Positions 1 through 47,051 of a DNA stretch of 47,051 nt are shown piece after piece. The stretch covers positions 1-47,051 of the forward strand of contig JACQZH010000035.1 of the NCBI GenBank assembly GCA_016213925.1. The letters are read 5' to 3'. A program made the position numbers and the translations under genes. Within the stretch, counting starts at the first letter, position 1; each line of letters begins with the position of its first letter. The notes beneath the pieces are model-generated. The model was not told where the DNA came from. It did not search any database and saw only the letters and a list, made by a program, of their open reading frames with translations. Source of the DNA: Candidatus Omnitrophota bacterium. GTDB taxonomy: Bacteria > Omnitrophota > Gorgyraeia > B26-G9.

Positions 1-2
1 AG

Positions 3-59
3 AATAGGGCGCTAATTTTAGAAGAATTAGCGGATTTCATAATAAAAAGAACCGTTTAA
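3..59 (+). CDS. C-terminal end of an upstream gene (partial)
   Basis: An open frame enters from the left edge and ends at a TAA at 57-59, encoding NRALILEELADFIIKRTV. The composition is protein-like and the stop lies 20 nt before the next start, as expected for a preceding operon member. It is too short to assign a function, and a chance open frame cannot be excluded. Confidence 0.4.
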   Translation, partial: NRALILEELADFIIKRTV

Positions 60-79
60 TAATAAGTAAGGGTATAAAT

Positions 80-1078
80 ATGCTTTATCAGTCAGACAAA
101 ATTTCGGTTATTCTTTTATCGCGCGGCGGCGGGGTGCCGCTGATTAATTCATTGGCGAGCATTATAGTGCAATCATACAGAAACCTCGAAATCTTTCTGA
201 TTATTGATCAAGTTGACGAGGAAATCAGGCAGTTATTGCTCTATTACCGCGATAAAATAAAGACTATTATCGGCCAAAAAGCTTTGTCCAGGCCGCGGGT
301 TTTAAATGAAACCCTTAAGCTTATTAGCGGCAGATATTTCACGATAATAACTGCCGGAGATGTTCTTGAGCCGAGAAGTTTAGAACAAAAGGCTGATTTT
401 TTGGAAAAAAACAAAAGCTCATTCGCGGTCTGTTCAGATTTTAATATTGTTGATAAAAGCGGGATTTTAAAGGATTCATTTTTTAAAATGGCGAATTTAT
501 TTAATGATAAAGAAGCAGGCAATTCTTTTGAAATTGAAAAAGGGCCGCGTGAGCTTATCCAGGGGAACTTCAGGCCTTTTTCTAATAGCCTTATAAGGAA
601 TGAATCGTATATGATGCATGGCCCGTTTAACGAGGATTATTATGAATATTCGGACTTTGACTTATTTTTAAAGATGGCAAGAAACTATAGTTTGGGCTGT
701 ATTAATAAAAACCTTGCCAGCAGATTTTTCAATGTTGAGAAGGCGGCATATTATCTGAATGAAAACATGAAAGTTAAGATTTTTTACCTTTTTGCGCTTC
801 TTGAGTCGCTAAATCACGATGGCAGGATGAGGAAAGTCGTGAAAAGGCAGATTGACCGCAATTATTTTTATTGGGCAAGATATCTAATTAAGGATGAAAA
901 GATCGGCCAGGCGCATGAGATCTTAAAAGGATATCTTAATCAGCATAGTGTTAATCCAAGGTTATTATTTTTGTTTTTAAAGACAATTGTTTTCTCAATG
1001 ATAGATTTTAGCAGTAAAAAACATGATTATTTTAGAATAGACAAGCTAAAAGAGGATTTGTTGAAATTATATTTATAA
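80..1078 (+). CDS. Family 2 glycosyltransferase
   Basis: This is a probable cytoplasmic GT-A glycosyltransferase that adds a sugar to a growing surface glycan. The N-terminus (ISVILLSRGGG, then a Q-SYRNLEIFLIID strand) has the nucleotide-binding pattern of GT2 enzymes. The segment NETLKLISGRYFTIITAGDVLEP matches the region where GT2 enzymes carry the metal-binding DXD; here it reads AGD, so the motif is degenerate. The 332-residue length is normal, with about 100 C-terminal residues beyond the catalytic domain. The ATG follows a weak purine-rich stretch (AAGTAAGGG). It leads into the acyl carrier protein gene, so it probably belongs to the same operon. Donor and acceptor cannot be predicted. 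Confidence 0.75.
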   Translation: MLYQSDKISVILLSRGGGVPLINSLASIIVQSYRNLEIFLIIDQVDEEIRQLLLYYRDKIKTIIGQKALSRPRVLNETLKLISGRYFTIITAGDVLEPRSLEQKADFLEKNKSSFAVCSDFNIVDKSGILKDSFFKMANLFNDKEAGNSFEIEKGPRELIQGNFRPFSNSLIRNESYMMHGPFNEDYYEYSDFDLFLKMARNYSLGCINKNLASRFFNVEKAAYYLNENMKVKIFYLFALLESLNHDGRMRKVVKRQIDRNYFYWARYLIKDEKIGQAHEILKGYLNQHSVNPRLLFLFLKTIVFSMIDFSSKKHDYFRIDKLKEDLLKLYL

Positions 1079-1094
1079 GCATAGGAAGGTGATT

Positions 1095-1373
1095 ATGCAG
1101 GTTAAAGAGAAGGTAAAAGAATTTATTGTAAATAATTTTCTTATGGGAGCGGAATCCGCGCAGCTTAATGACGGAGATTCTTTTCTTGAACAGGGTATCC
1201 TTGATTCGACAGGAATATTGGAACTCGTCGAGTTTATTCAGGATTCATTTGCGATAAAAGTTGCAGATGAGGAGTTAGTTCCTGATAATCTTGACTCGCT
1301 CAATAATATTGATGTATTTATAAGAAAAAAGATGGATACAGATAAAGAAACGATAGACTCTAATAGGATATGA
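1095..1373 (+). CDS. Acyl carrier protein
   Basis: This is a small acidic carrier protein that would hold an acyl or aminoacyl group on a 4'-phosphopantetheine arm. The attachment motif is GILDSTGILEL, with Ser38 as the predicted modified residue when counted from the ATG at 1095. A GTG six bases earlier is possible, but the ATG is preferred because AGGAAGG lies at the usual distance upstream. The length of 92 residues is typical of PP-binding proteins. The next gene is an AMP-forming acyl ligase, the usual partner that loads such a carrier. Similar ligase/ACP pairs are known in exosortase-associated polysaccharide loci. This one is unlikely to be the housekeeping fatty-acid ACP because no fab genes are nearby. 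Confidence 0.88.
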   Translation: MQVKEKVKEFIVNNFLMGAESAQLNDGDSFLEQGILDSTGILELVEFIQDSFAIKVADEELVPDNLDSLNNIDVFIRKKMDTDKETIDSNRI

Positions 1374-1556
1374 TAAACACAGATATTTATAAGCACAGTA
1401 GCTTGGCGTGAGTGGTCATAAAATCGGTTTTTAAGGTATATCGGCGCTAGTTACATCAATGCGCATCTGGTTGTTTATTTTCCAGCTTTTACTTATGAGA
1501 TTACCAGATGTGATCTCATGAACTAATATATCAGTATTTATTAAAATGAGATTAAT

Positions 1557-3068
1557 ATGCTTATACATAATTTTCTAAAAAATAGCGCGAAACTATATCC
1601 GGATAAGGCTGCGGTTGTTCATCAGGATAAAAAGTGTACTTACCAGGAGCTTGATAAGCTTTCTGATGTTTACACGGCTATTTTATTGGATAGAGGGGTG
1701 CAAAAAGGCGAGCGGGTTATTATTTTTTTGGATAACGGCATTGAATATATTGCGGCATACTTTTCAATTTTAAAGACTGGCGCTGTGGTTGTTGCTTTGA
1801 ACAGCCAGCTAGTCAGCCGTGAGTTGAAGGTTCTTTTAAATGATTGTACGCCAAAAATTATCATCAGTGATAAAAAACACAGCCGGATAATTGAAGAAGC
1901 GTTAACCTTATTTGATCAGCCGATTGATTTATTGCTCATTGATGCTTGTATCCTTAATCCTGAAGCCTGCAGCCTGAAGCCTGCAGCTTGTAGCGATAGC
2001 GACCTTGCCATGATAATCTACACCTCCGGGACCACCGGAACGCCAAAAGGAGTGATGCTTTCGCATAGGAATATTTGCGTAAATACGGATTCGATAATAA
2101 AGTATTTGGAGCTTAGTGCGGAAGATAAAATTATGGTTGTGTTGCCTTTTTATTATTCTTATGGGAATTCTTTGCTTACTACGCATATTAAGGCAGGGGG
2201 AACATTGGTTATTGATAACAGGTTTATGTATCCTAATGTTGTGCTTGATACCATGTTAAAAGAGGAAGTTACGGGTTTTGCCGGAGTGCCTTCTACATTT
2301 ATGATCTTAATTAAGAAGTCCTCGATATCCAAATATATTTTTCCAAAACTGCGTTATGTTACCCAGGCTGGAGGAGCTATGCCGGCGGTTATGATAGAAG
2401 AATTTTTGAAAATTATTCCTCGTATAAATTTTTTTGTTATGTACGGACAAACAGAAGCCGCGGCGCGTTTGAGCTATCTGCATCCCGGTTTTCTAAAAAA
2501 TAAAGCTGGTTCAATAGGAAAAGCAATCCCAGGGGTTGAGCTAGAAGTTATTAATGAACAGGGAGAGAAAGTAAATCCTGGTGAAATAGGGGAGATAGTT
2601 GCCCGGGGTGATAATGTAATGAAAGGCTACTGGAATGCTCCGAAAGAAACTGAGTTGGTGTTAAAGAAACAAGGCTTATTTACCGGCGATTTAGCAAAAG
2701 TTGATGAAGACGGTTTTATATATCTTGTAAGCAGGAAGAAAGATATGATAAAAAGCGGGGCGAACCGCATAAGCCCTTTTGAAATAGAAGAGGTTGTTTA
2801 CCTGCTGCCAGAGGTTGAAGAATGCGCGGCAGTCGGAATCCCCGATGATATATTAGGAGAATCGATAAAAATTTTTGTAGCTTTTAACGGTTCTAAAATC
2901 AGCGACAAAGAAATAATGATTCATTGTAAGAAGAATTTAGCTGCGTATAAACTGCCTAAATTCATAGAGGTAGTAGGGCAATTGCCGAAAACAGCGAGCG
3001 GGAAAATTAAAAGGGAAGAGTTGAAAAGTATTTCGGCTTCTGGCTACAAGCCGCAGGCTGCAGACTGA
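1557..3068 (+). CDS. AMP-forming acyl-CoA/acyl-ACP ligase
   Basis: This is a class I adenylate-forming enzyme: it activates a carboxylate with ATP and passes it to a thiol, probably the ACP encoded just upstream. It shows the P-loop YTSGTTGTPKG (155-165), the YGQTE motif, the TGDLAKVDEDGF and SRKKDMIKSG core motifs, and the C-terminal catalytic lysine in PKTASGK (Lys483). The length of 503 residues is normal for the family. Two oddities are visible. Residues 134-147 are encoded by six copies of a degenerate heptanucleotide repeat, inserted in the variable loop before the P-loop. The last residues and the stop codon lie in a second such array on the opposite orientation. Both spare the catalytic core, so activity is plausible. 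The acyl substrate is unknown. Confidence 0.9.
   Translation: MLIHNFLKNSAKLYPDKAAVVHQDKKCTYQELDKLSDVYTAILLDRGVQKGERVIIFLDNGIEYIAAYFSILKTGAVVVALNSQLVSRELKVLLNDCTPKIIISDKKHSRIIEEALTLFDQPIDLLLIDACILNPEACSLKPAACSDSDLAMIIYTSGTTGTPKGVMLSHRNICVNTDSIIKYLELSAEDKIMVVLPFYYSYGNSLLTTHIKAGGTLVIDNRFMYPNVVLDTMLKEEVTGFAGVPSTFMILIKKSSISKYIFPKLRYVTQAGGAMPAVMIEEFLKIIPRINFFVMYGQTEAAARLSYLHPGFLKNKAGSIGKAIPGVELEVINEQGEKVNPGEIGEIVARGDNVMKGYWNAPKETELVLKKQGLFTGDLAKVDEDGFIYLVSRKKDMIKSGANRISPFEIEEVVYLLPEVEECAAVGIPDDILGESIKIFVAFNGSKISDKEIMIHCKKNLAAYKLPKFIEVVGQLPKTASGKIKREELKSISASGYKPQAAD
1957..1998 (+). repeat. Heptanucleotide array inside the acyl ligase gene
   Basis: Six units of 7 nt lie in strict register (AGCCTGC, AGCCTGA, AGCTTGT and variants). 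Forty-two bases equal 14 codons, so the reading frame is kept. The same unit family appears at 3544-3578 and, reversed, at 3035-3069. Confidence 0.85.
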
Positions 3069-3069
3069 A
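3035..3069 (-). repeat. Heptanucleotide array supplying a stop codon
   Basis: Five units in register (GGCTTCT, GGCTACA, AGCCGCA, GGCTGCA, GACTGAA) are the reverse complement of the AGCCTGC/AGCTTGT family. The ligase stop codon TGA (3066-3068) lies within the last unit. Confidence 0.75.
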
Positions 3070-3157
3070 AAAAGCTGCAAATGCTACAAGAGGCAGAATT
3101 TAAAAAGCTAAAAGAGCTATGGGTTGCAAAGGAAACTAAAAACAATGAGGGCTAAAA

Positions 3158-3529
3158 ATGAAAAGCTATAAAGATCTGGATATTTATAAAATAGCGCATG
3201 TGTTAGCAGTTGAATTGCACAAAATGACGCTTCAGGGCTTACCAAAATTTGAGATGTATGAGGAAGGCAGTCAAATAAGAAGATCTTCAAAATCAATAGT
3301 GTCTACCATAGTTGAAGGTTTTGGGCGAAAGGCTTATCAGCAAGAATTTATTCGTTATTTGACCTATGCTATCGCGTCTTGTGACGAAACAAAGGAACAT
3401 TTGGAATTATTAGTTGATACAAACTCTTTTAAGGATAAAAATAAGTTTGATAATTGGATGAAAGAATTAGAGTCGTTAGGAAGAAAACTTTTTAACTTTC
3501 GTAGAACCGTAGCAAAAGATTTGGAGTAA
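3158..3529 (+). CDS. Four-helix-bundle protein (23S rRNA IVS-protein family)
   Basis: This is a 123-residue all-helical protein of the S23/IVP four-helix-bundle family. It is recognised from the opening K-SYKDLDIYKIAHVLAVELHK, the central RRSSKSIVSTIVEGFGRK, and FIRYLTYAIASCDETKEHLELL. Family members were first found in intervening sequences of 23S rRNA genes and are now known scattered through environmental genomes. Their biochemical role is unknown, although they form oligomeric bundles. This gene sits between the ligase and amidotransferase genes with heptamer arrays on both sides, so it looks like an inserted cargo gene rather than a pathway enzyme. No rRNA sequence flanks it. The length is normal and the gene is intact. 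Confidence 0.88.
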   Translation: MKSYKDLDIYKIAHVLAVELHKMTLQGLPKFEMYEEGSQIRRSSKSIVSTIVEGFGRKAYQQEFIRYLTYAIASCDETKEHLELLVDTNSFKDKNKFDNWMKELESLGRKLFNFRRTVAKDLE

Positions 3530-3543
3530 ACGTATGTTTTTTT

Positions 3544-3578
3544 AGCCTGCAGCTTGGGGCTTGTGGCATGTAGCTTAA
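3544..3578 (+). repeat. Heptanucleotide array 3' of the four-helix-bundle gene
   Basis: Five units of 7 nt lie in register (AGCCTGC, AGCTTGG, GGCTTGT, GGCATGT, AGCTTAA), starting 15 nt after the stop of the preceding gene and ending 13 nt before the next start. Confidence 0.85.
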
Positions 3579-3591
3579 AAAGGATTAACCA

Positions 3592-4587
3592 ATGAAAATC
3601 TGTACACATTGCGTACTTCCGGAAACATTCCCCAATATCAGCTTTGACGATAAGGGCGTTTGCAATCATTGCCTTAGTTTTAAGGGCGAAGCAAAGCTAA
3701 AGGGAGATAAGGCCGAGTATCTTGAAAAATTCAAAGAATTAATCGTAAAAACGCAAAAAACAAGTGATTTCGATTGTACTTTATCCTATTCAGGAGGCAA
3801 GGATAGTTCGTATACCTTATATGTTTTGAGGAAAATATTTAATCTGCGGGTTTTAGCTTTGGTTTTTGATAACGGATTTTTATCAACGCAGGCATTAAGT
3901 AATATACATATAATGACAGAGACACTTGGAGTTGACTGCCAAATCTTTAAGCCTAATTTTGAAGTGATAAGGAAAGTTTTTAAACACGCGGTTGTTCATC
4001 CTATGTATTCTCCTAAAACGCTGGAGCGTGCGAGTACAATGTGCACATCATGTATCGGTCTGGTAAAATTTATATTTTTGAAAATTGCCATAGAAAAAAA
4101 TATCCCAATGATGGCATGGGGGTGGTCGCCGGGGCAGGCGCCGATCAGGTCTTCAATAATGAAGATAAACCCTGCGTTATTTAAGATGACTCAAGAAGCT
4201 TTGAAAAAACCAATGGTGGAAGTTGTCGGCGCGGATATAAATCCATATTTTCTAAGCGATGAACAGTTTAAAGATTCCAAGAATTTTCCTTATAACGTAA
4301 GCCCGCTTGCATTCATGGAGTATGATGAAGACAAGATTGTAGAAAAGCTAAAAAGTATGGGATGGCGCGCGCCGGATGATGTTGACGGTAATTCAACGAA
4401 TTGCCTGCTCAATTCACTGTCTAACCAAATCCATATAAATAGATATAGCTTTCACCCATATGCTTTTGAAATAGCCGAAATGGTAAGATCCGGCGTAATG
4501 ACAAGAGAACACGGCTTAAAAAAACTATCAGAGTCTGGGGATGCGGCAACCGTTGAAATGGCAAAGAAAAAGCTTGGAATTAGTTGA
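3592..4587 (+). CDS. PP-loop ATPase, N-acetyl sugar amidotransferase-like
   Basis: This is a PP-loop ATP pyrophosphatase that probably adenylates a carbonyl or amide substrate for amidation. The family includes the WbpG/PseA/LegB-type sugar amidotransferases. The N-terminus carries two CxxC pairs (CTHC at 4-7 and CNHC around 24-27), with a further CTSC mid-protein, suggesting a zinc site. The PP-loop is YSGGKDSS near residue 67. At 331 residues it is somewhat shorter than typical sugar amidotransferases, and the substrate may differ. The next gene, a glutamine-hydrolysing asparagine synthase, could supply ammonia. The ATG follows AAAAAGGATT. Confidence 0.75.
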   Translation: MKICTHCVLPETFPNISFDDKGVCNHCLSFKGEAKLKGDKAEYLEKFKELIVKTQKTSDFDCTLSYSGGKDSSYTLYVLRKIFNLRVLALVFDNGFLSTQALSNIHIMTETLGVDCQIFKPNFEVIRKVFKHAVVHPMYSPKTLERASTMCTSCIGLVKFIFLKIAIEKNIPMMAWGWSPGQAPIRSSIMKINPALFKMTQEALKKPMVEVVGADINPYFLSDEQFKDSKNFPYNVSPLAFMEYDEDKIVEKLKSMGWRAPDDVDGNSTNCLLNSLSNQIHINRYSFHPYAFEIAEMVRSGVMTREHGLKKLSESGDAATVEMAKKKLGIS

Positions 4588-4588
4588 A

Positions 4589-4668
4589 GTCACCAGGACA
4601 TCATGACACAAGGTCACTAGTGAGATATAAATATTTAGAGAATAAACTTGTGACGTGTGACCTTGTGT
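4589..4668. repeat. Opposed heptamer arrays forming a long hairpin
   Basis: Units such as GTCACCA, GGACATC and ATGACAC (4589-4623) face units TTGTGAC, GTGTGAC and CTTGTGT (4648-4668). ACACAAGGTCAC at 4606-4617 is perfectly complementary to GTGACCTTGTGT at 4657-4668, giving a 12-bp stem around a 39-nt loop. The element starts 2 nt after a stop codon. There is no T-run, so it is not a standard terminator. Confidence 0.7.
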
Positions 4669-4684
4669 ATTTGAAAGGTAAAAT

Positions 4685-6661
4685 ATGTGCGGGATTTGCG
4701 GAAATTTTAATTTCAATAAAGAACACATAATCGATGCGGAGATTTTGAAGAAGATGACGCTGGTTATGAATCATCGCGGCCCTGATGAATTCGGTATTTA
4801 TAAAGATAAAGATATTGGGCTTGGCCACGCCAGGTTAAGCATTATTGACTTATCAGGCGGCCAACAGCCGATTCATAACGAAGATAAATCAGTGTGGATC
4901 GTATATAACGGAGAGGCGTTTAATTACCTTGAACTGCGTGAAGAACTAGTAAAAAAAGGGCATCATTTCTATACGCATTCCGACACTGAAGTGCTTGTGC
5001 ATCTTTATGAGGAAAAGGGGCCTGATTTTGTTAAAGAAGTGAATGGCCAGTTTGCTTTTGTAATTTGGGATATTAAGAAAAAACAACTGATGCTTGCCCG
5101 GGACAGGGTGGGGATACGCCCTTTATTTTATTCTGTTGTAGATGGTTCGTTATTGTTTGGTTCGGAAATCAAGTCTATTTTCATGGATAAAAGGGTAGAG
5201 AGAACGATTGAGCCTAAAGGGATAGAGCAGTTATTTACTTTTTGGGCAACTCTGCCTCCGGATACAGTTTTTAAAAACGTTTTTGAGTTACCACCCGCTC
5301 ACTATATGATTGCCAAATCTGGAGTATTGACTACGCGAAGATACTGGGATTTGGATTTTAGCGCAAGTGAAGCTTTATCTAATAGAAGTGAAGAAGCGGT
5401 TGCGGATGAATTTTTGTCTTTGCTGAAAGATTCTATCAAATTGCGTTTGCGTGCGGATGTGCCGGTAGCTGCATATCTAAGCGGAGGGATAGATTCCTCA
5501 TTTATAACAGCATTGGTTAAAAAGTATTTTAATAATCAGCTTAAAACTTTTTCCGTTGCTTTTTGCGATAGCGATTTTGACGAGAGTTCCTTTCAGAATC
5601 AAATGAGCCAATACCTTAGTACAGAGCATAGGCAGGTAAGGTGCGATTATTCCGATATTGGCAGGATTATCCCGGACATTATCTGGCATGCGGAGAAGCC
5701 GTTGATTCGGACTGCTCCGGCTCCTTTATACCTGCTGGCAAAGTTAGTCAGGGAAAATAATATTAAAGTTGTGCTTACGGGAGAGGGGGCTGACGAGATC
5801 CTGGCTGGTTATGATTTGTTTCGGGAGATGAAAATCAGGAGATTCTGGGCAAAATTCCCCGATTCAAAAATACGGTCGGAGCTTTTTGGTAAATTATATA
5901 GTTATCTTCCTAATTGGCCCAAGAAGGTGAACGCTTTCTTAAAATCATTTTACCGCACGGATTTATCCGTTGTAAATGACCCTTTGTATTCCCATCTTCC
6001 GAAATGGAAAACAACAAAGGGGATAAAGATGTTTTTTTCCGAAGATTTTAAGAATCATTTATCTCAAAGTAAGGGGATGAAGACGATACTTGAGTATTTA
6101 CCTGGCGGATTTTCGTCCTGGGATCATTTATCGCAGGCGCAATACCTGGAAGTAATAACTCTTTTAAGCGGTAATTTGCTTTCTTCTCAAGGTGATAGGA
6201 TGATGATGGGCCATTCTGTGGAGGGAAGATTTCCCTTCTTGGATTACCGGGTTATGGAGTTCTGCGCCAAACTTCCTCCTAAACTGCGCCTTCGGGTAAT
6301 GAATGAAAAATATATTCTAAAAAAAGCCGCTAAAGCGTATTTACCTGAAAATATAATAAACAGGACCAAGCAGGGATACCGCTCACCGGATAGCGCTAGC
6401 TTTTTTAAGGGAAAAGAATTCGGCTACGTAACGGATTTACTATCTGAATCCAGCTTAAAGCGGGTTAATTATTTTTCTCCGGCAGCTGTTTTAGAGCTTG
6501 TTAATAAATGCAGAAAATTTGAGACTTCTACTATAAGCGCCAAAGACAATATGGCAATAGTCGGGATAATAACAACAATGCTATTAGAAGACATTTTTAT
6601 AAATAAGTTTGCGTCAAAAGTTCATCTTAATGAGAATATAGCTGTACGATATGTGTCCTGA
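4685..6661 (+). CDS. asnB: Asparagine synthase (glutamine-hydrolysing)
   Basis: This is a two-domain glutamine amidotransferase. An N-terminal Ntn glutaminase starts with the catalytic Cys2 (MCGICGNF) and carries MNHRGPDEFG and GHARLSIIDLSGGQQP. A C-terminal PP-loop synthetase has SGGIDSS at about 265-271. The family makes asparagine from aspartate, but members in exosortase and polysaccharide loci are thought to amidate other substrates. At 658 residues it is longer than E. coli AsnB and similar to those cluster-associated forms. It follows the PP-loop protein, so the two may act together on an ACP-bound or sugar carboxylate. Both active-site regions look complete. The exact substrate is inferred only from context. 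Confidence 0.92.
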   Translation: MCGICGNFNFNKEHIIDAEILKKMTLVMNHRGPDEFGIYKDKDIGLGHARLSIIDLSGGQQPIHNEDKSVWIVYNGEAFNYLELREELVKKGHHFYTHSDTEVLVHLYEEKGPDFVKEVNGQFAFVIWDIKKKQLMLARDRVGIRPLFYSVVDGSLLFGSEIKSIFMDKRVERTIEPKGIEQLFTFWATLPPDTVFKNVFELPPAHYMIAKSGVLTTRRYWDLDFSASEALSNRSEEAVADEFLSLLKDSIKLRLRADVPVAAYLSGGIDSSFITALVKKYFNNQLKTFSVAFCDSDFDESSFQNQMSQYLSTEHRQVRCDYSDIGRIIPDIIWHAEKPLIRTAPAPLYLLAKLVRENNIKVVLTGEGADEILAGYDLFREMKIRRFWAKFPDSKIRSELFGKLYSYLPNWPKKVNAFLKSFYRTDLSVVNDPLYSHLPKWKTTKGIKMFFSEDFKNHLSQSKGMKTILEYLPGGFSSWDHLSQAQYLEVITLLSGNLLSSQGDRMMMGHSVEGRFPFLDYRVMEFCAKLPPKLRLRVMNEKYILKKAAKAYLPENIINRTKQGYRSPDSASFFKGKEFGYVTDLLSESSLKRVNYFSPAAVLELVNKCRKFETSTISAKDNMAIVGIITTMLLEDIFINKFASKVHLNENIAVRYVS

Positions 6662-6752
6662 AGTATTCACAAGACGGTTTATATCTGCAAATTTATGGCA
6701 GATGATATATGCTGTTATTGAACGATATATCGGATGATAATTGGAGAAATTA

Positions 6753-7230
6753 ATGGATAGAGATAGAATAATTGAAAAAAAGAAAGAAAAGCGGGGTGAG
6801 TTTCTGTATCCCTGTGAACTGGCATAAGGGAATTAGTGCGGGATGTTAAAGGTGCGGGGTTATCGAGAGACGGAATTTTCATCTTTGATTTGTTCCGTGG
6901 TAACAAGATACATACGACTGAGTTAATCGAGCCTGTGCTTAATCCGGAAAATCATATTCTGGTAAAAGAATTTAGTCAAATATAGCTTGGAGTCTTAAAT
7001 TATTACGACATACTCATAAGTAAGTTGTTTAGGGCAACAAGCGTAGATTTTGAAGATTGTTTGAAGATTGTTTGCTTCTTTTTAAATCGAAACATGGTAA
7101 GATTGATAGGAATAAACTTATTAATCGTTTTCGTTTAACAGCTTCCTTTGATGTTTCCGAGGAATCAGTGTTAAAAAATCTTGAGTATTTTCTATTAATG
7201 CTTAAGAAAGAGGGTTTATGCCATGAATAA
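6753..7230 (+). pseudogene. Decayed nucleotidyltransferase-like gene
   Basis: A good start (GGAGA, then ATG at 6753) opens a frame that soon breaks near 6826. A second frame (VRDVKGAGLSRDGIFIF..., 6840 onward) is cut by TAG at 6983-6985. The downstream part (YYDILISKLFRATSVDFEDCL) is then shifted by a perfect 11-bp tandem duplication of GAAGATTGTTT (7052-7062 and 7063-7073). Removing one copy restores LLFKSKHGKIDRNKLINRFR and TASFDVSEESVLKNLEYF through to the stop at 7228. The LISKLFR...SVDFEDC pattern recalls DUF6036-type nucleotidyltransferases, but that family call is from memory and tentative. Its stop overlaps the start of the next broken gene, as in a two-gene module. Confidence 0.7.
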
Positions 7231-7889
7231 AAATGAGTTTGACTTACAATTAAGCGCTTTAGGAGTTGATTTTCTAAATACTAATCAACTGCTTGATGCC
7301 AATAAAGTCTTGGCTGATACTGCTGGGAGGAAGGAGCTCCGTTATACTGGGAAGTATTTCCTGTGCTTTTAGCGAACGCTGCTGAACAAGGAGCACTTGA
7401 TTATACTTTAGCAAAGAAAGAATCCGAGATAGCAGGTAATGAGAAGTCTTTTGATAGTCTTCTGTTTTTGTCACTTGGTTTGTTTAAGGCGCTAGGCCTC
7501 AAAATGTCCTGGGCTGGAAATGTTTATGCTTCATTAAGTTCTAAGAACCAAAACCAAGTGATCGTATTTGAAGAAGCTTTTCGTAAAGACAGCGATTTGC
7601 GCCTGAATGAGAGGGTGCTTTCCTTGGAACGGGTGAAACTTATATTTCAACGATATTTCAAGCCAGTGGGGAGCTCTATAAATAGTCTTTTTGCGAAAAA
7701 AGAGGAATTTGGATTAGAATATTCACTTTCGCAGATATTTTCTCCAAAGCAAAAGGAGCTTTTTTTTAAATTAAAGGAGAAAAACTTACTAAGACGGAAA
7801 ATGAGTATTTTTCTCGGACTGTACGCAAAAAGGCCATGGCTTTAGCTAATCCCGAATTACACCGCCTTGCAAGGGAGCTTTTAAAGTAG
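7223..7889 (+). pseudogene. Decayed companion of the nucleotidyltransferase-like gene
   Basis: The ATG at 7223 overlaps the preceding stop (ATGAATAA). The frame MNKNEFDLQLSALGVDFLN... runs to about 7325. It must then shift to continue as EEGAPLYWEVFPVLLANAAE and on through the 7363-7845 stretch. It shifts again near 7795 to end as RTVRKKAMALANPELHRLAR and ELLK, stop at 7887-7889. The two shifts restore a coherent protein of about 220 residues, so this is a broken gene and not noise. I do not recognise the family. Its position behind a nucleotidyltransferase-like gene suggests a paired module, possibly of toxin-antitoxin type. Confidence 0.6.
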
Positions 7890-7900
7890 TTATTGCATTA

Positions 7901-7940
7901 GGTTTCTTAATGTTCCTTGAAGTTTCTTAAAGTTTCGTGT
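7901..7940 (+). repeat. Decanucleotide tandem array
   Basis: Four 10-nt units lie in exact register (GGTTTCTTAA, TGTTCCTTGA, AGTTTCTTAA, AGTTTCGTGT), just after the broken gene. The style resembles the heptamer arrays but the period is ten. Confidence 0.75.
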
Positions 7941-8020
7941 TTTACTTACGCCTGCCCGCCGTGCTTTCCGCCAAAAAACAAGGCGGACATGTGTGGCTGG
8001 AGCTAATGAGCTAGTTAGCT

Positions 8021-8179
8021 TGTCCCGAATGAAGCAACTAACTCTGGTTATGCATCGGGATCCCGCTACTGCGGGGCAGCATTTGCAGCTTGTGTCATAT
8101 AGCTTTTGCGTCCTTCGTCATAGCGAAGCGATCGTCCCTCGGACGTCGGTTCAGTATGAGACAGCAACTATGAGCTATC
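8021..8179 (+). repeat. 159-bp direct repeat, left copy
   Basis: This 159-bp sequence recurs at 9358-9516 with five base differences and no gaps. It contains the short inverted repeat TCCCGC-TACT-GCGGG and ends in heptamer-like AGC/CTAT units. An octamer-like stretch (AGCTAATG, AGCTAGTT) at 8001-8020 adjoins it. The left copy lies 156 bp upstream of the nucleotidyltransferase/HEPN pair. No coding function is credible. Confidence 0.9.
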
Positions 8180-8287
8180 AGCTAGTTTGATGGTGGGCAC
8201 TTAAATAACGTTGGGGAATTATTGGTCGGTAAAGGATTAATTGAGTTCTTGTTGAAAATATGAATATTACAGTTTTGTATCTAATAC

Positions 8288-8316
8288 TTGACAAAAATAT
8301 GCTTTAAGCATAATAT
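8288..8316 (+). promoter_or_regulatory. Sigma-70 promoter of the nucleotidyltransferase/HEPN pair
   Basis: TTGACA (8288-8293), a 17-nt spacer and TAATAT (8311-8316) form a near-consensus promoter 19 nt before the ATG. Confidence 0.8.
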
Positions 8317-8334
8317 ATTATGCGGGAGGCATAA
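8298..8334. promoter_or_regulatory. Two operator-like palindromes over the promoter and RBS
   Basis: TATGCTT-T-AAGCATA (8298-8312) fills the spacer of the promoter. TTATGC-GGGAG-GCATAA (8318-8334) holds the Shine-Dalgarno sequence in its loop. Both share the half-site TATGC. This suggests autorepression by the winged-helix N-terminus of the encoded protein. Confidence 0.6.
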
Positions 8335-8886
8335 ATGTTTACCGAACTTCAAAGTCAAATATTGGCGATTCTTATTGAAAACCCTCAAAAAGAATTCTAT
8401 TTTAGCCAATTAGGGCAAATCCTGGGGAGACATCCCGGGGTCTTTCAAAAAGGATTGAACTCGCTAGAAAAAGAAGGAGTCATATCAAGCCGTCGCCGAG
8501 GGAATCAGCGGTTGCTTTGTGTTAACTCCTCTTATCCTTTTTTTGAAGAAGTGAAATCTATTATTAAGAAAAGTTACGGTATTGAGGGCATGTTACGCGA
8601 AATTGTTACACGCATTAAGGAGATCAAAATTGCTTTAATTTACGGAAGTTATCCTAGAGGGAAAATGAGGGTGGAGTCGGATGTTGATTTGCTGGTGGTC
8701 TTAAGCAATCTCAAGGCAGAAGATGAGTTGATGATTCGATTAAGTGAAGCGGAAAAGAAAGCGGGACGTGAGATCAACTATAAAATGTATTCTATGGCGG
8801 AATTTTTCAGAAAACTCGCGGAAAAGGACCCATTTTTAACTGAAATCTTATCTGAAAGAATTATTCTGATGAAAGGTAAAATCTAA
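8335..8886 (+). CDS. Winged-helix nucleotidyltransferase (MNT-type antitoxin)
   Basis: This 183-residue protein has two parts. Residues 1-65 form a winged helix-turn-helix (LGQILGRHPGVFQKGLNSLE, then a basic SSRRRGNQR wing). A minimal nucleotidyltransferase domain has GS at 104-105 and the metal-binding aspartates D116 and D118 (GSYPRGKMRVESDVDLLVV). In known MntA/HepT pairs the MNT protein modifies and silences the HEPN toxin by adding AMP. The same role is inferred here because a HEPN gene follows with a one-base TAATG overlap. The DNA-binding domain probably represses its own promoter, which carries two matching palindromes. The gene is intact, with GGGAGG as its ribosome binding site. Confidence 0.85.
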   Translation: MFTELQSQILAILIENPQKEFYFSQLGQILGRHPGVFQKGLNSLEKEGVISSRRRGNQRLLCVNSSYPFFEEVKSIIKKSYGIEGMLREIVTRIKEIKIALIYGSYPRGKMRVESDVDLLVVLSNLKAEDELMIRLSEAEKKAGREINYKMYSMAEFFRKLAEKDPFLTEILSERIILMKGKI

Positions 8887-9338
8887 TGAACTGGAAAACG
8901 TATCTCTCTAGGGGGCTTATTAAAGAACAGAGGCCCAACTTTATGCAGATCAAACGCCAGATTAAGCGCGCTCAAAAGGACTTAAGGACAGTTAGCTTGG
9001 TGGTGAATGATGATCCGGAATGGGCATCGACAATCGCTTACCAAGCGATGTTAAGGAGCGGTAGAGCTTTACTTTATGCTCACGGGTATCTTCCTGCGGA
9101 TGGGCAGCAGCATAAAACTGTTGTGGAGATTACGGGGATAATCTTGGGTAAAGAATATGAGCTTTTGGTAAAGCATTTTGAGCGGATGAGGAAGAAGCGC
9201 AACATTTTCTTCTATGAATCAGAAGATGCTAATAATTTGACCGAAGCTCATAAAGCCGCGGAAGCAGCTAAAGAATTAGTGGATCTTCTTAAGCGGAAAA
9301 TCATAATGCTTGATCCTCAACGATTGTTGAAATTATAG
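8886..9338 (+). CDS. HEPN-domain protein (putative toxin)
   Basis: This 150-residue helical protein of the HEPN superfamily is encoded directly behind a nucleotidyltransferase, with the stop and start overlapping by one base. The diagnostic element is RMRKKRNIFFY (R102...N106...Y110). This is the HEPN active-site helix, but with Asn where many RNase HEPN toxins have His, so nuclease activity may be changed or lost. The helix around AYQAMLRSGRALLYAHGYLP is also typical. HEPN toxins of this arrangement usually cleave RNA, and their partner MNT protein modifies the conserved tyrosine. A non-toxin role as a substrate-binding HEPN protein is possible. Confidence 0.82.
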   Translation: MNWKTYLSRGLIKEQRPNFMQIKRQIKRAQKDLRTVSLVVNDDPEWASTIAYQAMLRSGRALLYAHGYLPADGQQHKTVVEITGIILGKEYELLVKHFERMRKKRNIFFYESEDANNLTEAHKAAEAAKELVDLLKRKIIMLDPQRLLKL

Positions 9339-9357
9339 TTTTTCTGAACTAAGTGTT

Positions 9358-9516
9358 TGTCCCGAATGAAGCAACTAACTCTGGTTATGCATCGGGATCC
9401 CGCTACTGCGGGACAGCATTTGTAGCTTGTGTCATATAGCTTTTTCGTCCTTCGTCATAGCGAAGCGATCGTCCCTCGGACGTCGGTTCAGGATGAAACA
9501 GCAACTATGAGCTATC
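9358..9516 (+). repeat. 159-bp direct repeat, right copy
   Basis: This copy is about 97% identical to 8021-8179 (five substitutions, no gaps) and in the same orientation. It starts 19 nt after the HEPN stop codon. The two copies bracket the nucleotidyltransferase/HEPN module exactly. Confidence 0.9.
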
Positions 9517-9576
9517 GTATCAGTATTCATCATAGTATTACATCTGTGCTATCATGTTTAAACGGAGGTTCAAATT

Positions 9577-10416
9577 ATGTCAATTGTAAATTATCGTTAC
9601 TCGCTACTTGTTGCTTGCTACTTTTTTACTATGTCGATCTGTGTTACTGGTTGCGGAGGGAAAAACATGAATGTAGATTTAAGTGAACTTAAAGCAATTC
9701 CTCAGGAGAAATGTGATGCTTTGGCAAACAAAAAAATATATTTCGGGCATCAGTCGGTAGGGTACAACATAATCGAGGGGGTGGAAGATATTATGTTGGA
9801 AATCCCGCAGTTAAAGTTAAACATTAAAGAAACAAACAGTATGGATGATTTTTTAAAACCGGTTTTTGCGCATTCTGCAGTTGGGGTTAATAGTGATCCG
9901 TACTCTAAGATAAACGATTTTAGGAAAAATATTGAAAGCGGGATAGGAGAAAAGGCAGACGCGGCTTTTTTTAAGTTCTGTTATGTCGATATAGTTGATG
10001 GTGCTGATTATAAAAAAATATTTGAACAATATAAGCGAGCTATTCTTCTATTAGAAGAAAAATATCCGAAAGTTAAGTTCCTTCATTCAACTGTGCCTTT
10101 ACAGGCGGCTAATCCTCCGATCAAGGTTTTTATTAAAAAGATGATGGGTAAATCTGATGAAGGACAGCTTAATAATATACAAAGAAATAAATTTAATGAA
10201 ATGATGATCTCTGAATACGGGTCAAAAGGGAATGTTTTTGACCTTGCAGGGGCAGAGTCCAGTTACGCTGACGGGAAGAGAGAATTTTTTAAAGATAGGA
10301 GCAAGAAATACTATAGCATGATTCCTGGATTCTCAAATGACGGCGGCCATTTGAATAAGTTTGGCAGAAAAACAGTCGCGGCTAAACTAATAATTTATTT
10401 AAGTTCTAAATTTTGA
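9577..10416 (+). CDS. Secreted SGNH-hydrolase-like lipoprotein
   Basis: The N-terminal 26 residues are a lipoprotein signal (hydrophobic SLLVACYFFTMSICVTGC, predicted lipidated Cys26), so the protein is probably membrane-anchored on the outer side. The mature part has features seen in SGNH/GDSL-like esterases of polysaccharide loci: KIYFGHQSVGYNIIEG near the start and a terminal GGHLNKFGRKTVA block, where a His would complete the catalytic site. The first-block serine is GHQSVG instead of a canonical GDS, so catalysis is uncertain. GGAGG lies 8 nt before the ATG. It is the first gene of the long exopolysaccharide operon, and removal or addition of O-acyl groups on the glycan is a reasonable guess. 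Confidence 0.65.
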   Translation: MSIVNYRYSLLVACYFFTMSICVTGCGGKNMNVDLSELKAIPQEKCDALANKKIYFGHQSVGYNIIEGVEDIMLEIPQLKLNIKETNSMDDFLKPVFAHSAVGVNSDPYSKINDFRKNIESGIGEKADAAFFKFCYVDIVDGADYKKIFEQYKRAILLLEEKYPKVKFLHSTVPLQAANPPIKVFIKKMMGKSDEGQLNNIQRNKFNEMMISEYGSKGNVFDLAGAESSYADGKREFFKDRSKKYYSMIPGFSNDGGHLNKFGRKTVAAKLIIYLSSKF

Positions 10417-10434
10417 TTGGAAGGGGATTGTTTT

Positions 10435-11037
10435 ATGAGAAAGTTATTGAAGATAATAGGGGATTATCGTGCAAAAATGAAGATTTGCAAGTACAGGCGT
10501 TCAATAACTGAAATGATTGAACGCGGGCTAAAGATAGGCAGAAATGTTACTATCGGGCCTACAGCCTGGTTTGATTATGATTACTGTTATTTAATCAGCG
10601 TAGGCAATAATTGCGCTATAAGCAAAGGGTCAAAAATATTTGCGCATGATGCGACAGTATATAAATATACCGGCGGATATACGCGTATTGGAAAAGTGGA
10701 AATAAAAGATAATTGTTATATAGCCGAGAATTGTATAATCTTGCCTGGAGTTACTATCGGGCCGAATGTCCTTGTTGCCGCGGGCTCTGTGGTTAATAAG
10801 GATATCCCGCCGAATTCCTGTGTGGCAGGGGTCCCTGCAAGGTTTTACTCTAAATTTGACGATTTTCTTGAAAAACAAAAAGAAAAGATTGGACAAAGGC
10901 CGGTTTTCGATTTTTGCGAAATTATGAAGGGAGTAACTCCTGAATTAAAAGAAAAAATTAAAGAGGCTGTAAAAGATGACGTAGCATATGTACAGGGCTA
11001 TCAAGGAAGGTTCCCCTGGTTATGGAATGTGGATTAA
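10435..11037 (+). CDS. Left-handed beta-helix (hexapeptide) acyltransferase
   Basis: This is a cytoplasmic O- or N-acetyltransferase of the WbbJ/maltose-acetyltransferase type, predicted to acetylate a sugar intermediate. The hexapeptide-repeat coil is visible from IGRNVTIGPTAWF through VGNNCAISKGSKIFAHD to CYIAENCIILPGVTIGPNVL. It ends in the characteristic VAAGSVVNKDIPPNSCVAGVPAR. The catalytic His is probably in FAHDA. A TTG start at 10417 is possible. The ATG at 10435 is preferred because GGAAGGGGA lies 7-8 nt upstream. It lies between a lipoprotein esterase-like gene and a deacetylase-like gene, so acyl decoration of the polymer is the likely theme. Confidence 0.88.
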   Translation: MRKLLKIIGDYRAKMKICKYRRSITEMIERGLKIGRNVTIGPTAWFDYDYCYLISVGNNCAISKGSKIFAHDATVYKYTGGYTRIGKVEIKDNCYIAENCIILPGVTIGPNVLVAAGSVVNKDIPPNSCVAGVPARFYSKFDDFLEKQKEKIGQRPVFDFCEIMKGVTPELKEKIKEAVKDDVAYVQGYQGRFPWLWNVD

Positions 11038-12181
11038 AAACATGAAAATATTTGGAAGCTTAGTTAAAGATATTAACAAGATTCAGCCATGGATGTTTTT
11101 TTATTTGATAAAGAAAGCAGGGATGTTGTTCGAAAGTAGAAAACATCCTAAACATTTATTCCTTTGTTTTTGCGACCATTTTGAACCGTTGAGAGGTTTT
11201 TTGCATGAAAAGACAGATGATGCCACAGGGTTAAAAAGAGTTAGAAACTGGGCAGAAAATTATCCGGTTCTTGCGGATAACTATCGTGATTCAGACGGTT
11301 ATTTGCCAAAGCATACGTTTTTTTATCCGGTTGAAGAATATCGGAAGGAGTTTGTTGATTTACTGGCGGATCTTTGCCATCGCGGGTACGGGGAGCTTGA
11401 AATCCATCTGCATCATAGTAATGATTCACAGGATAATTTTATTAGAACTATAAATGATTTTAAGAATTTACTGGTAAAAGAACATGGCTTATTGTCAAAA
11501 GACAAGGCAAATAATCAAGTCAAATACGGGTTTATACACGGCAATTGGGCGCTTGATAATTCAAAGCCGGACGGCAGCTGGTGCGGAATTAATAATGAAC
11601 TTACTTTACTTGAGTTAACCGGCTGTTATGCGGATTTTACAATGCCGTCCGCTCCTGATATTACGCAGACTTCAAAAGTAAACAGTATTTATTACGCGAT
11701 AGATGATCCGCTGCGTTCTAAATCGCATAATTCAGGAATTGACGCGGAGTTAGGCAAGCCCGATGAAAAGGGATTACTGTGTGTGCAGGGCCCTTTATTA
11801 TTAAATTGGAAGAACAGAAAATGGGGAGTGATTCCAAAGATAGAAAACAGCAGTGTGAATACGGATGAAAGAATTAAATATGAGCGTTTGAATTTATGGG
11901 TTAACGCGCGGATTGAGGTTAAGGGGAACAGCAATCTGGTTTTTGTGAAATTACATACACATGGCTGCGTGGAAAATAATACGGAATATTTATTTAAACA
12001 GGGTTTTAACGATTTATTCTCGGCGCTAAAGAAATATAATGAAAACAACGGCTGCGCGATACATTATGTCAGCGCTAGGGAAATGGTGAATATAATAAAA
12101 GCGATAGAAATAGATAAGTTTGAAGGTTGTGATGTAAGAGGGGCTAGAAATTATAAATATAAAGGTGTTTGGGAAAAATAA
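11027..12181 (+). CDS. Polysaccharide-deacetylase-like protein
   Basis: This is a protein of about 385 residues with short motifs typical of NodB-like metal sites spread along the sequence: FLCFCDHFEP near the N-terminus, EIHLHHSND in the middle and YGFIHGNWALDNS after it. They could bind a metal with Asp and His. Later blocks (VKLHTHGC, IHYVSAREMV) also fit a carbohydrate-esterase barrel. Similar proteins of unknown activity occur in exopolysaccharide loci, so sugar deacetylation is an inference. The start is uncertain: ATG at 11027 overlaps the previous gene by 11 nt, while ATG at 11042 has no clear ribosome binding site. The stop overlaps the next start as TAATG. Confidence 0.65.
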   Translation: MWIKNMKIFGSLVKDINKIQPWMFFYLIKKAGMLFESRKHPKHLFLCFCDHFEPLRGFLHEKTDDATGLKRVRNWAENYPVLADNYRDSDGYLPKHTFFYPVEEYRKEFVDLLADLCHRGYGELEIHLHHSNDSQDNFIRTINDFKNLLVKEHGLLSKDKANNQVKYGFIHGNWALDNSKPDGSWCGINNELTLLELTGCYADFTMPSAPDITQTSKVNSIYYAIDDPLRSKSHNSGIDAELGKPDEKGLLCVQGPLLLNWKNRKWGVIPKIENSSVNTDERIKYERLNLWVNARIEVKGNSNLVFVKLHTHGCVENNTEYLFKQGFNDLFSALKKYNENNGCAIHYVSAREMVNIIKAIEIDKFEGCDVRGARNYKYKGVWEK

Positions 12182-13602
12182 TGGAAAATTCGGTTTGGCG
12201 TTTATTGCTTAAATCCGGTGTTAATGGGCAGGGTGTAATTCTTGAGGGGAAACCAATAGATATCAAGAATTTTGAGTTTTCTGAAGTAGATGCTGTGATC
12301 TTAAATTTATTAACAGAAACCGATATTGATGTTTTAAACAGTGTCAGGCCTTTTTGCAGTTTAGTTAAGCAGAAAGGGCAGATATGCATAGTTTTTGGTA
12401 ATAAATACAGTTATTTAAAATTAAAGCGCCATAGAAGCCTTTTTTTTAAACAGATATTTTTTTTGGGTGTTATTAAAAGGATACTTTTAATAAACGGTTT
12501 TCGTAGTTTTAAAGTTTATTTTTTGCGGCCACGGGGACAGGAAGTGTTTGACATTGCTGATGGAATAAAAATTAAATCTCAAAATGCAGATTTTAAAGAG
12601 AAAATCTTAAATAGCGTATTATTTCAATGGGCGCAACCGGCATATGTTTTGATTGCGGATAAGGGCATAGATATAAGCCGAAGTTTTCTTGACGAGTTTA
12701 ATGAAGTGAACGGGTTAAAAGGTAATTTTAAATGTTTAATGGGGCATCCAAATACACTTTTGCTTATCTTTGAAGATAAAATAGCCAGGTTTCCTTTGGA
12801 TAGGCTTAGCGAAGCCCGCTGCCGTTTAAATAACAGTATTATTAAGCGGCTTGCTTATTCAAGTATAGCGGGCCTTGTGCCGAAATCAATAAAGTCAGGC
12901 AGGTTTAACGGGCAAAAATATTTTTTAGAGAGCAGGATTAACGGGAAAGCTTTCGATGAACCGCGCGCTTATATGAATTCATTGCTGTTTAAGGCGGCAG
13001 GATTTATCACAAAATTCCATAAAAATAATGCTAATGAAATAATTATTGATAATAATAACTATAAAAAGCTTTTTGGCAGGGGGTTTAAAATAATTGGACG
13101 CTATCTTAAAGATAATGAGTTGCGGTTATTGAATAAAATAAATAATTATATAAAAGAGAATGCTATTGGTAAAAAGATAAAAACAGTTATGTTGCATGGG
13201 GATTTTAAGATTGAAAATGTACTTTTTGAAACAAACAGCCATGAAATACAAGGTGTAATAGACTGGGATTTATCAGAGTTTAATGGGTTGCCTTTTTTGG
13301 ATATTTTTTATCTGTTGATCTATAAGGACAACTTGTTTTCGGCTAAACCGATAATGCAAATTTTTCGGGAAAGGTTTTTATTCGGGCAGTTTAATGATGA
13401 AGAAGAGCAGATTATCAGTGCTTATTTTGCGGAAGTTGGGATAAATAAGGATTGGCTGGAAATATTGCTGATTATGTGCTGGGTACATCATATCAGTAAA
13501 AGATATGCGCAGCAGCTTAGGTCTTCTGCCGCGGGTTTTAAACAAGAGAACATAACTGGTGTTATGAATAAAATATTCGAAAGAATAAATATTTATGTCT
13601 AA
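12181..13602 (+). CDS. Aminoglycoside-phosphotransferase-fold kinase with N-terminal extra domain
   Basis: The C-terminal half is an APH/choline-kinase-type phosphotransferase. It has MLHGDFKIENVLF (catalytic loop with HGD) and GVIDWDLSEFNG (DFG-like metal site), and a preceding glycine-poor nucleotide lobe. The first 130 residues form a separate domain with the feel of the C-terminal half of a methyltransferase (SLVKQKGQICIVF, then LINGFRSFKVYFLRP), but without a SAM-binding loop. This part is tentative. Such kinases in glycan loci may phosphorylate a sugar or an alditol. ATG at 12181 overlaps the upstream stop (TAATG), and the gene overlaps the flippase start by 8 nt. A TTG at 12169 is less likely. 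Confidence 0.7.
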   Translation: MENSVWRLLLKSGVNGQGVILEGKPIDIKNFEFSEVDAVILNLLTETDIDVLNSVRPFCSLVKQKGQICIVFGNKYSYLKLKRHRSLFFKQIFFLGVIKRILLINGFRSFKVYFLRPRGQEVFDIADGIKIKSQNADFKEKILNSVLFQWAQPAYVLIADKGIDISRSFLDEFNEVNGLKGNFKCLMGHPNTLLLIFEDKIARFPLDRLSEARCRLNNSIIKRLAYSSIAGLVPKSIKSGRFNGQKYFLESRINGKAFDEPRAYMNSLLFKAAGFITKFHKNNANEIIIDNNNYKKLFGRGFKIIGRYLKDNELRLLNKINNYIKENAIGKKIKTVMLHGDFKIENVLFETNSHEIQGVIDWDLSEFNGLPFLDIFYLLIYKDNLFSAKPIMQIFRERFLFGQFNDEEEQIISAYFAEVGINKDWLEILLIMCWVHHISKRYAQQLRSSAAGFKQENITGVMNKIFERINIYV

Positions 13603-15097
13603 AGCAAAATTGTTGGCAAAGAGTTCGATGATGGGAACGATTGATTTTATAGCGCAGGTTTTAATCGGCCTCTATATGATGCCGTTTATCATTCATTCTC
13701 TAGGAGATAAAATGTATGGTTTGTGGGCGGTAGTCGGTTCTTTTATGGGGTTTTACGGTATGTTTGACTTTGGGCTTGTGATTGCCAGCCAGCGTTATAT
13801 TTCCAAGGCTTTAGGTAATAAAGATTATGAGCAGGCAAATAAAATAATAAATACTTCATTTGTTTTGTTTTCCTTAATTGGCTTCGCTGTTTTAATATTT
13901 TCCTTATTAATCGTGATTTTCGCGCCGTATCTGATTAAAAGCACGCAGGAGATTGAGCTTTTCAAGAAGGTCATTATTATCATGGGGCTAAGCCTGGCAA
14001 TCGGATTTCCGATGCGTGTCTTTTCAGGAATAATGGTTTCGCATATAAGGCATGATTTATATGTGTGGTCGGAACTGATTAAACTTGTTGTGAGAACAAT
14101 TTTTGCGATAGCAGCCTTAAAAATTGGTTATGGAGTTTTAGCCCTGGCTATAATAACTGCTTTTTCAGAGGTTTTTGCCTATGCTGTAAAATTTATTATT
14201 GTCAAAAAGAAATTCAAATATGTCAGAATATCAAGGAAATATATTGATAAAACTATTTTAAAACCTATGTTTGGCTATAGTGTTTTCAGCTTTATTATCC
14301 GAGTAGCCCAGCAGCTTAGAGGAGGGATTTCTAATTTTATAATTGCCGGTTTTTTAGGATTGAGCCAGGTAACAATTTACTCGATCGCTTTTAATTTAAT
14401 CCAGTATTTTATAAGGTTTATAAGCAGTTCTATCGGCGGGCTGATGATCCCGGTTTTCAGCCAATATGAAGGTAAAAATGATTATATTGCTATCAGGGAG
14501 AAATTTATTTTAGTCAGCAGGATCACAGGATATATAACAATGCTTATTGGCGGCGTCTTGATAATATTCGGCAGAGTTTTTATCGAACGATGGGTTGGCA
14601 GCGAGTATTTAATGGCATATACTTTATTGGTTATCCTATGTGTTCCGGCTATGATGAATCTTATGCAGAATGCTTCGGTGGAGGTAATGCTGGGAATTTC
14701 CAGGCATAAGGCTATAGCTATGTTGACAATATCAGAGAGTATCGCAAATCTTTTGCTTAGTTTATTACTGGTCAAGAAATATGGCTTGATTGGCGTGGCT
14801 TTAGGGTATGCGGTCCCAACCTTCATTGTGCGTGTTTTTATGCAGCCGCGCTATGTTTGTAAAGTTATAAAGCTTGATTTAAACGAATATTATTTCAATT
14901 TGCTTGTTCCAGTCTTGCTTAAATCAACGCTTATCCTTACAACACTTTGGATTGTTTTTAACCCGATTGTGAGGCCTAAGTATTCATCCTTGCTGCCAAT
15001 CGGCACATGTGCCGGTATTTTATTTGTTGCCGGAGTATTTTTCTTTTGCCTGAATAATCAGGATAGGCAATATATCAAAAAATTAACTCACAGGTAA
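13595..15097 (+). CDS. Polysaccharide flippase (Wzx-like, MOP superfamily)
   Basis: This is an integral membrane protein of 500 residues with about 12-14 hydrophobic segments. The opening SSMMGTIDFIAQVLIGLYMMPFI, the GLWAVVGSFMGFYGMFDFGL block and the repeat pattern are typical of Wzx/MviN/MATE exporters. It should move undecaprenyl-linked oligosaccharide units across the cytoplasmic membrane. It lies directly upstream of the O-antigen ligase/polymerase gene, giving the expected Wzx-Wzy order. The start overlaps the previous stop by 8 nt. The length is in the usual range and the frame is intact. Confidence 0.9.
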   Translation: MSKAKLLAKSSMMGTIDFIAQVLIGLYMMPFIIHSLGDKMYGLWAVVGSFMGFYGMFDFGLVIASQRYISKALGNKDYEQANKIINTSFVLFSLIGFAVLIFSLLIVIFAPYLIKSTQEIELFKKVIIIMGLSLAIGFPMRVFSGIMVSHIRHDLYVWSELIKLVVRTIFAIAALKIGYGVLALAIITAFSEVFAYAVKFIIVKKKFKYVRISRKYIDKTILKPMFGYSVFSFIIRVAQQLRGGISNFIIAGFLGLSQVTIYSIAFNLIQYFIRFISSSIGGLMIPVFSQYEGKNDYIAIREKFILVSRITGYITMLIGGVLIIFGRVFIERWVGSEYLMAYTLLVILCVPAMMNLMQNASVEVMLGISRHKAIAMLTISESIANLLLSLLLVKKYGLIGVALGYAVPTFIVRVFMQPRYVCKVIKLDLNEYYFNLLVPVLLKSTLILTTLWIVFNPIVRPKYSSLLPIGTCAGILFVAGVFFFCLNNQDRQYIKKLTHR

Positions 15098-15115
15098 TTA
15101 TTAAGGAAACGATCG

Positions 15116-16372
15116 ATGCTTATTGTATATCTGTATTTTATTGCGATTTTCATTCGTCCGCAGGATTGGGTAAAAGTTTTTTTTGCCTGCCCGATAGTGG
15201 ATATTCTTATCGGCATAGGGTTAGTTGCTGTGTTCCTGTCTTTAGGTGATGGAAAAATAAAAGTAAAATTTCCGGCGCTGTTTTTTATTATAGGTTATTT
15301 GATAGTAATTTTTCTGTCTAATTTTGCGCAGGGCAATTTCCCCGCAGCTGTTGAATTTTTCCTGTTTCATCTTAAAAGAGCCGCGAGTTTTTTGGTGCTG
15401 ATATTTTTGCTTAATTCAACTGCTAAATTAAAGAAAGCAATCGGTTTTTTTGTTTTTTTGGCGGTATTGCTTGTTCTTCAGGGGATGTATCAAAAAGTAA
15501 ATGGTACCGGCTGGGCCGGACAATCTTTGGTGCAAGATGTGCGTATATGCTGGGTCGGCATGTGGGACGGGCCGAATGTGCTTGCTCTTGTTTTTATTAT
15601 TGCCGCAGTGTTTTCATTGAACAGTTTTTTGAATAGCGTAAATTTTTTAGAAAAGGCCAGGCCGTTAATTGTTTTTGCTTGCTTATGTTATGGGATTTAC
15701 TTGACAAATTCAAGAGGCGGATTTGTGTCTTTACTGGCATGCCTTTTTTTATCTTTTCTTTTTAAAGTGAAAAATAAGGTTAAAGCTATAATTCTGGGAG
15801 GGCTGATTTGTTTAGTCGTATTTACGGTTGCCGCGCCTTCTCGGATGGCAAATATACAGGGTGAGTCATCAGCTCAAGAGCGTTCCTGGACATGGGAGGT
15901 GGCTTTGACGCTTGCAAGGGCAAACCCTTTATTCGGTATAGGCAAGGGGATGTTTTATAAACAACATAATTGGTATGCGCATAATAATTTTGTGCAGGTT
16001 ATGGTTGAAACCGGATTTACCGGTTTGTTTTTATTTATAAGTATCATGTATATTTCTTTAAAAGGGCTGCGTAAAGTATATTTGATTAGCAAAGATAAAC
16101 AAATAATTGAAAAAGAACCTGGTTTAGCGGATATCGCGAAAACGATTGGGATAGCATTGATTGTTTTTAATGTTTGTACTTTTTTTGTTACAATGGAACT
16201 AGAAATATTATATATATTACTGGCTTTTTGTTTTGCTCCACTGGTGATTGTTAAGAAATATTCGGCTGATTTCAAACTTACTTTTGATATAAAAGATTTT
16301 TTTATAGTAAGTATAGCCATGGTTGTCTTAGTCTCTATCGTGGCAGTAATAGCTATTAAAAATCTTGTATAG
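15116..16372 (+). CDS. O-antigen ligase / Wzy-type polymerase
   Basis: This is a polytopic membrane protein (418 residues, about 10-12 segments) of the WaaL/Wzy family. The signature periplasmic loop is present: SSAQERSWTWEVALTLARAN, then PLFGIGKGMFYKQHNWYAHNNFVQVMVETG. The His-Asn pattern in it matches the ligase active region (YAHN). Such enzymes polymerise repeat units or transfer glycan to a lipid or protein acceptor. Because a flippase precedes it and glycosyltransferases follow, polymerase is the more likely role, but the two activities cannot be told apart by sequence. AAGGAAA lies before the ATG. Confidence 0.87.
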   Translation: MLIVYLYFIAIFIRPQDWVKVFFACPIVDILIGIGLVAVFLSLGDGKIKVKFPALFFIIGYLIVIFLSNFAQGNFPAAVEFFLFHLKRAASFLVLIFLLNSTAKLKKAIGFFVFLAVLLVLQGMYQKVNGTGWAGQSLVQDVRICWVGMWDGPNVLALVFIIAAVFSLNSFLNSVNFLEKARPLIVFACLCYGIYLTNSRGGFVSLLACLFLSFLFKVKNKVKAIILGGLICLVVFTVAAPSRMANIQGESSAQERSWTWEVALTLARANPLFGIGKGMFYKQHNWYAHNNFVQVMVETGFTGLFLFISIMYISLKGLRKVYLISKDKQIIEKEPGLADIAKTIGIALIVFNVCTFFVTMELEILYILLAFCFAPLVIVKKYSADFKLTFDIKDFFIVSIAMVVLVSIVAVIAIKNLV

Positions 16373-16381
16373 GCAGTGATT

Positions 16382-17521
16382 ATGAAAAATAAAAAGAATA
16401 TTCTATTTGTTAATTATTCTCTTGGCGTAGGAGGGATAGAGACTCTCATATTGGAGCTTTGCCGCAGGCTGGATAAAAACAAATTTAAGCTTTCAATATG
16501 CGTATTCGAAAAACAAGGCAGGCTGGAACCGGAGTTTAAGCAATTAGGGGTTGATGTGTTTATAATCGAGAAAGGTAAAAGGGCGGATTTTGTACTTCCT
16601 TTCAAAATAGCGGCATTGATAAGAAAATATGGAATTGATATCGTGCATACGCATAATCAGACTGCCTGGCTTTATGGCGGGATTGCCGCTTTTTTTGCCG
16701 GAGTAAAGCTTGTGCATACAGAGCATACAACCGCTGATTATCACAATTATCATACCCAGCGGTGGATATTTATTGAAAAAATATTATCTTTTTTTACGGA
16801 TAAGATTACTACTGTTGCCGGAAGTGTCGCGGATTTTATGAAAAAAAAAGTAAAAATCTCTCCGGATAAAATAGAGGTGATCCATAACGGGATTGAAGCG
16901 GATATTTTTAATTTAGAAATTGATGCCGCGGGAAAGAAAAAAGAACTTGGGCTGCCTGATGGCTGTTTGGTAGCGGGCAATGTTGCCAGGCTTTTTGAGG
17001 CGAAAAACCACAAGGGGTTGATCAGCGCTTTTAAAAAGGTGGCCGAGGAAATCCCGAACGCGTATTTATTGATTGCCGGTGACGGGCCGTTAAAAAATAC
17101 ATTAATAAAACAAATCGACGAAGAAGGGCTTGGGCAAAAAGTGAGGCTGCTTGGCAGTAGAAGAGATATCCCGGAACTTTTAAAGGTGCTGGATGTATTT
17201 GTGTTAACGTCTTTTCGAGAAGGGCTGCCTATTGTGTTGCTTGAGGCAATGGCTTGCGGGCTGGCAGTAGTAGCTTCTGATGTAGACGGTAATACCGAAC
17301 TGGTTAACAACGGAGAAACCGGCATAATTGTCAGCCCTGATGTTACTGAATCGATATCTAAAGCGATAATAGATATTTTAAGCAATAGGCATATGGCTAA
17401 AGCTATGGCGGATAAAGGAAGAGATCGCGTAAAAAGAGAATTTTCTTTTGAAACCATGACTGGAAAGTACGAAAATATTTATGGGCAGCTTATTGTGAAA
17501 AAGAGCTGCAGTAAGGAATGA
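16382..17521 (+). CDS. Family 4 glycosyltransferase (GT-B)
   Basis: This retaining GT-B enzyme has two Rossmann lobes. The N-lobe glycine loop is SLGVGGIETLILELCRR and the acceptor-side VHTHNQTAWLYG follows. The C-lobe has VIHNGIEADIF, AGDGPLKNTLIKQI and the EX7E motif EGLPIVLLE in SFREGLPIVLLEAMACG, which binds the nucleotide-sugar donor. It is about 380 residues, the usual length. GTG at 16376 is possible, but ATG at 16382 is the conventional choice. It directly follows the polymerase gene and precedes a GT2 gene by 4 nt, so it is co-transcribed. Sugar specificity is not predictable. Confidence 0.9.
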   Translation: MKNKKNILFVNYSLGVGGIETLILELCRRLDKNKFKLSICVFEKQGRLEPEFKQLGVDVFIIEKGKRADFVLPFKIAALIRKYGIDIVHTHNQTAWLYGGIAAFFAGVKLVHTEHTTADYHNYHTQRWIFIEKILSFFTDKITTVAGSVADFMKKKVKISPDKIEVIHNGIEADIFNLEIDAAGKKKELGLPDGCLVAGNVARLFEAKNHKGLISAFKKVAEEIPNAYLLIAGDGPLKNTLIKQIDEEGLGQKVRLLGSRRDIPELLKVLDVFVLTSFREGLPIVLLEAMACGLAVVASDVDGNTELVNNGETGIIVSPDVTESISKAIIDILSNRHMAKAMADKGRDRVKREFSFETMTGKYENIYGQLIVKKSCSKE

Positions 17522-17525
17522 ATAA

Positions 17526-18464
17526 ATGAAACCTTTGATCAGCGTGATAATACCGGCATTTAATTGCGTAAAATATATAAGGCAGACATTAGATTCCGCG
17601 TTGTCGCAGGATTATGAAAACTTCGAAATCATATGCGTTGATGACGGCTCGACAGATAATACTTTAAATATACTGCGGGAATACAGCAGGAAATTCCCGG
17701 ATAAGGTGAATGTTCTTACGCAGAAAAACTCAGGCCCGGCAGCGGCAAGGAATCTTGGCATAAAAAAATCCAGGGGTGAATTTGTCGCTTTTCTCGACTC
17801 GGACGATATCTGGCTCGCGGAAAAATTAAGTTTACAGTCAGAGGTATTGTTAAGGGATAAAAATATTGCATTTGTGCATGCTGATTTTGCTTATTTTAAC
17901 GATGAGGAAGAAGAAAAAAAATCGGAGTTTTGCATAGCCGAGAAAAAAAAATTCAGCGGGGATATATTTCACGCTTTATTTAAGAAAAATTTTATTTTGA
18001 CTTCTTCAGTGCTGGCAAGAAAAGAGATTTTGGAAAAAACCGGCTTAATGGATGAAGGGTTTAGAATGTCGGAAGATTATGAGTTATGGCTTAGAATTGC
18101 GCAAGGCAGCAAAGCTGGTTATGTGGATAAAGCGTTGGTTAAATACAGGAAACATTCGCAAAGCATGACAACGGATAACATTGAAAGGACTTATAGCTGG
18201 GTTGAAAAAGCGACGGAAAAGATCATTAAATCTTTTCCTGAAAAAAGGGCGGAGCTTCTGAAAATTGCGAAATTCAGGTATGCTAAAAATTACTTTACTA
18301 TAGGGTATCATTATATGATAAAGGACCAGTTTCTAAAGGCAAGAAAAAATTTCGAAGCGTCCTTGAAAAATAAATTCTCGTTTTCCGTTTTGAAATATTA
18401 TTTAATGACTTTTTTTCCGTTTAAGGTTATTAAAAATTTAAGGCGGCTAATAAATAAAGCGTAA
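17526..18464 (+). CDS. Family 2 glycosyltransferase (GT-A)
   Basis: This is an inverting GT-A enzyme with a textbook N-terminus: PLISVIIPAFNCVKYIRQTL, ICVDDGSTDNTLNIL, then SGPAAARNLGIKKSRGEFVAFLDSDD. The DSDD segment supplies the DXD metal-binding site. MSEDYELWLRIAQ fits the ED-Y acceptor/catalytic region. At 312 residues the length is normal for a soluble GT2. It lies 4 nt after the preceding GT4 gene and 7 nt before the next, so translation is probably coupled. It adds one sugar of the repeat unit; donor unknown. Confidence 0.92.
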   Translation: MKPLISVIIPAFNCVKYIRQTLDSALSQDYENFEIICVDDGSTDNTLNILREYSRKFPDKVNVLTQKNSGPAAARNLGIKKSRGEFVAFLDSDDIWLAEKLSLQSEVLLRDKNIAFVHADFAYFNDEEEEKKSEFCIAEKKKFSGDIFHALFKKNFILTSSVLARKEILEKTGLMDEGFRMSEDYELWLRIAQGSKAGYVDKALVKYRKHSQSMTTDNIERTYSWVEKATEKIIKSFPEKRAELLKIAKFRYAKNYFTIGYHYMIKDQFLKARKNFEASLKNKFSFSVLKYYLMTFFPFKVIKNLRRLINKA

Positions 18465-18471
18465 GTAATAT

Positions 18472-19677
18472 ATGATTAAAAAAAATATTCTTATTGTTTC
18501 GAATTTATATCCAAATCCGCTGGAGACTAACCGGGGAATTTTCGTTGAAAGCCTTGTGCGGGAGCTTAGAAATAACTGCGATGTGGCTGTGCTGTGCCCT
18601 TTACCTTGGTTTCCTAAAAGTGGCTTATTGAAAAAATTTAGAAGCTGGCATAAATTTGCTTTGATAGGCGGGAAATATTGTATTAACGGCCAGGATGTAT
18701 TATGCGTGAAATATATCGCGTTTCCTAAGCTGGGATTTTCGCACGCGGTTGCCGTGTTTTTAGGTATTTTTTTTGAAATGAGGAAGTTAATAAAAAGTAA
18801 AAGTATTGATGTTGTGAACGCGCACTGGCTTTTTCCTGACGGGGTAGCGGCTTGCCTGGCTGGCGTAATTTTAAGGGTGCCGGTTGTTTTAACAGCGCAC
18901 GGCACGGATATAAATATGTATCTAAGTATGCCGTTACGAAAAATGCAGATAATTTGGGCGTTAAAAACTTGTGATGCCATAACCGTTGTAAGCAGTAAAC
19001 ACAAGGAAAAATTAGAGCAAGCAGGTATTGAAAAAGATAAGATTCAGGTTATAGGAAATGGTTTTAACAGCAATTTTGCGCTGATGGATAAAAAAGAATG
19101 CCGGCAAAAGCTTGGGCTTGGGATTGAAAAAAAGATTGCTTTATTTGTGGGAAGGATCGTAGAAGTAAAGGGATTGGGCCTGCTTATAGAGGCGGTTAAA
19201 CACTTAGGCGTGGAATTTAAAAAAGAATGGGAAGTTTTTATTGTTGGTGACGGAAAACTGAAGAACTATTATATGGAGATGGTAAAAAGATATAAGCTTG
19301 AAAGCCAGATAAGTTTTTTTGGCGAAAAGCCGCATGATCAGATTCCTTGCTGGCTGGGGGCATGCGATATGCTGATTCTTTCCAGCATAAGTGAAGGATG
19401 CCCTACCGCGTTGATAGAAGCATTGGCATGCGGCAGGCCGGTTATCAGTTCAGCAGTTGGAGAGGTGCCTAACCTTATCCATGAGGGCAAGAACGGGTTT
19501 TTGTTTAATTCCGGAGATGTCCGAGGCCTTGGAAATGCTATTGTAAAAGGATATGAAACTTCCTGGGATGAAGCAGAGATCACCGCTTCTGTAAAAGATA
19601 TGAGCTGGAAAAATATTTCGGAAAAATATCTGGAGATTTATAATAAAGCAGGCTTGATATATGGTAAAATTAGTTAA
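18472..19677 (+). CDS. Family 4 glycosyltransferase (GT-B)
   Basis: This GT-B enzyme of 401 residues opens with ILIVSNLYPNPLETNRGIFVESLVREL. It carries the acceptor-lobe VNAHWLFPDGVAACL and TAHGTDINMY blocks and the donor-lobe LFVGRIVEVKGLGLLIEA. The EX7E motif lies in SEGCPTALIEALACGRPV. The HGTD segment is common in GT4 enzymes of the teichuronic/colanic type. The 3' end overlaps the following deacetylase gene by 17 nt, indicating coupled translation. Donor and linkage are unknown. Confidence 0.91.
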   Translation: MIKKNILIVSNLYPNPLETNRGIFVESLVRELRNNCDVAVLCPLPWFPKSGLLKKFRSWHKFALIGGKYCINGQDVLCVKYIAFPKLGFSHAVAVFLGIFFEMRKLIKSKSIDVVNAHWLFPDGVAACLAGVILRVPVVLTAHGTDINMYLSMPLRKMQIIWALKTCDAITVVSSKHKEKLEQAGIEKDKIQVIGNGFNSNFALMDKKECRQKLGLGIEKKIALFVGRIVEVKGLGLLIEAVKHLGVEFKKEWEVFIVGDGKLKNYYMEMVKRYKLESQISFFGEKPHDQIPCWLGACDMLILSSISEGCPTALIEALACGRPVISSAVGEVPNLIHEGKNGFLFNSGDVRGLGNAIVKGYETSWDEAEITASVKDMSWKNISEKYLEIYNKAGLIYGKIS

Positions 19678-20284
19678 GTGGGTATTAAATAAAAGCGGTA
19701 TAATAATGTACAGAGGCAACCCTAATATTTCAAAAGTTGCTTTAACTTTTGATGACGGGCCGCATCATGAGAATACGATAAAAATTCTGGATATCCTTAA
19801 GCAAGAAAATATTAAAGCGACTTTTTTTGTTTCAGGCAAATGCGCCGAAGATTATCCAGGCATTGTAAGGGCTGCGTTTGCTCAAGGGCATTTAATCGCG
19901 AATCACTCGTATGAACATGAAAAAAAAGTTTCTTTAATAGAAGGTTATAAAAAAACCGAAAATATAATAAAAGATATTACCGGCAGGCAATCCGGATTTT
20001 TTCGCCCGCCATGGGGTAAAGTTGACTTAAGGCAGATTGGTTTTGCGCTTACAAAAAAAATAAGGATAGTTTTATGGTCTTTTGACAGCGCGGACTTCGA
20101 ACTGAAAAAATCCGAGGAAGTGGCTGGAAATATTTCAGGTGCGAAAATAAATAACGGTGAAATCATACTTCTGCATGATGATTATAGTCATACGGTTGGA
20201 GCGCTGCCTGAGATTATTTCCGGACTAAGGGAAAAGGGTTTTGGTTTTTGTACAGTTGAGGAATTGTGCGGGAGTGGACAATGA
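19661..20284 (+). CDS. Polysaccharide deacetylase (NodB / CE4)
   Basis: This is a single-domain CE4 esterase that removes N- or O-acetyl groups from glycans. It shows VALTFDDGPHHENT (D31 catalytic base, D32 metal ligand), the metal-binding H-x3-H in ANHSYEH, FFRPPWGK and a closing IILLHDD with the conserved Leu-His. All expected catalytic residues are present. At 207 residues it is a minimal NodB domain without a signal peptide. It may therefore act in the cytoplasm on a lipid-linked or nucleotide sugar, or be anchored by an unrecognised route. It overlaps the upstream gene by 17 nt and the next by 4 nt (ATGA). Confidence 0.9.
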   Translation: MVKLVKWVLNKSGIIMYRGNPNISKVALTFDDGPHHENTIKILDILKQENIKATFFVSGKCAEDYPGIVRAAFAQGHLIANHSYEHEKKVSLIEGYKKTENIIKDITGRQSGFFRPPWGKVDLRQIGFALTKKIRIVLWSFDSADFELKKSEEVAGNISGAKINNGEIILLHDDYSHTVGALPEIISGLREKGFGFCTVEELCGSGQ

Positions 20285-21462
20285 AGTTATTATATTATCA
20301 TCGGACAAGATGTACCGGGGCGGACGGCACGCATATAAAAGGAGTAGTGAAAGGTTTTCAGCAGCTTGGATATGAAGTTAATATATTTTCGCCTGCAGGC
20401 TTTGACGCGGAATTTAAACAAAGCCCGGTAAAATTTCCAGTGGAGAAAAAGCATAAAAATAAGCTGCTTTTGAATCTGCCTAGGCCTGTATTTGAATCGT
20501 TTGAATTGCTTTATAATATTGCGGCTTTTTTTAAATTATTTTTTTATATGTTAAGGAAAAAATATGACTTTATATATGAAAGGTATGCTTTTTTAAATCT
20601 GGCGGGAACTGCTATCGCCGGGATTTTTAAAAAACCTTTATTTTTAGAAGTTAATTTTACGACGAAAACAGAGGTTTATCCAAAGCGCAGCGGTTTTTTT
20701 AGTTTCCTTGAGAAGATGTTTGAGAATAATGCCTTTAGGCGAGCGGCGCTTATTATAGTGATTTCGGATGAGTTGAAAGAGAGCATTGCTTGCGGCGGAA
20801 TCGAAAAGGGAAAAATAATTGTTTTGCCTAACGCGGTTAATTTGGAGCAGTTTAAAAATTTTGAAAAATCAAAGAAAGTAATGGCGGAATTAAATCTTGA
20901 TGAAAAAGAAAAGATCGTAGGTTTTGTCGGAAGTTTTTATCCTTGGCATGGGCTTGATTTTTTATTGGATGCGTTTAAAATGGTTTTAAAGGATATGAAA
21001 AATGTGAAATTACTGCTTTTAGGCGACGGGCAGATGGCGGAACATTTAAAAGCAAGAGTAGAAAAAGAAGATATGAACGGCGCAGTTATATTTACCGGGC
21101 GCGTTGGCCAGGATTTTTTGCAGGATTATATGTCGTTATTTGATATCGGAGTTATGCCGGATTCAAATGATTATGGTTCTCCAATGAAAATATTTGAATA
21201 TATGGCGATGAAAAAACCTATAGTCGCTCCGCGTCTTGCGCCGATTGTATCTGTGCTTGAGCATGGCAGGGAAGGGCTGCTTTTTGAGAAAAAAAATATC
21301 GAAGAATTTAAAGCCGCTTTGAAAAAGCTTCTTGATGATGAAGTTTTGTGCAAAAAAATGGGGGAAAACGGAAGAGAAAAAGTCGCGCGCTTGCATACCT
21401 GGGATAAAAATGTTAAAAAGATGATAAGCTTATTTGAAAAAAATAAAAAAACGGAGAGTTGA
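20281..21462 (+). CDS. Family 4 glycosyltransferase (GT-B)
   Basis: This is a GT-B enzyme of about 393 residues starting MKLLYYHRTRCTGADGTHIK, an N-terminal loop seen in GT4 members that have G-x-H-I-K. The donor lobe has VGFVGSFYPWHGLDFLLDA, LLLLGDGQMAEHL and an EX7E-like site in NDYGSPMKIFEYMAMKKPIV. Its first glutamate is replaced, as in some family members, so donor binding may differ. The ATG at 20281 overlaps the preceding stop (ATGA) and is preferred over the GTG at 20266. It is part of the uninterrupted operon. Confidence 0.88.
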   Translation: MKLLYYHRTRCTGADGTHIKGVVKGFQQLGYEVNIFSPAGFDAEFKQSPVKFPVEKKHKNKLLLNLPRPVFESFELLYNIAAFFKLFFYMLRKKYDFIYERYAFLNLAGTAIAGIFKKPLFLEVNFTTKTEVYPKRSGFFSFLEKMFENNAFRRAALIIVISDELKESIACGGIEKGKIIVLPNAVNLEQFKNFEKSKKVMAELNLDEKEKIVGFVGSFYPWHGLDFLLDAFKMVLKDMKNVKLLLLGDGQMAEHLKARVEKEDMNGAVIFTGRVGQDFLQDYMSLFDIGVMPDSNDYGSPMKIFEYMAMKKPIVAPRLAPIVSVLEHGREGLLFEKKNIEEFKAALKKLLDDEVLCKKMGENGREKVARLHTWDKNVKKMISLFEKNKKTES

Positions 21463-21466
21463 ATTT

Positions 21467-23662
21467 ATGAAACAGGTAATACAAAGTTACAAGAACGGCA
21501 AGCTGGAATTAGCGGAAGTCCCTGTACCCTTATGTAAATCAAGCGGATTATTAGTAAAAAACATGAATTCGCTTATAAGTATCGGTACGGAAAAACTGAT
21601 GATAGATATCGCTAAAAAAAGCCTGCTTGGCAAGGCCCAGGCAAGGCCTGATTTGGTAAAGCGCTGTATAGATAAAGCGAAGAAGGAAGGATTAATAAAT
21701 GTTTATAGGGAAGCAATGAACCGGCTTGATGAACCGGTTGCCCTAGGATATAGTTCCAGCGGAATAATAATTAAAGTTGGTTCGCAGGTGGAAGGGTTTA
21801 AAGAAGGCGAGAGGGTGGCTTGTGTCGGAGCCGGATTTGCGTCGCATGCCGAGATTATCTGGGTGCCGGAAAATATGTGTATAAAATTGCCGGATGAGGT
21901 CAGCTTTGAAGCAGGCGCGTTTTCTATGCTTGGCGGAATAGCAATGCAGGGTATCAGGCTGGCTGATTTATCTTTTGGCGAAAATGCAACTGTAGTAGGA
22001 TTGGGTTTGCTGGGGTTATTGACTGTGCAGATGCTGAATTCTTATGGCTGCCGGGTTATCGGTGTGGATATTGATGAGCGCAAAGTAACTATGGCGAAAA
22101 GAATGGGGGCAAGCCTCGGTTTAGCAGTTGGAAAAGATGATGTAACCGCTGCGGTAGAAAATTTTACCAGGGGATATGGGACTGACGCGGTTATTATTAC
22201 AGCGGCAACACGGGATAATTCCACACTGGAATTAGCGGAAAATATTTGCCGTAAAAAAGCGAATATAGTCCTTGTAGGAGTCGCGGAGATCAGCCTTACC
22301 CGCAAAAGTTTTTGGGAGAAGGAACTTTCTTTTACAGTATCAAAAGCTGCCGGGCCGGGAAGCATTGAGCCTATTTATGAACAGAAAAACTATGATTATC
22401 CGATTGAGTACGTGCGCTGGACACAGAAGCGCAATATCGAGCAATTTATTGACTTGATTGCGGATAAAAAGGTTGTAATCGATGATTTAATAACTCAAAG
22501 GTTCAAGATTAGACAGGCGCTGGAAGCGTATGATATGATTATTTCCGGTACACAACAGTGTATTGGGGTTCTGCTGGAATATTCAGAGGCCCAAGATACG
22601 AATAAATCGGATGAAAAGGTGTTTTCCCAAAAGGAAATTATAAACAAACCGGGAAGTAAAAATGCCGGCCTTATCGGCGCAGGTATGTTTACAAAAAATA
22701 TCCTTTTGCCGGCTTTGCGGAAAGTAAAGGATGTTAATTATAAAGCTGTGGCAACTACTTCCGGGATGACATCCGCTCATATAGCCAAGCGGTACAACTT
22801 TGATTATTGCACGACGAACTATAAGGATCTTTTGAAGGATGAAAGCATAGACCATATTATAATAACTACCAGGCATGACCTGCACGCGCGGATGATTATC
22901 GAGGCGCTTGAAAACAAGAAGAATGTTTATATTGAAAAACCTTTGTGTATTAATTATGATGAATTAAGGCAGGTCGCGGGTATTTATAAAAAAGCGGTTG
23001 ATAACGGCCTTAAGCTGATGATAGGGTTTAATAGAAGGTTTAGTCCTTTAGCCCAGGAAGCAAAAGAATGTTTTAAGGCAAGAACAGCGCCTTTATGCAT
23101 GAATTACCGTGTAAATGCCGGGTTTATTCCTAAGGAACATTGGACACAGGATCCTGCAGTGGGCGGAGGAAGGATAATCGGAGAAGTTTGTCATTTTATA
23201 GATTTTCTTCAGTTTATCTGCGGGGCGTATCCTGTTTCAATATTTGCCGAGTCGATTTCCGGAAATACCGGAAAATATCTTGAAGGCGATAATGTGGTTT
23301 TAAGCATAAAATTCAGTGATGGCTCGATAGGTACGATCACGTATGCTGCCTTAGGCAGCAAGGCTTTTTCCCGGGAAAGAGTCGAGGTTTTTGGAGAGGA
23401 CTCGGTGCTGGTAATCGACGATTTTAAGACAGCTTCAATTACAAAAGCCGGGCGGCAAAAAAACATCAAAAAGATGTCGCAGGATATGGGCTATACCGAA
23501 GAAATGGAATATTTTTTTAATTCGCCAAATTTTAAAGCGGACGAATTGTTCAGGGGATATCTTTACACGGCATTGGCAACAATTAAGGCAGTAGAGTCAA
23601 TTCAGGAAAAAAGGCGATTGGCGGTTAATATTGATGAATTAGTTATAGAGGAGGCTGCTTAG
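21467..23662 (+). CDS. Bi-domain dehydrogenase (MDR zinc dehydrogenase fused to Gfo/Idh/MocA)
   Basis: This fusion protein of about 731 residues has two oxidoreductase halves. Residues 1-370 form a medium-chain dehydrogenase with an NAD(P) loop (ATVVGLGLLGLLTVQML, then VIGVDIDERKV). Residues from about 400 to the end form a Gfo/Idh/MocA sugar dehydrogenase with AGLIGAGMFTKNILLPAL and the catalytic EKPLC lysine motif. Bi-domain proteins of this build are common in polysaccharide loci and are thought to oxidise and reduce a nucleotide sugar in sequence; the substrate is not known. The ATG at 21467 has CGGAGAG 8 nt upstream. It lies 4 nt after the preceding gene and 1 nt before the next. Confidence 0.88.
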   Translation: MKQVIQSYKNGKLELAEVPVPLCKSSGLLVKNMNSLISIGTEKLMIDIAKKSLLGKAQARPDLVKRCIDKAKKEGLINVYREAMNRLDEPVALGYSSSGIIIKVGSQVEGFKEGERVACVGAGFASHAEIIWVPENMCIKLPDEVSFEAGAFSMLGGIAMQGIRLADLSFGENATVVGLGLLGLLTVQMLNSYGCRVIGVDIDERKVTMAKRMGASLGLAVGKDDVTAAVENFTRGYGTDAVIITAATRDNSTLELAENICRKKANIVLVGVAEISLTRKSFWEKELSFTVSKAAGPGSIEPIYEQKNYDYPIEYVRWTQKRNIEQFIDLIADKKVVIDDLITQRFKIRQALEAYDMIISGTQQCIGVLLEYSEAQDTNKSDEKVFSQKEIINKPGSKNAGLIGAGMFTKNILLPALRKVKDVNYKAVATTSGMTSAHIAKRYNFDYCTTNYKDLLKDESIDHIIITTRHDLHARMIIEALENKKNVYIEKPLCINYDELRQVAGIYKKAVDNGLKLMIGFNRRFSPLAQEAKECFKARTAPLCMNYRVNAGFIPKEHWTQDPAVGGGRIIGEVCHFIDFLQFICGAYPVSIFAESISGNTGKYLEGDNVVLSIKFSDGSIGTITYAALGSKAFSRERVEVFGEDSVLVIDDFKTASITKAGRQKNIKKMSQDMGYTEEMEYFFNSPNFKADELFRGYLYTALATIKAVESIQEKRRLAVNIDELVIEEAA

Positions 23663-23663
23663 G

Positions 23664-24884
23664 ATGAGATGGTTGATAATTAACGCGTATTTTCCTCCGG
23701 AAATAGGTTCCGCGTCATTCTTATTTTTTGAGTTGGGGCAGCGGCTAGAGCAGAAAGGGCACAACGTTACCGTGCTTACCGGGTTCCCTCGTTACAACAT
23801 AGATAAAGATAAACTTGAGCAAAAATATAAGCAGGGGATTTTTTTGACGGAAGATATAAAAGGCATGAAGGTTTTACGTTCAAGGCTTCCGGAATTTCCC
23901 CGCTATATTCCGATATTAAGAGGTATGGATCATCTGGTAATGGCAGGTATCTTTTTAATCAGAGGGTTATTTATAAAAAAAAGAAATTTTGACCGTATAT
24001 TGGTTTACTCTCCTCCTTTGCCGTTAGGTTTGACTGCTTTTGTGTTGTCTAAGATAATGGGGATTCCGTTCATATTTAACGTGCAGGATCTTTTTCCTCA
24101 AAGCGCGATAGACTTAGGAGTATTGCAAAGTAAGTTTCTCATCAGGCTTATGGAGAAGATGGAAAGTTTTATTTATAAAAAAGCGGATTGCGTTACTGTC
24201 CATTCGCAAGGCAATAAAAAACATGTATTGTCTAAGGGGGTAGACAAGAACAGGGTGGTTATTGTGCCAAACTGGATTGATACTGACGCGGTAGAGCCGG
24301 GTGAGAAAAATAATGATTTTCGCAAGGAATTTGAGCTGGGTGATAAATTTATAGTTTCATTTGCCGGTGTAATCGGTTATTCGCAGGACCTGGATACAGT
24401 AATAGAGGCCGCTTCTTTAATTAAGGAAAAAGACATATTGTTTCTTATTGTGGGAGACGGTGTGGAAACAGAGCGTTTAAAACAAAAAGTGTCGGATAAA
24501 GAGCTTTCAAATGTAAGGTTTTTACCAATGCAGCCGAAAGATAAATACATAAAACTGCTTGCCGCGTCAGACGCTTGTTTTGTGAATTTGCACAAGAGCG
24601 TAAAAACTCCGGTAGTTCCTTCAAAACTTTTGAGTATCATGGCAGCGCAAAGGCCTGTTGTGGCAAGTTTGCCGTTAACCGGGGACGCTCCGCTGATAAT
24701 CAAAGAAAGCGCTTGCGGTATTTGTGTTGATGCAGGAGATTATAAAGGGCTTTCACACGCAATTATGAAGATATATACGGATAAGCCGTTAAGAGAAGAA
24801 TACGCGAGAAACGGAAGAAAATACGCGAAGGAAAAATTTTCCTTAGATAAATGCGTTTTACTCTATGAGAATTTATTAACATAA
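23664..24884 (+). CDS. Family 4 glycosyltransferase, WbuB-like
   Basis: This GT-B enzyme of 406 residues resembles the WbuB/FnlA-locus group. It opens with WLIINAYFPPEIGSASFLFFE and contains the acceptor-lobe YSPPLPLGLTAFVLSK and FNVQDLFPQSAIDLGVL. The donor-lobe block is VVPSKLLSIMAAQRPVVAS. The FNVQDLFP...DLG stretch is highly characteristic of this group, whose studied members move deoxyamino sugars such as FucNAc. That specificity is only a guess here. The epimerase gene that follows 21 nt later may provide its donor. Confidence 0.9.
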   Translation: MRWLIINAYFPPEIGSASFLFFELGQRLEQKGHNVTVLTGFPRYNIDKDKLEQKYKQGIFLTEDIKGMKVLRSRLPEFPRYIPILRGMDHLVMAGIFLIRGLFIKKRNFDRILVYSPPLPLGLTAFVLSKIMGIPFIFNVQDLFPQSAIDLGVLQSKFLIRLMEKMESFIYKKADCVTVHSQGNKKHVLSKGVDKNRVVIVPNWIDTDAVEPGEKNNDFRKEFELGDKFIVSFAGVIGYSQDLDTVIEAASLIKEKDILFLIVGDGVETERLKQKVSDKELSNVRFLPMQPKDKYIKLLAASDACFVNLHKSVKTPVVPSKLLSIMAAQRPVVASLPLTGDAPLIIKESACGICVDAGDYKGLSHAIMKIYTDKPLREEYARNGRKYAKEKFSLDKCVLLYENLLT

Positions 24885-24905
24885 AGAAATAAAGGGAGGA
24901 TTAAA

Positions 24906-25946
24906 ATGGATAAATATTTGAAATATTATGAGGGGAAAAGAATACTGGTAACCGGAGGTGCCGGGGCGGTAGGATGTATTCTTGTAAGAAATTTGCTGGG
25001 GTTGAACGCTTCAGTGATTGTTTTAGATGATCTTAGCTCAGGGTATACCTGGAACCTGCCGCAAAATGACCAGAGACTGCTTTTTGTTAAAGGCGATGTG
25101 GTTAATGAGGTAGACTTAAAAAGGGTGTTTAACGAAGAGCCGCAGATTATATTCCATCTGGCGGCGTTTTTTGCCAACCAGAATTCCGTGGATTATCCTG
25201 AACGTGATTTGAATACCAACGCGTTAGGCACATTGCGGCTTTTGCAGTACAGCGCTATGTACGGCAAGCTTGAGCGTTTAGTCTATTCGTCAAGCGGCTG
25301 TTCAATTTATCCTTCTGACGCGCCGATGCCTTTTAAAGAAGATTTAAAGGCAAGTTTGTTCATGGGCACGCCGTATCAGATAACAAAGATGGTCGGAGAA
25401 TTGTACATGAATTATTTTTATAAGATTAAAGGGGTTCCCGTATCTAACGCCAGATTCTTCAATTCTTACGGAGCCGGTGAAGTCCCCGGGCAATACAGGA
25501 ATGTTATCCCAAACTTTATATTTTGGGCAATGCAAAACATGTCACTACCGATTACCGGCACAGGAGAAGAAACAAGAGATTTTACTTATGTCGGAGATAT
25601 TGTTGACGGATTGTTAAGAATGGGTTTTATGAAAGAAGCTATCGGAGAAGCGTTTAATCTGGCGGCAGGCAGGGAAATAAAGATTATTGACCTTGCAAAT
25701 ATGGTAAACAGGCTTACCTCTAATGATAAGGAAATAAAATACCTGCCGCGCAGGAAATGGGATACAAAAACAAGGCTTTTAGCCTGCAATGAAAAAGCGA
25801 AAAAAGTTTTAGGATTTAATCCTAATCCTGACTTTGAGGTTGGTTTAAAAGAAGCGGTTGGCTGGTTTAAGGAGAACTGGGAAGAGATAAAAAACAGCGC
25901 GCAATTCGGCCCTGGAGCGTCATCTGCCGTAAGAGGGAAAAGTTGA
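24906..25946 (+). CDS. NAD-dependent nucleotide-sugar epimerase/dehydratase
   Basis: This is an extended short-chain dehydrogenase that interconverts or dehydrates a nucleotide sugar. The cofactor loop is VTGGAGAVGCILV, followed by the acidic VLDDLSSG. The active site has a serine block (VYSSSGCSIYP) and YQITKMVGELY supplying the Tyr-x3-Lys pair. FFNSYGAGE and TRDFTYVGDIVDG match the substrate region of GalE/RmlB-like enzymes. At 346 residues the length is standard. GGGAGG lies just before the ATG. It is the last gene of the operon; about 145 bp of AT-rich sequence with a hairpin follows. Confidence 0.9.
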   Translation: MDKYLKYYEGKRILVTGGAGAVGCILVRNLLGLNASVIVLDDLSSGYTWNLPQNDQRLLFVKGDVVNEVDLKRVFNEEPQIIFHLAAFFANQNSVDYPERDLNTNALGTLRLLQYSAMYGKLERLVYSSSGCSIYPSDAPMPFKEDLKASLFMGTPYQITKMVGELYMNYFYKIKGVPVSNARFFNSYGAGEVPGQYRNVIPNFIFWAMQNMSLPITGTGEETRDFTYVGDIVDGLLRMGFMKEAIGEAFNLAAGREIKIIDLANMVNRLTSNDKEIKYLPRRKWDTKTRLLACNEKAKKVLGFNPNPDFEVGLKEAVGWFKENWEEIKNSAQFGPGASSAVRGKS

Positions 25947-26013
25947 TTTTATTGCACAAAAGATTAAATTTATTGACAAATTTTTTATATTGAGAGAGCA
26001 TATATATAAATCC

Positions 26014-26056
26014 GGATTTTGACTGCCTGGAGGCAGGCAGTCAATAGGAAAAATCC
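26014..26056. other. Strong hairpin upstream of secreted gene A
   Basis: TTGACTGCCT (26019-26028) and AGGCAGTCAA (26035-26044) form a perfect 10-bp stem with a 6-nt loop. GGATTT (26014-26019) and AAATCC (26051-26056) can extend it. No T-run follows, so a terminator is not clear; it may be a small dispersed repeat. A TTGACA at 25973-25978 has only a poor -10. Confidence 0.6.
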
Positions 26057-26091
26057 GCCTGGCAATAAAAATTTATTTTAAAGGTTTAATT

Positions 26092-26529
26092 ATGATAATA
26101 AAAATTAAAAAAAGAAGTAAAGAAAGCGTTTTTTTTATGTTTTATTTTTTCTTTATTTTTTTTCTTTCAACGACCGCGTTTGCCGCGACTTATTACGTTG
26201 ACAGCAATGCAGCTAATGATAGCGGGATTGGTTCCTCTTTAAATCCTAAAAAATATATTTACTCCGGCATTCTGCTTATGAGCAGCGGAGACACTTTGAT
26301 TATCAAAGACGGTACTTATACAAGCAATAATGACCGGATCAGGGGAGTGCCTAGCGGTACTTCAGGTAATTACACGACTATAAAGGCTGAAAATGATTTT
26401 GGAGTTATTTTAGAAGGCTTAAGAGCAGGCGACGGTTTGGCAAGTGAAGAGGCGATTGTTAATTTGTATAATAAAAGCTGGGTAACGATAGAAGGCTTAA
26501 TATACTTTATCGGCAATCGAAATGTATAA
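26092..26529 (+). CDS. Gene A, 5' piece: signal peptide and start of a beta-helix protein (broken)
   Basis: The first 145 residues have a basic start, a hydrophobic run and a signal-peptidase site (TTAFA before ATYYVDSNAAND), then the beginning of a right-handed parallel beta-helix (pectate-lyase-like). The paralogue at 28719 is about 85% identical at first and continues smoothly. Here, 57 bases of the paralogue's sequence just before the SDHCRLRK block are replaced by 28 unrelated bases, a net loss of 29 nt. This shifts the frame and ends the protein at IYFIGNRNV. The piece would be secreted but cannot fold as the full protein. An assembly error is possible but would have to create replaced bases, not just an indel. 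Confidence 0.8.
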   Translation: MIIKIKKRSKESVFFMFYFFFIFFLSTTAFAATYYVDSNAANDSGIGSSLNPKKYIYSGILLMSSGDTLIIKDGTYTSNNDRIRGVPSGTSGNYTTIKAENDFGVILEGLRAGDGLASEEAIVNLYNKSWVTIEGLIYFIGNRNV

Positions 26530-28468
26530 TAGCGACCATTGCCGTTTGAGAAAAATAGGTATTAAAAACGGAGTGCACCCGGAAGCGGAGTATGGAGGCG
26601 CAATCAGTGCCAGCGGTAATGAATATTGTTTATTCGAAGATATTTTTATTTGCGGTATGATGCGCTATGGGATAAACGTAGGCGGAGGCAGCAGTAACTG
26701 TGATAATATATTGAGAAGAGTAGTAGCAAGGTGGGAGTACTGCACTACAGCACAGCCCCGGGCGGCAATAACTGTTTACGGCGGAAGCCAGGGAACTCCT
26801 CCTTGTGAAAATATTTTACTTCAAAATTGCATAGTTATAGATGGCAATAGCGCTAGCGGATCAACATTTACCGGAGGATTCAGTGTCCCTCATGAAACTT
26901 CTAATGTGCATAGATACGGATGTATAAGTTTAAATAATGGCGGTTATGGATTCCATTCGTCGGAGGATGAGTTATCTCATGATAACACAAATACGCATTG
27001 CGTTGTTTGGGATAGCGGCAATGGAATGTGGTGGAGGCATTTGGCAAGCGGGACATCGGGCGCGTATAATTGCACTTTTGAAGATACCGGGCCGGCAGGC
27101 TCATCGGATGCCGGGCGTGGAAGTATTTATGAATGTGAGGCAAAGGATAATGTTTTTATTAATTGTAATGCAGCAAATATGACGGCATCAGGTAATGTTA
27201 CGAGTAACAGGGGTGATTTTACTTATATTATAAGATCTCCGATAGCAGGAAAGGGAGCGACAATTGAGAAAAAAATGGGAGTAACAGGAACTTTATATGG
27301 AGAAAACGGATATAATTTACTGCAGGATGGTACTAATGAACAGGCTGATGAAAACTTGTGGCCCTGGCCTTATGAAGATAAGATAAAAGAATTATTTACC
27401 GAAGTGAATGCCCCGCCTTCAGGCTATGGGTTGTCTCCTTTAGATAATGATACGACTCGAGGTTTTTGCGCAGGGGGAGATTTTTTCGAGTATTCAGACG
27501 GCGTTCCGGTACGCAATACCTTAACCCGGTATATCTGGGAATATTATTCAGGAAATCCAATGCCGGTTTTGTACGATGCGCCAACCGGATTAGGGGCAGT
27601 GGCAGCAGAAACGGAAATCAGTTTGAGCTGGACAGAAATATATAAAATGGAAAGCGGATTCCGCATAGAAAGAAAGACGGATATAGGCGGAACTTATGAG
27701 CAAATAGCGGATGTCGGCGCGGATGTAATTTCATATAATGATACTGGATTAGCTATGGAAACCACTTATTATTATAGAATTAAGGCTTATAATTCCATGT
27801 TTGAGTCGGATTACTCGAATGAGACTCATGCGAAAACCGGATATATCCTGAATCCTCCCACAAGCTTTCGGTTATCAGATGATTCGAGCATGCTTTGCTG
27901 GTATTATAATCCCAGTGATGTTCCGGGATATGATGCTGCGGGCTTTAAAATAGAGCGCGTAGAGGGAAGCATTTTAAGTCCAGAAATTACAGAGATAAAA
28001 TTAGCGGATCCGGCGAAGTTATATTATGAAGATACTGGCTGCGTAAGCGGCATAAACTATTATTACAGGATAAGGGCATATAATGATAAGGCTGATTCGA
28101 TATTTTCCGATTGGGTTGGGCCGGTAACTATTTTATCAATAGGCGATGCCGAAGAACCTGCGCCGGATTCTCCTGCTCCTCCTGTGTCTTCTCCTGCGGC
28201 GAGCAGCAGTAACTCCGGCGGAGGCGGTGGCGGAGGATGTTTTATCGCGACTGCTGCATATGGGACACCTATGGCAGAGCAAGTAAAGATATTTAAAAAA
28301 ATAAGGGATGAGTATTTGCTAAATAGTAAAAGCGGAAGAGCTTTTATAGGTTTATATTACGGCTGCAGCGTTCCTATTGCGGATTACATATCCAAAAGAA
28401 ATTGGCTAAGAAAAATAGTTTGTATTCTTCTTGAGCCGATTATTTTTACAGCCGGTCAAATAGATTAA
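26522..28468 (+). CDS. Gene A, 3' piece: beta-helix, two FN3 domains and CFI-box tail
   Basis: This 648-residue frame carries the rest of gene A and has no signal peptide, so it is unlikely to be exported as it stands. It starts NSDHCRLRKIGIKNG inside the beta-helix, which runs to about residue 330. Two fibronectin type III-like domains follow (LSWTEIYKMESGFRIERKTD; FKIERVEGS...YYYRIRAYND). A proline/serine linker leads to the CFI-box sorting tail: seven glycines, then CFIATAAYGTPMAEQVKIF and the hydrophobic end (VPIADYISKRNWLRKIVCIL). Tails of this kind are C-terminal in many Omnitrophota-type secreted proteins and are thought to be sorting signals. No ribosome binding site is evident. Confidence 0.8.
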   Translation: MYNSDHCRLRKIGIKNGVHPEAEYGGAISASGNEYCLFEDIFICGMMRYGINVGGGSSNCDNILRRVVARWEYCTTAQPRAAITVYGGSQGTPPCENILLQNCIVIDGNSASGSTFTGGFSVPHETSNVHRYGCISLNNGGYGFHSSEDELSHDNTNTHCVVWDSGNGMWWRHLASGTSGAYNCTFEDTGPAGSSDAGRGSIYECEAKDNVFINCNAANMTASGNVTSNRGDFTYIIRSPIAGKGATIEKKMGVTGTLYGENGYNLLQDGTNEQADENLWPWPYEDKIKELFTEVNAPPSGYGLSPLDNDTTRGFCAGGDFFEYSDGVPVRNTLTRYIWEYYSGNPMPVLYDAPTGLGAVAAETEISLSWTEIYKMESGFRIERKTDIGGTYEQIADVGADVISYNDTGLAMETTYYYRIKAYNSMFESDYSNETHAKTGYILNPPTSFRLSDDSSMLCWYYNPSDVPGYDAAGFKIERVEGSILSPEITEIKLADPAKLYYEDTGCVSGINYYYRIRAYNDKADSIFSDWVGPVTILSIGDAEEPAPDSPAPPVSSPAASSSNSGGGGGGGCFIATAAYGTPMAEQVKIFKKIRDEYLLNSKSGRAFIGLYYGCSVPIADYISKRNWLRKIVCILLEPIIFTAGQID

Positions 28469-28484
28469 TAATATTAAGAATATT

Positions 28485-28519
28485 AAGAAATAAATTTCTT
28501 CTAAAGAAAAATTTTTCTT
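28485..28519. terminator. Two adjacent AT palindromes after gene A
   Basis: AAGAAAT-AA-ATTTCTT (28485-28500) is followed 3 nt later by the perfect 16-nt palindrome AAGAAAAATTTTTCTT (28504-28519). They lie 17 nt after the gene A stop. They may act as a weak terminator or a protein-binding site; the low GC argues against strong intrinsic termination. Confidence 0.4.
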
Positions 28520-28623
28520 GAAAGCCAGCAAAATAATCTCCTTTTATTTTAAAAAAAACAGAAAATCCCTTGTTTTCCCTGAAAGGGAATTGGGATAATA
28601 GTTTTATTAAATCTGTTTATAGC

Positions 28624-28640
28624 TTGGCATATGGATTGCT
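28624..28640 (+). promoter_or_regulatory. Sigma-54 promoter for gene B
   Basis: TTGGCATATGGATTGCT fits the -24/-12 consensus (TGGCAY-N5-TTGCW) with the GG and GC doublets 12 nt apart. A start of transcription near 28652 would give a 67-nt leader before the gene at 28719. Confidence 0.75.
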
Positions 28641-28718
28641 ATAAAGTAAATGTATACGCCGAAGTTTAGGGGCTTATTGGTAGGGCTATTGTATAGATTA
28701 ACTAATAAAGGATAGAAA

Positions 28719-31136
28719 ATGAAGATAAAAATCAAAAAAAGAAGTAAGAAAAGCGTTTTTTTTATGTTTTATTTTTTCTTTGTTTTTTTTCTTTCAACAA
28801 CCGCGTTTGCCGCGACTTATTACGTTGACAGCAGCGCGGCTAATGACAGCGGTAATGGTTCTTCTGCTAATCCAAAAAAATATATTTATTCCGGTATCCT
28901 GCTTATGAGCAGCGGAGATACGTTGATTATTAAAGACGGCATTTATTCAAACAATAATGATAGAATAAGGGGAATGCCAAACGGTACTTCGGGTAATTAC
29001 ACGACGATTAAGGCAGAGAATGATTTTGGAGTTATATTGCAAGGTTTATCAGTAGGAACCGGGTTAGCCAGTGAACAGGCAGCGGTGAATTTATACAACA
29101 AGAGCTGGGTAACGATAGAAGGCTTAATAATAAAAGATTGCCAGGGCTCAGGTATTTATACGCTTTCAGCTATACAGGTAACAGACAGCGATCATTGCCG
29201 GTTAAGAAAACTTGGGATTAAAAACGGAGTGCACTCCGGCGCCGAGTATGGAGGTGCGATAAGTACCAGTGGAACAAGTTACAGTTTATTTGAGGATATA
29301 TTTATTTGCGGAATGATGCGTTATGGTATAAACGTGGGCGGAGGAAGCGGAAATGAATATAATATACTTAGAAGAGTAGTCGCAAGATGGGATTACTGTA
29401 CAACCGCGCAGCCGAGAGCGGCAATAACTGTTTACGGTGGAGGCCTGGGCACTACGACCTGTAATGAAATTTTATTGCAGAACTGCATAGTCTTAGACGG
29501 TAATAACGGCGGCGGATCTACATTTACCGGAGGCTTCAGTGTGCCTCATGAGACGGCTAATGTCCATAGATACGGATGTATTAGTTTAAATAACAGGGGA
29601 TATGGATTTCACTCATCTGAAGATGGGTTGAGCCATGATAACACAAATACGCATTGTGTTGTTTGGGACTCTGACAGCGGAATGTGGTGGAGGCATTTAG
29701 CAAGCGGAACGTCAGGCGCTTATAATTGTACTTTTGAAGGTACAGGACCTGCCGGTTCGTCGGATGCCGGGCGCGGAAGTGTTTATCAATGCGAAGCAGT
29801 GGATAATATTTTCATAAACTGCAGCGCGACGAATATGACAGTATCAGGCAATGTAACAAGAAACAGCAGCGATTTTTCCTATGTTGTAAGATCTCCTGCG
29901 ACTGGCAAGGGGGCGACAATTGAGAAAAAAATGGGAGTTACCGGCACTCTATATGGGGAAGCAGGATATAATACCCTTACAAATGATAATATTTGGCCGT
30001 GGCCTTATGAAGATAAGATAAAAGAATTATTCAGTGAAAGTAACCCCCCGCCGGTAAATGTTTCACCGCAAACTAATGATACAGCCAGAGGTTTTTGCGC
30101 CAGCGGGCAGACATTGACAAAATATATTTGGGAATATTTGGGCAATGCTATACCTGCAGAGATATATGGAACGCCGCCGGATACTACATCTCCGTCAGCA
30201 GTAAGTAATTTAAGCGTAACCTCAACGACATCAAGTTCAGCGGCACTAAGCTGGAGCGCGACAGGAGATGATGCAGGAAGCGGAACAGCGGCAAGTTATG
30301 ATATTAGATACTCAACCGCTGCAATCAATGATTCTAACTGGGCAAGTGCGACACAGGTAAGCGGAGAGCCATCACCTGCAGTGTCTGGGACAACGCAGAC
30401 AATGACAGTCAGCGGATTAAGTGCTGCTACTACATATTATTTTGCGATGAAGGTATCAGATGAAGTGCCGAATACATCGGCATTATCTAATGTAATTAGC
30501 GGAGCTACATCAACACCTCCTGATACTACAGCGCCAACAGCGATAAGTAACTTGAACGTAACTTCAACTACAGTAAGCAGTGCTACTTTAAGTTGGACAT
30601 CAACCGGAGATGATGCGGGCACAGGAACAGCAGCTAGCTATGATATAAGATATTCTACATCTACTATAAATGCAAGTAACTGGGCAAGTGCAACACAAGT
30701 AAGCGGAGAGCCATCACCTGCAGTGGCCGGGACAACGCAGACAATGACAGTCAGCGGATTAAGTGCTGCTACTGCATATTATTTTGCGATGAAAGTCTCC
30801 GATGAAGTTCCGAATACATCGGCGTTATCTAATGTTATTGGCGGAGTAACAGCAACGCCAGCACCTTCTGATACCACTGCTCCGTATACAACCGGACATG
30901 CTCCGGCAAAGTTTGCTGTGAATATTGATCCATCAACTAATATTGTAGTTCATGTAAAAGATGACGGGGCAGGAGTAGATATTAATACTATAATTATGAA
31001 AGTTAATGGAGTTGTTGTCAGCCCAATTATAACTGGAACTCCGGCTGATTACACGCTTACTTATGATCCGTCGCTTGATTTTACAACAGGACAGGTTGTT
31101 AATGTTACTGTTGATGCGCGGGATTTGGCGCCGTAA
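28719..31136 (+). CDS. Gene B: secreted beta-helix / FN3 protein ending in a truncated Ig-like domain
   Basis: This 805-residue exported protein is the intact paralogue of gene A. A signal peptide (1-31, cut before ATYYVDSSAAN) leads to a right-handed parallel beta-helix (about 32-455). Two FN3-like repeats of 114 residues follow (about 485-705; SYDIRYST and TYYFAMKVSDEVPN mark each). The last 90 residues (DTTAPYTTGHAPAKFAVNI through DFTTGQVVNVTVDARDLAP) match an SbsA/Big_5-type Ig domain, but the protein stops at DLAP, before the final YSFT strand of that fold. Unlike A and D it has no CFI-box or other anchor. A ribosome binding site (AAAGGA) and a sigma-54 promoter precede it. It may be tethered through the strand at the N-terminus of the next protein (see findings). 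Confidence 0.88.
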   Translation: MKIKIKKRSKKSVFFMFYFFFVFFLSTTAFAATYYVDSSAANDSGNGSSANPKKYIYSGILLMSSGDTLIIKDGIYSNNNDRIRGMPNGTSGNYTTIKAENDFGVILQGLSVGTGLASEQAAVNLYNKSWVTIEGLIIKDCQGSGIYTLSAIQVTDSDHCRLRKLGIKNGVHSGAEYGGAISTSGTSYSLFEDIFICGMMRYGINVGGGSGNEYNILRRVVARWDYCTTAQPRAAITVYGGGLGTTTCNEILLQNCIVLDGNNGGGSTFTGGFSVPHETANVHRYGCISLNNRGYGFHSSEDGLSHDNTNTHCVVWDSDSGMWWRHLASGTSGAYNCTFEGTGPAGSSDAGRGSVYQCEAVDNIFINCSATNMTVSGNVTRNSSDFSYVVRSPATGKGATIEKKMGVTGTLYGEAGYNTLTNDNIWPWPYEDKIKELFSESNPPPVNVSPQTNDTARGFCASGQTLTKYIWEYLGNAIPAEIYGTPPDTTSPSAVSNLSVTSTTSSSAALSWSATGDDAGSGTAASYDIRYSTAAINDSNWASATQVSGEPSPAVSGTTQTMTVSGLSAATTYYFAMKVSDEVPNTSALSNVISGATSTPPDTTAPTAISNLNVTSTTVSSATLSWTSTGDDAGTGTAASYDIRYSTSTINASNWASATQVSGEPSPAVAGTTQTMTVSGLSAATAYYFAMKVSDEVPNTSALSNVIGGVTATPAPSDTTAPYTTGHAPAKFAVNIDPSTNIVVHVKDDGAGVDINTIIMKVNGVVVSPIITGTPADYTLTYDPSLDFTTGQVVNVTVDARDLAP

Positions 31137-31137
31137 A

Positions 31138-31254
31138 ACCGAGTCCCGAAGACCGAGGGATGAAGGATGGAATATGTCACAGGTCACAAGATAATGTGAA
31201 TATATTTTGGATTGTTTTTAACTGGTGACTTTGTGACGTGGTGTCTTGGTGACG
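31138..31254 (+). repeat. Heptamer and octamer arrays 3' of gene B
   Basis: Nine heptamers lie in register from 31138 to 31200 (ACCGAGT, CCCGAAG, ACCGAGG ... CAGGTCA, ATGTGAA), beginning 1 nt after the stop. At 31223-31254 are four octamers (TGGTGACT, TTGTGACG, TGGTGTCT, TGGTGACG). The stretch 31255-31459 holds only AT-rich sequence with a GAAAATATTTTC palindrome and no gene. Confidence 0.75.
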
Positions 31255-31459
31255 TTTATCAGATTGTAACCTCAAGTAACATTTTCAAAATTCTCTCCTT
31301 AATAATAACTAATTAAAGAAAAAGATTTATGTTTTAGAAAATATTTTCTTGATTTTTAAAATTGAATAGACCCGCCTTTTAAAATATAAAAAACTCAAAA
31401 CATAACTAATGATTATAAAGCCGGTTGCATTATTACAAATAAAGACGCTAATTTTAGAA

Positions 31460-31476
31460 TTGGTATGAGTATTGCT
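31460..31476 (+). promoter_or_regulatory. Sigma-54 promoter for gene C
   Basis: TTGGTATGAGTATTGCT has the -24 GG and -12 GC doublets 12 nt apart and matches TGGYAY-N5-TTGCT with one deviation. The predicted start near 31488 lies at the beginning of the heptamer array, so the leader would consist mostly of repeats. Confidence 0.6.
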
Positions 31477-31482
31477 TGTATA

Positions 31483-31601
31483 TAGCGTATAGCGTATAGC
31501 GTTTAGCGAATAGCGATTAGTATTAAACTAAAAGTCAAAAACCAAAAGCTAAAAATTAAGAACATAAACCATTGGCTATTAGCCATTATCTATTGGCTAA
31601 T
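31483..31601 (+). repeat. Seventeen-unit heptanucleotide array in the leader of gene C
   Basis: Seventeen 7-nt units run without a register break. They drift from TAGCGTA/TAGCGAA types through AAACTAA/AAGTCAA/AAGCTAA types to GGCTATT/AGCCATT types. This is the longest clean example in the window. Confidence 0.9.
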
Positions 31602-31620
31602 AAAAGGAAGGGTGATTGGG

Positions 31621-32688
31621 ATGAAAATCAGGAAAATTAGTTTACTGTTGGCTGTGATTATTTTAATCGGTGAAGTTTTTATCGTAAGTAAAGCGTTTTG
31701 CGCGAATACCATGGCAACGGATAGCTATTCTTTTACCATTGTTCCCGATACTACAGCGCCTTCGGCAGTAACCAATTTAAGTATTACTCAAGCATTACAA
31801 AACTCCATTACCGTAGCATGGACTGCTACTGGTGATGACGGGTCAACCGGAACAGCATCAAGTTATGATATCAGATATTCGACTGCAAGTATAAATGCGA
31901 GTAATTGGGCAAGTGCGGCACAAGTAAGCGGGGAACCAACTCCTCAATTAGCAGGCACAACACAATCCATGACAGTTAGCAGCCTTTCTGCTGAACTGGC
32001 ATATTATTTTGCGATTAAGGCATCGGATGAAGCCGCTAATATATCTAGCTTATCAAATGTGGTGACAACAACTACTCCTGATCAAACAGCACCTGCTTCA
32101 GTTAGTAATTTAGCGATAAGTTCAAAAACTTATGATTCGGTGGTTTTGAGCTGGAGTGCTCCAGGAGATGATGGTTCCAGCGGAACAGCCTCTAACTATG
32201 ATATCAGGTATTCGACTGCAAGTATAAATGCGAGTAACTGGGCAAGTGGAACACAGGTAAGCGGAGAGCCTGTGCCGCAAGTGGCGGGGACTGTGCAAAC
32301 CACGACAGTCAGCGGTTTGACTGCGTCAACGACATATTTTTTTGCGATAAAAACAACTGATAATGCAGCAAATATATCCGATATATCTAATGTGCCAACT
32401 GGAACAACTAATGCAGTTCCGGATACAACGCCGCCTTATACTACAGGCCATATTCCGGTAAAGGATGCTTCGGGTATATCAACAGACACTAATATTATTG
32501 TGCATGTAAAAGACGATGGTGCGGGTGTTAATGTGAGTTCAATAGTCATGACTGTAAATGGACAAGTGGTTTCTCCGGCAATAACCGGCACTGCGGCAGA
32601 TTATCTTTTGAGTTATAACCCGGCCAATGATTTTCAGGCAGGACAGCAGATTTTTGTGACAATTCAGGCAAGTGATCTAGCGCCATAG
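31621..32688 (+). CDS. Gene C: secreted FN3 protein with N-terminal strand and truncated Ig-like domain
   Basis: This exported protein of 355 residues has a signal peptide of about 27 residues (LLLAVIILIGEVFIVSKAFC). The mature start is ANTMATDSYSFTIV, followed by two FN3-like domains of about 111 residues (SYDIRYSTASINASNWAS appears in both) and a C-terminal Ig-like domain from DTTPPYTTGHIPVKDASG. That domain stops at VTIQASDLAP, the same fold position where gene B stops. The start strand looks like the missing last strand of such a domain. No anchor is present. ATG at 31621 follows AGGAAGGG at 8 nt; an upstream GTG at 31612 is inside that site. A sigma-54 promoter lies 160 bp upstream. Confidence 0.85.
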   Translation: MKIRKISLLLAVIILIGEVFIVSKAFCANTMATDSYSFTIVPDTTAPSAVTNLSITQALQNSITVAWTATGDDGSTGTASSYDIRYSTASINASNWASAAQVSGEPTPQLAGTTQSMTVSSLSAELAYYFAIKASDEAANISSLSNVVTTTTPDQTAPASVSNLAISSKTYDSVVLSWSAPGDDGSSGTASNYDIRYSTASINASNWASGTQVSGEPVPQVAGTVQTTTVSGLTASTTYFFAIKTTDNAANISDISNVPTGTTNAVPDTTPPYTTGHIPVKDASGISTDTNIIVHVKDDGAGVNVSSIVMTVNGQVVSPAITGTAADYLLSYNPANDFQAGQQIFVTIQASDLAP

Positions 32689-32706
32689 CGCCGAAGGCGC
32701 TGACTT

Positions 32707-32783
32707 ATAGCTGATGGTTCATGGATAATGGGGTATTGACCATAGACTATCGACCATAGACTATCGACCATTAGATATAGGCG
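32707..32783 (+). repeat. Eleven-unit heptanucleotide array 3' of gene C
   Basis: Eleven units lie in strict register (ATAGCTG, ATGGTTC, ATTGACC, ATAGACT, ATCGACC and others). Just before it, AGCGCC-GAA-GGCGCT forms a small GC hairpin that overlaps the gene C stop codon. From 32784 to 33005 no gene is seen; there is an AT-rich hairpin of TTGGAAA and TTTCCAA near 32880. Confidence 0.9.
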
Positions 32784-33005
32784 AGCTTAAGCTTCTTGAA
32801 ACCTGAAATACCTTTCATAAAAACTGTGTTAATCAGGCTTTTTCTATGCTAATTTGGTTCCCGAAATAGTTTTCTGCTTTGGAAATATTTTTCCAAGCAA
32901 ATATTTATAAAAATACTTTCCACTAATACCGTGTTTTTCTCCAGCTGCAAGGTGTTTATTTTGAAAGAGTTATGGGTAGCATTTTTTGTGAGAAAAAGTA
33001 AAAAG

Positions 33006-33022
33006 TTGGCATGGGTAGTGCT
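33006..33022 (+). promoter_or_regulatory. Sigma-54 promoter for gene D
   Basis: TTGGCATGGGTAGTGCT has correct -24/-12 spacing; the -12 element is GTGC instead of TTGC. It shares TTGGCATG-N4-GTGCTTA-x-ATTAA with the element at 38521. Transcription from about 33033 would include the riboswitch-like leader. Confidence 0.65.
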
Positions 33023-33073
33023 TATATTAACAAGGAAGTAAAAATCGCACTTTGAAAAGTTTCAAGAATCTCG

Positions 33074-33257
33074 AAAAAGGCAAACCATCCGAAAGGATGG
33101 GACGGGTGTTAACCTTCCTGCTGAAGTCCGGCGGGAGCAAAGCTACAAGCCTAAAGTAGCGGATAGCGAATAGCGGTTAGCGAATAGAGAAAAAAGATAG
33201 AAACTCTAAACGCTGAACTCTAAACGCGAAACGCTAAAAAGGCGGTTGGGTTGCCGA
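33074..33257 (+). promoter_or_regulatory. c-di-GMP-I (GEMM) riboswitch-like leader with insertions
   Basis: The 5' half matches the GEMM-I core: GGCAAACC (33079-33086), the hairpin CCATCC-GAAA-GGATGG with its GNRA tetraloop (33085-33100), GACG, then CAAAGCTACAAGCCTAAAG (33138-33156). A GGTTGGGTTGCCGAA block (33243-33257) resembles the usual 3' end and touches the start codon of gene D. Two segments break the match: a 33-nt insert between GACG and CAAAGC (33105-33137), and the heptamer array (33157-33240) where the P3 loop should be. The aptamer may be damaged, or it may tolerate the expansions. Regulation of a surface protein by c-di-GMP would fit the family. Confidence 0.6.
33157..33240 (+). 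repeat. Heptanucleotide array inside the riboswitch-like leader
   Basis: Twelve units lie in register, first TAGCGGA/TAGCGAA/TAGCGGT, then CTAAACG/CTGAACT/CGAAACG. The second set is the reverse-complement type of the first. Confidence 0.88.
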
Positions 33258-33258
33258 A

Positions 33259-35790
33259 ATGAAAAAAATAAATAAGAAAAATGAAAATGTAGTAAGGCTC
33301 ATACTGGTTGCAAGTATGTTTTTGTTTGCAGGCAATAATGTTTATGCCGCAAATCAGATGGCTTCGGATAGTTATTCTTTTACGGTTATAGCGGATAATA
33401 CTGCTCCAGCTATAGCAAAATTAAATCCCCAGTCAGGTACTCAAAATGTTTCTCGTTCTTCCAATATTAAATTTTTAATAACTGATGACCTGTCAGGCTT
33501 GGATAGCAGCTCGATCGATCTAATTGTTGACAGCGACGCGGTTATAATAAACGGGGTTGTCCAGACATATGTTGACAGCAATGCACAGGTGCAAACCTAC
33601 GCAGCTCAGATTATTGAAAAGTCAGCAAAAGAATTTGTTGTGGTATATGATCCGGCGGAGTATTTTTTTTATAAGCAGTCGGTAGCAGTGAAAGTGACTT
33701 GTGCGGATGTACTTAGTAATGTTTTAAGCAATTACTCCTATACTTTTGAAACCCAAAACTTTGTTAGTGGAAATATAAAATCTTTTTCAAGAAAAAATAC
33801 AATTAGTGCTACGGGTGTTTATGCGCTAACCAGTGAAGAAGCCCAAGATAATGCGCGTTTGTCGGTATCGGCTGATGGTAAAAATGTATATCTTGTATGG
33901 GAAGAATGTTCTTTAACAGGAAGCTGGGATGTATATTTTTCAAAGTCAACTGATTTTGGGAATAACTTTTCAACAGCAATTAAAGTAAATCAGGAAGATT
34001 CCCAAATTGAACACTGCTATCCGGCAATAGCAGTAGATGATTCGGAAAATGTCTATGTTAGTTGGCAGCAGCGCTCAACAGGAGCAGACTGGGATATTTA
34101 TATTGCCTCTCTTAAAAATGGGGCAAGTGAATTTACGGATAGTTTCCTTGTATGCAATGATGCTAACTTTAACGATCAGACGCATCCGGCTTTTGCGGTT
34201 GGGCAATCACTTACAAGTGACGGCAATGAATTGACAGTGGAGCCTTCTTCTATATATATTTGCTGGATTGAAACAGCGGGAACAGTTTCTACAGTGCAGT
34301 ATACTAGAACAACAGCTGATTATAGCGATGCCTGGTATAATTTTGTTCCGATAACAATCAGAGTTGATGATGAGCGCTTACAACAGAGTTGTTATGATCC
34401 GAAGATTGAAATCAATGCTAATGGAGATATTTTTGTTGCCTGGCGTGCTCTTAACGCAAATAATACTTCAAGTATTTATTTCGATTATGCGCAATCATCT
34501 GTTATTGACGCGGGAGAGGATTTCGGAGTAGACATTATTGTTAGTGATTCAACGGCAAACGGCAAGGGCCCGGCTCTCAAAGTGTCAGAGAGCGGGAATG
34601 ATGTTTTCATACTCTGGAAAGAGCTTTTTCAGTCAGAAGCTAACCTAAATTTTTATGATTACCAGTATTCAATAGCAGGTTCAACATATGAGTTAAATAC
34701 TGCTTCGATTGTGAACGCTTCACCCTTTACCGCAGCGACATTATTTGAATATGACCTGCAGGTTGATGATAAAAAAAATGCGGTTGTTGTTTGGAGCGGA
34801 ACTATTAGCGGCGACCCGGTAATTACAATAGCCGGAGCAACCAATATTAACGCGTATCAATTTAAAGAATATAAACAATTTACTACAAGCGGACAGCAGG
34901 ATAAACCGGCTTTAGCGATTGATAATAGCGGAGCGCATTTTTATATTGGCTGGACTGATAATAGCAGCGGCGCGGATGAAGTGTACTTTTGCAGAAATAC
35001 ATTTATTGTAACTGATGATATCAATACTCAAGCAATTGAAAATAATATAGGCGCTAATGTATCCGTTACCCAGGGCTCCCTTGCTGGAACTTCAGTCAAT
35101 GTGAGTGATAATTCTCTTGATTTCCCGCTTCAGATGACTATAGCAAAAGTTATAGCGCCTCCGGCTGCCCAAGCTGATCTTATAACTATAGGTGAAGTAA
35201 TTGATTTTGGCCCTGGGGGAACGGTATTTGATAAATCTGTAACAATTGAACTTCCGTATACTGACGCACTGCTTAACGGACTGCAAATAGCTGGTGAAGC
35301 AGCATTAAATATTTACTATTATAATCTGGCAACATTAAGGTGGGAGATAGTTAATGGTGCGGTTGTTGATACAATGTTAAATAAGGTTTCTGTAGCGACA
35401 GATCATTTTTCAATGTATGTTATTGGGGCTTTAGTGTCTTCTCCTGGCGCGGATGAAGGTGTTGATTCCGGAGCAGATGAAGGTACGGGCAGCAGTAGTG
35501 CAGCGGTTCCTTCGGTTGGGGTTTCGGCAGGCGGCGGTGGCGGCGGCGGCGGCGGATGTTTTATAGCGACAGCAGCTTTTGGCACAAAAATGGCAAAAGA
35601 AGTGAGAATCCTAAATGAGTTCAGAGATAGGTATTTACTGACAAATAAATTAGGCACAAAGTTTGTGAAATTCTATTACAAAAACAGCCCGCCGATTGCG
35701 AATTATATAGCTAAGAATGAGGTTCTTAAAGCAGTTATAAGAATAGGCTTAAAACCTCTGGTGCAGTTTGGGAAAATGATGTGTCGGTAA
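33259..35790 (+). CDS. Gene D: secreted Ig / beta-propeller protein with CFI-box tail
   Basis: This 843-residue exported protein has a signal peptide (1-30, ...GNNVYA) and the mature start [14 protein letters not shown]. An Ig-like domain follows ([20 protein letters not shown] to about residue 170) that is complete in itself, ending NYSYTFETQ. Next is a long repetitive beta region resembling a sialidase-type propeller (NVYLVWEE..., an Asp-box-like [44 protein letters not shown]). Then come a sandwich-like domain ([15 protein letters not shown]...[11 protein letters not shown]), a Gly-rich linker and the CFI-box tail [19 protein letters not shown]. Of genes B, C and D it is the only one with a predicted anchoring tail. 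Sigma-54 and riboswitch-like elements precede it. Ligand or enzymatic activity is unknown. Confidence 0.87.
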
Positions 35791-35792
35791 AT

Positions 35793-35848
35793 TAGCGCAT
35801 AGCTTATGGCTCATAGCTTATGGCTCATAGCTTATGGCTCATAGCTCA
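35793..35848 (+). repeat. Eight-unit heptanucleotide array 3' of gene D
   Basis: Eight units (TAGCGCA, then alternating TAGCTTA and TGGCTCA) start 2 nt after the stop codon. The alternation gives a clear 14-nt higher-order period. Confidence 0.92.
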
Positions 35849-35895
35849 TGGGAAAAGAGTAAAGAATTAAACTTAGTGAATATCGGATAGAAACT

Positions 35896-35934
35896 AAAGA
35901 ACTGGAAAAGGACATCTGGTTCTTGTTTTTTTTT
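35896..35934 (+). terminator. Rho-independent terminator of gene D
   Basis: AAGAACTGGA (35897-35906) pairs with the stretch ending GTTCTT (35915-35924), with two G-U pairs and an 8-nt loop. It is followed by one G and nine T residues. Confidence 0.75.
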
Positions 35935-35992
35935 GTAATGATGAAAAAATCTGTTATCAGTTTGCATAATTAAAAAAGTTATGGTACACTTA

Positions 35993-36019
35993 TTGACCTT
36001 TGTGGCTTGGGGGTATACT
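35993..36019 (+). promoter_or_regulatory. Probable sigma-70 promoter for the lipoprotein/PEP-CTERM gene
   Basis: TTGACC (35993-35998) and TATACT (36014-36019) are separated by 15 nt, a little short. They lie 51 nt before the start at 36070, which has GAGGTG as its ribosome binding site. Confidence 0.5.
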
Positions 36020-36069
36020 AGCTTGGTTAAAAATATATATTTTAATCTTAATCTCAAAGAGGTGAAAAA

Positions 36070-36450
36070 ATGAAATTTTTAATAGGTTTTCGAATTATAT
36101 TAATTTTAATGATTATGGTTGCTTCTTCTGGTTGTAAGTTAAAATGGAGTGATTCCGATGGTTTAGTTGAATCTAATCAAACTTTGACTGGAAGTGAACA
36201 AAAAGACGAATCTTCTGAATCGGATGGTTTTTCGATTACTCCGGATGATGAAACACCAATTGATTCAGATAGAAATCCGCAATCTCTTGTTGGTTTCTCG
36301 ATTACTCCAGAGGAAGAGATGCCAATTGTTCCAGAGAAAAATTCACAACCTTTAGATGATTGTAAACCTGTGCCAGAGCCTATGACTCTGTTCCTGCTTG
36401 GTCCAGCTTTAATAAGTTTATTTGCAGTGAAAAGAAAATCGGATAGCTAA
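36070..36450 (+). CDS. Small PEP-CTERM protein with lipoprotein-like N-terminus
   Basis: This 126-residue exported protein combines two sorting signals. The N-terminus is a signal peptide ending VASSGCK, which could be lipidated at Cys22, though the lipobox is weak. The C-terminus is a PEP-CTERM signal: VPEPMTLFLLGPALISLF followed by AVKRK. The acidic middle holds an imperfect tandem repeat of about 25 residues (GFSITPDDETPID and GFSITPEEEMPIV). Exosortase should remove the tail after the PEP motif. If both signals work, the mature protein would be a lipid-anchored acidic peptide. It is encoded upstream of the exosortase gene. Its last codons and stop are formed by a heptamer array. Confidence 0.8.
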   Translation: MKFLIGFRIILILMIMVASSGCKLKWSDSDGLVESNQTLTGSEQKDESSESDGFSITPDDETPIDSDRNPQSLVGFSITPEEEMPIVPEKNSQPLDDCKPVPEPMTLFLLGPALISLFAVKRKSDS

Positions 36451-36496
36451 TAGCTGATATTTAGCGCGCAGCGTAAAGCGTGTAGCGTTTAACGAA
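36444..36496 (+). repeat. Heptanucleotide array at the end of the small PEP-CTERM gene
   Basis: Units TAGCTAA and TAGCTGA (36444-36457) are followed, after a 4-nt register slip, by TAGCGCG, CAGCGTA, AAGCGTG, TAGCGTT and TAACGAA. The TAA stop (36448-36450) belongs to the first unit. Confidence 0.75.
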
Positions 36497-36516
36497 TCGA
36501 ATAAATTAAAGAACTA

Positions 36517-36557
36517 AAAACAAGAACTAGAGTTTTTTCTCCAGTGCTTGTTTTTTT
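36517..36557 (+). terminator. Rho-independent terminator
   Basis: AAAACAAG (36517-36524) pairs with CTTGTTTT (36547-36554), with inner ACT/AGT and GAG/CTC pairs, and ends in seven T residues. A second hairpin, AGCGAGTA with TACTCGCT, lies around 36592-36630 in the leader of the exosortase gene. Confidence 0.65.
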
Positions 36558-36717
36558 ATAGAAAAAGTGATATAGTTAACTAAACTAAAGTAGCGAGTAG
36601 GGAGAACCTAATTTTTTTTGTTACTCGCTGATTGCTATTATCTACTTATATAAATATCCCTGGCCGTGCCCTGATAAAAATAGAACGAGTAACATAACAA
36701 TAATAAATTCTATTACT

Positions 36718-37563
36718 ATGAAACCAATAAATTATATTAAAACGGCAATTGTGTTAGTATTGCTCGGGCTAATTTACTATCCAGCTTTTACCTGGATGTG
36801 GGTGCGATGGAATGCTGAAGAGACTTATTATAGCCACGGCCCGCTTATCCCTGTAGCTGTTTTGTTTTTTATTTGGATTAAGAAAGAAGAGTTGTTTAAA
36901 TTAAGAAATAATAGTTTAGACGCCGGTATTATATGTATATGCATGGGTATTTTTATGCATCTGGTAGCAATTTGGATAAATGTGTTATTTATATCGGCGG
37001 CATCGTTAATTGTAACGCTAATAGGCCTGATTCTTTACTTTTTTGGAAAAGAAATGCTGCGGAGAGTGCTTTTTCCTATCTGCTATTTTGTTTTTATGAT
37101 CCCATTACCGCTTTTTTTAATAGCGAATATTGTGGTGAAGATGAAACTTTTTGCCGCACAAATGGCTACGGTTGTTCTTAATAAAATAGGGATAGCGGCA
37201 ATAAGGGAGGGCAGTATTATCCATATGACAAGGTCATATCTTGCGATTGAGTCTCCTTGCAGCGGATTGAGATCATTGATATCTTTGATGGCTTTTGGAG
37301 CGGCTTTTGCTTATTTGACAAGGCATAATATGGCAAAGAAATGGGTTCTCTTCTTATCTGCTTTGCCTATAGCCTTATTAGCAAACGTATTGAGGATTGT
37401 TCTGCTTGGATGGGTAAGCGAGATTTATGGGATGGAAGCAGCGCAAGGATGGATACATGATTTTTCAGGGTATTTGTTATTTGTAATTGCAGCTTTTGCC
37501 ATGATTGCAGTAAATAGTTTGCTGGGAGCTGGGTTGAATAAGGTAAAGGAATCGAAAATTTAA
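36718..37563 (+). CDS. Exosortase (transpeptidase for PEP-CTERM proteins)
   Basis: This 281-residue polytopic membrane cysteine transpeptidase recognises the PEP motif and cleaves PEP-CTERM tails, probably linking the proteins to surface glycan. The family marks are all present: YYSHGPLIPVAVLFFIW near the start, the catalytic Cys181 in ESPCSGLRSL, Arg226 in ANVLRI and His247 in WIHDFSGYL. About eight hydrophobic segments are visible, as expected. It is followed 3 nt later by epsI-type DUF3485, the arrangement of XrtA-like systems. Three PEP-CTERM substrates are encoded within 5 kb. The ATG lacks a strong ribosome binding site. Confidence 0.95.
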   Translation: MKPINYIKTAIVLVLLGLIYYPAFTWMWVRWNAEETYYSHGPLIPVAVLFFIWIKKEELFKLRNNSLDAGIICICMGIFMHLVAIWINVLFISAASLIVTLIGLILYFFGKEMLRRVLFPICYFVFMIPLPLFLIANIVVKMKLFAAQMATVVLNKIGIAAIREGSIIHMTRSYLAIESPCSGLRSLISLMAFGAAFAYLTRHNMAKKWVLFLSALPIALLANVLRIVLLGWVSEIYGMEAAQGWIHDFSGYLLFVIAAFAMIAVNSLLGAGLNKVKESKI

Positions 37564-37566
37564 CAT

Positions 37567-38202
37567 ATGAAAAGATTTATTATTATAATATTTATATTAT
37601 TATTAGCCTTAGTATTTACTGTATTTCTGCAAACGAAATTTAAAGAAGCAAGCAAAATGAAAGCAAGTATGGATTTGCCTTCTGAAATAAACGGATATAA
37701 AGCGCAGGATATTAAATTGGATGATAAAGTATATGCAATTCTTGAGACAGACCAAGTAATTATGAGAAGATATGAAAAACAGGATGCAGCGCCGATTATT
37801 TTTTATTTTGTATTTTCTCCTAATAGAGCTAGGGCATCGGATCCTCCGGAGGTATGCCTTATTGGAGAAGGCAATATGATTCAGGAAAAGACGACAACTG
37901 GTTTAATTATTGCTTCAGAGGGCAAAGATTTTAAGCTGAGAGTAAATAAGCTTATCGTAGAAAAAGATGGGAGAAAAGAGTTGGTTCTTTATTGGTACTA
38001 TGCGGGTAGTGAAGTTACGCATGATTATTTTAGGCATCAGGCAAAGCTGCTTTTTAAAAATTTATTATTTCAATCTCCCGGCTGCGGAATGGTCAGGTTG
38101 TATATCCCTATTTTAGGGGGTGATGAAAATAGTGCAATGGAAGCTCTTAATGAATTTCTTAACGCAGTATTCCCTCATATATCAAAAAACCTTTCCCGAT
38201 AA
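37567..38202 (+). CDS. epsI: EpsI-family exosortase-associated protein
   Basis: This 211-residue protein has a single N-terminal membrane anchor (FIIIIFILLLALVFTVFLQ) and an EpsI/DUF3485 domain outside the cytoplasm. Recognisable blocks are MDLPSEINGYKAQDIKLDDKVYAILETD, RASDPPEVCLIGEGN and VLYWYYAGSEVTHDYFRHQAKL. EpsI proteins are found beside or fused to exosortases and polysaccharide export genes. Their exact role is unresolved, but they are needed for exopolysaccharide formation in methylotrophs. The 3-nt spacing to the exosortase gene indicates one transcript. Its length and motifs are normal. Confidence 0.9.
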   Translation: MKRFIIIIFILLLALVFTVFLQTKFKEASKMKASMDLPSEINGYKAQDIKLDDKVYAILETDQVIMRRYEKQDAAPIIFYFVFSPNRARASDPPEVCLIGEGNMIQEKTTTGLIIASEGKDFKLRVNKLIVEKDGRKELVLYWYYAGSEVTHDYFRHQAKLLFKNLLFQSPGCGMVRLYIPILGGDENSAMEALNEFLNAVFPHISKNLSR

Positions 38203-38252
38203 ACAGTGTTTTTAGTATTGCCATCCGGATTTTTATTTTTTTCAAAGCGCTA

Positions 38253-38280
38253 TTGACAAATTGAAAACTTATGGTATACT
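38253..38280 (+). promoter_or_regulatory. Sigma-70 promoter upstream of the sugar transferase
   Basis: TTGACA (38253-38258), a 16-nt spacer and TATACT (38275-38280) are near consensus. It lies 305 bp upstream of the next gene. The rest of 38281-38520 is very AT-rich, with two CGAA-centred motifs (near 38310 and 38356) that could be activator sites; no gene is seen there. Confidence 0.65.
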
Positions 38281-38520
38281 CTTTGAATCTGTTTTTTTTC
38301 GACCTAACTTTGAAATTTTCGAACACATATTGAATTAGATTAGATGTTGTTTTTCGAAACAGAAGTGTTGATTTTTTTTTACAAAAAATTGTTTTGGTTG
38401 AAAATTAAGCAGGTAAGAAAAGTAATTTTTTTAATTGACTTTAGAAAGTTATTTAATTAACGGAAGATAAAAGAGTTATAAAACAAAAAAAATAGAGTTT
38501 TTTTTTGAATTGTCTCATGC

Positions 38521-38537
38521 TTGGCATGCTTCGTGCT
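38521..38537 (+). promoter_or_regulatory. Sigma-54 promoter for the sugar transferase
   Basis: TTGGCATGCTTCGTGCT keeps the 12-nt GG-GC spacing and closely resembles the element before gene D, including the downstream CTTA-x-ATTAA. Transcription would begin near 38549, leaving a 36-nt leader. Confidence 0.7.
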
Positions 38538-38584
38538 TACATTAAAGAACGTGAAAGAAAAATAGATTGGAGGAATTTTAAAAA

Positions 38585-39370
38585 GTGAGAACTTCGAATA
38601 ACGTGGCAAAAATAAATATTGGAATTTTAATAGTTGTTTTAATAATATATTCGCTATTGGCGATTAGAAAAGTGATGGCTATGTCGTTTCCTGAATCAAT
38701 CGCAGCTGAACCGCTGGGGCTTGTTGCTTTATGGGTCGGGATAAGTGGAGCCATCGTTCAATTTGCGCAATCTAAGTTTGTTAAGCTTAAAAGGATTTTT
38801 GACATTGTTGTTTCTCTTAGTGCGCTTGCTTTAACATTTCCGGTAGTTTTAGCATGTGCAATTTTTATAAAAATTTTTTCTCCAAAAGGGCATATTTTTT
38901 ATACGCAAAATAGAGTAGGTAAAGATGGAAAAATTTTTAAAATTTTTAAACTGCGTTCTATGATTCCTGATGCGGAAAAAAGTAGCGGAGCAGTTTGGTC
39001 TAATGAAGAAGCTGATCCTAGGATTATTCCTTTTGTCGGAACTTTTTTGAGAAAAACGCATATTGATGAAGTCCCGCAGTTTTTGAATGTATTGTTCGGA
39101 GATATGAGCGTGGTCGGCCCAAGGCCGGAGCGCCCGGAGATTGTGAAAGTTCTTATGGTGAAAATCCCAGAATACGAAAAACGTCTTAACGTAAAACCGG
39201 GAATCACAGGGCTTGCTCAAATCAGGCATCGTTATGATAAAACCTTGTTGGATGTGAAGAAAAAGGTTAAGTTGGATTTGCTGTATATTAGAAGAATGTG
39301 TCTATTCGGGGAATTAAGTATTTTATTGCGAACTTTAATAGTTGTATTCAGAGGAAAAGCTTTGAGTTAA
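38585..39370 (+). CDS. Undecaprenyl-phosphate sugar phosphotransferase (priming enzyme)
   Basis: This membrane enzyme transfers a sugar-1-phosphate to undecaprenyl phosphate and so starts the polysaccharide repeat unit. Two N-terminal hydrophobic segments precede the catalytic domain, whose marks are KRIFDIVVSLSALALTFPVV, FYTQNRVGKDGKIFKIFKLRSM, LRKTHIDEVPQFLNVLFGDMS and VVGPRPERPE, ending GITGLAQIR. At 261 residues it lacks the large N-terminal CoA-binding-like domain of WcaJ. The start is GTG at 38585 with GGAGG upstream. Sigma-54 and sigma-70 elements precede it, suggesting that polymer priming is a regulated step. Confidence 0.92.
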   Translation: MRTSNNVAKINIGILIVVLIIYSLLAIRKVMAMSFPESIAAEPLGLVALWVGISGAIVQFAQSKFVKLKRIFDIVVSLSALALTFPVVLACAIFIKIFSPKGHIFYTQNRVGKDGKIFKIFKLRSMIPDAEKSSGAVWSNEEADPRIIPFVGTFLRKTHIDEVPQFLNVLFGDMSVVGPRPERPEIVKVLMVKIPEYEKRLNVKPGITGLAQIRHRYDKTLLDVKKKVKLDLLYIRRMCLFGELSILLRTLIVVFRGKALS

Positions 39371-39412
39371 TAACGATTAAGCTTATGAAAATTTTATAAT
39401 AAGGAGATATGT

Positions 39413-40072
39413 ATGAAAAAAATAGTAGTTTTAGCTTTGATAGGAGTTATCAGCGTTTTTTTCGCAAGTAATGCGGTAGCATTACCTATATATGGCAATG
39501 GTTTATTGGGTGATTTTACTGGTAACTTAACATATAATCATGCTAGTGATACCAGTGCAACTTTAACTGTTGAACTGGCAAATTCAAGCGCTGAAGAAAA
39601 TAGTGGTTATATCACTGCGTTTGTATTTAATAATCCTTCAAATTTAATTAGCGGAATTTCAGTAGCATCTTTTTCAGATACTGATTTTAATTTATTTAAT
39701 ACCGGGCTAAGCGCGTCTCCTTATGGAGAATTTGATTATGGAGTCAGTATAGGGAGAAATGCTTCCAGCAACTTTGCTGACGGAGGAAATCCTTCAAAGG
39801 GAATAGCTGTTGGTGACGAAGAAATATTTAGATTTGCTCTTATTGGCACGGATTTGGATACTATAGATGAGAATAGTTTTCTTAGCGAGTTGTCAAGCGG
39901 CGCAAGCCAAGGGCAGGGAAATCAGGCTTTTGTGGTGCGTTTTCGCGGTTTTGAAGACGGAGGAAGTGATAAGGTCCCAGTGGAAAATCCAGTTCCTGAA
40001 CCGTCAACTGTGTTATTATTAGGGCCGGCTTTGCTGGGTCTGCTTGGATTAAAAAGGTTTAAATTTAATTAA
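39413..40072 (+). CDS. PEP-CTERM surface protein
   Basis: This 219-residue secreted protein has a signal peptide (1-24, ASNAVALP) and a Ser/Asn/Gly-rich beta-type body typical of PEP-CTERM substrates. It ends with the sorting signal VPEPSTVLLLGPALLGLLG followed by LKRFK. The GPALL core is shared with the other two substrates in the window. It should be processed by the exosortase encoded 2 kb upstream and attached to the extracellular matrix. AAGGAGAT is the ribosome binding site. The body has no recognised enzymatic motif. It is paired with another PEP-CTERM gene 17 nt downstream and closed by a terminator. Confidence 0.9.
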   Translation: MKKIVVLALIGVISVFFASNAVALPIYGNGLLGDFTGNLTYNHASDTSATLTVELANSSAEENSGYITAFVFNNPSNLISGISVASFSDTDFNLFNTGLSASPYGEFDYGVSIGRNASSNFADGGNPSKGIAVGDEEIFRFALIGTDLDTIDENSFLSELSSGASQGQGNQAFVVRFRGFEDGGSDKVPVENPVPEPSTVLLLGPALLGLLGLKRFKFN

Positions 40073-40089
40073 AAAGGGGAGGTAAGAAA

Positions 40090-40665
40090 GTGAGAAAAGT
40101 ATTTGGCATAATTTTAGTAGTGGGTGTTTTATTGATCAATAATGTTATAGCTCAGGCTGCATTATATAGTTTTGAGCCAACTCCTGTTGATTTATACGAG
40201 TTGCAGCATGGTGATTTTTATGTTTGGAGTATTGAGTGGACGGTTCCAAAAAATATACAAAGTGCTTATTTTACTATTGACGGAATAAATAATAATCGTT
40301 GGTGGGACCCTCAAGATGACAATTCTTTATATATTCATCTGCTAGATAACCCGCTTCCTGGAATTTATAGAGGCAGAGATACTACTCTTGGAAATGAGTT
40401 TATTGGGCAGGGTACTTGGTTGGTTACTTATAAAGATACTAATGGTGGTTCTTATGAGAACTGGAGATATAATTTTACTCCTGATGAACTTGATATGCTC
40501 AAACAATATGGTTCAGATGGAATTTTTGGATTTGGAATAGACCCTGATTGTCAGTTTACAAATAAGCGTATTGCATTTACAGCGGCAGTGCCAGAGCCAA
40601 TGTCGATATTATTATTCGGCCCGGCATTATTGGGACTTGTTGGCTTGAGAAGAAAAAAGCTATAA
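40090..40665 (+). CDS. PEP-CTERM surface protein
   Basis: This 191-residue secreted protein begins at GTG 40090 behind AGGGGAGG. The signal peptide ends near VIAQAALYSF. The body is aromatic-rich (DFYVWSIEWTVPKN, NNNRWWDPQDDNSLYIHL, GQGTWLVTYKD), suggesting a beta-sandwich that might bind carbohydrate, but no family is recognised. The tail VPEPMSILLFGPALLGLVG followed by LRRKK is a clear PEP-CTERM signal for exosortase. It is co-transcribed with the preceding PEP-CTERM gene and followed by a strong bidirectional terminator. Confidence 0.88.
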   Translation: MRKVFGIILVVGVLLINNVIAQAALYSFEPTPVDLYELQHGDFYVWSIEWTVPKNIQSAYFTIDGINNNRWWDPQDDNSLYIHLLDNPLPGIYRGRDTTLGNEFIGQGTWLVTYKDTNGGSYENWRYNFTPDELDMLKQYGSDGIFGFGIDPDCQFTNKRIAFTAAVPEPMSILLFGPALLGLVGLRRKKL

Positions 40666-40695
40666 CAATAAGCTGTGCAAAGTGATAGAGTTACT

Positions 40696-40730
40696 AAAAA
40701 AAGACAAAATTGTAAATTTTGTCTTTTTTT
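40696..40730. terminator. Bidirectional rho-independent terminator
   Basis: The arms at 40696-40711 and 40715-40730 (core AGACAAAATT / AATTTTGTCT) form a 16-bp stem with a 3-nt loop, with an A-run on one side and a T-run on the other. Confidence 0.9.
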
Positions 40731-40816
40731 AATTTGTTCAACCTTACAGAAACAAGGAAGTGTGTCTTATGGTTAAAGCAGTTGAGTGTTTGGGAAGCGC
40801 TTTCTTAATATAAGTA

Positions 40817-40845
40817 TTGACAGGTTGTTATATTAGTAGTAAAAT
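40817..40845 (+). promoter_or_regulatory. Sigma-70 promoter directly before a terminator hairpin
   Basis: TTGACA (40817-40822), a 17-nt spacer and TAAAAT (40840-40845) are near consensus. The predicted start (about 40852) falls inside the hairpin that follows, so the transcript would be only about 45 nt. Confidence 0.65.
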
Positions 40846-40849
40846 TACT

Positions 40850-40894
40850 CAAGCGCTCAGGGAAGAGTTCTTCCTTGAGCGTTTGATTTTTTTT
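40850..40894 (+). terminator. Strong rho-independent terminator
   Basis: The arms 40850-40865 and 40870-40885 pair over 16 bp (two G-U pairs) around a 4-nt loop and are followed by eight T residues. It lies between the PEP-CTERM pair and the next operon. Confidence 0.9.
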
Positions 40895-40936
40895 ACTATC
40901 GCGAGTAACTATTTGAAATTAAATGGGTTGGTAGCC

Positions 40937-40965
40937 TTGACAAGTAGTCCTATGTGAGGTATACT
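40937..40965 (+). promoter_or_regulatory. Sigma-70 promoter of the membrane protein/lipoprotein/regulator operon
   Basis: TTGACA (40937-40942), a 17-nt spacer and TATACT (40960-40965) make one of the best promoters in the window. A leader of about 170 nt precedes the gene at 41145. Confidence 0.8.
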
Positions 40966-40991
40966 TTAACACCATTTTTTTTGAGGTGCTA

Positions 40992-41027
40992 ATGTCTAAA
41001 AAAAACAACAGCAGTTTTGATCTGTAA
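40992..41027 (+). CDS. Possible 11-codon leader peptide
   Basis: GAGGTG precedes an ATG that encodes MSKKNNSSFDL and a TAA. The same frame continues open after the stop for 25 more codons (FFRNKYEKFSLEKALVRIGL...). It is either a leader peptide or the remains of a small protein of about 37 residues cut by a stop. The sequence alone does not decide. Confidence 0.35.
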   Translation: MSKKNNSSFDL

Positions 41028-41144
41028 TTTTTCCGCAACAAATATGAGAAGTTTTCGTTGGAAAAGGCGTTGGTTAGGATAGGTTTAATTATTTTAAAAT
41101 ATTGATCTTGTAAGGATGCTGAAGTTAATAAGAGGGAAAACGGA

Positions 41145-42026
41145 ATGAGTTCTTTAAAAAAAGAAGCATCGCAATTTTTACTTATTAGAGAGTCGTGGAG
41201 CCAGCTTGTCGGGATTATTATTAATCAGCCTAAGATTATGCTTCCTTTTGCGATAATGTCAACTATAGAGGTTAGTGGTATCGTATTGATTTTTATGTTA
41301 TTGCAAGATCCCTGGGTTAACTTTATTAGGCCAGTAATAAAATGGTATTGGCAAGAGCAATTCCTGCATTATCCTCTTAATTTAGTGTTATTAGCGCAAC
41401 TTTTTTATTATTTTCAGGTTATAATTACTTTAATCATTGGCACATTGATTACCGGGATGACTATTAATGCGATTAATCAATATAAGCTAAAAGGTGATTT
41501 TTCTTTTAAAAAAGCTTTTTGGGAAACCTTGCCAAAATATGTGCATTTACTGATAATATCCGTAATTTTATTGGTGGCGATAACTTTTGCGTTTAACTTG
41601 CAAAAAATTTTAATAATGAAGTTAATAGCTAAGAACCTGGATATATTTACTAGTTTAAAAGCAAATATGGTGAATATTTCAATTTTTACCGGAACATTAA
41701 TAAACGGTTTATTGCAGAGTTTTTTTATTTTCGCTTGTCCGGCAATCATGATTAATAATAAGAATTGCCTGGCTGCTTTATTCAGCAGTGTTTGGTGCGC
41801 TTTCAGCAAGATGTTTGCTGTTTTAATGATTGTGCTGGTTCCTTTGAGTATTTATATACCGATAGCTATGTTAAAGGGAAAGCTTTTCTATATTATGGAT
41901 CATATCGTTCCTGAAATCACACTTTTTATTTTACTTGCAGGGATTATTGTAACTTTGCTTATCAATGTGGTGATTACTGTTTCTTCAACACAGCTTTATA
42001 TGCTGATTAAAGGGCAGGATAAATAA
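41145..42026 (+). CDS. Polytopic membrane protein of unknown function
   Basis: This 293-residue protein has about six hydrophobic segments (for example MLPFAIMSTIEVSGIVLIFMLL, IITLIIGTLITGMTI, LLIISVILLVAITFAF and ITLFILLAGIIVTLLINVVIT). The layout, with amphipathic linkers between pairs of long helices, resembles membrane proteins of the DUF4013 or YciC type, but I do not recognise a family with confidence. The stop overlaps the start of a lipoprotein gene (TAATG). It may help place or maintain envelope components together with the TPR lipoprotein. The nearest promoter is the sigma-70 site at 40937. Confidence 0.75.
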   Translation: MSSLKKEASQFLLIRESWSQLVGIIINQPKIMLPFAIMSTIEVSGIVLIFMLLQDPWVNFIRPVIKWYWQEQFLHYPLNLVLLAQLFYYFQVIITLIIGTLITGMTINAINQYKLKGDFSFKKAFWETLPKYVHLLIISVILLVAITFAFNLQKILIMKLIAKNLDIFTSLKANMVNISIFTGTLINGLLQSFFIFACPAIMINNKNCLAALFSSVWCAFSKMFAVLMIVLVPLSIYIPIAMLKGKLFYIMDHIVPEITLFILLAGIIVTLLINVVITVSSTQLYMLIKGQDK

Positions 42027-42883
42027 TGAAAACTAATTTATGCGGAAAAACTATGGCAGAAAAAAATATTATTTTTTTATTTTTATGTGTGATTTTTATT
42101 GCTGGATGCTCGAGTGAGTATCAGATGGAAAGATTAGTTTGGCAGGCAAATAAAGCGGCGGAAATTGTATTTATGACTGACGGCGCTGTATCTCCTTATG
42201 AGTTTGATAAAGCAATTCTGTTTCAAGAAAAAATAATCAAAAATGCTCCGGAATCAGAGTACGGGTTAAATGCCCGGTTTGCGATAGCGAAGCTTTATGT
42301 CGTAAAAAAAAGTTTTGATAAGGCTCGGGAAGTTTATGACAAGATATTGGAATCATTTCCTGAAAAACATGATATATGCGCATTGGCGCTGTTTTCAAAG
42401 GGACAGGTTTTTGAGCTTGAAGGTAATTGGACGCAAGCACTGATAATATTTAATGAAATAATAAGCAATTATAGTAAAACACGCCAAGGGGTAATTGTAC
42501 CTTTATATATAGCCCGTTATTATGTAAAAAATAAAGATCAGCAAGCGGCAGCAGCGGCTTATAATAGTGCGCGCAGTTATTATAAGAGTGTTGCCAAGGA
42601 ATATCAAAGAGCAAAGGCTGGGTTACTTGCGGAAAATCTTATTATCCGTACTTTTATTGAGGAAGGTAACTGGAAATCGGCTGTTGATTATATTGAAGAG
42701 TTAGATACTAAATATAAACTTGGGGTTGATACCTTAGTGATTTTAGCGCAAATATATAAAAATAAGCTTAATGATATGGAAAAAGCGCTTAAAATTTTGG
42801 ATAGGATTAGTAAGGAGTTTCCTGACTTTAAGAAAATAGAGCAGCTAAAAAAAGAAATAAGCAGCGATAAAAACCAGCAGTGA
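42026..42883 (+). CDS. Tetratricopeptide-repeat lipoprotein
   Basis: This is a predicted outer-membrane or periplasmic lipoprotein. The signal FLFLCVIFIAGCSS gives lipidated Cys28 (Cys19 if translation starts at the second Met, codon 10, which leaves a more usual signal length). The mature part is built of TPR-like helix pairs, with repeated A-x3-Y/F-x3-L patterns (AIAKLYVVKKSFDKAREVYDKI, ALFSKGQVFELEGNWTQALIIF, LAQIYKNKLNDMEKALKILDRI). Such proteins (PrsT, BamD or YbgF-like) serve as scaffolds. Being next to a PrsR-like regulator, it could be a PEP-CTERM-system TPR protein, though it is shorter than PrsT. Start and upstream stop overlap by one base. Confidence 0.8.
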   Translation: MKTNLCGKTMAEKNIIFLFLCVIFIAGCSSEYQMERLVWQANKAAEIVFMTDGAVSPYEFDKAILFQEKIIKNAPESEYGLNARFAIAKLYVVKKSFDKAREVYDKILESFPEKHDICALALFSKGQVFELEGNWTQALIIFNEIISNYSKTRQGVIVPLYIARYYVKNKDQQAAAAAYNSARSYYKSVAKEYQRAKAGLLAENLIIRTFIEEGNWKSAVDYIEELDTKYKLGVDTLVILAQIYKNKLNDMEKALKILDRISKEFPDFKKIEQLKKEISSDKNQQ

Positions 42884-42889
42884 TAATTT

Positions 42890-43060
42890 ATGGTGAAAAG
42901 ATACCTTGAAGAGTTTTAGGGAACAATCTTTGATCAGTGCCTGAATATTTTGGAGTCTGATACAGGGTCAATATTGATTACAGCCCGAAATAGTCGTGAT
43001 ATTGCTATGAGGGTTGGCAGAGGCTTGAAATTTATGAGTTTAATACCTATTGGGGGGGTA
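42890..43060 (+). pseudogene. Remnant of a GAF-like sensor domain
   Basis: An ATG at 42890 starts MVKRYLEEF and hits TAG at 42917-42919. The same frame continues with DQCLNILESDTGSILI and DIAMRVGRGLKF, which resembles the beginning of a GAF domain (helix, then D-TGSILI strand, then GRGL). It runs on in frame into the response-regulator gene. I infer the leftover of a sensor gene deleted upstream of the regulator. The similarity is short. Confidence 0.4.
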
Positions 43061-43063
43061 AAA

Positions 43064-44479
43064 ATGAAAACACATATATTAGTAACAGATGATGAACCTT
43101 TAGTGCGGAAATCGCTTAAAGAGATTTTGCGCTATGAAGGGTATAATGTAACGACTGCCGAAGACGGCGAAAAGGCTTTAAAAGTATTGGAAGAGTATCC
43201 GGTGGATATTATTATGGCGGATATTAAAATGCCTAATGTTGGAGGGATAGAGTTACTTAAAAAAGTAAGGGATAGGTATCCGAAAACCCATATAATTTTA
43301 ATGAGCGCTTATGCTAATGTCGAAAATGCGGTAGAGGCGATGCGTTTAGGCGCGACGGATTATATTACAAAGCCTTTAGACGATGAACAGGTAAAAAACT
43401 TAATTGAAAAAGTAAAAGGCACTAGTACGCAGGCAAAAGCAGAAAATAATGGCGGATTTCTTGAGCAGACAATGCGTTTAAAAGATGGGGAACGCTTGAG
43501 ATTTCATACTGTTGTAGGAAAAGATGAAAAAATGCAGAAAATTTATTCAATGATCGAGGCAATAGCAGATTCTCCTTCAACAGTATTGATTTGTGGAGAA
43601 AGCGGAACCGGCAAGAGAATGATTGCGCAGGCTATTCATCAGGCTGATGCATACCGCAGGAATAAACCGTTTATTGAAATCAGCTGCGGAGCGTTGCCGG
43701 AAACTTTGCTGGAAAGTGAATTATTCGGACATGTTAAAGGAGCTTTTACCGGCGCGATTAAGGATAGAGCTGGAAGATTTGAGCTTGCTGACGGAGGGAC
43801 ATTGCTATTGGATGAAATTGATACATGTTCTCCGAATCTGCAGGTAAAATTGCTGCGTGTTTTAGAAATAGGGGAATATGAACGTGTCGGCGATACCCAA
43901 ACGCTTAAATCTGATGTGCGTATTATTGCGGCAACTAATCAGCAGTTGGAAGAGCTTGTTAAAAGAAGAAGTTTTCGCGGTGATTTATATTGGCGGATAA
44001 ATGTTATTAGTATTGATTTACCCGCCTTGCGTGAACGCACAGGAGATATTTCATTACTGGTAAATCACTTCCTGGATAAGTATAATCTTATGCGTAAACC
44101 GAGAAACGGAATGTATATAGAAAATATAAGCGAAGAAGCGTTAAAGGCAATGATGAGGTATCCTTGGCCGGGAAATATAAGAGAGCTTGAGAATACTATC
44201 GAACGTGCGTGTATTCTAGTGAGAAATAATGTTATTCAGTTAAGTGATTTGCCGGATTCAATACAAAATTATAAACAGGAATTGGAGAAAGAAGAAATTA
44301 AGAAAAGCGACTTTTCCTTAAAGGATGCTTTAAAGCACCCTGAACGTGATATTTTAATCAGCGCATTGGAGCATACTAACTGGAATTGCACCCGTACTGC
44401 CGCGTATCTGGGTATAAACAGGACAACCTTGTATAATAAGATGAAACAATACGGAATAAAAAGGGGACAGAGAGGATAA
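43064..44479 (+). CDS. prsR: PrsR-like sigma-54-dependent response regulator
   Basis: This NtrC-family activator of 471 residues has a receiver domain with phospho-acceptor Asp53 (VDIIMADIKMPN), the acidic pair D9-D10 and a TKPL lysine. The AAA+ domain has GESGTGK Walker A, GAFTGA for sigma-54 contact, and LLLDEID Walker B. A C-terminal Fis-type helix-turn-helix follows (CTRTAAYLGINRTTLYNKM). ATG at 43064 follows a run of seven G; longer forms would lack an ATG. Response regulators of this build next to exosortase genes are called PrsR and activate PEP-CTERM genes. The sigma-54-like sites upstream of genes B, C, D and the sugar transferase are probable targets. No partner kinase (PrsK) is present in the window. 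Confidence 0.88.
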   Translation: MKTHILVTDDEPLVRKSLKEILRYEGYNVTTAEDGEKALKVLEEYPVDIIMADIKMPNVGGIELLKKVRDRYPKTHIILMSAYANVENAVEAMRLGATDYITKPLDDEQVKNLIEKVKGTSTQAKAENNGGFLEQTMRLKDGERLRFHTVVGKDEKMQKIYSMIEAIADSPSTVLICGESGTGKRMIAQAIHQADAYRRNKPFIEISCGALPETLLESELFGHVKGAFTGAIKDRAGRFELADGGTLLLDEIDTCSPNLQVKLLRVLEIGEYERVGDTQTLKSDVRIIAATNQQLEELVKRRSFRGDLYWRINVISIDLPALRERTGDISLLVNHFLDKYNLMRKPRNGMYIENISEEALKAMMRYPWPGNIRELENTIERACILVRNNVIQLSDLPDSIQNYKQELEKEEIKKSDFSLKDALKHPERDILISALEHTNWNCTRTAAYLGINRTTLYNKMKQYGIKRGQRG

Positions 44480-44564
44480 TATCAAGATTGAAACAGCCGG
44501 AATTAGTTGCCGTGTTATTGGCGTGCGTTGGCTTTAATTCTTGAATATAGCTTTTGTTATTATC

Positions 44565-46490
44565 CTAAGTTGCTTCGGAAATAGTTTCTTTCAGCTGGTT
44601 TTTTATAGATTGCGCCAGTTCTTTTCCTATATTAGGGACTTTTTGTAATTGTTCCAAAGAGGCGTTTTTTAATTCAGAAATATTTTTAAATCCTTTTGAA
44701 AAAAGATTGCGGGCGCGCATACGTCCTATCCCTTTAAGGCTGACTAAATCAATAAGTTCTGCTTTGATTCCATAGCGTATTTGTGTCCTTAGGTTATAAA
44801 TAGATTTGTGCGCAGGAATTTTAAAGAGTTTTGCTAGTTCAATGGCGGCATAAAGCAGCCATTCCGTAGTTTCAACGAAACGGTGTACATCTCCCGGGCC
44901 GATGCCGAAGTTATCACAGATAATCTCTTCTTTTTCTTCGTTAGTCCATTGGAAAATCATCCAAACGGTTTTTATCTTTGCGAGGTGAAAACTGAAGTCG
45001 TCGTTAAAACTAAAATTTAGGTCAAAAGCTTTTTTATTGGCATCGGCAAAAGGCAGAACTTTTTCTATATCAGATTTATTTAAAGCCAAAGTAACCATAT
45101 CAGGGACAGAGCAGATGATATAAAGCAGAGTTAACGGAGTTAAGTCTATATGGCTATTTTTAAGGCAATCACGGATGATTACGGCAGTGATGGGGTCTAT
45201 ATATAAACGGCTGATTCGGGAGCCGAAAGCAGTAGGAAGCAGTTTATTATGTGTTGTTTTTATCATTTCTTCCCGTTCAAGAAAATCTATGATTGAGCTG
45301 AGTGTTTGGGTTAAGTCGTAAAATTGTTCCTGATAAGAAAAAAATGTTTTTTTGATGAATTCTAAAGCGCTTTCCAGGCTAAAAATGAATCCGCTGACAA
45401 TTAATGAGAGTAAATGGATACGCAGGGAGTTTTCATTTCCCAGATAAGAATGGATTGATTCTGCTTTAGCAAAAATAAAACCGCTGAAAAGTTCTCCTTG
45501 TTCTTGCTTGTTGCGGCTGATAAGGATTGCTTCCCCGAATTTATCATATTTAGGCCGGCCGGCCCTTCCGCTCATTTGTTTATATTCCATTACGCTTATT
45601 GGGCGCATACCGGCTCCGGATACGTAGCGGTGTAAACTGCGAATAATCGTTCTGCGGGATGGAAGGTTGACGCCTACGGCTAGAGTTGGAGTAGCGCATA
45701 TTACTTTGATATTATTACTGCGGAAATTATCTTCAATTAGTTTTCGTTGTGAGTGTTCAAGCCCGGCATGGTGAAAGACGACGCCGTTTTTAAGGCATTC
45801 TGCCAGTTGCTTGCTTAGTTTTGTTGTTTCCTGGCTGTTTTTATGAAGTTCTGCGGAAAGTTTTTCCAGCTGAATGCGTTCTTCCGGGGTTAATATCTTA
45901 TGGAATTGATTGGCAATTCGCCGTGCCTCTGCTTGAGCTGACTTCCGCGTGTTGACAAATATCAATACTTGGCCTTTTTCATTTACGCAGTCAATGGCAA
46001 TAGCAGCGACTGCATCATCAGTATCTGAGAGTTTGATTTCTTTTGATGTTCCGTCGGAAAATGTTACTTCTCCCTGGCAATACACCCCTTCTTTTAAAGG
46101 TACAGGCCGCCAGGTGCTGGTAATAAGTTCGGCGTCTAACCAATGGGCAATAGTATGAGCGTTGGCGATTGTTGCGCTTAGTCCTAGAATCTTCAGGCTG
46201 GGAACTGAGCAGATAAGCCTGGTTATGACAGTTTCCAATGTTGGGCCGCGGTGAGGATCTCCTATATAATGGATCTCGTCGATAACTATACAGGCTAATC
46301 GTGAACAAAGCAAATCCGGTTTTTGTCTTAATAAAGAATCAATCTTTTCCGCGGTAGCAATAAGGATATCATATCTTATTAGGTCAGGATCAAAGGAGTC
46401 AAAATCCCCTGTGGCGATGCCGATCTTAAAGCCAAGAGAGGAATACTTTTCTTTAAAATCATCATATTTTTCAGAAGCAAGGGCTTTCAA
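44565..46490 (-). CDS. Hel308/Ski2-type DNA helicase, main part
   Basis: This piece carries most of a superfamily 2 helicase: IVIDEIHYIGD (DEAH-type Walker B), GLSATIANA, LIFVNTRKSAQAEARR, ATPTLAVGVNLPSRRTI and QMSGRAGRPKYDKFGEAIL (motif VI), then a winged-helix/ratchet region. It ends in a helix-hairpin-helix (SLKGIGRMRARNLFSKGF; VPNIGKELAQSI). This is the layout of archaeal Hel308/Hjm, which remodels stalled replication forks. Walker A lies in the separate upstream piece (46518-46724). The two are in the same frame and split only by a TAA, so the ATG at 46488-46490 is an internal codon and not the true start. Without the first piece the protein could not bind ATP. Confidence 0.85.
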   Translation of the reverse strand: MKALASEKYDDFKEKYSSLGFKIGIATGDFDSFDPDLIRYDILIATAEKIDSLLRQKPDLLCSRLACIVIDEIHYIGDPHRGPTLETVITRLICSVPSLKILGLSATIANAHTIAHWLDAELITSTWRPVPLKEGVYCQGEVTFSDGTSKEIKLSDTDDAVAAIAIDCVNEKGQVLIFVNTRKSAQAEARRIANQFHKILTPEERIQLEKLSAELHKNSQETTKLSKQLAECLKNGVVFHHAGLEHSQRKLIEDNFRSNNIKVICATPTLAVGVNLPSRRTIIRSLHRYVSGAGMRPISVMEYKQMSGRAGRPKYDKFGEAILISRNKQEQGELFSGFIFAKAESIHSYLGNENSLRIHLLSLIVSGFIFSLESALEFIKKTFFSYQEQFYDLTQTLSSIIDFLEREEMIKTTHNKLLPTAFGSRISRLYIDPITAVIIRDCLKNSHIDLTPLTLLYIICSVPDMVTLALNKSDIEKVLPFADANKKAFDLNFSFNDDFSFHLAKIKTVWMIFQWTNEEKEEIICDNFGIGPGDVHRFVETTEWLLYAAIELAKLFKIPAHKSIYNLRTQIRYGIKAELIDLVSLKGIGRMRARNLFSKGFKNISELKNASLEQLQKVPNIGKELAQSIKNQLKETISEAT

Positions 46491-46517
46491 CTGATCAATG
46501 TAAAGGCACTTTCCTGT

Positions 46518-46724
46518 TTAGGAAAACAATATATCTAGGATTGCAAGCTCAGCAATTAGTGTTTTACCGGAAGCGGTAGGCATGGAAAGAATCATATTTT
46601 TCTGAGATAATAAGCCCTGTTTAAGCGCTTGAACTTGCGGCGGATAAAGGCGCTTAATTCCGTTTTGCTTAAAAATGTCATGAATTTGCCGGGGGAGTAA
46701 TGTTAATTCGTTATCTGTTTTCAT
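46518..46724 (-). CDS. Hel308/Ski2-type helicase, N-terminal piece ending in a premature TAA
   Basis: This encodes 68 residues with the Q-like region (YPPQVQALKQGLL) and Walker A (PTASGKT, residues 49-55), then ELAILDILFS and TAA at 46520-46518. The frame beyond the stop reads TGKCLYIDQLKALASEKYDD, exactly the next helicase motif (Ia), so a single base change from a Lys, Gln or Glu codon explains the break. The combined gene would span 44565-46724 (about 719 residues), the normal Hel308 length. It could be a true mutation, suppression or a sequencing error. Confidence 0.82.
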   Translation of the reverse strand: MKTDNELTLLPRQIHDIFKQNGIKRLYPPQVQALKQGLLSQKNMILSMPTASGKTLIAELAILDILFS

Positions 46725-46767
46725 TTTGCGATTTCTTTTGTATGTTTATAATTATTTTAGTGTTTTC

Positions 46768-46796
46768 TTTATATCATGTTATAAGCTAATAGGCAA
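46768..46796 (-). promoter_or_regulatory. Promoter for the helicase gene
   Basis: On the minus strand TTGCCT (46796-46791), a 17-nt spacer and TATAAA (46773-46768) lie 44 nt before the helicase ATG. Confidence 0.6.
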
Positions 46797-46816
46797 GATA
46801 TTTTGAAAATTTCGTG

Positions 46817-46845
46817 TTGACTGTTTTTTATGTTTGTAGTAAGTT
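46817..46845 (+). promoter_or_regulatory. Possible promoter for the PAC2 gene
   Basis: TTGACT (46817-46822), a 17-nt spacer and TAAGTT (46840-46845) lie close to the ATG at 46855. The -10 is weak and the leader would be almost absent. Confidence 0.4.
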
Positions 46846-46854
46846 ATAGGGGAT

Positions 46855-47051
46855 ATGAATAACAAATATATTAAATTTAATAAAAAACCAAAAGTTAAAA
46901 ATCCTTATCTGCTTGCTGCCTGGCCTGGAATGGGAAATGTGGCTATCCGAGCTGCTGAGTTTTTATGCGATAACCTTCAGCCGGTTGAGTTTGCCGAGCT
47001 AAACGCCAGCGGTTTTTTTTATCCTCATGATGCCTGGATTGTTGACGGACA
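46855..47051 (+). CDS. PAC2-family protein (5' part only)
   Basis: The gene runs off the right edge after 65 codons. The visible start has LLAAWPGMGNVAIRAAEFLC and a later ELNASGFFYPHDAWIVDG, the opening of PAC2 (proteasome assembly chaperone 2) proteins. These are widespread in archaea and in some bacteria and their bacterial function is not established. TAGGGGAT precedes the ATG. It is transcribed away from the helicase gene. Together the two genes give this end of the window an archaeal flavour. Confidence 0.85.
   Translation, partial: MNNKYIKFNKKPKVKNPYLLAAWPGMGNVAIRAAEFLCDNLQPVEFAELNASGFFYPHDAWIVDG

Follow-up and report, generated by a model that had tools for sequence, protein, structure and literature searches.

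Chaperone-usher pili include a tip subunit without a donor strand and an end subunit without a free groove. Their subunits, as in the type 1, P and Saf pili, are described in PMC9715654 as Ig-like proteins whose fold is incomplete and whose N-terminal extension acts as donor. The same source presents the type V pili of Bacteroidetes as a case of donor-strand complementation without a chaperone-usher apparatus, in which an Arg/Lys protease processes lipidated subunit precursors (PMC9715654). In the archaeal threads (Saci_0406), the subunit is exported by Sec, its mature N-terminus is the donor strand, and assembly is ascribed to a spontaneous process or to unknown machinery (PMC9715654). In the TasA/TapA system of Bacillus subtilis, as set out in PMC9674648, an N-terminal donor strand freed by signal-peptide cleavage completes the next subunit, and the accessory protein TapA has a TasA-like donor sequence.

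The window analysed here is a 47,051-nucleotide stretch of Omnitrophota DNA, and it contains three neighboring genes (B, C and D; Table 1) for which a comparable arrangement is proposed. Judged from sequence comparison, donor-strand complementation probably joins three kinds of secreted protein, namely acceptor-only, bifunctional, and CFI-tailed donor-only.

Gene layout and the interrupted Ig-like domain

Table 1. Features of the locus, with positions counted from the start of the window
Feature	Position	Strand	Basis or remark
Gene A, two frames (26092-26529, 26522-28468); relative of B with CFI-box end instead of acceptor Ig	26092..28468	+	
Gene B: signal peptide, beta-helix-like passenger, two FN3, truncated Ig; acceptor only	28719..31136	+	FN3 by Pfam; beta-helix by eye
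B acceptor Ig domain without last strand; DLAP, then stop	30870..31133	+	Alignment of 12 acceptors; cis homologs run on
Spacer B-C, 484 bp, short 7-nt-type repeats	31137..31620	+	
Gene C: signal peptide, donor strand, two FN3, truncated Ig; donor and acceptor	31621..32688	+	Full-length orthologs in G002 and G010
C donor strand NTMATDSYSFTI, mature N-terminus	31705..31740	+	Motif
C acceptor Ig domain; DLAP, then stop	32422..32685	+	Acceptor alignment
Spacer C-D, 570 bp	32689..33258	+	
Gene D: signal peptide, donor strand, complete Ig, propeller-like region, CFI-box tail; donor only	33259..35790	+	BNR_4 weak, below cut-off
D donor strand, mature N-terminus	33352..33387	+	Motif
Own Ig domain of D, last strand in cis	33394..33753	+	Big_5 weak, E 0.21
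CFI-box C-terminal domain of D	35557..35763	+	NF041770, E 6e-29

The products of B and C end in VTVDARDLAP (stop codon TAA) and VTIQASDLAP (stop codon TAG), respectively, stopping in the same loop of one Ig-like domain as the original prediction had proposed. For C, alignment with its orthologs makes the ATG at 31621 a likelier start than the GTG at 31612. Signal peptides and cleavage sites were called by eye, and on these calls mature C begins with A, then NTMATDSYSFTI. The free matching strand claimed for C and D was recovered in both as the motif N.M..D.Y.F.[IV], straight after each signal peptide. Also borne out were the complete Ig domain of D with its last strand in cis (29% identical to the C acceptor over 61 residues) and the restriction of the CFI tail to D among these three proteins: the profile NF041770 (cut-off 40 bits) scores 99.7 bits in D and 82.2 bits in A, and its scan found a CFI box in neither B nor C. 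The SbsA/Big_5 label attached to these domains fared worse. Big_5 (PF13205) reaches 12.7 bits in the Ig domain of D, against a gathering cut-off of 23.6, and gave no Pfam match to the truncated acceptor domains, making the assignment to this domain type not convincing. Searches of PDB sequences with the acceptor and with an acceptor profile returned chance-level matches only.

Gene A is 88% identical to B over 137 aa and 53% over 583 aa, and on related beta-helix proteins the acceptor tail and the CFI tail alternate in four cases. Rfam, applied at its gathering thresholds to the whole window, matched zero families, and the spacers are thus unexplained by any known RNA.

Split and unsplit forms across Omnitrophota

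When related genomes were searched for genes that end in DLAP or start with the strand, as had been suggested, all split cases lay in one Omnitrophota family, represented by 12 MAGs (69-93% complete). All 12 intact, unfused acceptors, which come from five of the 12 genomes, stop at one alignment column, give or take a residue, nine of them as DLAP; the N-termini of D proteins were excluded from these alignments, having aligned wrongly onto the acceptor. Hairpins with z below -2 were seen at the stop codons of 4/12 acceptors and at 5/112 other gene ends.

On the donor side, the strict motif follows the signal peptide in all but one of the 18 donor genes, N, M and D likewise being the same in 17/18; the exception (the second D-like gene of G004:C77) has a variant strand, one residue shorter and without the Met. 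Not counted among the 17 are a G006 copy identical to G011:C14, a broken C in G001, the fused gene of G007, and two D-like proteins without the strand (G008 and G004:C176; the G004 genome has the system). Mean ungapped pairwise identity among the 17 donors is 0.59 over the 12-aa strand vs 0.19 over the signal-peptide core, to be read with the knowledge that the pattern used to locate the strand, which misses the 18th gene, has N, M, Y and F built in. Across 66 C-D pairs the corresponding values are 0.59 and 0.17, in line with the earlier claim that the strand is kept though the signal peptides are unlike. In a DNA scan of all 12 genomes (~26 Mb), the strict motif occurred 19 times, in donor genes only, and the reversed pattern 0 times. 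Donor and acceptor are borne together by C, by its two full-length orthologs (G002 and G010) and by three minimal C genes, found at three loci, which encode pilin-like subunits of 136-161 aa composed of a signal peptide, the donor strand and one truncated Ig domain.

Beyond the family, the domain continues into the strand within one chain at 14 of 17 loci; of the other three, one is too diverged to judge (L071) and two are partial matches (L068 and L072). In six other genomes of the phylum, the strand comes directly after the domain in all eight matches with E below 1e-10, and within the family it follows the domain in the same chain in the fused gene of G007 (L042). Because these homologs run unbroken from domain to strand, the ends of B and C and the starts of C and D correspond to two halves of one loop plus last strand. 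The linker from donor to next domain is no longer than its counterpart in chains that carry the strand in cis. The tree of D proteins, drawn with midpoint rooting, does not resolve whether the fused form is ancestral.

Comparison of G002 with G010 gave dN/dS values of 0.13 for C, 0.26 for B and 0.14 for D, and the three genes are under purifying selection in this one genus pair tested. Donor motif and split acceptor occur together in 6/12 genomes (one acceptor broken), the donor alone in one (at a contig edge) and neither part in five (Fisher p 0.015, kinship of the genomes ignored); since all split cases lie in one family of 12 MAGs, they represent few independent events. The donor Asp is present in 17/18 sequences in trans and 6/14 in cis, and the acceptor Lys in 12/12 in trans and 10/17 in cis (all 17 non-family loci; p 0.023). 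A covalent lock of the donor-acceptor joint by an isopeptide bond was set aside, the acceptor Lys being common in cis too; as a sequence-based idea, it is possible, with no real support.

Structural modeling bears on the joint as follows. In a tethered AlphaFold2 model of the C acceptor with the D donor, the donor was undocked (pLDDT 32-37) and formed no strand; the 190-residue junk tether makes this a poor test, yet the model lends docking no support. In the AlphaFold2 model of L049, each donor takes the form of a strand, with low confidence (pLDDT 61-66 for its own donor and 31-52 for that of D) and unreadable contacts. Foldseek returned no match at E 0.001 or better for either model; the best matches, below this threshold at E 0.004-0.2, were pilin and collagen-adhesin domains and one filamin domain.

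Proposed assembly and rival explanations

Under donor-strand complementation, an Ig-like domain would be cut in the loop ahead of its last strand, leaving acceptor proteins with an open groove, and signal-peptide cleavage would present that strand as the new N-terminus of donor proteins. Three classes would take part. Passengers such as B and other beta-helix and FN3 proteins would contribute only an acceptor, C and its minimal single-Ig counterparts would supply a donor as well as an acceptor, and D, with its CFI-box tail, would supply a donor alone. The strand of D would fill C or B and that of C would fill B or another C, such that passengers would be held non-covalently on CFI-tailed D, directly or via one or more C. 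Assembly would presumably occur outside the cytoplasm after Sec export, with the CFI box as putative anchor, and C may polymerize. The relay originally envisaged, with the strand of D completing C and that of C completing B, agrees with the complementary truncations and strands, conserved across genera, though the donor of D remained undocked in the tethered model. Its fixed B-C-D order is one possibility: C and D have donors so similar that they do not reveal which acceptor takes which, and C could equally join C.

A stronger form of donor-strand complementation would be a homopolymeric fibre, a pilin chain C-C-C built from C or minimal C, in which B would form the tip while D served as base or nucleator, a role comparable to that of TapA in TasA fibres. 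Its chances appear close to even, if slightly short of that: all six C-type genes bear both donor and acceptor, and the D donor resembles the C donor much as PMC9674648 describes the TapA N-terminus resembling the TasA donor strand, but minimal C is intact at one of the five two-component-linked D loci and broken, a remnant or not found at the other four, and C-C and C-D pairing are not separable by any result. More tentatively, the locus may represent a surface fibre system that is separate from those with which it is compared here, having minimal C as self-assembling pilin, B-type proteins as interchangeable tips, and D, by way of its CFI box, as base and nucleator; an ordinary tandem-Ig chain would then have been cut in its pre-last-strand loops and the same geometry rebuilt from separate proteins. 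Alternatively, the N-terminal strand of C could fold into its own Ig domain, yielding a circularly permuted monomer and no relay. The L049 model leans this way, with its own donor as a strand and the place expected for the first strand taken by a low-confidence stretch (69-83); self-completion is nevertheless unlikely, given that B lacks a donor and D a free acceptor, yet both ends are conserved, and that the donor-Ig linker of minimal C is of the short tandem-Ig type, judged too short to reach back.

The split genes might also be neutral relics of one long ancestral gene that was broken up by insertion of a repeat element into the same loop, a possibility already raised in the original prediction as one gene split twice. 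The fused form in G007, the hairpins at some acceptor stop codons, the short repeats in the spacers and the decay of minimal C beside some D genes are compatible with it. As an account of the present state it is very improbable, in view of the low dN/dS values (0.13-0.26) in the pair tested, the signal peptides on downstream pieces, the location of some acceptor genes on separate contigs, the order of L045 with D ahead of C, the 21-bp gap between minimal C and D in G010:C136, the existence of minimal donor-acceptor genes, and the donors that persist where the adjoining acceptor is gone. Because of the fused form in G007, it may perhaps describe the origin of the arrangement. The split is not confined to this assembly, being present in several family genomes. 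Equally hard to credit is a role of the conserved N-terminal segment of C and D as a signal for sorting or modification, with the truncated Ig ends folding alone: the position of this segment straight after the signal peptide and its near-invariant N, M and D would suit such a signal, but in the cis homologs it forms the last strand of that very domain.

Comparison with described donor-strand systems

If donor-strand complementation operates here, this mode of assembly would extend to Omnitrophota, to a generic Ig-like domain, and to a modular design with three classes encoded as separate genes, and the CFI-box tail could be tested for a function as base of a surface complex. Together with the fused gene, the cis homologs could serve as a model for the evolution of pilus-like assembly, by illustrating how a multidomain protein might become self-assembling, or the reverse, and short peptide-domain pairs may find use as protein joining tags.

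By sequence, an incomplete Ig-like fold and an N-terminal donor are shared with chaperone-usher pili. These differ in their assembly machinery: neither the usher (PF00577) nor a PapD-like chaperone (PF00345) was matched in any of the 12 family MAGs (69-93% complete), with positive E. coli controls, and B, C and D gave no pilin Pfam match. Whereas type V pilins are processed from lipidated precursors, the strand here adjoins a Sec-type signal peptide (a by-eye call). Archaeal threads resemble the present system in that the donor strand is the mature N-terminus, but have one main subunit, glycans and a proposed isopeptide bond, in contrast to the three subunit classes proposed here. With TasA/TapA, for which B, C and D gave no Pfam match of this type (hits with E up to 1), the locus likewise shares a donor strand at the mature N-terminus and an accessory-like protein, D, with a C-like donor. 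TasA is a jellyroll from a Gram-positive organism with its own signal peptidase, SipW, whereas the Omnitrophota locus pairs a split Ig-like domain with FN3 spacers, beta-helix passengers and a CFI-box partner.

Domain architecture and the site of the cut

The consecutive secreted-protein genes B, C and D lie on a contig that the window covers entirely (C46, 47,051 bp; genome of 2.27 Mb). The original prediction, that B and C end in Ig-like domains cut before their last strand (acceptors) and that this strand (the donor) stands at the mature N-termini of C and D, holds in the window sequence and its translations: the chain ends after DLAP, and N.M..D.Y.F.[IV] returns at both N-termini. B comprises a signal peptide, a beta-helix-like region (named by eye), two FN3 domains and the truncated Ig; C a signal peptide, the strand, two FN3 domains and the truncated Ig; and D a signal peptide, the strand, a complete Ig, a propeller-like region (weak BNR match) and a CFI box. 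Full-length orthologs of C in two relatives (G002, G010) end at the identical residue, and three minimal genes in G010 and G011 (frames of 136, 140 and 161 aa) encode only a signal peptide, the strand and one truncated Ig.

A profile built from 12 acceptors and run over the 12 family genomes recovered 12 intact split acceptors, spread over the window's genome (G000), G002, G004 (gene open at the contig edge), G010 and G011, together with one broken copy in G001 and one fused copy in G007; the weak match in G008 is a D-like protein, and G003, G005, G006 and G009 gave no match. Nine of the 26 loci compared are family acceptors that stop, and in 14 of the 17 non-family loci the domain continues into the strand in one chain (e.g. 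VDASDIAGNPM..DAYSFT), the other three being too diverged to judge (L071) or partial matches (L068, L072). The fused G007 gene AASDESGNVMSAEEWTFSVATDLTAP (L042), whose start lies beyond the contig, fuses an acceptor domain straight onto a D protein. Among 384 genomes sampled from the class and 384 from the phylum (overlapping samples that include family members), eight matches outside the family at E below 1e-10, a count that leaves out weaker ones, fall in six genomes (G151, G041, G259, G350, G362, G424), and the strand follows the domain in all eight. In these sequences the cut is both exact and conserved. A contig labelled Methanosarcinales (L055) also has this Ig domain (61% identity) with its strand in cis, through transfer or mis-binning.

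Inverted repeats occur at the stop codons of several acceptor genes (arms of 9 and 7 bp in C and B of G010); each may be a terminator, an mRNA stabiliser or a footprint of the cutting event. Fold z was below -2 at 4 of 12 acceptor gene ends vs 5 of 112 other gene ends, the two window genes lying outside these four. Imperfect repeat arrays of 7-nt type (AGCGAAT, AGCTTATGGCTCAT and similar units) occupy window spacers; in relatives, such arrays follow some gene ends.

Coordinates of the features discussed (window positions unless a genome, contig or locus is named)
Feature	Location	Strand
Gene A, CFI-tailed relative of B	26092-28468	
Gene B	28719-31136	+
Gene C	31621-32688	+
Gene D	33259-35790	+
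Exosortase-like genes and PEP-CTERM-like proteins, after D (named by eye)	36718-40665	
Spacer repeat arrays	31480-31560, 32700-32790, 33155-33235, 35794-35864	
Acceptor gene ends with inverted repeats or examined	31110-31140, 32670-32705; L015, L037, L039, L041, L045	
Second D paralog of the window's genome	G000:C80 (L130:3546-6044)	
Second D-like gene of G004	G004:C77 (L038:3-1586)	

Conservation and modelling of the donor strand

Mean ungapped identity across 17 donor genes is 59% for the strand vs 19% for the signal-peptide core, the search pattern by itself fixing four strand positions. An eighteenth, the second D-like gene of G004 (open at the contig edge), carries the variant NFSRDTYSFTC after its signal peptide. 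The DNA pattern for the strand occurs at 19 places in the 12 genomes (the 17 donor genes, a D gene in G006 identical to one of them, and G001's broken C), and the reversed pattern at none. Across these genes it is the strand itself that is conserved. The D genes of G011:C14 (L043) and G006:C4 (L133) are identical, which probably reflects contamination of a bin (8% is listed for G011). Between G002 and G010, a single genus pair, dN/dS is 0.13, 0.26 and 0.14 for C, B and D, and 0.13 for the second D; the acceptors of C and B give 0.10 and 0.23. The 12-codon strand is too short for reading alone.

Two constructs were modelled as monomers, in which contacts are not readable without coordinates. 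In the first, the read-through spacer linked the acceptor of the window's C to the donor of D in a single chain; the acceptor was folded (pLDDT block means 73-90, residues 21-80) and the donor undocked (32-37). When a minimal C was combined with D's donor, both from L049, both donors were strands, that of C itself at higher confidence (61-66 vs 31-52 for D's).

Gene order, partners and tails

The three gene classes are shuffled among loci: B-C-D in the window and G010:C84 (where ~4 kb of other genes separate C and D), C-D in G011:C14 and G010:C136 (21 bp between genes), D then C in G011:C183, and B-type acceptors away from both in G011:C85 and G010:C93. Donor motif and split acceptor occur together in 6 of 12 genomes (the acceptor of G001 being broken) and are both absent from five; G006 has a donor, and its contig ends just upstream of that gene. 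Fisher's p for co-occurrence is 0.015 with relatedness ignored, or 0.028 with the broken acceptor scored absent. The two D-like proteins that lack a donor (G008, G004:C176) fall into a group of their own, in genomes with no and one split acceptor, respectively.

In five genomes a second D lineage adjoins a two-component system, which was named by eye. All five linked D genes keep the donor, whereas the minimal C next to them is intact only in G010 (broken in G001, a 21-residue remnant in G002, not found in the other two). This retention fits a strand serving acceptors encoded elsewhere. The window's genome has such a paralog beside a two-component system, with no acceptor gene nearby.

Related beta-helix proteins carry either a CFI-box tail (NF041770), as in A, or an acceptor tail, as in B; cases are the window, G010, G002 and G011 (C85 vs C165, the latter in two pieces at the ends of its contig). 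This alternation suggests that the acceptor tail is another route to a CFI-tailed partner, and D's CFI box may be the anchor. Gene A spans two overlapping frames and looks disrupted compared with B. In G005, which has no split system, 18 matches to D were found, all in the CFI-box region among the matches listed, and the tail there looks like a general module. The exosortase/PEP-CTERM-like neighbourhood after D has a similar counterpart next to D in G002, G007 and G011; G004 too has exosortase-like genes.

Comparison with known systems

By sequence, the B/C/D system matches none of the known systems tested: the 12 MAGs gave no hit to usher or PapD_N, B, C and D none to pilin or TasA, and the PDB held no sequence relative beyond chance. 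No open-licence paper linking Omnitrophota with a donor strand was found, and the matches listed for related open-licence literature held nothing on this system. The evidence comes from MAGs of one bacterial family and few independent events. C might form long fibres or single links. Passages from work on TasA/TapA (PMC9674648) and archaeal threads (PMC9715654) show that donor strands can link Sec-exported subunits independently of the usher pathway, and the B/C/D system would work like donor-strand complementation.
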